NCBI GenBank assembly: GCA_944349545.1
Contig: CALVNG010000013.1
Span: 1-41,640, forward strand
Direction: 5' to 3'
Length of the DNA stretch: 41,640 bases
Source of the DNA: an uncultured Eubacteriales bacterium
GTDB taxonomy: Bacteria > Bacillota > Clostridia > Christensenellales > Aristaeellaceae
The notes under the pieces are model-generated. The model was not told the origin of the DNA. It did not search any database and worked only from the letters and a program-made list of their open reading frames with translations. A program made the position numbers and the translations under genes. Of the stretch, positions 1-41,640 are shown one piece after another (position 1 is the first letter of the stretch; each line of letters opens with the position of its first letter).

Positions 1-140
1 AAAATGAGGGGGGCGTTTTCCATCTTCGCGCCCTCGGTGATGCCCTGGATGATTTCCATGTTGTTGACGTTGAAGGCGCCGATGGCGTAACCGCCCTCAT
101 AAGCCTTTTTGAACATCTCTTTGCTGTTGACCATTGGCAT
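1..140 (-). CDS. fba: Fructose-1,6-bisphosphate aldolase class II, N-terminal part (runs off the window)
   Basis: Only the first 46 codons are inside the window; the gene continues past base 1. The visible N-terminus reads MPMVNSKEMFKKAYEGGYAI and continues GAFNVNNMEIIQGI, which is the very conserved opening of class II, metal-dependent fructose-bisphosphate aldolases of the Fba/GatY family (the GAFNVNN strand of the TIM barrel). The enzyme splits fructose-1,6-bisphosphate into dihydroxyacetone phosphate and glyceraldehyde-3-phosphate in glycolysis, in the cytoplasm. The start at 140 is set by an AAGGAGG ribosome binding site just upstream; the second ATG, at 134, is less well spaced. The metal-binding histidines lie outside the window, so the fructose versus tagatose specificity within the family cannot be checked here. 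Confidence 0.9.
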   Translation of the reverse strand, partial: MPMVNSKEMFKKAYEGGYAIGAFNVNNMEIIQGITEGAKMENAPLI

Positions 141-167
141 GGGTAACTCCTCCTTGCTGCTTGGTAG

Positions 168-184
168 TACCCTTATTATACCAA
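168..184 (-). promoter_or_regulatory. Probable promoter of fba (extended -10)
   Basis: On the minus strand a perfect TATAAT (175-180) is preceded by TG one base upstream, giving the extended -10 motif TGGTATAAT. No convincing -35 box lies 16-18 bases further upstream, which is usual for extended -10 promoters. It sits about 35 bases upstream of the fba start. Confidence 0.6.
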
Positions 185-212
185 AGTTTGTCCCGCTTGG
201 GTAGAGGCGGCG

Positions 213-270
213 CAAAAATTGCGGGGCGCCGCCCCGGCCCGGCGGACCGGGCCGGAGGCAGCGCCCCCGC
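213..270 (-). terminator. Intrinsic terminator of the flavoprotein gene
   Basis: Read on the minus strand just after the stop codon at 294, a long GC-rich hairpin forms (inner stem GGCCCGG/CCGGGCC, outer arms GGGGCGC/GCGCCCC) followed by AATTTTT. It separates the flavoprotein transcript from the downstream fba gene. Confidence 0.8.
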
Positions 271-293
271 AGGCGTTATGCCATAAGATTTTC

Positions 294-2165
294 TTACATT
301 TCGGGAATGAAGTCGGGCAGCTCGCCGGTAGAAACGAAGTAACCGGAGATGTAGCCGAAGGCGCACGCGTCCGCGTCGGCGTTGGAGCCCAGGCGGTTGG
401 TGCCGTGCACGCCGCCGGTCACCTCACCCGCCGCGAACAGGCCGGGGATGACCTGGCCGTAGATGTCCTTGACGCTGGTGTTGCCGTCGATGACCAGGCC
501 GCCCATGGTGTGGTGCACGGACGGATACTGCGGAATGGCATAGTACGGGCCTTCCTCCATCTTGACCATGGTGGAGGCCATCACCTTGCCGAAATCGGGA
601 TCGGCGCCGCTGTCGATGTAGCCGTTATGCTTGTCGATGGTGGCCTTGAGGTTTTCGGCGGTCACGCTGGGATATTCGCCCTTGACCGCGAAGGCGTTGA
701 TCTTCTCGGCCAGCTCCTCCAGCGTTTCGCCCTTGAGCACGCGGCCGCTCTGCACGCCGGCCTCCAGCTCTTCGGGCTTGACGAACGCGCTGACCACCGG
801 CTCGGTGAACAGGGCGTAGGTGGAGATGAAGCCGCTGTTGACGGCCGCGTTGGCGCACACGTCGCGGCGGTCGCCCTCGTTGACGTAGCGGTTGCCGTTA
901 TAATCCACGTAGATCACGCCGTAGGAGGGACCGGTGAAGGGCCACACGGCGTAGCTGTCCAGCACGCCGGTGTTGGGATCGGCCCAGGGATAGCGCTGGA
1001 TGTTGCTCATCTGGGTGGTGTTGGCGCCGATGGCCTGCGCAAGGTAGATGCCCTCGCCGGTGGAGGCGGCCTTGATGTTGGTGGTGGGCAGGTCGGCGGT
1101 CAGGTAGGGCACCTGGGTCTGGCGCATGTCCACATTGGAGGAGAAGCCGCCCGTGGCCAGAATGACGCCCTTCCTGGCCTCGATGGTCTTGTAGCCGTCC
1201 GCCGTAGCCACGCGGATGCCCACCACGCGGTTGGCCTCGTCGCGGGTGCGGTAGATCTCGACCATCTTGGTTTCCAGCTCGATGACGGCGTCGGTATTCT
1301 TGAGCATCTTGAGCTGAAGATCGGTGATATCGGAGCCCACCTGGTTTTCGGTCACATAGGTGCGGTAGCCGTAGTGTCCGCCGGGACGGGCCAGCGTATC
1401 GCGGATAACCAGGCCGTTGTCCAGCAGCAGGTTGAGGTAGTAGGGCGATCCGTAGACCATTTCGGTGACCAGCTCGGGCACGCTCATGTTGTCGCCGCCC
1501 TTGATGGTGTCCTCGATGTGCTTTTCGGCGGTATCGGGTTCCAGATCGAACTTTTCCTGCAGCTCCGCCGCGACCTTAGAGGTATAGGCCGCGTACTGGC
1601 CGCCGTTGATGGCGCTGTTGCCGCCGGTGGTGGAGAGCTTTTCCACCAGCACCGTGCTGGACCCGGACTCCACCGCGCTGTACGCCGCCGCCAGGCCCGC
1701 GAAGCCGCCGCCGACCACGACAACGTCGTAGCTCTCGTCCCAGGTTTCGGGCACTTCAAAGGAGCCCATCACAGGATAGTAATCCGGCGCAAGGTCCTCT
1801 TCGGCCTCCGGCGCCTTGGAGAAGGCGGCCAGATCCGCGCCGGCCTCGGTCAGCGCCGCTTCCACCGCGGCCTTCACGCCGTTGGAGGTCATGGTCGCGC
1901 CGCTGATGCCGTCCACCGCGATGCTCTGGGCTTCCACGATCATGCCGGGAAGCTTTTCCAGGGCAGGATAGCCGGGCGAGGTTTCGTTGTGCTCCTTGAT
2001 CACAACGCTCTCGATCGCGCTGTCGGTAAGGGTCACCTCGACCACCAGGCCGTCAAACATGCCTTTGACGGTCTCGGTGTAGGTGCCCGCCTTCATGCCT
2101 TCCGCCATGGCAGGCACGACCAGCATCAGCGTCACACAGAGAAAAATAGCCAGGATTCGTTTCAT
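294..2165 (-). CDS. Exported FMN/FAD-dependent reductase of the fumarate/urocanate reductase family
   Basis: A 623-residue exported flavoprotein. Residues 1-22 are a signal peptide with an AMA-E signal peptidase I site. Residues 24-107 are an FMN-binding domain with motif DGISGATMTS; Thr91 is the expected site of covalent FMN attachment by an ApbE-type transferase. From about residue 145 follows an FAD_binding_2 domain with dinucleotide motif VVVGGGFAG. Catalytic elements of flavocytochrome c fumarate reductases are present: SVHHTMGG (about residue 550), an Arg in GDRRDVCANA (about 433) and the C-terminal HGTNRLGSN (about 590). The substrate His of fumarate reductases (in IQAHP) is replaced by Tyr392 (IQRYP), a change known from urocanate reductase. 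Substrate is therefore uncertain: fumarate is less likely than urocanate or another enoate. No haem motif and no membrane partner are encoded nearby. The start at 2165 is chosen because it opens the signal peptide; an upstream in-frame ATG at 2222 would hide it. Confidence 0.88.
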   Translation of the reverse strand: MKRILAIFLCVTLMLVVPAMAEGMKAGTYTETVKGMFDGLVVEVTLTDSAIESVVIKEHNETSPGYPALEKLPGMIVEAQSIAVDGISGATMTSNGVKAAVEAALTEAGADLAAFSKAPEAEEDLAPDYYPVMGSFEVPETWDESYDVVVVGGGFAGLAAAYSAVESGSSTVLVEKLSTTGGNSAINGGQYAAYTSKVAAELQEKFDLEPDTAEKHIEDTIKGGDNMSVPELVTEMVYGSPYYLNLLLDNGLVIRDTLARPGGHYGYRTYVTENQVGSDITDLQLKMLKNTDAVIELETKMVEIYRTRDEANRVVGIRVATADGYKTIEARKGVILATGGFSSNVDMRQTQVPYLTADLPTTNIKAASTGEGIYLAQAIGANTTQMSNIQRYPWADPNTGVLDSYAVWPFTGPSYGVIYVDYNGNRYVNEGDRRDVCANAAVNSGFISTYALFTEPVVSAFVKPEELEAGVQSGRVLKGETLEELAEKINAFAVKGEYPSVTAENLKATIDKHNGYIDSGADPDFGKVMASTMVKMEEGPYYAIPQYPSVHHTMGGLVIDGNTSVKDIYGQVIPGLFAAGEVTGGVHGTNRLGSNADADACAFGYISGYFVSTGELPDFIPEM

Positions 2166-2208
2166 TTTTTTCTTACCCCCTTGTTTGTTATGTCTTTGAC
2201 CAAGTGAA

Positions 2209-2224
2209 ACGAACTGGTTCATTC
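2209..2224. promoter_or_regulatory. Candidate operator, 16-bp near-perfect palindrome
   Basis: AACGAACTGGTTCATT has arms AAYGAAC and GTTCRTT around a TG centre, with one mismatch pair. It overlaps the downstream edge of the -10 box of the flavoprotein promoter, a typical repressor position. The pattern resembles TetR-type operators, but no regulator gene lies next to it and the cognate protein is unknown. Confidence 0.5.
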
Positions 2225-2250
2225 ATACCATATTGTTAAAATCACGTCAA
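2222..2250 (-). promoter_or_regulatory. Probable promoter of the exported flavoprotein gene
   Basis: On the minus strand TTGACG (2245-2250) is separated by 17 bases from TATGAA (2222-2227), which is preceded by TGG, giving an extended -10. The distance to the start at 2165 leaves a leader of about 50 bases carrying the palindrome at 2209-2224. Confidence 0.65.
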
Positions 2251-2341
2251 TATCATTTTTGATATAATCCCATATCTGCAGCCATATAACCGACCGTCCT
2301 TTTGGAGGGGGAATCCCTTGTCCCTTAGCATCAGGAGCCAT

Positions 2342-2370
2342 TTGACATCGCGGCGAGAAAACGGTATGAT
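2342..2370 (+). promoter_or_regulatory. Promoter of the pseudo-sortase / DUF1015 unit
   Basis: A consensus TTGACA (2342-2347), a 17-base spacer and TATGAT (2365-2370). The start codon follows about 32 bases downstream of the expected transcription start. Confidence 0.75.
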
Positions 2371-2408
2371 GGATACTGAATGAATCTACGCTGAAGGGAG
2401 GGAGAGGC

Positions 2409-4442
2409 ATGAGCGAGGTTCCCAAGTACGACGGCGCCGCGCCTGCGTCCGGGGACGCAACCAATCCCTTTGCTCCCATTGACTATACCTCCCGCCTGAA
2501 AGCCCCCACCCGGCATACGGGCGCCTTTCACGCCATGCAGCCGCTTCAGCCCGGACAGCTCTACGGCACGGCCCATTGGATGAGCCCGCCCAAGCCGCTT
2601 TCTCCCAGCCCCGCGCCCCAGGAGAGCGTGCCTGTCCTGCCGGTGCAGGATACGCCCGCGTTCCCCGCGTCCTTCCCTGCCGGCGCGGGTCCGTCGCCGG
2701 CCGCACAGACCTCTGAAGGCATGCCGTCCGCGCCCTCCGCCTCCGGCATTCCGCCGTACCTTAAGCGGCGGCCCGCCCTCGGCAGCGCCGCGGCGCAGAC
2801 TCAGCCGCCGCATAAGGCCGGGACAGATGCGTACATCGCCGCGGATGCTCAGCGTCCCTTTTTCTCAGCCGAAGCCGCTCCGGAACCGCCGGCGCAGCCC
2901 GCGCGCCCATCCGCCGGGCATCACCCGGCCTCCCGCAACCGCCGCAGCCGGGTTGCGCGCCACCAGCCGGAGGAAGCCGCCGCCCCTGACACGGCGGCGG
3001 AAAGCGCCTCTGCCTCAGCCGTCCCTCCGGATACCCTGCCGCCCGTTCCGGAGATGCCGTCGGGCTTCTCCTGCCAGCCCCTCTGGGATGTCTCTCCCAC
3101 GCCTGAGTCCCCGCTGTTTCCCGCGGGCGGCGAACCCGGCGCGCCCTATGCGCCACCGCTTCAGCCCGGCAAGCCCTATCCGTCCGACCTGCCCGAGGAG
3201 CCCGCGCCCTTTCCGCAGGCAACGCAGCCGTCGGATGAAATCGACGCCTTTTTCTCCGCCGCCACGGAAGAACCCTCCATGCCGGAGGAACCTGCAAAAA
3301 GCCCTGCGCCTCCGTTGCGCGATCCCTTCACGCCCGCCCTCCATGCGCATGACGTGCCGGAGGAAGATGTCCATTCCCGCGTTTCCACTGCCGACGCGCC
3401 AGCGTCCCCTCCGCCCCGCCGTCCGTCGCATCCCGCGCCTTCGCCGGAGGCGGCGCGGCCCCAACGCCCGCCGGTGCGCCCCGCGCGCGTGGCCGCGCTG
3501 ATGGCGGCGTTTCTGATGCTGGTGTTCTGCCTGGTTCAGGGCAGCCGCATCCTTACCGACCTGGCCCGCAACGAGCGCGAGATGGAGGAGGTGCGGCAGG
3601 ACTACCTGGAGCGTACCGGTATGGAACTGCAAAGCGGCGCGGCCCGTGTGGACCTTTTGCCCGCCGGTCAGACCTATGTGCCCTCGCCCACGCCGGCCCT
3701 TACACAGGCAGTGCAGACCCCTTCGCCTACGCCCATCATCCCCATTCGGGAAAACGCCATCCAAAGCCTGAACAAACGCGACACCAGCAACGTGCAGGAG
3801 GTATCCGCGCCAACGGACACCCCGAGCCTGCGCTCCCGCCTCACCGAATATCCGGGCAATCCGCTGAAGAACGTGATGGAAAGCCTGCTGCCCCTGATCG
3901 AGGAAAACGGTGAGGTCGTGGGCAAGCTGACCATTCCGGGTGTGCTGGAGGAGGTGGTGGTGCAGCGCAACAACACCTACTACCTGACCCACAACTACCG
4001 GGGCGGCTCCTCGGACGCCGGAGCAGTCTTTGTGGATGAAAGCTGCTCCTTCCGTTCCCCGCCCGAAAACCTGCTCCTGCGCGGGCAGAGCGCCGTCGAG
4101 GGTAAGGTGTTTGCGCCGCTTTGGCAGTATGCCACCGCCGGGCGTGACTTCGTGGCCTCCGCCACCACCGCGCATCTGACCACCCTGTATGAAGAAGCGG
4201 ATTACGTGCTCTTCGCGGTCATCGTGGCCAGCAGCCTCCCCTCCAGCCCTGATTATTTCAACTACGCCGGTTATCCCAGCTTCGTCACCGATGCGGACAT
4301 GCTGTCCTATGTCGAGGCGGCGCGCGCGCACAGCCTGTATTCGTTCAACGTGGACGTGACCGCCTCGGACAGGCTGCTGACGCTTGCCACGCTTGGCAGC
4401 GGCACAGAAAGCCTGGTGCTTTTGTACCGCCAGATGCGCTGA
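2409..4442 (+). CDS. Membrane protein with Pro-rich cytoplasmic arm and catalytically dead sortase-like domain
   Basis: A 677-residue protein in three parts. Residues 1-357 are low-complexity, rich in Pro, Ala and Ser, with no signal peptide. Residues about 360-380 form a single membrane segment (VAALMAAFLMLVFCLV), followed by a charged, possibly coiled stretch and a Thr/Pro linker. Residues about 500-677 resemble a class B sortase domain: VVGKLTIPGVLEEVVVQRN, YYLTHNYRGGSSDAGAVFVD, then NLLLRGQSAVEGKVFAPLWQY and LLTLATLGSG. In active sortases these last two blocks read YGHN and TLSTC. Here the His position is Gln560, the Cys position is Leu662, and the expected Arg seems to be Ser668, so transpeptidase activity is very unlikely. 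The frame is open throughout with strong GC-rich codon bias, so this is not an obvious frameshift artefact. The start has a good GAGGGAGAGG ribosome binding site. Role unknown; a structural, sensing or scaffold function is inference. Confidence 0.8.
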   Translation: MSEVPKYDGAAPASGDATNPFAPIDYTSRLKAPTRHTGAFHAMQPLQPGQLYGTAHWMSPPKPLSPSPAPQESVPVLPVQDTPAFPASFPAGAGPSPAAQTSEGMPSAPSASGIPPYLKRRPALGSAAAQTQPPHKAGTDAYIAADAQRPFFSAEAAPEPPAQPARPSAGHHPASRNRRSRVARHQPEEAAAPDTAAESASASAVPPDTLPPVPEMPSGFSCQPLWDVSPTPESPLFPAGGEPGAPYAPPLQPGKPYPSDLPEEPAPFPQATQPSDEIDAFFSAATEEPSMPEEPAKSPAPPLRDPFTPALHAHDVPEEDVHSRVSTADAPASPPPRRPSHPAPSPEAARPQRPPVRPARVAALMAAFLMLVFCLVQGSRILTDLARNEREMEEVRQDYLERTGMELQSGAARVDLLPAGQTYVPSPTPALTQAVQTPSPTPIIPIRENAIQSLNKRDTSNVQEVSAPTDTPSLRSRLTEYPGNPLKNVMESLLPLIEENGEVVGKLTIPGVLEEVVVQRNNTYYLTHNYRGGSSDAGAVFVDESCSFRSPPENLLLRGQSAVEGKVFAPLWQYATAGRDFVASATTAHLTTLYEEADYVLFAVIVASSLPSSPDYFNYAGYPSFVTDADMLSYVEAARAHSLYSFNVDVTASDRLLTLATLGSGTESLVLLYRQMR

Positions 4443-4490
4443 CGGCGGTTCCGCGCCCGCCAACCTCGGTTGATCTAAGGAGGTATTGCC

Positions 4491-5750
4491 ATGCCCGATT
4501 CCAATGTGGTGGTCTATCCCGGAGAGCTGCTTTTACCCGCCGACCGTACCAGCCTCACCGAATGGGCCTGCGTCGCCTGCGACCAGTTTACCTCCCAGCC
4601 CAAATACTGGGAGGATGTTCGCCGGCTGGTCGGCGCCCATCCCTCCACGCTGGATCTGATTCTGCCCGAATGCTATCTGAACGAAGCCCCGCAGCGCATC
4701 GGACGCATTCACCAGGCCATGCGTGACGACCTGGAGGGAGGCGTGCTGGTTCCCGCCGTATCCAACGGCTTCATTCTGGTGGAGCGCAACACCTCCAGCG
4801 GCGCGCGCGTGGGTCTGGTTGTGCTGCTGGATCTGGAATGCTATGACCCTGCCAGGGGGAGCCGATCCCTGGTGCGCGCCTCGGAGGAAACCATCGCGGA
4901 GCGCGTGCCGCCCCGGATGGTCGTGCGGCGCGGCGCGGCGCTGGAAACCAGCCATGTGCTGATGCTGATGGACGATCCCATGCACAGCGTAATCGAGCCC
5001 CTGTTCCAAAAGCATGACGAGCTGGACCGCCTCTATGACTTTCCGCTGATGATGGGCGGAGGACATCTGACCGGCTACGCCGTGACCGACCCGGCCGATA
5101 TCGCTTCTGTCTACGACGCGCTGGGCCGCCTGCGCGCGCGCCTGTCCCCGGAGGACCCGCTGCTCTTTGCCGTGGGCGACGGCAACCACAGCCTGGCCGC
5201 CGCAAAGGCCTGCTGGGAGGAGATCAAGCGCGGCCTGACGCCCGAGGAAACAGTCGTGCACCCTGCGCGCTTTGCCATGGTGGAGCTGGAAAACATCCAT
5301 GACGACGCGCTGCGCATGGAGCCTATTCATCGCGTGCTGTTCGGCTGCGACGGCGACAACCTGCTCGACGAAGTGGCCGCCTTTGCCGCTCAAAAGGGCG
5401 CAACGCTGGCTGCGGGGCCCCAGGCGCAGGAGATCGTCGCCGTTTACGAGGGCAAGGAAGTGACCCTCGCCATCGAGGGCTCGCCCTATAAGCTGGCCGT
5501 GGGCACGCTGCAGGCGTTCCTGGACTGGTGGCTGCTCTCCCATCCCCAGGCGCGGCTGGATTACATCCATGGCGAGGACACCGTGCGCACGCTGGTAGCG
5601 GGCGAAGGAGCCGTTGGCTTTTTGCTGCCCACGCCCGAAAGGGACCGCCTGTTCGACACCATCCGCACGGAAGGCGCGCTGCCCCGCAAGACGTTCTCCC
5701 TGGGCTCCGCCAACGAAAAGCGGTATTATATGGAATGCCGCCGGCTGTGA
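4491..5750 (+). CDS. DUF1015 family protein
   Basis: A 419-residue soluble protein matching the DUF1015 family in length and motifs: an N-terminal region around YPGELLLPADRTSLTEW, the central VGDGNHSLAAAKACWEE block (about residues 228-244), and the C-terminal LPRKTFSLGSANEKRYYMECR. No signal peptide or membrane segment is seen, so it should be cytoplasmic. The biochemical function of DUF1015 is not established as far as I know; the conserved GDGNH block could be catalytic, but that is inference. It lies 48 bases behind the pseudo-sortase gene with its own AAGGAGG site and no visible promoter, so both are probably cotranscribed and end at the terminator at 5763. Confidence 0.85.
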   Translation: MPDSNVVVYPGELLLPADRTSLTEWACVACDQFTSQPKYWEDVRRLVGAHPSTLDLILPECYLNEAPQRIGRIHQAMRDDLEGGVLVPAVSNGFILVERNTSSGARVGLVVLLDLECYDPARGSRSLVRASEETIAERVPPRMVVRRGAALETSHVLMLMDDPMHSVIEPLFQKHDELDRLYDFPLMMGGGHLTGYAVTDPADIASVYDALGRLRARLSPEDPLLFAVGDGNHSLAAAKACWEEIKRGLTPEETVVHPARFAMVELENIHDDALRMEPIHRVLFGCDGDNLLDEVAAFAAQKGATLAAGPQAQEIVAVYEGKEVTLAIEGSPYKLAVGTLQAFLDWWLLSHPQARLDYIHGEDTVRTLVAGEGAVGFLLPTPERDRLFDTIRTEGALPRKTFSLGSANEKRYYMECRRL

Positions 5751-5762
5751 GCCGTCTGCCCC

Positions 5763-5799
5763 GGACCCGGTCCAAAAGGACCGGGTCCTTTCTTTTTTT
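5763..5799 (+). terminator. Intrinsic terminator after the DUF1015 gene
   Basis: GGACCCGGTCC, loop AAAA, GGACCGGGTCC: a perfect 11-bp stem, then a T-rich tail (TTTCTTTTTTT). Confidence 0.92.
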
Positions 5800-5871
5800 C
5801 GGGAATATCTGTCCTTCGCCGGTCATAGCTTTTTCCAGAGAAAGAAAACATCAAAAAGCCAAATTGTGGAA

Positions 5872-5900
5872 TTGACTTGCGCCGCCATTCATTGTATATT
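5872..5900 (+). promoter_or_regulatory. Promoter of the DUF6273 / deacetylase-glycosidase unit
   Basis: TTGACT (5872-5877), a 17-base spacer and TATATT (5895-5900) within an AT-rich stretch, about 57 bases upstream of the GTG start at 5957. Confidence 0.75.
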
Positions 5901-5956
5901 TACAGAAAACATTTCCATTTTTGCTTTTTTCTTTGCTTTTTAAGGAGGCGTTTGTT

Positions 5957-6658
5957 GTGAAAAAGATGCTGTCTCTTCTGCTGTCCGTGCTGATGCTGGC
6001 GTGCTGGCCTGTCCTGTCCCATGCGCTGGAGCTGCGTGGCTATGATTCCGAGCTGGGCTATGAATACGTGGCTCTGGGCCGTTGCCCGCAGGATGAAGAC
6101 GGCGGTGAGCGCGACATTCTCTGGCGTGTGCTGGACGTTTCGGACGATGAAGCCTATCTGCTGAGCGAATACATCCTGTTCAACCACCGCGTACATGAGG
6201 ATGACGAGGAATATGAGGACTTCGGCGGCCAGTGGAACCGGACAGAGCTGTATCAGCTGCTGCACGGGGAGAAGCTGGACCAGTGGTTCACCCCGGAAGA
6301 AATGGAGCACCTGGTGTCCAGCGAAGAGCTGGGGTATCTCTTCCTGGCCTCCGGAGAGGATCTGAAAAACCGTGAATACGGTTTCTCCAGCGACAAGACC
6401 CGTCAGGGGTACGGCACCCCCTACGCGCTCGCCAACGGGCTGTTCCGCTATTCCAACGGTTCCTCGCCCTACTGGACGCGGTCGCAATCCGCCACCAAGG
6501 CGTACGGCACCCGCTGCACCAAGGTGGACGGAAAGCTGGGCTATATTCGCTGCGTGGTGATGAACGAAGGGGTGCGTCCCGCCATTCGGCTGTCCCTGAC
6601 GGACCTGGCGCTCACCGGCAGCGGCACGCTTGAGGCCCCCTATCGCCTGGCGAGGTGA
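5957..6658 (+). CDS. Secreted DUF6273 domain protein
   Basis: A 233-residue protein with a signal peptide (MKKMLSLLLSVLMLACWPVL, probable cleavage after SHA). The mature part follows the DUF6273 pattern: ILWRVLDV, AYLLSEYILFNHR, GGQWNRTELYQLL, LGYLFLASGEDL, YGTPYALANG, YWTRSQSA and finally GVRPAIRLSL. The GTG start at 5957 is chosen because TAAGGAGG stands 7 bases upstream; the in-frame ATG at 5921 lies before that site and would spoil the signal peptide. DUF6273 has no established function that I know of; it is common in exported proteins of gut Firmicutes. The next gene begins 7 bases downstream, so the two are surely cotranscribed and probably act in the same extracellular task. Confidence 0.8.
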   Translation: MKKMLSLLLSVLMLACWPVLSHALELRGYDSELGYEYVALGRCPQDEDGGERDILWRVLDVSDDEAYLLSEYILFNHRVHEDDEEYEDFGGQWNRTELYQLLHGEKLDQWFTPEEMEHLVSSEELGYLFLASGEDLKNREYGFSSDKTRQGYGTPYALANGLFRYSNGSSPYWTRSQSATKAYGTRCTKVDGKLGYIRCVVMNEGVRPAIRLSLTDLALTGSGTLEAPYRLAR

Positions 6659-6665
6659 GGCGGGC

Positions 6666-8807
6666 ATGAAAAAGTCATTTTGGTGTCTGCTGCTTCTTGC
6701 GGCGCTGCTGCTGGTCCCTGCCGTATGCAGCGCCGCCTCTGAGGCGCAGGACATTACCGCTGACTGCGAGATCCGGACCTCCGGCGGGAGCGACGTTGTG
6801 CGCCTGTACGACCGTCAGTACACCACCCGCTGGACCGGCCGCGAGCGCCGGGAAACCTGGATTGAATTTACCACGGCTGACGCCGTGCCTGCCGGGTTCC
6901 TCTATGTATGCTTTGCGGTCATGCCCGATGAATGGCGCGTGGAAACGCAGGTAGACGACGAATGGGTTGCGCTGGTTTCCGGCGGCACAACCTATATGCA
7001 TACCATCGTGGAGCTTGGCGGCGCCACGCATTTCAGGCTGTGGGCACGCTTTGACAAGGCTCAGCAGCTCATCATCAATGAGCTGTTCGTGCTGGGGGAG
7101 GGGGATTTGCCCTCCTGGGTGCAGGTATGGGAGCCCGCGCCGGAAAAGGCGGATCTGCTGGTGCTGGCCGCCCATCCCGATGACGAGCTGATCTACTTTG
7201 GCGGCCTGCTTCCCACCTATGCCACGGAGCAGGGCAAAAAGACTGTCGTTGTCTACATGACCGATTCCAACACCACCCGCATGAGCGAGCTGCTCAACGG
7301 TCTGTGGGAGATGGGCGTGCACAGCTACCCGGTTATCGGCCCGTTTTACGACGGCTATTCCCGCTCTCTGGAGGAAGGGTACAGAAAATGGCCCAGGAAA
7401 CAGGCGCGTTCATTTGTGATGGAGCAAATTCGCCGCTACCGTCCCGATATGGTAGTCAGCCATGATGTTGAGGGCGAATACGGCCACGGTGCGCACCGCG
7501 TATGCGCAGATGTGGCGCTGTACTGCGTGCAGAACTGCATGCGCGTGGACGCAGAAAGCGACTCTGCCGCAAAATACGGCCTGTGGACCGTACAGAAGCT
7601 CTACCTTCATCTTTACGGAGACGATCCTCTCCGGCTGGACTGGCATGTGCCGCTGTCCTCTCTGGGCGGACGGACGGGTCTGCAGGCGGCGCAGGATGCT
7701 TATGCGCTGCATGTGACGCAGCAGAATACCAATTATGTCGTGACCGATGAAGGCCCGTACAGCTGCGCGCTCTTCGGCCTGGCCTACACCACCGTGGGTG
7801 AGGATGTGGAACGCAACGATCTGTTTGAAAATGTCGTTCCCGGAGGCGTCAACCCGTCGGCTTATGCCACCCCAAGCCCCGAGCATGTGACATTCGCCAG
7901 GCCGGATGTCACATGCGAATGGCCGTCCACTCTCACCTGCGACCGCGATGCGCTGGGCTATCCCACGCAGGGAGAACACGTGCTCAAGGATGAGGAGGCG
8001 GGGCTCTGGTTCTACGCCTCGCCCTCGCTGGTGGTGCGCATCGACCGCTTTTCCAATCCGGAGGGGCCCGTCGTCTGGTATGAGGCCGAAGTCTTTGCCG
8101 ACACATCGGTCAACCGCTTCGGGTCCGTTCTCTTCGACCCCTCCGACCCCGAACGCCAGCATGTACAGCCGGCGCGCATCGCCACGGAAAACCAGGTGGT
8201 TTTCGGCATGAACACGGATTACTACACCTATCGCACCGGGAGGGGGCTTTCGGTGGGCATCATCATCCGGGGCGGAGAGGTGCTCTATGACGATGCGCCC
8301 AAGACCCAGCGGGACAAGTTTCCCAATCTTGATACCCTGGCCATGTTTTCCAACGGGGAATGGGATGTATTTGATTTCAACGCCCATCTTGCCCAGGATT
8401 ATCTGAACATGGGTGCGGTGGATGTGTTTTCCTTCGGTCCCTGGCTGTTTCGGGGCGAGGACTTCAATCCCTATGTGTTCGAATCGCCGCGCGGCGTATA
8501 CCAGGAGCCGCGCTGTGCCGTGGGCATGTTTGAAAACGGCCACTATGTCGCCATGATGGTGGAAGGCCGCATGGGTAAGGAAAGCGCGGGCGTCAGCCTG
8601 CCTGAACTCTACGAGCTGATGCGTGCCACCGGCTGCACGCTTGCCATCAATCTTGACGGCGGGCAGACGGCCGCCTTCACCTTCATGGGCGAGCGCATCA
8701 CCCGCGTAGGCACCTACAGCGGCGGCCGCACCTACCCGCGCACTACCACCGAGCTGATCGGCATCGGCCGCTCCGACCTGATCGACCCCACCGCCGAAAC
8801 CGAATGA
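6666..8807 (+). CDS. Secreted PIG-L/LmbE deacetylase fused to a phosphodiester glycosidase (NAGPA-like) domain
   Basis: A 713-residue secreted protein. Residues 1-24 are a signal peptide (VCSA-A or SAA-S cleavage). Residues about 30-155 look like a discoidin/galactose-binding-like beta domain (LYDRQYTTRWTGRERRETW). Residues about 163-385 are a PIG-L/LmbE deacetylase: AAHPDDELIYFGG carries the metal-binding His-Asp-Asp, and SHDVEGEYGHGAHRV carries the second His. This family removes N-acetyl groups from GlcNAc-containing sugars. Residues about 450-708 match NAGPA-type phosphodiester glycosidases: VRIDRFSNPEGPVVWYEAEV, NTDYYTYRTGRGLSVGIIIR, and LAINLDGGQTAAFTF with the family Asp-Gly-Gly. That family cleaves sugar-phosphodiester bonds. 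Together they could deacetylate and release phosphodiester-linked amino sugars from a wall polymer; substrate is inference. The start at 6666 has a weak GAGGTGAGG site within the end of the previous gene. Confidence 0.85.
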   Translation: MKKSFWCLLLLAALLLVPAVCSAASEAQDITADCEIRTSGGSDVVRLYDRQYTTRWTGRERRETWIEFTTADAVPAGFLYVCFAVMPDEWRVETQVDDEWVALVSGGTTYMHTIVELGGATHFRLWARFDKAQQLIINELFVLGEGDLPSWVQVWEPAPEKADLLVLAAHPDDELIYFGGLLPTYATEQGKKTVVVYMTDSNTTRMSELLNGLWEMGVHSYPVIGPFYDGYSRSLEEGYRKWPRKQARSFVMEQIRRYRPDMVVSHDVEGEYGHGAHRVCADVALYCVQNCMRVDAESDSAAKYGLWTVQKLYLHLYGDDPLRLDWHVPLSSLGGRTGLQAAQDAYALHVTQQNTNYVVTDEGPYSCALFGLAYTTVGEDVERNDLFENVVPGGVNPSAYATPSPEHVTFARPDVTCEWPSTLTCDRDALGYPTQGEHVLKDEEAGLWFYASPSLVVRIDRFSNPEGPVVWYEAEVFADTSVNRFGSVLFDPSDPERQHVQPARIATENQVVFGMNTDYYTYRTGRGLSVGIIIRGGEVLYDDAPKTQRDKFPNLDTLAMFSNGEWDVFDFNAHLAQDYLNMGAVDVFSFGPWLFRGEDFNPYVFESPRGVYQEPRCAVGMFENGHYVAMMVEGRMGKESAGVSLPELYELMRATGCTLAINLDGGQTAAFTFMGERITRVGTYSGGRTYPRTTTELIGIGRSDLIDPTAETE

Positions 8808-8816
8808 TCGCCTCAT

Positions 8817-8856
8817 AAAACCGGGCCGCGCAAGAAGGCTTGCGCGGCCCGGTTTT
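8817..8856. terminator. Bidirectional terminator between convergent units
   Basis: AAAACCGGGCCGCGCAAG and its reverse complement CTTGCGCGGCCCGGTTTT enclose a 4-base loop: an 18-bp perfect stem that ends in T on either strand. It serves both the plus-strand deacetylase gene and the minus-strand importer operon. Confidence 0.92.
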
Positions 8857-8863
8857 CCCTTGT

Positions 8864-9769
8864 CTACGCTGCATGGCGGCGCTTTCTGCGCTCCATCAGC
8901 ACCACGGCCACCATCATCACCACCGTCACCACATAGGGCGCCATGGCGGTCAGGTCGCTGGGCATGTACTTCTGCATGCGCAGGCCCAGCGCCTCGATGA
9001 AGCCGAACAGCAGCGCCGCCAGAAACACCTTCGGCGGATTGCCGCGTCCGAAGATGACGCAGGCGAACGCCACATATCCGCGCGAAGCGCTCATGTTCTC
9101 CGAGAACATCGTCAGGTAGCCCAGCGACAGGTGCGCGCCCGCCAAAGCGCTGAGCAGCCCGCACAGCACGCTGGCCAGGCATTTCATGCGTTCGGGGCTC
9201 CGGCCCGCGGCGGTCAGCGCGTCAGGGTATTCGCCCGACGCCCGCAGGTGGAAGCCCATGGGCGTCTTGTAGATAAACGCCCAGCATACGGGCACCAGCA
9301 GCCAGCTGACATAGACCAGCAGCGTGTTGCCGCTGAGCAGGGGACCGATCACGGGGATATCTTTGATCAGCGGAATCTCAACCGTAGGCAGCGGCACGAT
9401 GGCGGGGTCGGAAAACGAGCCCTTCACGTCAAAGATGTTGCGCAGAAGGAACACCGTCAGTCCGCCCGCAAAGATGTTCAGCGCCACGCCGATAATAAAT
9501 TCGTCGCTTTTGAACTTGATGACGAACACGTAGTAAAACAGACCCAGCAACAGCCCCACCAGCAGCGCGCACGCGATGCCCGCGACCCAGCTGCCTGCGA
9601 AGTAGCTGCCCAGCACCGCGAAGAACGCGCCAGTCAGCATCATGCCCTCAATACCGATGTTGGTGATGTTCACATGCTGGGTCATCAGGCAGCCCAGTGC
9701 CGCCAGCACCACGGGCGTGGCGGTGCGCAGCGTGTTTTGAAGCAGCAGTATGTTGAGCACGTCACCCAT
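8864..9769 (-). CDS. BMP-type ABC importer, permease 2
   Basis: A 301-residue, multi-spanning membrane protein of the BPD_transp_2 (LivH/RbsC-like) class. It matches the second permease of nucleoside importers such as NupC/YufQ-type systems, with NITNIGIEGMMLTGAFFAVLGS near the N-terminus and a conserved ALTAAGRSPERMKCLASVLCG cytoplasmic loop. The ATG at 9769 overlaps the TGA of the upstream permease by one base (TGATG), indicating translational coupling. A longer reading of the frame upstream is only an overlap with the neighbouring permease gene. The gene ends at a TAG just before the shared terminator at 8817 and is the last of the operon. Confidence 0.9.
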   Translation of the reverse strand: MGDVLNILLLQNTLRTATPVVLAALGCLMTQHVNITNIGIEGMMLTGAFFAVLGSYFAGSWVAGIACALLVGLLLGLFYYVFVIKFKSDEFIIGVALNIFAGGLTVFLLRNIFDVKGSFSDPAIVPLPTVEIPLIKDIPVIGPLLSGNTLLVYVSWLLVPVCWAFIYKTPMGFHLRASGEYPDALTAAGRSPERMKCLASVLCGLLSALAGAHLSLGYLTMFSENMSASRGYVAFACVIFGRGNPPKVFLAALLFGFIEALGLRMQKYMPSDLTAMAPYVVTVVMMVAVVLMERRKRRHAA

Positions 9770-10890
9770 CAGCCGCGCCCCCTTTCCCCGGCCGCGGCCC
9801 GCGCGCGCCTGAGCGCCGCCCTTTCGCCCAGCGCCTTGCGGATGCCGCCCTCCGCCGCCATGAAGAAGATGATGATGGACTGCACGATCAGAATCAGCTC
9901 GCTGGACACCCCGGCGCTCAGCTCCATGGACTTGCTGCCGATGCTGAGCACCGCGAAAAAGAAGCTCATCACGATCACGCCAAAGGGACTGTAGCGCATG
10001 ATCATGGCCACCAGCATGCCGTCGAAGTAGAACTCGTTGCTCACGGTGGTCAAAAAGCGCTTGTGCAGGCCGAATACCTCCAGCATGCCCACCAGCCCGC
10101 AGATGGCGCCGCTGAAGACCATGGCCCACAGCATGAGGCTTCCGGTGCGGATGCCGCCGTAGCGCGCGAAGCGGTCGTTTTCGCCGGTCAGCTTCATTTC
10201 AAAGCCCACGGACGACCGGCTCATCACATACCACACGATCAGCGCGACCGCCGCGGCGTAGAATACGCCCGTGGTCAGGTTGCTCAGCTTGATGAGCGGC
10301 GTGAAGGCCGCCTCCGCCATGATGCTGTCCGTGCCTGTGGCGATGCCGCGCTCGGCGGTCTTGAGCGGACCGTTGGCAAGGTAGCTGCAAAAATAGATGG
10401 CCACGGAATTGAGCATGATGGTGGTGATGACCTCGTCCACCTTCCACTTGACCTTCAGCGCGCCGGGCAGCAGGGCGTACAGTCCGCCCGCCGCCATGGC
10501 CGCCAGCAGCGCCAGCAGCGTGACCAGCCATGCGGGCGCGTCCACCTGGGCGCCCACCACGGCCGCCGCCATGGCGCCAAGGTAGAGCTGTCCCTCGCCG
10601 CCGACATTGAACACGCCCGCCTTGGCCGCCAGGCTCATGGCCAGGCCGGTCAGGCACAGGGTCACGGTCTTGGCCAGGGTGTTTCCGATGGCGCGGGGCT
10701 TGCCCAGCGCGCCCTCAATCAGCGCGCCATAGCCCTCGATGGGGTTGTGCCCGCACACCAGCATGATGCCCGCGCCCACCGCCAGCGCCAGCAGCACCGC
10801 GGTGAGCAGCGAAACCAGATAGTCCCGCGTCAGTTTCTGCGCGGGCTTGAGGCGCGCCAGCGCCCGCAGGGACTGCATCAACCCGCTCAC
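9769..10890 (-). CDS. BMP-type ABC importer, permease 1
   Basis: A 373-residue permease of the BPD_transp_2 class, matching the first permease of nucleoside/BMP-type importers (NupB/YufP-like). Recognisable blocks are NPIEGYGALIEGALG, the conserved AAKAGVFNVGGEGQLYLGAM and KVDEVITTIMLNSVAIYF. About ten hydrophobic segments follow the positively charged N-terminus. It overlaps the ATPase gene by 4 bases (ATGA) and the next permease by one base, so the three are translationally coupled. With the other permease it forms the membrane channel. Confidence 0.92.
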   Translation of the reverse strand: MSGLMQSLRALARLKPAQKLTRDYLVSLLTAVLLALAVGAGIMLVCGHNPIEGYGALIEGALGKPRAIGNTLAKTVTLCLTGLAMSLAAKAGVFNVGGEGQLYLGAMAAAVVGAQVDAPAWLVTLLALLAAMAAGGLYALLPGALKVKWKVDEVITTIMLNSVAIYFCSYLANGPLKTAERGIATGTDSIMAEAAFTPLIKLSNLTTGVFYAAAVALIVWYVMSRSSVGFEMKLTGENDRFARYGGIRTGSLMLWAMVFSGAICGLVGMLEVFGLHKRFLTTVSNEFYFDGMLVAMIMRYSPFGVIVMSFFFAVLSIGSKSMELSAGVSSELILIVQSIIIFFMAAEGGIRKALGERAALRRARAAAGERGRG

Positions 10891-12446
10891 TGCGCCTCCG
10901 CCTCCTTCGTATCCTGATGGCCGCCCGTCATGTAGTACCCGATTTCTTCCCTCGTCACCTCCGCCGTGCGGAAGCGGCCCGTCACCCTGCCCTCAAACAC
11001 CGTGACCAGCCGGTCGCTCAGGCGCATCAACTCGTCCAGGTCCGCGCTGATGAGCAGCACGGCGCAGCCCTGGTCTCGCTTTTCCACGATGCGCTCGTGA
11101 ATGAACTCCGTCGCGCCGATGTCCACGCCGCGCGTGGGCTGGCACACCAGCAGCGCGGGCGACCCGAAGGAAAACTCCCGCGCGAGCACGACCTTCTGCA
11201 TGTTGCCGCCGCTGAGGGAGCCGGCGGGCTCGTCCACGCCGGAGGTGCGGATATCAAATGCCTGCGACAGCTCCTGCGCGTATTTCTTCACCTGCCCGCG
11301 CCTGAGGTGAACGCCCAGGCGGCTGAACGCCGGCGTGCGCTGCTTGCCCACGATCAGGTTTTCGGCAACGCTGGCTTTCACGTCCACGCCGGTGGAAATG
11401 CGGTCCTCCGGAATGTAGCTCAGGCCCGCCTCGCGGATACGTCCGGGGGCCTGGCCGGTCACGTCGCGCCCGCACAGGACGACGCTGCCGCCCGTAACGG
11501 GCCGCATGCCCGCCACGCATTCGGCCAGCTCGGTCTGTCCGTTGCCCTCCACGCCGCACACGCCGACCACCTCGCCCGCATGTACGGTCAGGTCCATGCC
11601 GCGAAGCGCCGGAAGGCCCCGGTCGCTCAGGGCGCACAGGCCGCGGATGACCAGCCGTTCCTCCCCCGCCGCCTGTCCGCCGGGCAGGTCGCTGAAAAGC
11701 ACGTCCCGCCCCACCATCAGGGAGGCGATTTCCCGCTCGCTGGTTTCGCGCGTCTCCATGACCTTTTCCAGCCTGCCGCGCCGCATCACGCCCACCCGGT
11801 CGCTCACGCGCATCACTTCGGGCAGGCGGTGCGTGATGAGGATCACGGTCATGTTTTTTTCCTGCACCACCCGGCGGATGACCTCGAACAACTCCTCGGC
11901 CTCCTGCGGGGTGAGGACGGCGGTGGGTTCATCCAAAATCAGCACGTCCGCGCCCGTTCGCAGCGCCTTGAGAATCTCCACGCGCTGCTGGATGCCCACG
12001 CTCAGGTCGCGCACCACGTCGCCCGGCTCCACCTTGAGGCCGTATTCGGCCGAGAGCCTGCGCACCGTTTCCTCCGCCTCGCGCCCGTCGTAAAACAGGC
12101 CGCGCCGGGGCTCGTGACCCAGCATCACGTTCTGGGCCACGGTAAAGCTGGGCACCAGCTTGAAATGCTGGTGCACCATGCTCACGCCCATGCGCATGGC
12201 GCTTTCCGGCCCGTGCTGGGGACCGGTCTTTTCTCCCTTGATGTAGATATCGCCCAGCGTGGGCGCCTGCAGGCCGTAGAGCAGGTTCATCAGCGTGGAT
12301 TTGCCCGCGCCGTTTTCGCCCACCAGCGCGAACACCTCGCCCCGGCGGATGGACAGGCTCACATCGTCGTTGGCCAGCGTGCCGGGGTACTGCTTGCTCA
12401 CATGGGAAAAGCGGACAATCTCCGCGCCCGTTGCAGCGTCGTTCAT
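10887..12446 (-). CDS. BMP-type ABC importer, double-domain ATPase
   Basis: A 519-residue ATPase with two tandem ABC domains, as in ribose and nucleoside importers (RbsA, NupA/YufO). Domain 1: Walker A GENGAGKST, signature LSVGIQQRVE, Walker B LILDEPTAVL. Domain 2 has a degenerate Walker A (GVEGNGQTE), as is usual in this family, with signature LSGGNMQKVVLAREF and Walker-B-like LLVCQPTRGVDIG. It powers the two permeases downstream, with which it overlaps by 4 bases. Its ribosome binding site GGAGG lies inside the end of the preceding lipoprotein gene, only 3 bases separating the two frames. Pairing with a BMP binding protein and two permeases suggests a purine nucleoside substrate; sugars cannot be excluded. 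Confidence 0.93.
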   Translation of the reverse strand: MNDAATGAEIVRFSHVSKQYPGTLANDDVSLSIRRGEVFALVGENGAGKSTLMNLLYGLQAPTLGDIYIKGEKTGPQHGPESAMRMGVSMVHQHFKLVPSFTVAQNVMLGHEPRRGLFYDGREAEETVRRLSAEYGLKVEPGDVVRDLSVGIQQRVEILKALRTGADVLILDEPTAVLTPQEAEELFEVIRRVVQEKNMTVILITHRLPEVMRVSDRVGVMRRGRLEKVMETRETSEREIASLMVGRDVLFSDLPGGQAAGEERLVIRGLCALSDRGLPALRGMDLTVHAGEVVGVCGVEGNGQTELAECVAGMRPVTGGSVVLCGRDVTGQAPGRIREAGLSYIPEDRISTGVDVKASVAENLIVGKQRTPAFSRLGVHLRRGQVKKYAQELSQAFDIRTSGVDEPAGSLSGGNMQKVVLAREFSFGSPALLVCQPTRGVDIGATEFIHERIVEKRDQGCAVLLISADLDELMRLSDRLVTVFEGRVTGRFRTAEVTREEIGYYMTGGHQDTKEAEAQ

Positions 12447-12449
12447 CGG

Positions 12450-13061
12450 TTATTCCTCCGGCTCATCTTCCGTATACAGAAGCAGCACCGCTTCCATCCC
12501 CGCGTCCACCACGGCGGCGCTGACAAAGGCGGCCTGCGCGGTGACGGTCTCCTCGCCCGTCCGGGTAAAGACCACCATCACGTCCGCATCCGTGCCAAAG
12601 TCCATCAGCACGATGCAGGGCACGAAATCTTCGGGCATCAGGTACGTCTCGCTCACGGTGAGCAGGCTGGCCGCCGCCAACCAGTCCGCGCCCGCCTGCC
12701 CGTTGAGCAGGCTGGGCGGCATCGCGGCCAGCCGCCGCTCAAGCTCCTCGCCCGCCACCGCGCTCAGCGCCGGCAGCTCCAGCCCTTCCCACTCCGCATA
12801 ATCCGCGTAGCTGGATTCGCTGCGCAGCGTAAAGCGCCGGACCTGTCCGGCTTCCAGACCCTCGTTGGCCGCCATGCGCTCCACCTGCGCGAGCACCTCC
12901 TCGCTGCCGGTGAACAGGCTCACATACGCCTCGTCCACCGCCAGCGCCGTCATGCGCGCGCTCAGCGCCTCCGCCGTATCGCCGGCCCAGTCCGCCCGCG
13001 CGCAGCCGCACAAAAGCGTCAGGCACAGCAGCAGAGCGGCGGCGGTTCGTCCTCGATTCAT
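12450..13061 (-). CDS. Lipoprotein of unknown family within the BMP importer operon
   Basis: A 203-residue protein that I do not recognise. It opens with a lipoprotein signal (MNRGRTAAALLLCLTLLCGC) with Cys20 as the likely lipidated residue. The mature part has no membrane segment, is acidic, and mixes helical stretches (SARMTALAVDEAYVSLF) with short beta-like stretches (VPCIVLMDFG, DVMVVFTRTG). The pattern resembles DUF4358-like small lipoproteins of Clostridia, but I cannot confirm this. The start at 13061 is preferred over 13067 because the CGGAGGG site is then 6 bases away rather than touching the codon. It stands between the binding-protein and ATPase genes and is tightly linked to the ATPase, so an accessory surface role in this importer is plausible. 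Confidence 0.75.
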   Translation of the reverse strand: MNRGRTAAALLLCLTLLCGCARADWAGDTAEALSARMTALAVDEAYVSLFTGSEEVLAQVERMAANEGLEAGQVRRFTLRSESSYADYAEWEGLELPALSAVAGEELERRLAAMPPSLLNGQAGADWLAAASLLTVSETYLMPEDFVPCIVLMDFGTDADVMVVFTRTGEETVTAQAAFVSAAVVDAGMEAVLLLYTEDEPEE

Positions 13062-13083
13062 GCGCATCCCTCCGTTTTGCAAA

Positions 13084-13116
13084 GGCCCCTTGCGCGGCAA
13101 ACGCCTGCAAGGGGCC
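13084..13116 (-). terminator. Stem-loop between binding-protein gene and rest of importer operon
   Basis: GGCCCCTTGC pairs perfectly with GCAAGGGGCC, with a further small GCG/CGC stem in the loop. On the minus strand the tail holds only three T residues, so it is more likely an attenuator or RNA-stabilising hairpin than a full terminator. Such a hairpin would keep binding-protein mRNA above permease mRNA. Confidence 0.6.
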
Positions 13117-13137
13117 CCTCGGTTTTCCCGGAACGGT

Positions 13138-14136
13138 TCAGCGGGTGCTCTCGACCACGATCTCGCCCGCGATAATCTTTTCAGCCAGCGCGTCCACCTC
13201 GGCCTTCAGCTCGTCGGACACCTGCTGGGTCATGGTGTCGTCGCCATATCCCAGGCCGACCAGGCCGCTGGACATATCGGCGTTCCAGATGGTGCCGCCC
13301 TCAAACACGCTGTCCTCCAGGTAGTTGCTGATCACGTCGTATACGCTGTCGCCCACGCGCTTGAGCATGGAGCAGATGATGACGTCGGGGTTGATATACT
13401 TCTGGTCGCTGTCCACGCCCACGGCGTACTTACCCTGCTCCTGTGCCGCCTCAAACACGCCCAGGCCGGTCTTGCCCGCCACGGCGTACACCACGTCCGC
13501 GCCCTGGCTGTAGAGCGACAGCGCGGCTTCCTTGCCCTTGTCGGGCGCCTCATAGTCGTCGGTATAGACGGGATCGAGCACGGTTCCCTCGGGATTGGCG
13601 TAGAGCGCGCCCTGCTTGTAGCCCACGACGAAATTGTTGATGGTATCGCTGTTCTCGCCGCCAATGACGCCCACCACGCCGCTCTGCGCCAGCTTCATGG
13701 CCACATAGCCCGCCAGGAAGCTGCCCTCGTTTTCGGCATAGGTAATGGACATCAGGTTGTCGCCCACGCCGTCCAGGCCGTTATCCACGAAGATGAACTT
13801 GGTGTCGGGCATCTCAGGCACGACCGCGGTCAGGCCGTCCCAGAACTGCCAGCCCACGGCCACCACTACATCGCTCTGCTCGGCGGCCTCCACCAGCGCC
13901 ACCTGATACATGCTGGCGTCGCTCTTGCACTCCACGACGCTGCCGATCACGCCGTAGTCGGCCTCCAGACGCTTGAGGCCCTCGTTGGCGCTGTCATAAA
14001 AGCCAAGGTCGCCCAGCGTTTCGGCGATGCACAGGGACACCCGCAGCTCGCCGCCATCCTCGGCCTGTCCCATGGCGGTCAGTCCCAACGTCAGAAGCAT
14101 CGCCAGGCACAGAAGCAAAGAGAGGATTTTTTTCAT
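13138..14136 (-). CDS. BMP-family substrate-binding protein of an ABC importer
   Basis: A 332-residue exported binding protein of the BMP/PnrA family. The signal peptide is MKKILSLLLCLAMLLTLGLT, with a signal peptidase I-like site near AMGQA. Conserved PnrA-type blocks follow: GDLGFYDSANEGLKRLEADYG (nucleoside-binding N-terminal segment), the DTKFIFVDNGLDG and ENEGSFLAGYVAMKLAQSG region, GVDSDQKYINPDVIICSMLKRVG, and a C-terminal helix. Relatives bind purine nucleosides. No lipobox Cys is present, unlike most Gram-positive members; the only Cys, at position 10, is too early and in the wrong context. It is the first gene of the operon with its own promoter at 14186 and ribosome binding site GGAAAGGATGG. 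Confidence 0.92.
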   Translation of the reverse strand: MKKILSLLLCLAMLLTLGLTAMGQAEDGGELRVSLCIAETLGDLGFYDSANEGLKRLEADYGVIGSVVECKSDASMYQVALVEAAEQSDVVVAVGWQFWDGLTAVVPEMPDTKFIFVDNGLDGVGDNLMSITYAENEGSFLAGYVAMKLAQSGVVGVIGGENSDTINNFVVGYKQGALYANPEGTVLDPVYTDDYEAPDKGKEAALSLYSQGADVVYAVAGKTGLGVFEAAQEQGKYAVGVDSDQKYINPDVIICSMLKRVGDSVYDVISNYLEDSVFEGGTIWNADMSSGLVGLGYGDDTMTQQVSDELKAEVDALAEKIIAGEIVVESTR

Positions 14137-14185
14137 GATATTCGTCCATCCTTTCCGTCTGATAGGGTCGCTCGTCCATGGGATC

Positions 14186-14214
14186 ATTATACTATGGCAG
14201 CTGTGCTTTCGCAA
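14186..14214 (-). promoter_or_regulatory. Promoter of the BMP importer operon
   Basis: Minus strand: TTGCGA (14209-14214), 17-base spacer, perfect TATAAT (14186-14191), about 50 bases before the start at 14136. Confidence 0.72.
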
Positions 14215-14246
14215 GGCTTTTCGGCGCCGGCTGCCGGGCGGCGCAC

Positions 14247-15821
14247 TCAGGAAAATTTGACCACGCACAGATCGTCAATAAAAACGATGCTTCCCTCCGC
14301 GGGATAGCAGGGCATGCTCTCCAGCAGCGCCGTTTCCTCCTCCGTCTCCGGCTGCCAGCCATATTCGGGCGTCATGGGCAGGCCCACGATGCGGGTCAGC
14401 ATCCACAGGCCCGTATCATACCAGTAATAGTCAAACTCATTGCGCACGCCGAGGAAGGGCTGAAAGCGGTTGACAAGCTCATATTCGTAATAGATCAGCG
14501 GCTCTTCCTGGGACAGATGCCCGATGGTGGCCAGCCTCATGCCGGAACGATAGCCTTCCATGCTCTCAATGCGCGTAGCCAGGCGGTTGCCGAAGCTTTC
14601 CGCCCGCGTAAAGGCCAGATGCATGCGGTAATACGCCTGATTGCTCAGCATGGAAAACGCAAAGCCGTATATCAGGCATGCGGCGGCCAGCGCCGCGGCG
14701 CAGATCCGGCGCGGCGCGGGAAGCGGCGGAAGACCTGCCGCGCGCCCGTCCAGGCACAAAAGCGGGAGCAGCAGCAAGAGAATCAGCGGATACAGCGTGA
14801 TCTGATGCCTTTCGATGTCGTCCCCCATGAAGTAGATGCCCGCGGCGGCCAGCGGAAGCAGCGCCGCGCAGAGCAGCAGCAGCACGGCATGGGCGGGACG
14901 CCTTTTGCGCAGGCAGCGGATAACGGCCGCGGCACAGCCTGCCGCGCCTGCGAACACGATCGCCCATTGCGCCAATTGCATCAGCTTGGTGGTGTAGACC
15001 GGCATATCGGCGCAGTAATAATCCCATACCGTTGTATAGGCGCCGAGGATCTTTTCCGGCAGCTTGGCCACATCCAGCGCGCCCATCCGGTCCAGCCCCT
15101 GATAGCTTCTCAGCTCCACGCCGGCCAGATGCGTCATCGCCCAGTTGCCCGCGATATAGACCAGCAGCCCCGCGACCGCCGCCGCCGCGCACGCCACCGC
15201 AAATGCCCAAACGCGTCCGCCCGTCTTTCCTTCCAACGCTGAAAAGACGGTCCTGCGCATCACCAGCAAGATGAGCAGGCCGATGGCCAGCATGATATAG
15301 ACCTGATAAATGCCTGTGGCCAAAAAGGCAAATCCCGCCGCCCAGAACCATCCGCCCCTGAGTTTCGCCATCGCCCAGGGAACGCAGCAGGCAAAGAGAA
15401 TGCCGAGCATCTTCAGATGCGCCTCAAACATGAAGCCAAAGATGGTGGCGTTGACCGGAAAGGTGAGCATGATGAGCACCACGCCCAGCGCGCGCCATGC
15501 CTTGCGCACCTCAAAGGCGTCGCAGAGGAAAAAGGAGGCCAGACTCAAAAACAGGACGCCCAGAATCCCGTTGAACCAAGGGGTGCTCAGATTGGAAAAC
15601 AGCTTCCAGAAGAAATACAGCACATATCTCCCCAGGATCAACGCATCCTCGGAAAAGTCCATATAACAGTTCAGATCGTCGTGGTTGGGCAGCTTGTTGG
15701 CGAACATGAAACCGTGGGCAAACAGGCCGAGGATCATCCCCGAAATCAGGCACAGCTTCACAAGCGCGCGGCGGTTGAGCGTGACATTCAGCCAGCTTGC
15801 CGCCTTTTGAACGGTTTTCAT
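14247..15821 (-). CDS. GtrII-type membrane glycosyltransferase, paralogue A
   Basis: A 524-residue multi-spanning protein resembling the Glucos_trans_II (GtrII) family, which transfers sugars from polyprenyl phosphate to envelope polymers on the outer side of the membrane. After a short basic N-terminus come LCLISGMILGLFAHGFMFAN and KLPNHDDL, whose Asp-Asp pair in the first outside loop is the expected catalytic/metal motif of such GT-C enzymes. Next comes FFWKLFSNLSTPWFNGILG, then many hydrophobic segments, an outside loop with MGDDIERHQITLYPL, and a hydrophilic C-terminal region ending in a beta-like DLCVVKFS. It is about 40-50% alike by eye to the genes at 15911 and 18510. Last gene of the cluster. 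Acceptor and sugar unknown. Confidence 0.8.
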   Translation of the reverse strand: MKTVQKAASWLNVTLNRRALVKLCLISGMILGLFAHGFMFANKLPNHDDLNCYMDFSEDALILGRYVLYFFWKLFSNLSTPWFNGILGVLFLSLASFFLCDAFEVRKAWRALGVVLIMLTFPVNATIFGFMFEAHLKMLGILFACCVPWAMAKLRGGWFWAAGFAFLATGIYQVYIMLAIGLLILLVMRRTVFSALEGKTGGRVWAFAVACAAAAVAGLLVYIAGNWAMTHLAGVELRSYQGLDRMGALDVAKLPEKILGAYTTVWDYYCADMPVYTTKLMQLAQWAIVFAGAAGCAAAVIRCLRKRRPAHAVLLLLCAALLPLAAAGIYFMGDDIERHQITLYPLILLLLLPLLCLDGRAAGLPPLPAPRRICAAALAAACLIYGFAFSMLSNQAYYRMHLAFTRAESFGNRLATRIESMEGYRSGMRLATIGHLSQEEPLIYYEYELVNRFQPFLGVRNEFDYYWYDTGLWMLTRIVGLPMTPEYGWQPETEEETALLESMPCYPAEGSIVFIDDLCVVKFS

Positions 15822-15910
15822 TTCTCTATCCCCTCAATTCCCAAGTCGATAAACCCAAGGAGCCCCAGCGCGTTCTTCCGCGTCCGGGCGGCGCTGCCGC
15901 CGCGGAGCGC

Positions 15911-17482
15911 CTAGGGGTCCAGCGTGCCGAATTTGACCACGCATACGTCCCCCACCAGGCCGACGCTTCCCTCCCGCGGGTAGCAGGGCATGGCGGCCAG
16001 CGCGGCGGCTTCCTCCTCCGTCCGGGGATGCCAGCTCGCCGTCGCCTCCACGGGCAGGCCGATCATGCGGGTCAGCAGCTTGGGCATGCTCAGATAGTTG
16101 ATATAATCCAGCTCCGTATTCATGCCGGACATGGGCGTGAAGCGGTAGGTTTCCTCCGGTTCATAATAGATCAGCTCATCCGGGATGTAGCCATAGACGT
16201 ATCCGCACAGCGCCACCGTCATGCCGGGCGTGTATCCCTCCATCTGCTCGATGCGTGACGCCAGCCGGTTGGCGAAGTGTTCGCCGCGGGTGTAGGCCAG
16301 GTACAGCTTGTAATACGCCTGGTTGCTCAGCACCGCACCCCAGAGGCCATACGCCGCGCAGGCCGCCGCCAGCGCGGCCGCCAGCGCCCGCCGCAGCGCG
16401 GGATGCGGCAGGAGCTTGGGCAGGGCGGGCGCCAGCAGCGCCGGGGCCAGCAGCGCCAGCACCAGCGGATAGAGCACCAGGCTATGGATGATGATGTCAT
16501 CCCCCATGAAGTAGATGCCTGCCATCAGCACGGGAAGGACCGCGACGCAGCCCAGGGCCAGCAGCCCGTCCAGGACCTTTCCGCGTACAAAGGCCCGCGC
16601 TGCGATCCACACGGCGGCACCCGCGCCGCCCAGAAAGAGCGCGCCCTGCGCCAAACGCATCAGCTTGGTGAAATAGACGGGCGGATCAGCCAGAAAATAG
16701 TTCCATACCGTCCCGTAGGCCTGCGCCAGCTTTTGCGGGATGGCCGACACGTCCAGCGAGCCCATTTTGTCGATGCCCTGATACTGGTTGAGGGCGCTTC
16801 CCGTCAGGCGAAGCGCCAGCCTGGCGGCCAGCAGGTAGAACATCAGCCCCAACAGCGCGGCCGCCGCGCAGCGGGCCGTCAGCTTCCACGCATGGCCGCC
16901 GACGGACACCTCGCGCAGAACGGCGATCACCATCAGCCCCGCAGCCAGCAGCAGATAGACCTGATAGATCCCCGTAGCCAGCACCACCGCCACGGCCGCC
17001 CACAGCCAGCCGAACCGGCCGCGCGACGCCAGCCATGCCGCCAGCGCGGCCAGCATCACGCCCAGCGCAAAGACGTGCGCCTCGTACATGAAGCAGAACA
17101 GGGAGATATTTTCGGGAAAAGCAACCACAATCAGCGTCAGCGACAGCGCCTGCCAGCGCCGGCGCAGGCCGAAGGCGTCCGCCAGCAGCGCCGCCGCGCC
17201 CGAGAGAAACGCGACGCCCAGCACGCCGTTGAGCCATGGTGTACTGAGGTTGGAAAACAGCTTCCAGAAAAAAGTCAGCGCAAAGCGGCCCAGCTCCACC
17301 CCAACGCCGGTGATGTCCACGTCGTAGTAGAGGTCGTCGTGATTGGGGATCTTGTTGGCGAACATAAAGCCGTGCGCCAGCATGCCTGCAAGCATGCCCG
17401 CAATCAGGCACAGGCGCAGCAGCCGTCGCCGGTTCATTTCTGCACCGAGCCACGCTCCCGCTGCCCGCAGATATTCCCTCAT
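15911..17482 (-). CDS. GtrII-type membrane glycosyltransferase, paralogue B
   Basis: A 523-residue paralogue of the proteins at 14247 and 18510. Shared blocks: LCLIAGMLAGMLAHGFMFAN, KIPNHDDLYYDVDITG (Asp-Asp in the first outside loop), FFWKLFSNLSTPWLNGVLG, MGDDIIIHSLVLYPL, and the C-terminal AMPCYPREGSVGLVGDVCVVKFG. The start at 17482 (MREYLRAAG) is chosen because GGGAGG lies 7 bases upstream and the length then equals that of its paralogues; an in-frame ATG at 17530 lies inside the previous gene. It begins 16 bases after the GtrB-type gene ends, so the two are cotranscribed and probably work together, GtrB supplying the lipid-linked sugar. Confidence 0.8.
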   Translation of the reverse strand: MREYLRAAGAWLGAEMNRRRLLRLCLIAGMLAGMLAHGFMFANKIPNHDDLYYDVDITGVGVELGRFALTFFWKLFSNLSTPWLNGVLGVAFLSGAAALLADAFGLRRRWQALSLTLIVVAFPENISLFCFMYEAHVFALGVMLAALAAWLASRGRFGWLWAAVAVVLATGIYQVYLLLAAGLMVIAVLREVSVGGHAWKLTARCAAAALLGLMFYLLAARLALRLTGSALNQYQGIDKMGSLDVSAIPQKLAQAYGTVWNYFLADPPVYFTKLMRLAQGALFLGGAGAAVWIAARAFVRGKVLDGLLALGCVAVLPVLMAGIYFMGDDIIIHSLVLYPLVLALLAPALLAPALPKLLPHPALRRALAAALAAACAAYGLWGAVLSNQAYYKLYLAYTRGEHFANRLASRIEQMEGYTPGMTVALCGYVYGYIPDELIYYEPEETYRFTPMSGMNTELDYINYLSMPKLLTRMIGLPVEATASWHPRTEEEAAALAAMPCYPREGSVGLVGDVCVVKFGTLDP

Positions 17483-17498
17483 GGTTTTTCCTCCCTGC

Positions 17499-18470
17499 TC
17501 AGGCGTCTTTGGTTTTCTGGGGCCCCTCATGCTGCACCTCTGCGATCAGGTAACGGGGCCGGCGCTTGGCTTCCATGTAGATCTTTCCGACATATTCGCC
17601 CACGCAGCCCAGCGAGATCATCAGCATGCCGCCGATCAGCCACATGCTGATCATCATGGAGGTCCAGCCGGTGATGGTCTCCCCCTGCAAAAACACCACA
17701 AGATCATAGATGATGAAGCACAGGCAGAAGAACACGCAGATGAAGCCCGTGATGGAGATGATCCGGAGCGGCTTGACGGAAAAGGAGGTGATGCCGTCCA
17801 TCGCCAGACGCATCATCTTGGCGGGCGAGTACTTGGACTGGCCCGCGTAACGCTCGCTCACGTCAAAGGGCACCTCGCGCGATACGAAGCCGAAGCTGCG
17901 AATCAGGCCCCGCAGAAAGAGATTGACCTCCGTATACTGGTCCAGCGCCAGGAGCACTCGCTTGGACAGGAGCCGGTAATCCGCGTGGTTGCGGATAACG
18001 TTCGCGCCCATTGCGTGCATCAGCCCGTAAAACGCCTGAGCGGTAACCCGCTTCAAAAAGCCGTCCGTATCCCGCGCGCGCCGCACCCCGAACACGATGT
18101 CCACGCCTTCGGCATAGCAGCGCAGGAACTCGTCCATGGCGTTCACGTCCTGCTGCAGGTCCGCATCGATGGTGATGACGCAGTCGGCATAATCCTTGGC
18201 GTACAGCATACCCGCCAGCAACGCGTTCTGATGGCCGCAGTTGGTGGAAAGGGAGAGGAAGCACACGCGTCCGTCCTGCTGGCGCAGGGCGGCCAGCCGC
18301 TCCCGCGTGGCGTCGGATGAGCCGTCGTTGACAAACAGCAGGCGGCTTTTGGGCGAGCACAGGCCCTTCCCGGCCAGCTCGTCCAGCTTCTCAAGCAGAC
18401 GTCCGGCGCAATGGTCGATGCAGGCCTCCTCGTTATAGCAGGGCACCACGACATAGAGAAGCGCACCCAT
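17499..18470 (-). CDS. GtrB-type polyprenyl-phosphate glycosyltransferase (GT2)
   Basis: A 323-residue GT2 enzyme of the DPM1/GtrB/ArnC type, which charges undecaprenyl phosphate with a sugar from a nucleotide-sugar at the inner face of the membrane. Visible motifs: VVPCYNEEACI near the N-terminus, NDGSSDATRERL, the metal/nucleotide motif ITIDADLQQD, FGVRRARDTDGFLKR, and the SERYAGQSKYSPAKMMRLA block before the membrane part. Two C-terminal membrane segments (around ISITGFICVFFCLCFIIYDL and MWLIGGMLMISLGCVGEYVG) match GtrB architecture. It sits among three GtrII-type genes and is the only lipid-charging enzyme of the cluster, so it probably feeds all of them. No small GtrA-type flippase gene is found in the window. 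Confidence 0.9.
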   Translation of the reverse strand: MGALLYVVVPCYNEEACIDHCAGRLLEKLDELAGKGLCSPKSRLLFVNDGSSDATRERLAALRQQDGRVCFLSLSTNCGHQNALLAGMLYAKDYADCVITIDADLQQDVNAMDEFLRCYAEGVDIVFGVRRARDTDGFLKRVTAQAFYGLMHAMGANVIRNHADYRLLSKRVLLALDQYTEVNLFLRGLIRSFGFVSREVPFDVSERYAGQSKYSPAKMMRLAMDGITSFSVKPLRIISITGFICVFFCLCFIIYDLVVFLQGETITGWTSMMISMWLIGGMLMISLGCVGEYVGKIYMEAKRRPRYLIAEVQHEGPQKTKDA

Positions 18471-18509
18471 GGGCCGTTCCTTCTTTCTCCAGTATTCTCT
18501 CCTCCGCCT

Positions 18510-20081
18510 TCAGGAAAAACGGATTACGCACAGGTCGCCGATGATCGCCACGCCTCCCTCCGCCGGGTAGCAGGGCATGGCGTCCACGATGGCCTTTTCC
18601 TCCTCGGTGGGCTGCCAGTCATATACCGGCGTGAGCGGCAGGCCCACCACCTGCGTCAGCATCCGCACCGCCACATGCGGCCAGGCGAAGTCGACCTCGT
18701 TAAGTATGCCTACGATGGGCAAAAAGCGGTCCGTCACATCGTATTCAAAATAGATGAGCGGGTCCTTTTCGTTCATGTACCCCACCGTGACCAGCCGAAG
18801 GTCCGGCCGGTACTCCGGCAGGCTCTCGACGCGCCCCGCCAGCCGCTCCATGAAATGCTCGGCGCGGGTGAAGGACATGTACATGCGAAAATACGCCTGA
18901 TTATCGATCACGGCAAGGGAAAACCCATAGGTCAGGTAAGCCGCGCACAGCGCCACGGCGCACGCCCGCCTGACAACCCCGGTCCGCCCGGCCAACCTGG
19001 GCGCGTGGTCCACGCACAGGACGGGCTGAAGCATCAGGACAATCAGCGAATACATCGTGAGGTGATGCACGCCGATCTCGTCGCCCATCAGGTAGATGCC
19101 CGCTGCCGCCACGGGCAGCAGCGCCCCGCAGGCAACCAGCAACGCCGCGTGCGCCCAGCGCCTGTCCAGCAGGGCGCGGACGATAGCCGCCGCAAGCCAC
19201 GTCCACCCGATCACAATCGCGCCCGCCTGCGCCAGCCGCATCAGCCGGGTGGAATAGGAAGGCACGTCCGTGAAGTACCATTCCAGCGCCGTGCGGTAGG
19301 CCGCCTGCAGCTTGGCCGGCAGGTTGTCCCAGGACACCTGGCCCATGTGGCTGATGCCCTGATAGTCGTTAAGCGTGACGCCGCCCACATGAACAACCGC
19401 CCATACCCCCGCCAGGTACAGCGCCAGTCCGCCAAGCACCGCCAGCGCGCCGCGCACGGCCATGCCCCACACATCCCCCGCCGTGCGGCCGTCCCGCCGC
19501 GACGCGTACCAGATTACATACACGATCAGAAGCCCCGCCGCCAGCATCAGGAATATCTGATACACGCCCGTGGCCAGCATCACGCAAACCGCCGCCCACA
19601 GCATGCCCAGCCGTCCGCCGCGGCGCATCATCCATGGCGCGGCGGCGGCAAAGGCGATGGCGAGCATGAACACATGCGCCTGATACATGTAGCAGTAGAT
19701 GGACACATTGACCGGAAACAACACCGTGACCAGCGTGACCGCTCCGGCCCGCCATACGCGACGGCAGTCAAACGCGTCGCACAGCAAAAAGGCCGCGCCG
19801 CAGAGAAAGATAAGCCCCAGAATACCATTCAGCCACGGTGTGCTTAAATTGGAAAAGAACTTCCAGAAGAATTGCAGCACGTAGCGCCCGTTCTCCACAC
19901 CCACGCCCGTCAGGTCCGTATACTGCACAAGGTCGTCATGGTTGGGAATCTTGTTGGCAAACATGAAGCCGTGCGCCAGCATGCCCGCGAGCATCCCCAC
20001 GATCAGACAGCATTTGAGCAGCTGGCGGCGGCTGAGCGGGGCGCCAAGCCAATCTAGTACCACGCGCACATATCTTTTCAT
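18510..20081 (-). CDS. GtrII-type membrane glycosyltransferase, paralogue C
   Basis: A 523-residue GtrII-type protein, first gene of the cluster. It shows CLIVGMLAGMLAHGFMFANK, IPNHDDLVQYTDLTGVGVEN (Asp-Asp motif), FFWKFFSNLSTPWLNGILG, MGDEIGVHHLTMYSLIVL and the family's C-terminus AMPCYPAEGGVAIIGDLCVI. In its second outside loop the paralogues have MGDDI where this one has MGDEI. The N-terminal third is most alike among the three and the middle membrane region the least, as expected if acceptor or sugar specificity has diverged. It lies 40 bases before the GtrB gene. No clear promoter is visible in the 80 bases upstream, where the purA terminator sits, so transcription may depend on readthrough from purA or a promoter I cannot see. 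Confidence 0.8.
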   Translation of the reverse strand: MKRYVRVVLDWLGAPLSRRQLLKCCLIVGMLAGMLAHGFMFANKIPNHDDLVQYTDLTGVGVENGRYVLQFFWKFFSNLSTPWLNGILGLIFLCGAAFLLCDAFDCRRVWRAGAVTLVTVLFPVNVSIYCYMYQAHVFMLAIAFAAAAPWMMRRGGRLGMLWAAVCVMLATGVYQIFLMLAAGLLIVYVIWYASRRDGRTAGDVWGMAVRGALAVLGGLALYLAGVWAVVHVGGVTLNDYQGISHMGQVSWDNLPAKLQAAYRTALEWYFTDVPSYSTRLMRLAQAGAIVIGWTWLAAAIVRALLDRRWAHAALLVACGALLPVAAAGIYLMGDEIGVHHLTMYSLIVLMLQPVLCVDHAPRLAGRTGVVRRACAVALCAAYLTYGFSLAVIDNQAYFRMYMSFTRAEHFMERLAGRVESLPEYRPDLRLVTVGYMNEKDPLIYFEYDVTDRFLPIVGILNEVDFAWPHVAVRMLTQVVGLPLTPVYDWQPTEEEKAIVDAMPCYPAEGGVAIIGDLCVIRFS

Positions 20082-20116
20082 GACGCATCATCCCTCTTTC
20101 GTTCATTCCCGGAGAG

Positions 20117-20152
20117 ACAAAAGCAGGGGGAACGCTCGCACGCTCCTCCTGC
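20117..20152 (-). terminator. Probable terminator after purA
   Basis: Minus strand: GCAGGaGGagCGT, a loop, then GCGttCCCCCTGC, followed by TTTTGTC. The stem has internal mismatches, so it may be leaky toward the glycosylation cluster. Confidence 0.55.
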
Positions 20153-20160
20153 ATCCCGTC

Positions 20161-21435
20161 TCAGCGGTACAGCATTTCCTCGCGCTTGGGGCCGGTGGAG
20201 ATCATATGAATGGGCACCTGAAGCTCCTTTTCGATGAAGGCGATGTAGTTTTTACAGTTTTCGGGCAGCTTGTCCCATTCGGTCACGCCGCGAACGTCGC
20301 TCCTCCAGCCGGGCAGCATCGTATAGACCGGCTTGCAGCGCATCAGCGTGGGCGTGGAGGGGAAATCGGTGATGGTTTTGCCGTCCGCCTCATATGCTGT
20401 GCACACGGGGATCTGGTCCAGGTAGCCCAGCACGTCCAGGTTGGTCAGGACCGCTTCGGTCGCGCCCTGCACCATGCAGCCATAGCGCGTGGCCACGGCG
20501 TCAAACCAGCCCACCCGGCGCGGGCGGCCCGTGGTCGCGCCGTATTCGCCCGCGTCGCCGCCGCGGTCGCGCAGCTCCTTTGCCTCATCGCCGAACAGCT
20601 CCGTGGTGAAGGGACCCGCGCCCACACAGCTGGAGTAAGCCTTGGTGACGCAGTACACGTCCTTGATGGCGCTGGCAGGCACGCCCGCGCCTACCGTGCC
20701 GTAACCGGCCAGCGGAGAGGAGGAGGTGGTATAGGGATAGATGCCGTGGTCCGGATCGCGCAGGCTGCCCAGCTGACCCTCAAGGAGCACGGTCTTGCCC
20801 TCCTTGAGCGCCTTGTGCAGGTAGAGGGTGGTATCGATCACCATGGGACGGATGCGCTCGCCCAGGGCCTTGACATGCGCGATGAGCGCCTCCAGGTCGA
20901 TGGGCGGCTTATGGTAGAGGTTGGAGAGCGTCACGTTCTTCTGCTCCACGGCGCTGGAAAGGCGCTGGCGGAGGATCCCGTCATCGTAGATCTGGCAGAC
21001 CTGAATGCCGATCTTGAGGTACTTGTCCCCATAGAACGGCGCGATGCCGCTCTTGGTCGAGCCAAAGCCCGCCTTGCCCAGGCGCTCTTCCTCAAAGCGG
21101 TCAAAGTCCACGTGATAGGGAAGCATCACCTGCGCCCGGTCGGAGATATACAGCCTGGGATTGGGAACCCCGCGCTGAACCACGCTGTCGTACTCGGCGA
21201 GCAGCTTTTCGATATCCAGCGCTACGCCCGGTCCAATGATGTTGGCGATGTTCTGATGGAAAACGCCTGACGGAAGCAAATGCAGGGCAAACTTGCCATA
21301 GTTGTTGATGATGGTGTGCCCGGCGTTGGCGCCGCCCTGAAAGCGCACGACAACGTCGCTGCGTTCGGCCAGCACGTCGGTGATCTTGCCCTTGCCCTCG
21401 TCGCCCCAGTTTGCGCCTACGATGCTACGGACCAT
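20161..21435 (-). CDS. purA: Adenylosuccinate synthetase
   Basis: A 424-residue enzyme joining IMP and aspartate with GTP to make adenylosuccinate, the first committed step to AMP. The N-terminus (IVGANWGDEGKGKITDVLAE) holds the GTP-binding P-loop-like motif and catalytic Asp. FQGGANAGHT holds the catalytic His region, GSTKSGIAPFY and GAGVPASAI are family blocks, and TGRPRRVGWFDAVATR is the conserved loop near the C-terminal third. Length is normal. The start at 21435 is set by AAGGGGATC upstream and by the MVRSIVGAN opening; an in-frame ATG further up would precede the promoter. Confidence 0.97.
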   Translation of the reverse strand: MVRSIVGANWGDEGKGKITDVLAERSDVVVRFQGGANAGHTIINNYGKFALHLLPSGVFHQNIANIIGPGVALDIEKLLAEYDSVVQRGVPNPRLYISDRAQVMLPYHVDFDRFEEERLGKAGFGSTKSGIAPFYGDKYLKIGIQVCQIYDDGILRQRLSSAVEQKNVTLSNLYHKPPIDLEALIAHVKALGERIRPMVIDTTLYLHKALKEGKTVLLEGQLGSLRDPDHGIYPYTTSSSPLAGYGTVGAGVPASAIKDVYCVTKAYSSCVGAGPFTTELFGDEAKELRDRGGDAGEYGATTGRPRRVGWFDAVATRYGCMVQGATEAVLTNLDVLGYLDQIPVCTAYEADGKTITDFPSTPTLMRCKPVYTMLPGWRSDVRGVTEWDKLPENCKNYIAFIEKELQVPIHMISTGPKREEMLYR

Positions 21436-21509
21436 TAAAATGATCCCCTTTCCGATGGTTTTTCCGTGCCGCCCGGCGGCGCGGAAGCAGGGCTGAAGCC
21501 CCATCTTTC

Positions 21510-21538
21510 TTTATACTATACCGTGTATGGAATGTCAA
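21510..21538 (-). promoter_or_regulatory. Promoter of purA
   Basis: Minus strand: perfect TTGACA (21533-21538), 17-base spacer, TATAAA (21510-21515). The region also has to hold the divergent promoter of the FMN-binding protein gene, for which only a TATACT at 21512-21517 on the plus strand with no clear -35 is seen. Confidence 0.82.
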
Positions 21539-21558
21539 GCAAACAGGAGGAAAACCAC

Positions 21559-22002
21559 ATGTCAAAAAAGCGTATTGCCCTTTTTCTGGCCCTGATGCTG
21601 ATGGCGGCCCCCTCCGCGCTGGCCCAGCCGTATCAGGACGGCGTCTACCGCGACCTGGGCCCCGGCTACAAGGATGAGGTCGTGGTCACCGTCACCGTGC
21701 GGGGCGGCGAGATGACCGAGCTGACCGCCGAAAACCGGGGCGGCGGGGAGAAGAGCGAATACTTCGTCAAGGCCGAGGAGGGGCTTTCCAAAGCGATTCT
21801 GGAAAAGCAGTCCATCGACGGGGTGGACGCGGTGGCGGGCGCGACCGGCACCAGCGACAGCATCCTCACCGCCATGAAGGGCATTCTGGAGCAAATGGCG
21901 TATACGGGTCCCACGGAGGGCGGAGCCATGGCTACCACCGCGCCTGAAACCACCCCCGCGGAAGGCACGCCCGAAGCCACGGCCGCGCCCGCACAGACCT
22001 GA
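21559..22002 (+). CDS. Small exported FMN-binding domain protein
   Basis: A 147-residue protein: signal peptide MSKKRIALFLALMLMAAPSA with cleavage near ALA-Q, one FMN-binding domain (residues about 24-115), and a low-complexity Thr/Pro/Ala tail. The motif DAVAGATGTSDS places a Thr (Thr96) where related domains carry covalently attached FMN. Such domains act as extracellular electron carriers; the flavin is added by an ApbE-type transferase that is not in this window. There is no lipobox, so membrane attachment is unexplained. The start is set by AGGAGG 9 bases upstream. It could be an electron donor for an exported reductase such as the one at 294-2165, but they are 20 kb apart and this is inference. 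Confidence 0.85.
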   Translation: MSKKRIALFLALMLMAAPSALAQPYQDGVYRDLGPGYKDEVVVTVTVRGGEMTELTAENRGGGEKSEYFVKAEEGLSKAILEKQSIDGVDAVAGATGTSDSILTAMKGILEQMAYTGPTEGGAMATTAPETTPAEGTPEATAAPAQT

Positions 22003-22467
22003 TTACTCCATGATCTGCGACACGTCCACCCAGCCCGCGGCATGCGAGGCCGCCTCCAGCTGGGGCAGCGTCACTTCCACGGCGCTGTTGCGCGTGCCCG
22101 CGGCGGGGAACACCGTGTCGAACCGCCTGAGCGATTCGTCCAGGTATATCTTCACGCCCTCCGGAGCCAGGAAGGGACACACGCCGCCCACCGGGAATCC
22201 CGTCAGCTCGGCCACCTGCTCGTGGCCGAGCATTTTGGCCTTCTGATGAAAAACCGCCTTGAACTTGGTGTTGTTCACCTTCGCGTCGCCCGCCAGCACG
22301 ATCAAAACAGGCGCGCCGTCCACCAGGAAGCTCATCGTCTTGGCGATGCGCTGCGGCTCGCACCCCACAGCCACCGCCGCCAGCTCCACCGTGGCGCTGG
22401 AGACGTCAAACTCCAGCGCCTTCAGCCCCATTCCCGCCAGATACTCCCGAACCTGTTCAAAGCTCAT
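22003..22467 (-). CDS. YbaK/EbsC family Cys-tRNA(Pro)-deacylase-like protein
   Basis: A 154-residue single-domain protein of the YbaK/EbsC/ProX family, which hydrolyses tRNAs charged with the wrong amino acid. Visible blocks: TVELAAVAVGCEPQRIAKTM, where the conserved catalytic-type Lys is in RIAKT; VLIVLAGDAKVNN; ELTGFPVGGVCPFLAPEGV with the family GGVCP/F pattern; and IYLDESLRRFDTVFPAAGTRNSAVEV. The start at 22467 is chosen because AAAGGA is then 8 bases upstream; an ATG at 22476 would touch the ribosome binding site. It follows the ABC permease by 30 bases. Its stop codon abuts the stop of the convergent FMN-binding gene with no base between. Confidence 0.88.
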   Translation of the reverse strand: MSFEQVREYLAGMGLKALEFDVSSATVELAAVAVGCEPQRIAKTMSFLVDGAPVLIVLAGDAKVNNTKFKAVFHQKAKMLGHEQVAELTGFPVGGVCPFLAPEGVKIYLDESLRRFDTVFPAAGTRNSAVEVTLPQLEAASHAAGWVDVSQIME

Positions 22468-22497
22468 CGCGATCATCCTTTCCCAAATATCGGCATG

Positions 22498-23319
22498 CTA
22501 CGGCTGCGGCGTCGTGCGCATGCACAGGTAGCTCAGCGGCAGAGAAACCGCCGCCCCGCCCAGTTGAACCCATTGCCACTGCTCCGTCACAAAGCGGGCA
22601 ACCCTGGCCAGCCACTGCATCCATTCAAAACCCATGGCCATGATCTGCCCATCCGTTCCGCTTTCCAGCGCGGCAGTCGTTTCGCGGATGAAGGGCATCA
22701 GCGTCAGCATGAAGCACACGAACGGCACGCCCAGCACCACCGCCAGCGTCAGCCCGCGCCTGCGCCGGAGACAGCACGCCAGCAGATAAAACAGGCATGT
22801 CCACTCCAGCAGCCACATGAGCTGCCGGGGCAGCTGCTCCAGCGACTCCCGCAGGGTGTAGCCCAGCAGCGCCGCGCCCGACGGGAGCGCTTCGGTATAG
22901 GCCGTCAGGCTGAAGCGGTCCGGCATCGCGCCGGAGAGGGCCAGCACCGTCCCGCCCACCGCCAGGTTGATCAGCAGCGTTCCCAGCAAAAAGGCCGCCG
23001 TCCCCAGAAACAGCGCCACCACATTGCTCAGCCACACCGGAAAGCGCGCCGTGCCGAACCGCAGCAAAAACCGCGTGCGGCTGTGCGCCGCCAGGCACGC
23101 GCACACCAGCAGCAGCGCTATGGTCAGGGAGAAATCGGCGGATACGCCTTCCATGTTCAGATCGCCCGCGCCCGCCAGGGCCGCGACGATCGTGATGGCG
23201 TTGCCCGCCAGCAGCACCAGCAGGCACCAGCCGGCCAGCCGGCCCATCCACGCCCGGTGGTAGCGCATCGCGCCCAGAAAGCGCGAACGCCGCATCCAGC
23301 CCGCCTGTTCAACCAGCAT
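22498..23319 (-). CDS. ABC exporter membrane subunit (ABC-2-like)
   Basis: A 273-residue membrane protein with about six hydrophobic segments, read from the ATG at 23319 (GGAGG 9 bases upstream; a GTG one codon earlier is also possible). It overlaps the end of the ATPase gene, so it is its membrane partner. I see no sequence signature beyond the ABC-2-type pattern of a short basic cytoplasmic N-terminus (RRSRFLGAMRYHRAW) followed by membrane segments. Substrate unknown; similar two-gene units export peptides or lipids, or act in stress resistance. Confidence 0.72.
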   Translation of the reverse strand: MLVEQAGWMRRSRFLGAMRYHRAWMGRLAGWCLLVLLAGNAITIVAALAGAGDLNMEGVSADFSLTIALLLVCACLAAHSRTRFLLRFGTARFPVWLSNVVALFLGTAAFLLGTLLINLAVGGTVLALSGAMPDRFSLTAYTEALPSGAALLGYTLRESLEQLPRQLMWLLEWTCLFYLLACCLRRRRGLTLAVVLGVPFVCFMLTLMPFIRETTAALESGTDGQIMAMGFEWMQWLARVARFVTEQWQWVQLGGAAVSLPLSYLCMRTTPQP

Positions 23320-24211
23320 CACGCTCCGCCTCCTTTTCCCCGGTCAGGAACACAAACAGCCGCTGCAGGCTCACCGGCGCGGTCTGCACCCGCCCGCAGG
23401 CCCGAATCTCTTCGGCGTCCTCCGGCCTGTTCAAATGCACATAGCGCACCAGCGAGCCCGCCACCTCTTCGTCCCGGAGCGTGGCAAACCCCGCCGTCGC
23501 GGCGCGCACATCATCGGCCGCCCCCGATACGCACAGGTACAGGCGCGTCAGCGCCTCCGGCTCGCCCTGGGCCAGCAGCCGCCCGCCGTCGATCATCACG
23601 GCGTAATCCAGCGTGCGCGCCACCTCGTCAATCAGATGCGTGCTGATCAAAAAGGTGCGCTGCGGCTCTCTCCTGCGCGCCTCCACTACCGCGTCGTAAA
23701 AGCGTTCGCGCATCACTGCGTCCAGCCCCAGGCTCGGCTCGTCAAACACCGTCAGTTCCGCGCCGGAGGCCAGCCCCGCGCACAGGAGCAATGCCGTCTG
23801 CATGCCGCGGCTGTACCCCTTGAGCGGCTTCTTCAGGGGAAGGCCGAACAGGGGCACCAGCCGGACGGCCTCCTCCTCCTGCCAGGCTGGAAACAGGCTT
23901 CGGCACACGGCGAGAAACGACGCGGCGTTTTTCAGCCCGCCAAAGTCCGGGGTATCTCCGATCAGGCACAGGCGGCCCAGCGTTCCCACGCCCACCGGCG
24001 CGCCCAAAAGCTCGGCTTCTCCGCCCGACGGGCGAAGCTGGCCGCTCAGGATGCGCAGCAGCGTGCTCTTGCCCGCGCCGTTTCGGCCCAGAAGGCCCAC
24101 CACCTGACCCGAAGCCACCGAAAACGTCAGCTCATCCAGGGCCACGGCCCGGCCGAAGCGCCTTGTGAGGCTGCGGACGCAGATGGCGGGAGCAGCATTG
24201 GTTTCCATCAT
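23309..24211 (-). CDS. ABC transporter ATPase (YtrB/BcrA-like)
   Basis: A 300-residue ATPase. Walker A is GLLGRNGAGKSTLLRIL, the signature is the variant YSRGMQTALLLCAGLASG, Walker B is ELTVFDEPSLGLDAVMRE, and the switch His is in FLISTHLIDEVA. The YSRGMQ signature and a ~60-residue C-terminal extension are usual for the YtrB/BcrA-type exporters often controlled by GntR repressors, but no GntR gene is adjacent. The downstream membrane subunit overlaps by about 11-14 bases. It lies behind leuS and its terminator; no promoter is visible in the 60 bases between. Confidence 0.88.
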   Translation of the reverse strand: MMETNAAPAICVRSLTRRFGRAVALDELTFSVASGQVVGLLGRNGAGKSTLLRILSGQLRPSGGEAELLGAPVGVGTLGRLCLIGDTPDFGGLKNAASFLAVCRSLFPAWQEEEAVRLVPLFGLPLKKPLKGYSRGMQTALLLCAGLASGAELTVFDEPSLGLDAVMRERFYDAVVEARRREPQRTFLISTHLIDEVARTLDYAVMIDGGRLLAQGEPEALTRLYLCVSGAADDVRAATAGFATLRDEEVAGSLVRYVHLNRPEDAEEIRACGRVQTAPVSLQRLFVFLTGEKEAERDAG

Positions 24212-24226
24212 GAAACGTTCCTTTCA

Positions 24227-24265
24227 GAAAAGCGCGCGGGGGACAGGTATGCCTCTCCCCCGCGT
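24227..24265 (-). terminator. Terminator after leuS
   Basis: Minus strand: GACGCGGGGGA, a 12-base loop, TCCCCCGCGC, then CTTTTC. It starts a few bases after the leuS stop. Confidence 0.75.
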
Positions 24266-24271
24266 CGCCGC

Positions 24272-26692
<2,421 letters not shown>

Positions 26693-26729
26693 AATGCTCT
26701 CTCCTTCTTTGTTTTATAACCGGCTTGTT

Positions 26730-28379
26730 TCAAAAGAGTACGTCGGGTGTGATCTCATACGCGCAGGTATGCCAGTACTCAAATACTCTGGGAAAATGAG
26801 GAAAGCTTTCTTCAAAGCGCTTCACATAATCCTCTTCGATAAACACAAGCAGCCTTTCGGGAAGATTCTCCCTCTCGAATGCCGCTTTGGAAGTCGCCCA
26901 CTTGCCCGCTCTTAGGACAAGTTTCCCCTCATTCTCATCCAGTTCTATGGAACCCACCGTCAGCTTACCATCCGTCAATTCCATCATCACATTGGCATAC
27001 CAGTAGGGTGCAAGGGCATGAGTGTAACCGTTTTCTTCCATGAAATTCGCATAGACACGCGCCGTGTCCGCCAGGAAGATATCCTGATCGAACAGGCCTG
27101 TCCAGCTATCCATGTCCCAGCGGTCAATTGAAATATAGTAAACGGTGTAGGCCCCCTGGAACAAAAAGCACATGCAGGTCAGCAAAATCAACAGCTTCCT
27201 GCAGGCTGACACAGCGCTTTCCTTCAGCCGGGCAAGCTCCTTGGCCAACGCCGGATAGGCGAACGCAACCACCGGTACATAGTATAGCGGATAATACCGC
27301 CAAGTCGAGTCGAAAATAAAAATCAGGGTGGTGGTCACAAACGCTGCAGAAAGCAGAGCCGGGGCAACCCGCGAGGCTACGGGAACGCTCATGTCCCATA
27401 CGTTTGAAGCCGATGCGCACAGCAGGTAACCAAAGCTTATAAGCGCCGCGAGCAACGAAATACCCGCAATGCCCACTGTGGGCAGATTGGAACTTCTGAC
27501 CCCGGTTGCGATCAGCCAGGAGTTGAAGATGTCGGCGTAGTGTTCGGCACTTTCGCTGGGAAAGAAGAAGGTGGCCGAAGAATCCCGGATTCCATAGTAG
27601 GGCAGGAGCACCTTGATGTTCAGGGCATAGCCAATCAGGAAAAACAGGAAACTGCCTGTCAGAATCCATACCAGCCGCATGGCGTCGCTGCGCAGGAAAG
27701 GTTCCCCTCCCACCAGCTTTCCCTTTTCCCACCGATACCGCCTTAGCGCGAGCAGCACCTGCACCACTGCAAACGCAAGCAGAGGCGCCCCCAGGATCAT
27801 CATGTGGCGGATTCCGTTCAGGCCGGCAACGAACCACAACACCGCCAAAAGACAGACAGGCAACGCCGCCTTGCGCGCGCCGCGCACCTCCATCAGCCCA
27901 AGCGTGAGTCCGACCATCCAAAAGGCGTTGGTCAGATAGAGCGCATAGTACAGGTGATAGAGCACGATTCGAGCATAGGGAACGCTGAAGGGGAGCAGCA
28001 GCAGCGCGGCCGTAACAACCCTGGCGCGCAGGGAGCCAATGTGCGCCCGTTTGCACAAATACAAAAACGAAAGCACAAACAGAGCCTGCAACGTAAGCGT
28101 TCCGCAGATACGCACCATGGACCAGTCGCTGAGAAAGAAGAAAAACAGGGAAAAGAACCAGCCAATACCCGGCAAACTCACTTCGGTTGTATAGTAATAG
28201 TTACGCGTAAACGGATTCTTCTCCTGCGCAATAATCCATCCTCGTAACATATGATCGGACGCGTCTCCGTCCAGGATATTATGGGCGACGAACACGTCCA
28301 TTCCGATCGTGAGCAGCACGACAGCGGCAAAGAAGAGCCAGTGCCACTGTCTTAACACGCCCCTGATGCAGGCCTTCAT
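26730..28379 (-). CDS. GT-C-like integral membrane protein of lower GC
   Basis: A 549-residue protein with about ten or more membrane segments. The first outside loop has an acidic GDASDHMLRGWIIAQEKNPF motif and TRNYYYTTEVSLPGIGWFF, as in GT39/GT-C-type sugar transferases that use polyprenyl-linked sugars, though I cannot assign a family. The C-terminal quarter is hydrophilic (YTHALAPYWYANVMMELTDG) and probably outside. GC content counted on sample lines is about 47-52%, against about 63% in the flanking gltX and leuS. It is wedged between two tRNA synthetase genes in the same direction with gaps of about 36 and 37 bases, and has no promoter of its own. The start at 28379 is ATG with GAGGGGAG upstream; a TTG two codons earlier is possible. 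Likely acquired by transfer. Confidence 0.7.
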   Translation of the reverse strand: MKACIRGVLRQWHWLFFAAVVLLTIGMDVFVAHNILDGDASDHMLRGWIIAQEKNPFTRNYYYTTEVSLPGIGWFFSLFFFFLSDWSMVRICGTLTLQALFVLSFLYLCKRAHIGSLRARVVTAALLLLPFSVPYARIVLYHLYYALYLTNAFWMVGLTLGLMEVRGARKAALPVCLLAVLWFVAGLNGIRHMMILGAPLLAFAVVQVLLALRRYRWEKGKLVGGEPFLRSDAMRLVWILTGSFLFFLIGYALNIKVLLPYYGIRDSSATFFFPSESAEHYADIFNSWLIATGVRSSNLPTVGIAGISLLAALISFGYLLCASASNVWDMSVPVASRVAPALLSAAFVTTTLIFIFDSTWRYYPLYYVPVVAFAYPALAKELARLKESAVSACRKLLILLTCMCFLFQGAYTVYYISIDRWDMDSWTGLFDQDIFLADTARVYANFMEENGYTHALAPYWYANVMMELTDGKLTVGSIELDENEGKLVLRAGKWATSKAAFERENLPERLLVFIEEDYVKRFEESFPHFPRVFEYWHTCAYEITPDVLF

Positions 28380-28415
28380 CAACAATCTCCCCTCAGAGGT
28401 TCCTCCGTAACCCTC

Positions 28416-29864
28416 TTATCCCCGCAGCATCTCAATGCCCTTGTCGATCCGGCTAAGGCTTTCCTCCCTGCCCAGGAGGTAGGCGATCTCGGTCGCGCCG
28501 CCGGGCGTGGAGGCCTGGCCGGAGAGGGCCGTGCGCACGGGCCACATCATCTGGCCGGTCTTGAGGCCGTTTTCCGTGGCCAGGGTCATCAGGAGGTCCT
28601 TGACGGCCTCTTCGCTGAAATTCTCCAGCGCGGCCAGCGCGGGCCGGGCCAGCTCCAGCGCGCGCAGGGCCACGGCGCTGTCGGTCTTCATCTTTTTATG
28701 GGTGTAGAGCTCGGCCCCATACGCCGGCAGCTCGGCCAGAAAGCGCACCATGTCCGGCACCCGGTCAAAGACCTCGGTGCGGGTGTGCATCAGCTCGGCC
28801 AGGCGACGGTAGTCGATGCCCTTGCCCGCCAGCACCCGGTCAAACCAGGGCGTGGCCATGGCCAGATAGTCCTCAAAGGGCATGCGGGTGATGTACTCAT
28901 GGTTGAACCACACCAGCTTTTCGGTGTTGAAGATGGCCGGGGCCTTGCTGAGTCCCTTGAGATCAAAGGCCTCCACCAGCTCCTGCAGGGTGAAGAACTC
29001 CCGCTCGTCTCCCGGGCTCCAGCCCAGAAGCGCGATAAAGTTGATGATGGCGTCGCGCACATAGCCTTGGGCCAGCAGGTCCTCAAAGCTGGGATCGCCA
29101 TAGCGCTTGCTGAGCTTGCGGGAGGCGTCCTTCATGACGGGGCTTAAATGAATATAGACGGGCGGCTGCCAGCCGAAGGCCTCATAGAGCAGGTTGTATT
29201 TGGGCGCGGAGCTGAGGTACTCGGTACCGCGCATCACGTGGGTGATGCCCATGAGGTGATCGTCGATGACGTTGGCGAAATTGTAGGTGGGCAGGCCGTC
29301 GGCCTTGATGAGCACGTTGTCGTCCAGCGTGTCGCAGGGGGCCTCGACATGGCCGTAGAGCGCGTCGTCAAAGCTGGCTGTGCCGGTAAGCGGGATGTTC
29401 TGCCGGATGACGAACGGCTCGCCGCTCTGCATGCGGCGCAGGGCCTCGTCTTTGGGGATGCTCAGGCAATGCTTGTCGTACTTCCACTGCTCGCCGCGGG
29501 CCGTGGCCGCGTCGCGGCGGGCCTGCAGCTCCTCCTTGGTGCAGAAGCAGGGATAGGCCGCGCCGCTCTCCACCAGCTGCATGGCGTAGGGCAGGTAGGT
29601 GTCGCGCCGCTGGGTCTGGATGTAGGGACCGTAGTCGCCGCCCACGTCCGGGCCCTCGTCATATGCCAGGCCCGCTTCGCGCAGGCTCTTGTAGATCAGC
29701 TCCACCGCGCCGGGCACCTCGCGCTCCTGATCGGTGTCCTCAATGCGCAGGATGAACTTGCCCCCGTTCTTTTTGGCGAACAGGTAGGTGTAGAGGGCGG
29801 TTCGCAGTCCGCCCAGATGCAGGTAACCCGTAGGGCTGGGTGCGAACCGGGTGCGTACGGTCAT
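28416..29864 (-). CDS. gltX: Glutamyl-tRNA synthetase
   Basis: A 482-residue class I synthetase. The HIGH variant is in APSPTGYLHLGGLRTALY, with the ATP-binding RIEDTDQERE after it. A zinc-type cluster is CFCTKEELQA...KYDKHC, and the KMSKS equivalent is RKLSKRYGDPS. The second half holds the helical anticodon-binding domain. Length and architecture fit bacterial GluRS. Because the window also encodes GlnRS, this enzyme need not mischarge tRNA-Gln, but whether it is discriminating cannot be told by eye. Ribosome binding site AAGGAGG at 7 bases. It leads an operon-like run gltX, GT-C-like protein, leuS. Confidence 0.97.
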   Translation of the reverse strand: MTVRTRFAPSPTGYLHLGGLRTALYTYLFAKKNGGKFILRIEDTDQEREVPGAVELIYKSLREAGLAYDEGPDVGGDYGPYIQTQRRDTYLPYAMQLVESGAAYPCFCTKEELQARRDAATARGEQWKYDKHCLSIPKDEALRRMQSGEPFVIRQNIPLTGTASFDDALYGHVEAPCDTLDDNVLIKADGLPTYNFANVIDDHLMGITHVMRGTEYLSSAPKYNLLYEAFGWQPPVYIHLSPVMKDASRKLSKRYGDPSFEDLLAQGYVRDAIINFIALLGWSPGDEREFFTLQELVEAFDLKGLSKAPAIFNTEKLVWFNHEYITRMPFEDYLAMATPWFDRVLAGKGIDYRRLAELMHTRTEVFDRVPDMVRFLAELPAYGAELYTHKKMKTDSAVALRALELARPALAALENFSEEAVKDLLMTLATENGLKTGQMMWPVRTALSGQASTPGGATEIAYLLGREESLSRIDKGIEMLRG

Positions 29865-29919
29865 GGGGGAGCCTCCTTCGTAATCAACAGAAATGGGATT
29901 TCAGGCATCCAACTTATAT

Positions 29920-29947
29920 ATTATATCCAGAAACGAGAATTTGTCGA
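29920..29947 (-). promoter_or_regulatory. Promoter of gltX
   Basis: Minus strand: TCGACA (29942-29947), 16-base spacer, perfect TATAAT (29920-29925). It diverges from the plus-strand promoter at 29986. Confidence 0.75.
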
Positions 29948-29985
29948 TGGTCTTTGACAACAAGTCTGCCATCCTGTCCTCCGCC

Positions 29986-30014
29986 TTGACAACCGCACCC
30001 GCTGCGCCTATTAT
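29986..30014 (+). promoter_or_regulatory. Promoter of the plus-strand GT-C-like gene
   Basis: Perfect TTGACA (29986-29991), 17-base spacer, TATTAT (30009-30014). The expected transcript start near 30021 leaves a leader of about 40 bases to the start codon. Confidence 0.8.
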
Positions 30015-30062
30015 TTTGTTCTGATAAGAATATTTGAAAATTCGGAAAGGATGTGACATTTC

Positions 30063-31550
30063 ATAAAGAAGTTGCTAGGACTTCTCTATGTGACGGCCAT
30101 GGGCGTCACGCTTGCGCTTTTGCTGTTTTGGGAACACCTGGAATACATCTACAAGCGCGAGTTTGCCCTGAGCAACGCCGCTTTGCTTGCGCTGGACGCA
30201 GCGGCGCTGGCGCTGCTGGCGGGGGCCGTGTGCCTTTTGCGCCGCAAAGGAACGCCTTCCCTGGGTCCCCAGGGCGCGAAGGCCGCGCGCATTTTGATGG
30301 TGGCCGTGCTCTTTGGCGCGCAGCTCGCCCTGTGCCTCAACAACCTGTTTGAAACCGGCTGGGACGTGGCGGGCATCGTGTCCAGCACGCGCGACCTGGC
30401 CAACGGCGGCCCGCTGCAGCATGACTATTTTTCCATGTACCCCAACAACCTCATGAGCGTGTATCTCTACGGCGCGGTCAGCCTGCTGCTCAAGGCGACC
30501 GGCCTGTGGGAAACCGTCGGCTTTCCGGTGGATATCGCGGCCTTCAGCGTTCTCAACTGCATCCTGAGCAGCGCGACCGGCGTTCTGCTGTGGCACTGCG
30601 CGCGCCGCCTGGCGCGCAGCAGGGGCGCCGCCGACGCCGTATGGCTGCTCTACGCCGTGCTGATCGGCCTGTCGCCCTGGCTGATCGTGCCCTATTCCGA
30701 TTCGCTCTCGCTGCCGTTTCCCACGCTTATGCTCTTTGTCAGCCTGCGTCCCTTCCGCCGGCGCTGGACGCGCTGGGCGCTGCTGGGCGGCATTGGTGCG
30801 CTGGCCTACGCCGTCAAACCGCAGGGAGCGGTCATGCTGATTGCCATCGTCCTTGGGCGGCTGATCTGCGATGTGCTGCCGGCCTGGCGCAGGCGTTCTT
30901 CCGGCAAGCTGCGCCGCTGGACCGCCGCGTGCGTGGCGCTGTGTCTGACCGCCGCCGTGTGTTTTGGGCTCATCGGCGGACTGGCTCCCCTGTTCGGCTT
31001 TGAGCTCGCGCCGGAGGAGGCGCTGGGCGCGCCGCACTTCCTGATGATGGGGCTCAACGAGGAAACCAACGGCAGCTACTACCGATGGGACGTGAGCTAT
31101 TCCGTGTCCTTCCCCACCCGCTGGGAACGGATGAAGGCCAACATCGACCTTGCGCTGCACCGCGTCGTGTGGATGGGGCCGGGTGGTCTGGCGCTCCACG
31201 CCGCCAAAAAGGCGCTGGTCAACTTCAACGACGGCACCTTTGCCTGGAAGATGGACGGCGGCGAGCGCTTTTCTGTCGGCGGAGGCCCCGTTTTTCCCAC
31301 GGAGCACGAGCTTCTCTGGAGCACGGCGCTGCAGGCCGTATGGCTCGGCGTTCTGAGCGGGTGCCTGCTCTACGGCTTCGCCAAAGCGGACCGCGGCAGC
31401 GTGACCGTGTGGCTGTGCCTGCTGGGCGTAATGGCGATGGTGATGCTGTTTGAATGCCGCGCCCGTTACCTCTATGCCAACGTTCCCGTCTTTATCCTGG
31501 CTGCGGTCCTGGGTGTGCGCGGCGTCGCGGCCCGCGTGCGCGGGCGGTAG
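30063..31550 (+). CDS. GT-C-like integral membrane glycosyltransferase, probable non-AUG start
   Basis: A protein of about 495 residues with roughly ten to twelve membrane segments. Features: an acidic/aromatic first outside loop with FETGWDVAGIVSSTRDLANG, the motif YPNNLMSVYLYGAVSLLL, PYSDSLSLPFPTLMLFVS, and RARYLYANVPVFILAAVLG at the C-terminus. These recall GT-C/PMT-type sugar transferases acting on the outer face with polyprenyl-linked donors, but no exact family is assigned. No ATG, GTG or TTG in frame is correctly placed. The ribosome binding site AAAGGA (30046-30051) is 11 bases before ATA at 30063, which would give the typical opening (M)KKLLGLLYV, and 20 bases before TTG at 30072. 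An in-frame ATG at 30051 is followed at once by TGA. ATA is therefore my best start, TTG the alternative. Confidence 0.72.
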   Translation: MKKLLGLLYVTAMGVTLALLLFWEHLEYIYKREFALSNAALLALDAAALALLAGAVCLLRRKGTPSLGPQGAKAARILMVAVLFGAQLALCLNNLFETGWDVAGIVSSTRDLANGGPLQHDYFSMYPNNLMSVYLYGAVSLLLKATGLWETVGFPVDIAAFSVLNCILSSATGVLLWHCARRLARSRGAADAVWLLYAVLIGLSPWLIVPYSDSLSLPFPTLMLFVSLRPFRRRWTRWALLGGIGALAYAVKPQGAVMLIAIVLGRLICDVLPAWRRRSSGKLRRWTAACVALCLTAAVCFGLIGGLAPLFGFELAPEEALGAPHFLMMGLNEETNGSYYRWDVSYSVSFPTRWERMKANIDLALHRVVWMGPGGLALHAAKKALVNFNDGTFAWKMDGGERFSVGGGPVFPTEHELLWSTALQAVWLGVLSGCLLYGFAKADRGSVTVWLCLLGVMAMVMLFECRARYLYANVPVFILAAVLGVRGVAARVRGR

Positions 31551-31561
31551 CTTTCCGGCAG

Positions 31562-31609
31562 GCAAAGCGCGCGGCAGGGGCTTCGTCAGCCGCCTGCCGC
31601 GCGCTTTGC
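31562..31609. terminator. Bidirectional terminator between GT-C-like gene and glnS
   Basis: GCAAAGCGCGCGGCAGG and CCTGCCGCGCGCTTTGC form a perfect 17-bp stem around a 14-base loop, placed between two convergent stop codons. T runs beyond the stem are short (TTTA on the plus strand). Confidence 0.8.
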
Positions 31610-31610
31610 T

Positions 31611-33356
<1,746 letters not shown>

Positions 33357-33413
33357 GCTCGCGCCTTCCTTTCCATCCTGTTTCCGGACAGCGCAAAGCC
33401 GCCGGTTCGCATC

Positions 33414-33442
33414 ATTATAGAACGAAACGGCGGCTTTGGCAA
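33414..33442 (-). promoter_or_regulatory. Promoter of glnS, inside an inverted repeat
   Basis: Minus strand: TTGCCA (33437-33442), 17-base spacer, perfect TATAAT (33414-33419). The spacer and the region after the -10 are arms of an 11-bp inverted repeat CAAAGCCGCCG / CGGCGGCTTTG (33394-33438), so the -10 lies in the loop. Confidence 0.72.
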
Positions 33443-33495
33443 GCCTGTACGGCTTGAAAATGCCTGTTTTGCGGCGTTTTGGGGCGAAACTCCCC

Positions 33496-34350
33496 TCACT
33501 TCGCCCCCAGGAACCCCTCGATGCGCGCCCGCGCGGCCCGCGCGTCGGCGCGGCCCAGCTGATACTGCGCCTCCAGCACGTCCGGGTTCTTTTCCACCCG
33601 CCCGATGGGGATGCGGCGGGAGGGACACAGCACCAAGGCCCGCCCCTCGGCCTGGGCCTGCTGCGCATAAGCCAGCGAGGCGTTGTACACCTCATGCCGC
33701 CGCTCGCTGGCCCGGACAAAGGCGGGATAGCGGCGGTAGCGCGCGCGCATGAGCGCAAGCGCCCGGTCCGGCCGCTTGACAAAGCCCTCCGGCTGCGTGC
33801 GCACCACGAGGCAGCGCGCGTAGCCCATGTCCTCAAAGCGCTTGAGCGGGATCGAGTCCGCCGTGCCGCCATCCAGGTAGCGCCGCCCCTCCCATGCCAC
33901 GATGGTGGACACCAGCGGCATGGAGGAGCTGGCGCGCAGGGCTTCCAGCAGCGTATGCGCGTCCCGCTTTCCGTCCAGGCATACGGCCTGCCCCGTCTCC
34001 ACGTCGGTGGCCAGCGCGTAAAAGCGCACGGGGCTTTTCAAAAACGCATCGAAGTCGAACGGGTCCAGCCGATAGGGCAGTTCCTCGTAGCTGAAGGCGC
34101 GGCCCACCAGGTCGCCCGTGAGCAGCAGCGAGCGCAGGCTCATGAAACGCCAGTTTCGGCAGTATTTTTTCGTATAGCGGATGTTGCGCCCCCGCTGGCC
34201 GGAGACGAAGCTCGCCCCGTGGATGGCGCCCGCCGACACGCCCAGAATCCCGTCGGGCCTGACGCCCCAGTCCATCATCTCATCCAGCACGCCGGCGGTA
34301 TAGATGCCGCGCATGCCGCCGCCCTCCAGCACAAAGCCCGTCCGCTCCAT
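33496..34350 (-). CDS. Patatin-like phospholipase
   Basis: A 284-residue cytoplasmic acyl hydrolase of the patatin/RssA-type family. The oxyanion loop is GGGMRG (residues 10-15), the nucleophile is Ser39 in GVSAG, and the catalytic Asp is Asp160 in YLDGGTADSIPLKRFEDMGY. The fourth conserved block is SSSMPLVSTIV (about residues 140-150). Length matches the bacterial YjjU-type branch. No signal peptide. The start at 34350 is ATG; a GTG two codons earlier with AGAGGA closer is an alternative. Likely hydrolyses membrane or dietary lipids; substrate unknown. An extended -10 lies within the stop codon of the preceding gene. Confidence 0.92.
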   Translation of the reverse strand: MERTGFVLEGGGMRGIYTAGVLDEMMDWGVRPDGILGVSAGAIHGASFVSGQRGRNIRYTKKYCRNWRFMSLRSLLLTGDLVGRAFSYEELPYRLDPFDFDAFLKSPVRFYALATDVETGQAVCLDGKRDAHTLLEALRASSSMPLVSTIVAWEGRRYLDGGTADSIPLKRFEDMGYARCLVVRTQPEGFVKRPDRALALMRARYRRYPAFVRASERRHEVYNASLAYAQQAQAEGRALVLCPSRRIPIGRVEKNPDVLEAQYQLGRADARAARARIEGFLGAK

Positions 34351-34383
34351 GGGCACCGCTTCCTCTCAACATGGGATGCGTCC

Positions 34384-34392
34384 ATTATACCA
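34384..34392 (-). promoter_or_regulatory. Extended -10 promoter of the patatin-like gene, overlapping the upstream stop codon
   Basis: Minus strand TGGTATAAT. The TAA inside TATAAT (34385-34387) is the stop codon of the SH3 protein gene. No good -35 box is seen. The patatin start is about 34 bases downstream. Confidence 0.6.
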
Positions 34393-35572
34393 CGGGCTGG
34401 CAAGGGGAAAAAACCGGCTCCGCGCCAAGCCACAGCGTTACATCCTCCCGGCGAAGATACCCGTAGGTTCCCGGCTGGTCCAGCGTGCCGTCCGGCTCGT
34501 CCTCAGGCACAAACACCTGCAGCCAGCCGTCCTCCGTCTCGGCCAGCACGAGCAGGCGCCGCTCCGCTTCCAGCGTGCACAGCGCGCCGCCGTCCATGGC
34601 CGTCATGAGCCGGCTGCCGGCTACGGCCGTCGTCACCGGGCACGGGCCGGAGGCGCGGTAGGCGAAATCCGCCCAGTCCGCGGGGAGCGAAACGTACCTG
34701 CCGCTCACATAGCCCTGCGTATCACCCACGCGCACATGATACCAGGGCACCTCCGTGCCCGGCTTTTGGCCCAGCACCTGCGCAAGCGCCACATGATACA
34801 TGCCCAGGCTGCGTGAGCGGGACGTAGGTTCCTCGCGCAGGTTCGCGCCCCAGACGATGCACAGGTCCGTCCCTTCAAACGCCGCGCGGCTTTCCTGCTC
34901 CATGGCGCGGGCCTCTCCGGCCGTCAGGGGCAGGCTGTCCAGCCGCGTCCGCTCCGCCAGCCACGGCTTGACCGGCAGATAGAACCGCCCGCCGCCCGCC
35001 GCCAAGCTCCCGTCCATGAGAAACGCCATGCGCGCGCCATCCGCGCCCGCATACTCCCGGACGAACCAGCCGCTTTGTGTGTTGTACCCGAAGCGCCACC
35101 GCCCCCCGCCCGCCTCTGTGGAAAGCAGCAGCTCGAAGTCGCAGAGCCGCGTATCCTCATCCCACAAAGGTTCGACGGCGCAGTCCCCGTCCAGCGGCAG
35201 GCCCAGGGCGCCAAAATCCTCCACGCGCGCGTTGCTCCCGCCCGGTTCCCAGCGCAGGCCCGCCAGCGCGTACGCGCCGCCGCGCTCCACCACCACCAGC
35301 GCGCTGCTCGTAAACAGCAGGCCGTCCGCGCTTGCGTCCCCGGCCATCGGCTCCTGCTCCAGCGCCGCGCCGCATACGCAGCGCGCGTCGCCAAGACCAT
35401 ATCCGTCCATCAGGCTGCGCACGACCTGCGGCGCCTCCTCCGCAAAGGCGGCGAGCGTCGCCCGCGTCCTGCCGTCCTCCACGACGGTCTGCGTCGTCAT
35501 CTGCCCCTGTGCCGCAACGGGCAGCGCAAGCATGAGCAGCGTCAGCACAGCTCTCATCACCGCACGCTTCAT
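34385..35572 (-). CDS. Secreted protein with bacterial SH3 domain
   Basis: A 395-residue exported protein: signal peptide MKRAVMRAVLTLLMLALPVA (cleavage near AQG-Q, no lipobox). Residues 25-230 are an unrecognised, mostly beta region (LLFTSSALVVVERGGAYALA, GRWRFGYNTQSGWFV). Around residues 238-295 is an SH3_3 domain: WGANLREEPTSRSRSLGMYH then WYHVRVGDTQGYVSGRYVSL, the usual wall-binding/targeting type. A second, SH3-like stretch may follow (RRLLVLAETEDGWLQVFVPE, GTYGYLRREDVTLWLG). No catalytic domain is visible, so it may be a binding or sensing protein at the cell wall. The start has GGGAGG 8 bases upstream. No clear promoter was found upstream. Confidence 0.8.
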   Translation of the reverse strand: MKRAVMRAVLTLLMLALPVAAQGQMTTQTVVEDGRTRATLAAFAEEAPQVVRSLMDGYGLGDARCVCGAALEQEPMAGDASADGLLFTSSALVVVERGGAYALAGLRWEPGGSNARVEDFGALGLPLDGDCAVEPLWDEDTRLCDFELLLSTEAGGGRWRFGYNTQSGWFVREYAGADGARMAFLMDGSLAAGGGRFYLPVKPWLAERTRLDSLPLTAGEARAMEQESRAAFEGTDLCIVWGANLREEPTSRSRSLGMYHVALAQVLGQKPGTEVPWYHVRVGDTQGYVSGRYVSLPADWADFAYRASGPCPVTTAVAGSRLMTAMDGGALCTLEAERRLLVLAETEDGWLQVFVPEDEPDGTLDQPGTYGYLRREDVTLWLGAEPVFSPCQPVV

Positions 35573-35715
35573 GTGCTTTTCCTCCCTGGCTCATCATTTT
35601 CCGGCGTGCCGAACCTGCATGGCGCAGGCGCCTTCCCGCGCGCCGGCTTCTCTTTTTCTCCCGGAAATAGCAACGAACGGACGAATGGAAACCTTCCCTG
35701 TTTCTCCCTTTATCC

Positions 35716-35744
35716 TTGACAATTTCCGCCATACCTGCTAGGCT
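35716..35744 (+). promoter_or_regulatory. Probable promoter of the Ala/Gly:cation symporter gene
   Basis: Perfect TTGACA (35716-35721), 17-base spacer, poor -10 TAGGCT (35739-35744). Confidence 0.5.
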
Positions 35745-35786
35745 TGTGCACAGCGCACAAATCCAAACACAAAGGAGACGATTCCC

Positions 35787-37181
35787 ATTCTGGACATCAT
35801 CGCGTCCGTCAACCAGGCGGTCAACAACTTTGTATGGGGCCTTCCGGCCATGGTATGCATCCTCGGCGTGGGGCTTTTTTTGAGCCTGCGCACCCGCTTT
35901 TTGCAGATCCGCAAATTTCCCACGGCCATCCGGGCCACGCTGGGGCGCATGTTCCAGAAAAAAACCGCGCAGGACGGCGCCATGACCCCCTTCCAGGCCG
36001 TGTGCACAGCGCTGGCAGCCACGGTGGGCACGGGCAACATCGCGGGCGTGGCGGGCGCCATCGCTATCGGCGGACCGGGCGCGGTGTTCTGGATGTGGGT
36101 CAGCGCATTGCTTGGCATGTGCACCAAGTTTGCCGAGGTCACGCTCGCGGTGCATTTCCGGGAGCGCAACGCCCAGGGCGACTACGTGGGCGGCCCTATG
36201 TACTATATCAAAAACGGCCTGAGCCGGCGCTGGCACTGGCTGGCGGTGCTCTATTCCGTCTTTGGCGTGTTTACGGTGTTTGGCACCGGCAACGCCACCC
36301 AGGTCAACACCATTACCGCCTCCATCAATACGGCGCTGAGCAGCTACGGCCTGCTCCCAGCGGACGCGGTCACGCTCTGCCGGTGGCTGATCGGCGTGGC
36401 CATCGCCCTGATCCTTCTGCTGGTGCTGCTGGGCGGCATCAAGCGCATCGGCCGCGTCACGGAAAGGCTGGTGCCCTTCATGGCGCTGCTCTATGTGGGG
36501 CTGGCGCTGGGCGTAGTGGTGCTCAACCTGGGACGCGTCCCGGCGGTGCTGGGGACCATCGTCACGGGCGCGTTTTCGCCCATGGCCGTCACCGGCGGCG
36601 TGGTGGGGAGCTTCTTTACCAGCATGCAAAAGGGCGTGGCACGCGGCATCTTCTCCAACGAGGCGGGCCTTGGCACAGGTTCCATCGCCCATGCCTGCGC
36701 GGATACGCAGGAGCCCGTCCGGCAGGGCCTGTTCGGGATCTTTGAGGTCTTTGCCGATACCATCGTCATCTGCACCCTGACCGCGCTGGTCATTCTGCTC
36801 AGCGGCGTACCCGTGGGCTACGGCCAGGCCGCGGGCGCGGAGCTGACCATCAGCGGCTTTGTCGCCACGTATGGCAACTGGATTACCATCTTCACCGCCG
36901 TAGCCATGTGCTGCTTCGCCTTTTCCACCATCATCGGCTGGGGGCTGTACGGCGCGCGCTGCGTGGAGTTTCTCTTCTCCTCCCGGGCCATCGCGCCGTT
37001 TATGGTGGTCTATTCCCTGGTGGCCATTCTGGGGGCAACGGCGGACCTGGGGCTGCTTTGGAGCATCGCGGAAACCTTCAACGGGCTGATGTCCATTCCC
37101 AACCTGATCGCGCTGTTTTTGCTCTCCGGCACGCTGCTCCGCCTCACGCGCGGAGCCCGGGAGGCGCGGCGGCGCCCCTGA
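35787..37181 (+). CDS. Alanine/glycine:cation symporter (AGCS family), probable ATT start
   Basis: A protein of about 464 residues that imports alanine or glycine with Na+ or H+. Diagnostic blocks: NIAGVAGAIAIGGPGAVFWM followed by WVSALLGMCTKFAEVTLAVH, DYVGGPMYYIKNGLSRRWHW, NATQVNTITASINTALSSYG and FSNEAGLGTGSIAHACADTQ. Family members begin a little before the first membrane segment (here ILDIIASVNQAVNNFVWGLP). In this frame the first ATG is at 35850, inside that segment and without a good ribosome binding site. AGGAG (35773-35777) stands 9 bases before ATT at 35787 and 12 before CTG at 35790. ATT is thus the best start by position and homology. It is monocistronic, with a strong terminator behind it. 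Confidence 0.9.
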   Translation: MLDIIASVNQAVNNFVWGLPAMVCILGVGLFLSLRTRFLQIRKFPTAIRATLGRMFQKKTAQDGAMTPFQAVCTALAATVGTGNIAGVAGAIAIGGPGAVFWMWVSALLGMCTKFAEVTLAVHFRERNAQGDYVGGPMYYIKNGLSRRWHWLAVLYSVFGVFTVFGTGNATQVNTITASINTALSSYGLLPADAVTLCRWLIGVAIALILLLVLLGGIKRIGRVTERLVPFMALLYVGLALGVVVLNLGRVPAVLGTIVTGAFSPMAVTGGVVGSFFTSMQKGVARGIFSNEAGLGTGSIAHACADTQEPVRQGLFGIFEVFADTIVICTLTALVILLSGVPVGYGQAAGAELTISGFVATYGNWITIFTAVAMCCFAFSTIIGWGLYGARCVEFLFSSRAIAPFMVVYSLVAILGATADLGLLWSIAETFNGLMSIPNLIALFLLSGTLLRLTRGAREARRRP

Positions 37182-37202
37182 ATCCACACGACAGAGCACA
37201 GG

Positions 37203-37237
37203 AAGCGGCCTGCGCGCCCCGGCGCGCAGGCCGCTTT
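37203..37237 (+). terminator. Intrinsic terminator after the symporter gene
   Basis: AAGCGGCCTGCGCGC, loop CCCG, GCGCGCAGGCCGCTT: 15-bp perfect stem, then TTTG. Confidence 0.88.
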
Positions 37238-37327
37238 GTCATGCCGCTCCCAGAGCCGTCAAAGCAAGTCCCTGCACCATTTCGTATAACATTCTACTTT
37301 TTTTTGCTTATTTTTTATACATATTAC

Positions 37328-37357
37328 TTTACAATTCAAAAAAACTTAATGTATAAT
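37328..37357 (+). promoter_or_regulatory. Promoter of the CUT1 importer operon
   Basis: TTTACA (37328-37333), 18-base spacer, perfect TATAAT (37352-37357), in the AT-rich block 37282-37370 that stands out from the GC-rich surroundings. Leader of about 50 bases. Confidence 0.75.
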
Positions 37358-37370
37358 ATGTACAAATTTA

Positions 37371-37388
37371 TGAGGAATCGTATCCTCA
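37371..37388 (+). promoter_or_regulatory. Candidate operator in the leader of the CUT1 importer
   Basis: TGAGGA, 6 bases, TCCTCA: an inverted repeat with perfect 6-bp arms, just after the expected transcription start. It could bind a repressor of sugar uptake or form a weak hairpin. No regulator gene is adjacent. Confidence 0.4.
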
Positions 37389-37415
37389 ACAAACAAAATA
37401 AGGAGGACTACTGTT

Positions 37416-38672
37416 ATGAAGAAAGCCGTCGCATTGTTCCTGACGCTCCTGCTGTTGCTCTCCGCTTCGAGCTTCGCGCTCGCCGAGGACATCACCCTCG
37501 ACGTGATCATCTGCCAGTATGGTCCCAACACCAGTGACTGGTTCACCGGCACCGGCATGGACGGCACCAGCTTCGTCAAAAAGTTTGAAGAGGCCAACCC
37601 CGGCATCAAGCTCAATCTGGAGGTCGTCTCCTGGAACGATGTGTACACCGTCGTTTCCACCCGCATCTCCAACAGCAATCCGCCCGACATCCTCAACATC
37701 GACGTATTTGCCAACTATGCCTCCGAGGGGCTGCTCATGCCCGTGACGGACTACTGCCCGGAGGAGCTCTACGACGACTTCTTCCCCGCCTTCATGCAGA
37801 ACTCCGTGGTTGACGGCGTCGTGTACGCCGTGCCCGACCTGGCCAGCGCCCGCGCCCTGTTCTACAACGTGGACATGTTCGAGGAAGTGGGCATCGAGGT
37901 GCCGCAGACCTGGGCTGAGCTGGAAGACGCCTGCCAGGCCATTCTGGACTTCTACGGCGGCGACGTGTACCCCTTCGGCATGGACATGACCACCGACGAG
38001 GGCCAGGCCAACTTCGCCTACTTCGCCTGGGGCAACAACGGCGGCTTCGTGGACGCCGATGACAACTGGGCCGTCAACAGCGATGAGAACGTCGAGGCCA
38101 TCGAGTTCGTCATGGGCATGGTGGAGAAGGGCTACACCAACCCCAATCCCGCCACCCAGACCCGCTATGACCTTCAGGATATGTTCGGCGCGGGCAAGCT
38201 GGCCATGGTCATCGCGCCCAACTCCGTGCCCACCTACCTGACCGACAAGGGCTATACCGACATCAACTACGCCACCGCGGGCCTGCCCCACAACGAGGGC
38301 GCGACCGGCTCCAGCGTGGGCATCATGGACCGCATCATGGCCTTCAAGGATGACAGCGCGCCCGATCAGGCCGCCCGCAACGAGGCCATCGGCAAGTTCC
38401 TCACCTTCTTCTACGATCCCGTGAATTACGTGGACTGGGTCAGCATGGAAGGCTTCCTGCCCGCCGTGAACTCCGCCGTGGGCGCTCTGATCGAGGCGGA
38501 CCCCTCCTTTGAATCCTGGCTGGACGTGCTCAACACCTCCAAGTTCTATCCCAGCCACAAGGCGGAATGGGACCAGGTGAAGCTCGGCGTGATCAACGTG
38601 CAGCAGAACGCGCTCACCGGCGGCGACGTCAAGACGCTGCTGGACGGTCTGCAGGCGGAGCTGACGAAGTAA
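37416..38672 (+). CDS. CUT1-type ABC importer, sugar-binding protein
   Basis: A 418-residue extracellular binding protein of the SBP_bac_1 class, as used by MalE-type oligosaccharide importers. Signal peptide MKKAVALFLTLLLLLSASSF, cleavage near ALA-E, no lipobox Cys. Typical blocks: FVKKFEEANPGIKLNLEVVS, SNPPDILNIDV, VYAVPDLASARALFYNVDMF, EEVGIEVPQTWAELEDACQA and LTFFYDPVNYVDWVSMEGFLP. Sugar unknown. Strong AAGGAGG site with a 9-base spacer. First gene of the operon; a hairpin after its stop probably keeps its mRNA above that of the permeases. Confidence 0.92.
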   Translation: MKKAVALFLTLLLLLSASSFALAEDITLDVIICQYGPNTSDWFTGTGMDGTSFVKKFEEANPGIKLNLEVVSWNDVYTVVSTRISNSNPPDILNIDVFANYASEGLLMPVTDYCPEELYDDFFPAFMQNSVVDGVVYAVPDLASARALFYNVDMFEEVGIEVPQTWAELEDACQAILDFYGGDVYPFGMDMTTDEGQANFAYFAWGNNGGFVDADDNWAVNSDENVEAIEFVMGMVEKGYTNPNPATQTRYDLQDMFGAGKLAMVIAPNSVPTYLTDKGYTDINYATAGLPHNEGATGSSVGIMDRIMAFKDDSAPDQAARNEAIGKFLTFFYDPVNYVDWVSMEGFLPAVNSAVGALIEADPSFESWLDVLNTSKFYPSHKAEWDQVKLGVINVQQNALTGGDVKTLLDGLQAELTK

Positions 38673-38685
38673 GCAGTCTCCCGCA

Positions 38686-38712
38686 GGGGCCGGTGCAAAA
38701 CCGGCCCCTTTT
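38686..38712 (+). terminator. Intergenic terminator/attenuator after the binding-protein gene
   Basis: GGGGCCGGT, loop GCAAA, ACCGGCCCC, then TTTTCC. Partial termination here would lower expression of the permeases relative to the binding protein. Confidence 0.75.
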
Positions 38713-38744
38713 CCATAGCGATTCTCCAACAGGGAGGAAGTGCA

Positions 38745-39632
38745 ATGAATTCCATATTGGTCCGGCACAAATGGGAACCCTACCTGTGGATTCTGCCCAG
38801 CCTTCTGCTGATGGCGGTCTTTGTGGTGTTTCCCATTGGCATCGTGTTCAAGATCGCTTTCAGCGAGGTGTCCAAGTCCGGCGTGGTGGGCGCCTTCAAC
38901 GGGCTGGCAAATTTCCGCGCCGCCGTCAATGAACCCGCCTTTGGCACCGTCATGAGCAACACCTTCTACTGGGTGGTTTCCGTGGTGGGCATCAGCACGC
39001 TGCTGGGCTTCATTGCCGCCATGGTCCTCAACCAGTCCTTCCATGGCCGCAAGCTGGCCCGCTCCATCCTGGTGTTTCCCTGGGCGGCGGCGCTGGTCAT
39101 CCAGGCCAGCATCTGGAACTACATCATCAAATTTGAGTACGGCAACCTCAACAATATTCTGCTCAATCTTGGCATTCTTCGGGACGCCGTCAACTGGCGT
39201 ACCTCCTATCAAATCGAGTTTATCTGGGAATGTGGCGTGGGTATCTTCGTCACCATCCCGTTTGTCACCTTCTGCGTGCTCAGCGGCCTTCAGTCCATTG
39301 ACGCCGCCTATTATGAAGCCGCCACGGTGGACGGCGCGGGCTTCTGGAAGAAGCTGAGCACCATCACCGTGCCCCTGGTCAAGCCGTCGCTTACCGTCAG
39401 CACGGTGCTCAATATCATCTATGTATTCAATTCCTTCCCCATCATCTATACCATCACCAAGGGCGCGCCTGCCAACAAGACCGATACGCTGGTCACCTAT
39501 CTGTATATGCTGGCCTTCTATGACCAGAAAAAAGGGCAGGCAACGGCGCTTTCCGTGATCGGCTTCCTGATTCTGTGCGCGGCCGCGGGCCTGTACATGA
39601 CGATCACCATGCGAAAGGAGGATGAGCTATGA
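38745..39632 (+). CDS. CUT1-type ABC importer, permease 1 (MalF-like)
   Basis: A 295-residue membrane subunit with six segments. WEPYLWILPSLLLMAVFVVF opens TM1, NGLANFRAAVNEPAFGTVMS is the usual F-type loop, and the EAA loop that contacts the ATPase is EAATVDGAGFWKKLSTITVP. The end LCAAAGLYMTITMRKEDEL matches sugar permeases. GGGAGG stands 8 bases before the ATG. The stop overlaps the start of permease 2 by 4 bases (ATGA). Confidence 0.93.
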   Translation: MNSILVRHKWEPYLWILPSLLLMAVFVVFPIGIVFKIAFSEVSKSGVVGAFNGLANFRAAVNEPAFGTVMSNTFYWVVSVVGISTLLGFIAAMVLNQSFHGRKLARSILVFPWAAALVIQASIWNYIIKFEYGNLNNILLNLGILRDAVNWRTSYQIEFIWECGVGIFVTIPFVTFCVLSGLQSIDAAYYEAATVDGAGFWKKLSTITVPLVKPSLTVSTVLNIIYVFNSFPIIYTITKGAPANKTDTLVTYLYMLAFYDQKKGQATALSVIGFLILCAAAGLYMTITMRKEDEL

Positions 39633-41218
39633 CCCGTTCTCCCGCCGCAAAACGCAATCTCCACGCCCTGTGGCTGTGCGCCGCGGCGCTGCTTGTGGCC
39701 GTCGTTTTGACATTCCTCCCTGCGCTGGAGTTTTCCACAGTGGTGTTCACCAAGCGTTCGGGCAATACCTTTGTGGGCGACGAGCGCTACCTGGAGGCCC
39801 GCGCCGAAGCCGAAGCCGCCGCCGCGGCGTTTGAGGGCGCGGCGATTCATGAAACCGTCATCGAACGCGTAAATTCCAAGGGCGAAACCACCTCCATGGT
39901 CACCTTTGACGTCAAGGAAAGCACGCGCATGACCATCTGGCAGCTTCTGGCGTCCATCGGTGGCTTTTCCCTGAGCAGCGTGCACACGGCGCACGCATTT
40001 GCGCTGTGCGTGCTTTTGGCCGTTGTGCTGGGCGCGCTGAGCCTGCGCGGACAGCTGGCCTGCGAGCACCGCCACCTGCCGCGTTCCACGCGCGTGCTGC
40101 GCACCTGCGCGGCATGGCTTGGGCTGGCCGCGATGCTGTGCGTGCCCCTGTTTGGCATGTCGTGCAACTACAACTTCACCAGGCAGGTGTCCCTCTATCT
40201 GACCGAGCATGCGGAGCTGAGCGGCCAGGCGGTGCCCGCGCTGGAACGCCTGCTTTACAGCGCCGCGCCGGCCGGAGAGCTGGAGGCGCTGCTGGATGGC
40301 ATGACCATGACCACGCTGTGGCCGCTATGGGCGCTGCTGCCGGTGCTGTTTGTCTTTCTGCTGGGGCTGATTCTGCTTTGCAAGGGGGAGATCAAGCCCA
40401 CGCTGGCGCGCGGCGGTCTATATGCGTTCGTGATCGTGCTGTGCGTGGTGATTCTCTATCCGTTCTTTGTCATGCTGATCACCGCCTTCCGCAGCAACGC
40501 CGAAACCACCGACATGTACTTCCTGCACATCCTGCCGACCACCTGGGTATGGAGCAACATCAGCGACATCGTCGCCAGAGGCGTGCCCCGCTTCCTGCTT
40601 AATTCCATCCTGCTGTCCACGGGCGCGACGGCCATCGCCCTGGTGTGCGGCATCCCCGCCGCCTACGCCATGGCGCGCATGCAGTTCAGGGGCAAAAAGT
40701 CCTTCCTGGGCTTTGTCATCATGAGTCAGATGTTCGCGCCGGTGGTGCTGCTGGTGGGCATCACACAGCTGATGAACACGCTGCGCCTGAACGATACCAT
40801 CCTGGGGCTGATGTTCATCAACGCGGCGTTCAATCAGGCGTTCGCCATCTGGCTGCTGCGGGGCACCTTCGTTTCGATTTCCTCGGAAATGGAACAGGCC
40901 GCCTGCATCGACGGGTGCAACAGCGTCAGCGCCCTCATCCGCATCCTTCTGCCCATGGCGGCGCCTGGCATCGTAACCACGCTGATTTTCGTATTCATCA
41001 ACGCGTGGAACGAGTACACCATCTCCACCGTGCTCATCTCCACCCCCACCAACAAGCCCATCACCGTAGGCATTACGCAGTTCAGCTCCTTCAACATGAT
41101 CGAGTGGCAGTACCTGTTTGCCTCCGCGCTGCTGGCGACCATCCCGGTGGTCATCCTGTTCATGCTCATCGAAAAGCATCTCGTCAGCGGCCTGACCTCC
41201 GGCGGTGTGAAGGGCTAA
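39629..41218 (+). CDS. CUT1-type ABC importer, permease 2 (MalG-like) with large N-terminal extension
   Basis: A 529-residue permease, nearly twice the usual ~280. Residues about 259-529 are an ordinary MalG-like unit: first segment VIVLCVVILYPFFVMLITAF, MSQMFAPVVLLVGITQLMNT, EAA loop EQAACIDGCNSVSALIRILL, end EKHLVSGLTSGGVKG. Residues 1-258 are extra: TM 14-33; an extracellular stretch of about 80 residues with an Ala/Glu-rich helix (ARAEAEAAAAAFEGAAIHET) and a basic/acidic mix; TM about 118-137; a cytoplasmic loop; a further TM pair around AAWLGLAAMLCVPLFGM and LWPLWALLPVLFVFLLGLIL enclosing an acidic loop. The extension has no resemblance that I can name. No ATPase gene lies in the operon, so a shared MsmX-type ATPase elsewhere is likely. 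Confidence 0.9.
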   Translation: MTRSPAAKRNLHALWLCAAALLVAVVLTFLPALEFSTVVFTKRSGNTFVGDERYLEARAEAEAAAAAFEGAAIHETVIERVNSKGETTSMVTFDVKESTRMTIWQLLASIGGFSLSSVHTAHAFALCVLLAVVLGALSLRGQLACEHRHLPRSTRVLRTCAAWLGLAAMLCVPLFGMSCNYNFTRQVSLYLTEHAELSGQAVPALERLLYSAAPAGELEALLDGMTMTTLWPLWALLPVLFVFLLGLILLCKGEIKPTLARGGLYAFVIVLCVVILYPFFVMLITAFRSNAETTDMYFLHILPTTWVWSNISDIVARGVPRFLLNSILLSTGATAIALVCGIPAAYAMARMQFRGKKSFLGFVIMSQMFAPVVLLVGITQLMNTLRLNDTILGLMFINAAFNQAFAIWLLRGTFVSISSEMEQAACIDGCNSVSALIRILLPMAAPGIVTTLIFVFINAWNEYTISTVLISTPTNKPITVGITQFSSFNMIEWQYLFASALLATIPVVILFMLIEKHLVSGLTSGGVKG

Positions 41219-41274
41219 GTTTCTCTGCCTCCTTGCGGATTTAGGGCTTGCTTTTTCCATAGGATAATGCTAAT

Positions 41275-41280
41275 ATAATA
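41275..41280 (+). promoter_or_regulatory. Probable -10 box of the secG promoter
   Basis: Perfect TATAAT in an AT-rich patch (41266-41290), about 30 bases before the start of secG. No good -35 at 16-18 bases; TTGCTT at 41249 is 20 bases away. Confidence 0.5.
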
Positions 41281-41310
41281 TGTCGATATTCGCCAAGGAG
41301 GGAACCCCTG

Positions 41311-41547
41311 ATGACCGTGCTTCACTGGATTGTTGGCATCCTGCTTTTGATATCTGCCCTTGTGATGATTGTGACCGTGCTTTTGCAAAGCAGCGAGCGC
41401 AGCGGCCTGGGCGCCATCAGCGGCGCGGCCGAAACCTTTTTCGGCAAGAACAAGGCCAAGGGCATGGACGCCAAGCTGGCGCTGATTACCAAGATCTGCG
41501 CGATCGTGTTTGTGGTGCTGTCCATTGTGATGATGTTTTTGGGCTGA
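41311..41547 (+). CDS. secG: Preprotein translocase subunit SecG
   Basis: A 78-residue protein with two membrane segments (IVGILLLISALVMIVTVLLQ and ITKICAIVFVVLSIVMMFLG), separated by a cytoplasmic loop with the SecG pattern LLQSSERSGLGAISGAAETF FGKNKAKGMD. SecG joins SecY and SecE in the translocon and assists insertion. Length is normal for SecG. AAGGAGGG precedes the ATG. Confidence 0.95.
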   Translation: MTVLHWIVGILLLISALVMIVTVLLQSSERSGLGAISGAAETFFGKNKAKGMDAKLALITKICAIVFVVLSIVMMFLG

Positions 41548-41555
41548 TGCCTTAA

Positions 41556-41594
41556 AGCGCGCAAGGCGGTCCCCTGACGGGGGCCGCCTTTTGC
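41556..41594. terminator. Terminator after secG, possibly bidirectional
   Basis: AAGGCGGTCCCC pairs with GGGGGCCGCCTT around a short loop, inside a further GCGCGCAA/TTGCGCG pairing, with TTTT in the right arm. It follows the secG stop by about 10 bases. Confidence 0.8.
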
Positions 41595-41606
41595 GCGTCC
41601 TTGGGA

Positions 41607-41640
41607 TTACGCCGTCAAAAGCCTCAGCAGCAGCACATAA
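41607..41640 (-). CDS. Possible C-terminal end of a minus-strand gene (runs off the window)
   Basis: Read on the minus strand the last bases give YVLLLRLLTA followed by TAA, just beyond the secG terminator. A convergent gene ending here would fit, but 11 codons are too few to identify or prove. Confidence 0.3.
   Translation of the reverse strand, partial: YVLLLRLLTA

What the first reader, a model, noticed from the sequence alone, without database searches (positions are those of the whole stretch)
2409..4442. Sortase-fold membrane protein that has lost Cys, His and Arg
The extracellular domain aligns by eye with class B sortases over several blocks (VVGKLTIPG, YYLTHNYRGGSSDAGAVFVD, TLATL). 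The three residues that define the enzyme are gone: His to Gln560, Cys to Leu662, and Arg probably to Ser668. It is attached to about 357 residues of Pro/Ala/Ser-rich cytoplasmic sequence through one membrane segment. The loss of all three, in a frame that is otherwise intact and well expressed in appearance, suggests a retained non-catalytic role, for instance binding of a wall or sorting-signal ligand and signalling inward, or a scaffold. I know of no described system of this shape.
Basis: partly seen in the sequence, partly recalled or inferred. Interest (0 to 1): 0.75.

Follow-up and report, generated by a model that had tools for sequence, protein, structure and literature searches.

The report
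Conserved dead sortase with disordered arm

Summary
Window 2409-4442 encodes a 677-residue single-pass protein whose outer domain is a class B sortase homologue (PDB profile search 4.7e-23; AlphaFold pLDDT 88; the 19 best Foldseek matches are class B sortases). It is not a decayed copy. Nineteen orthologues (15 of 17 genomes searched in the genus, 4 in a sister genus) form one clade apart from 27 intact sortases. His and Cys are gone in 19 of 19, Arg in 18 of 19. Domain dN/dS is 0.08-0.40, and new residues became invariant. The gene precedes a DUF1015 gene in 18 of 19 loci, in the window as a likely operon. The long disordered arm holds conserved short motifs. One, IPPYLKRRP, resembles the FtsZ C-terminal peptide: 8 of 19 arms beat nearly all their shuffles, 9 do not. 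Best reading: a pseudo-sortase working as a membrane-spanning adaptor, with a ligand-binding outer domain and an arm docking to cytoplasmic, possibly divisome, proteins (MapZ-like shape). This mechanism is inferred. The main rival is a SipA-like helper of intact sortases. I saw no described pseudo-sortase in the paper listings searched.

The parts
2342..2370 (+). promoter-like site TTGACA-17-TATGAT, 11 of 12 consensus bases
   Evidence: consensus scan, 2 sites found in 2100-6000 against 0.4 expected
2394..2402 (+). ribosome-binding site AAGGGAGGG before the ATG
   Evidence: sequence, by eye
2409..4442 (+). pseudo-sortase gene, 677 aa
2409..3479 (+). Pro/Ala/Ser-rich arm, residues 1-357, taken as cytoplasmic (orientation inferred from the layout and the basic residues before the membrane segment)
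   Evidence: composition
2463..2480 (+). arm motif NPFAPI, residues 19-24; N[PVL]F.[PR][IV] in 14 of 19 arms
2550..2564 (+). arm motif PGQLY, residues 48-52; similar motif in 15 of 19 arms
2748..2774 (+). FtsZ-C-terminal-peptide-like motif IPPYLKRRP, residues 114-122
   Evidence: pattern in 9 of 16 arms; FtsZ-derived score matrix, 0 of 200 shuffles of this arm as high
2940..2951 (+). basic motif RRSR, residues 178-181; RR[RS][RS] in 11 of 19 arms
3480..3536 (+). single membrane segment, from residue 358 (best 19-residue hydropathy window, mean 2.24)
3849..4439 (+). sortase-fold outer domain, residues 481-677
4059..4085 (+). PPENLLLRG, residues 551-559; P551, P552, E553, N554, L557, R558 invariant in 16 of 16 orthologues, variable in intact sortases
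   Evidence: of three later members, G159 has Tyr at 558 and G138 Ile at 557 (by eye)
4086..4088 (+). Gln560 in place of the catalytic His
4392..4394 (+). Leu662 in place of the catalytic Cys
4410..4412 (+). Ser668 in place of the catalytic Arg
4477..4483 (+). ribosome-binding site AAGGAGG of the DUF1015 gene
   Evidence: sequence, by eye
4491..5750 (+). DUF1015 gene (PF06245, 1.1e-56), 419 aa, likely second gene of the operon; 48 bases after the pseudo-sortase stop
5763..5788 (+). intrinsic-terminator-like stem-loop, 11 pairs, followed by a T-rich tail
   Evidence: 7 terminator-like sites in the region, 3.4 expected by chance

Best explanation
This is a pseudo-sortase: a class B sortase paralogue that lost its catalytic His and Cys once, before two genera split, and Arg after the first branch (G159), and has since been kept as a membrane-spanning adaptor. 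Shown here: sortase fold, loss of the triad, single origin, purifying selection, new invariant residues, conserved arm motifs, and adjacency to DUF1015 with operon signals in the window. Inferred: the outer domain binds, without cutting, a wall component or a sorting-signal-like peptide; the disordered arm reaches into the cytoplasm and docks to partner proteins through short motifs. The most likely partners are FtsZ-tail-binding proteins such as SepF or FtsA (both present in the genome), because one motif resembles the FtsZ C-terminal peptide. The protein would then link an outer-surface signal or anchor to the division machinery, in the manner of MapZ.
For: Fold. Triad loss: His and Cys in 19 of 19, Arg in 18 of 19; all three kept in 28 of 28 and 27 of 27 (the same set less one) compared homologues. 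One clade, support 100/100, and 100/99 without the catalytic columns. dN/dS 0.075-0.40 for the domain in 7 orthologue pairs. New constraint: P551, P552, E553, N554, L557, R558, D628 and M631 invariant in 16 of 16; Trp506, invariant in 28 of 28 intact homologues, is R/K/Q in 16 of 16. Arm motifs against composition shuffles of 16 arms: N[PVL]F.[PR][IV] 12 (shuffle mean 0.03), PG[QE].Y 11 (0.28), RR[RS][RS] 11 (0.32), FtsZ-tail-like 9 (0.09). FtsZ of the window's genome ends DLGVPAFLRRPTRK. A matrix built from FtsZ tails alone ranks six pseudo-sortases first among 157 ORFs of the 16 loci (pseudo-sortases included), and 8 of 19 arms beat all but at most 2 of 200 of their shuffles. SepF and FtsA are present. 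In B. subtilis, SepF binding is abolished without the Pro or Phe of the FtsZ tail and falls below 25% without the Leu or Arg after them (PMC3418248, passages); the arm motif keeps Pro, an aromatic, Leu and a basic residue.
Against: No experiment. The FtsZ-like motif is patchy: G003, G010, G011, G014, G138, G159 and contig-truncated G009 show no clear match; the variants in G029 and G178 carry one extra residue and do not beat shuffles; G005 and G008 are weak (15 and 18 of 200). It has Tyr where FtsZ has Phe, and lies inside the arm, not at a C terminus. I noticed it by eye before testing it. The corresponding DNA pattern occurs in the genome at chance level (45 matches, control 55), so one occurrence means little. 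Intact paralogues are under stronger constraint (dN/dS 0.02-0.22 in 4 pairs), so the dead domain is somewhat relaxed. The adjacent DUF1015 points to no division role. The outer domain's ligand is unknown.
Confidence: 0.42

Rival explanations
1. SipA-like helper: the dead domain binds sorting signals or pilin-like substrates and hands them to an intact class B sortase elsewhere in the cell; the arm only controls location.
For: Own genome has an intact class B sortase beside a VPKTG surface protein. In 14 of 16 other same-genus genomes I fetched an intact class B homologue with an N-terminal arm, membrane segment and sortase domain; 12 of these form one clade. SipA is a dead signal-peptidase relative needed for pilus assembly (PMC4049620, abstract).
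Against: In 16 of 16 genomes no other sortase hit lies on the contig of the pseudo-sortase. The intact paralogue of that 12-member clade was not found in the window's own genome (93% complete). The active-site surroundings are remodelled, so the old peptide groove may not bind the old signal. Pilin and sorting-signal genes were not searched for.
Confidence: 0.27
2. Sensor coupled to DUF1015: the outer domain senses a wall or nutrient signal and the arm controls the DUF1015 protein encoded next to it.
For: DUF1015 is the next recognised gene, co-directional, in 18 of 19 loci (in three of them recognised by eye) with operon signals in the window. In 5 of 12 other genera of the family that I read, DUF1015 instead follows a dehydrogenase gene resembling phosphoglycerate dehydrogenase (three checked by Pfam), so the link to the pseudo-sortase looks derived and then kept.
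Against: G008 keeps the pseudo-sortase without any DUF1015 match in its genome (91% complete). In G029 about 370 bases separate the two genes. Function of DUF1015 unknown; no significant match to a solved structure.
Confidence: 0.14
3. Enzyme with different chemistry: the remodelled site carries a new reaction using other residues.
For: New invariant residues around the old site, Arg558 two residues before the lost His in 16 of 16.
Against: No conserved nucleophile: the positions of His, Cys and Arg vary freely (Q/S/N/G/V/R; V/L/I; S/C/N/T/Y/R). Cys546 of the window is absent in 3 of 19 orthologues (G014, G016; G159). Arg558 is Tyr in G159.
Confidence: 0.06
4. Decayed or misread copy of an ordinary sortase.
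For: Weaker constraint than in intact paralogues, otherwise none found.
Against: 19 orthologues with the same losses in open frames of 483-1494 aa (one cut by a contig end), dN/dS well under 1, promoter-like site, ribosome-binding sites and terminator-like site.
Confidence: 0.02

Closest known systems
Class B sortases (NCBIfam TIGR03064; e.g. S. aureus SrtB, PDB 4lfd, 1ng5)
   Same: Fold, including the helix before the last two strands; N-terminal membrane segment and outer domain.
   Different: No His, Cys or Arg; below the family cut-off (the intact L001 is also below it); arm of hundreds of residues; protein sorting not expected.
MapZ of Streptococcus pneumoniae (PMC7055233, abstract)
   Same: Disordered N-terminal cytoplasmic arm with a short conserved binding region, one membrane segment, outer C-terminal domain.
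   Different: MapZ binds FtsZ itself; here the motif resembles the FtsZ tail, so it would bind FtsZ's partners. The outer domain here is a sortase fold. Homology to MapZ was not tested.
SipA of Streptococcus pyogenes (PMC4049620, abstract)
   Same: Enzyme relative at the cell surface that lost its catalytic residues and kept the fold.
   Different: Signal-peptidase fold, encoded in a pilus cluster; no sortase hit lies on the pseudo-sortase's contigs here.
Intact class B sortase homologues of the same genus (L048-L061)
   Same: Arm, membrane segment, sortase domain; 32-39% identity to the window domain.
   Different: Triad intact in 14 of 14. Of 18 arms of intact homologues scanned (13 of the genus, 5 of other genera), none had 2 or fewer of 200 shuffles as high for the FtsZ-like score; the lowest was 3 of 200 (G007).

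Membership tests
Class B sortase (enzyme) | class B sortase fold | tested here: met
Class B sortase (enzyme) | catalytic Cys | tested here: not met
   Leu662; absent in 19 of 19 orthologues
Class B sortase (enzyme) | catalytic His | tested here: not met
   Gln560; absent in 19 of 19
Class B sortase (enzyme) | catalytic Arg | tested here: not met
   Ser668; absent in 18 of 19, present in G159
Class B sortase (enzyme) | score above curated family cut-off | tested here: not met
   TIGR03064 62.1 of 153.75 bits; the intact L001 also falls short, 118.7, so this test is weak here
Class B sortase (enzyme) | transpeptidase activity on a sorting signal | not testable with these tools
   needs purified protein
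MapZ-like division-site receptor | disordered cytoplasmic arm, one membrane segment, outer domain | tested here: met
   by composition and hydropathy only; disorder and orientation are inferred
MapZ-like division-site receptor | binding to the division machinery | tested here: inconclusive
   FtsZ-tail-like motif in part of the clade; binding itself not testable
MapZ-like division-site receptor | sequence homology to MapZ | not tested
   MapZ sequence was not compared
SipA-like assembly helper | dead enzyme domain kept by selection | tested here: met
SipA-like assembly helper | encoded beside a sortase gene | tested here: not met
   no other sortase hit on the same contig in 16 of 16 genomes
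SipA-like assembly helper | encoded beside pilin genes | not tested
   pilin and sorting-signal genes were not searched for; most neighbours were not annotated

The most novel reading that the evidence does not exclude
A sortase fold turned into a receptor of the cell-division machinery: the outer pseudo-sortase domain reads or grips the wall at the division site, and the disordered arm carries an imitation of FtsZ's own C-terminal tail, competing for or recruiting SepF/FtsA. As far as my searches show, this would be the first described pseudo-sortase and a new kind of link between the wall-anchoring fold and division.
Probability: 0.2. Interest if true: 0.85.

Novelty: new variant of a known kind. 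Interest (0 to 1): 0.62.

Why it matters
Sortases are studied as enzymes and drug targets, and annotation by homology assumes activity. A conserved clade that kept the fold and dropped the triad shows that the sortase fold can be retained without catalysis, most likely for binding. If the arm docks to FtsZ-tail-binding proteins, it gives a directly testable case of a surface domain wired to the divisome in Candidatus Limiplasma and its relatives (Clostridia), and of tail mimicry as a docking principle. The first-branching member, G159, lacks His and Cys but has Arg, which suggests the order of loss.

Tried and rejected
Decay or misread copy: rejected by 19 orthologues and dN/dS. First AlphaFold job with two near-identical rows was useless (pLDDT 35.8); the second, with 13 further rows from viral contigs, worked. 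Those 13 rows (of 16 loci found) keep His and Cys, so the model's fold leans on intact sortases. Viral-contig scan with the pseudo-sortase profile: 44 stretches matched a pattern, none confirmed. Scan of genome contigs with the single protein: 1 locus, Ca. Limiplasma pullicola; its contig has the same length as that of G006, so the two are probably one genome and I count it once. DNA-level search for the FtsZ-like motif in the own genome gave chance numbers (45 matches, control 55), so the genome-wide count does not support it. Of 7 terminator-like sites, five besides the one after DUF1015 lie inside genes and one overlaps it; 3.4 were expected by chance.

Literature: no pseudo-sortase was seen in the listings (15 of 78 papers listed; 7 of 7; 1 of 1; 15 of 15). 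The library is open-access PMC only, so this is not proof of absence. DUF1015 gave two papers, neither read beyond the listing. Read: passages of PMC3418248 and PMC8178401 (not used); abstract and section list of PMC7055233 and PMC4049620.

Rows left out of counts: the 28 intact homologues are those that I fetched (14 of the genus, 6 of other genera, 7 further hits, and L001), not all hits. The ten fetched sortase-plus-C39 proteins were not in that count; nine look intact by eye and one (G012) has lost His and Cys. Three other hits (G056, G069, G097), with His and Cys by eye, were also left out, and G004 was left out of the tree. Of 11 further family loci scanned with a crude pattern, 5 showed the intact motifs and 6 gave no readable match, one of them known to be intact. 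Two arms under 30 aa were dropped. Three of the seven dN/dS pairs share the same three genomes. G013's DUF1015 lies about 146 bases from a contig start with no pseudo-sortase frame readable there, so its state is open.

Neighbour names that I gave no library check (aldolase-like, ABC-exporter-like, phosphatase-like genes) are by eye and not used.

Full report
What is there. The ORF at 2409-4442 (+) is well formed: a promoter-like TTGACA-17-TATGAT at 2342-2370, a ribosome-binding site at 2394-2402, ATG at 2409. The protein has 357 residues of Pro/Ala/Ser-rich sequence (22%, 17%, 10%), one hydrophobic segment from residue 358, a linker, and a C-terminal domain from about residue 481. That the arm is cytoplasmic is inferred from the layout and the basic residues before the membrane segment.

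Fold. By sequence alone the domain matches solved class B sortases at 5.6e-15. The profile of 16 orthologues matches them at 4.7e-23. NCBIfam TIGR03064 matches 16 of 16 orthologue domains; the window scores below its cut-off, as does the intact sortase L001 of the same genome. Pfam's sortase model does not match. An AlphaFold model from 15 rows has mean pLDDT 87.9 and pTM 0.86; the best 19 PDB matches by Foldseek are class B sortases. The 13 rows added to window and L032 keep His and Cys, so the model is not independent of intact sortases.

The triad. In an alignment of 16 orthologues with 28 intact homologues, residues 560, 662 and 668 lie under His, Cys and Arg, which are invariant in the 28. 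With three more members of a sister genus, His and Cys are absent in 19 of 19 and Arg in 18 of 19; only G159, the first branch of the clade as drawn, has Arg. The replacements vary (Q, S, N, G, V, R; V, L, I; S, C, N, T, Y), as expected once catalysis is gone.

Not decay. A profile search of 300 genomes drawn from the family shows 19 members at 255 bits or more, then a gap to 192 bits for intact homologues. Fifteen lie in the window's genus (17 genomes searched; the two without are 65% and 86% complete) and four in genus g14. The named close relative is Candidatus Limiplasma pullicola, 92% identical, probably the same genome as G006. The 19 form one clade against 27 intact sortases with support 100/100, and 100/99 when the catalytic columns are removed. 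The tree is unrooted; loss is the simplest direction because the intact side spans several genera. dN/dS of the domain in seven orthologue pairs, not all independent, is 0.075-0.40; the arm gives 0.31-0.53 in six pairs; intact paralogues give 0.02-0.22 in four pairs. So the dead domain is under purifying selection, though weaker than in the enzymes. Residues P551, P552, E553, N554, L557, R558, D628 and M631 are invariant in 16 of 16 and variable in intact sortases; Trp506, invariant in 28 of 28, is Arg, Lys or Gln in 16 of 16. Of the three members added later, G159 has Tyr at 558 and G138 Ile at 557 (by eye). The site was remodelled, not merely lost.

Paralogues. Fourteen of 16 other genomes of the genus gave an intact class B homologue with arm, membrane segment and sortase domain; 12 of these form one clade. 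The window's genome has an intact class B sortase next to a VPKTG surface protein on another contig; a member of the 12-strong clade was not found in it.

Operon. A DUF1015 gene (PF06245, 1.1e-56) starts 48 bases after the pseudo-sortase stop with its own ribosome-binding site. No terminator-like site lies between, and an 11-pair terminator-like stem follows DUF1015 at 5763-5788. DUF1015 is the next recognised gene downstream in 15 of 16 loci and, by eye, in 3 of 3 further ones: 18 of 19. The gap is 19-48 bases in the four loci measured and about 370 in G029. G008 has no DUF1015 match in its genome. In 5 of 12 other genera of the family that I read, DUF1015 follows a 2-hydroxyacid-dehydrogenase gene resembling phosphoglycerate dehydrogenase (three checked by Pfam; one matches that NCBIfam model below its cut-off). 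The pairing with the pseudo-sortase therefore looks derived and then conserved. What DUF1015 does is unknown; no significant match to a solved structure was found.

The arm. Arms differ greatly in length (153-1187 residues by open frame) and sequence, yet short motifs recur: N[PVL]F.[PR][IV] (12 of 16 arms; mean 0.03 in composition shuffles), PG[QE].Y (11 of 16; 0.28), a basic RR[RS][RS] (11 of 16; 0.32) and [ILV]P.[YF][LM][KRQT] (9 of 16; 0.09). With the three further arms and slightly wider patterns the counts are 14, 15, 11 and 11 of 19; the first two motifs keep their order and a spacing of 26-30 residues in 13 of 13 arms that have both. One arm (G009) is cut by a contig end. Related sequences share motifs by descent, so the shuffle values are not probabilities of independent events.

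The FtsZ-like motif. The last of these resembles the conserved C-terminal peptide of FtsZ, which in the window's genome ends DLGVPAFLRRPTRK, with small variations in its relatives. I noticed this by eye and then tested it with a score matrix built from FtsZ tails only. Among 157 ORFs of 150 aa or more in the 16 loci, pseudo-sortases included, the six best scores are pseudo-sortases, and 8 of the best 11. Eight of 19 arms beat all but at most 2 of 200 of their own shuffles (G000, G006, G015, G012, G001, G007, G002, G016); G005 and G008 are weaker (15 and 18 of 200); nine do no better than shuffles, among them G029 and G178, whose variants PAGFLRK and PGAFLRR carry an extra residue. None of 18 arms of intact homologues reached 2 of 200; one had 3. 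The motif's DNA pattern is at chance level in the genome as a whole. In B. subtilis the Pro and Phe of the FtsZ tail are required for SepF binding, and the following Leu and Arg matter strongly (PMC3418248, passages). SepF and FtsA are both present here. I take this as a good lead, not proof.

How it most likely works. A non-catalytic outer domain binds something at the wall, and the arm docks to cytoplasmic proteins, with SepF or FtsA as the leading candidates. The shape is that of MapZ, in which a largely disordered cytoplasmic arm carries the FtsZ-binding region (PMC7055233, abstract). The main rival is a SipA-like helper of intact sortases (PMC4049620, abstract). A link to DUF1015 is a third possibility.

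Known or new. Searches for pseudoenzyme, inactive, degenerate, non-catalytic or pseudo-sortase terms showed no description of such a protein in the listings (with 15 of 78 papers listed, 40, 85, 86). It fails three defining features of the enzyme, so I file it as a homologue of class B sortases and not as one.

Noticed in passing
L118 2250-4664, L120 2022-4388, L126 1750-3339 (minus) and seven more loci L119, L121-L125, L127: A second sortase-related family, in nine genomes of the genus and one of another genus: membrane segment, sortase domain and a C-terminal C39-peptidase-like domain in one protein (Pfam PF13529 over cut-off in L126, below it in L120, the only two tested for it). In G012 (L126) its sortase domain has also lost His and Cys, an apparently independent loss.
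   Followed up: partly
L128 613-3810: One 1065-aa open frame joins DUF11-type surface repeats, an IPKTG sorting-signal-like motif and an intact sortase domain; whether this is a real fusion or an assembly effect was not tested.
   Followed up: partly
L145 and other FtsZ loci: FtsZ in this genus has a long tail with a conserved inner stretch (YPTPSYEDMSFNMPMDE in the window's genome) between core and C-terminal peptide.
   Followed up: no
window 6630-8807: One protein combines a PIG-L deacetylase domain with a NAGPA phosphodiester glycosidase domain.
   Followed up: no
window 28416-29864 and 31611-33872: Two class I Glu/Gln-type tRNA synthetases lie close together on the minus strand.
   Followed up: no
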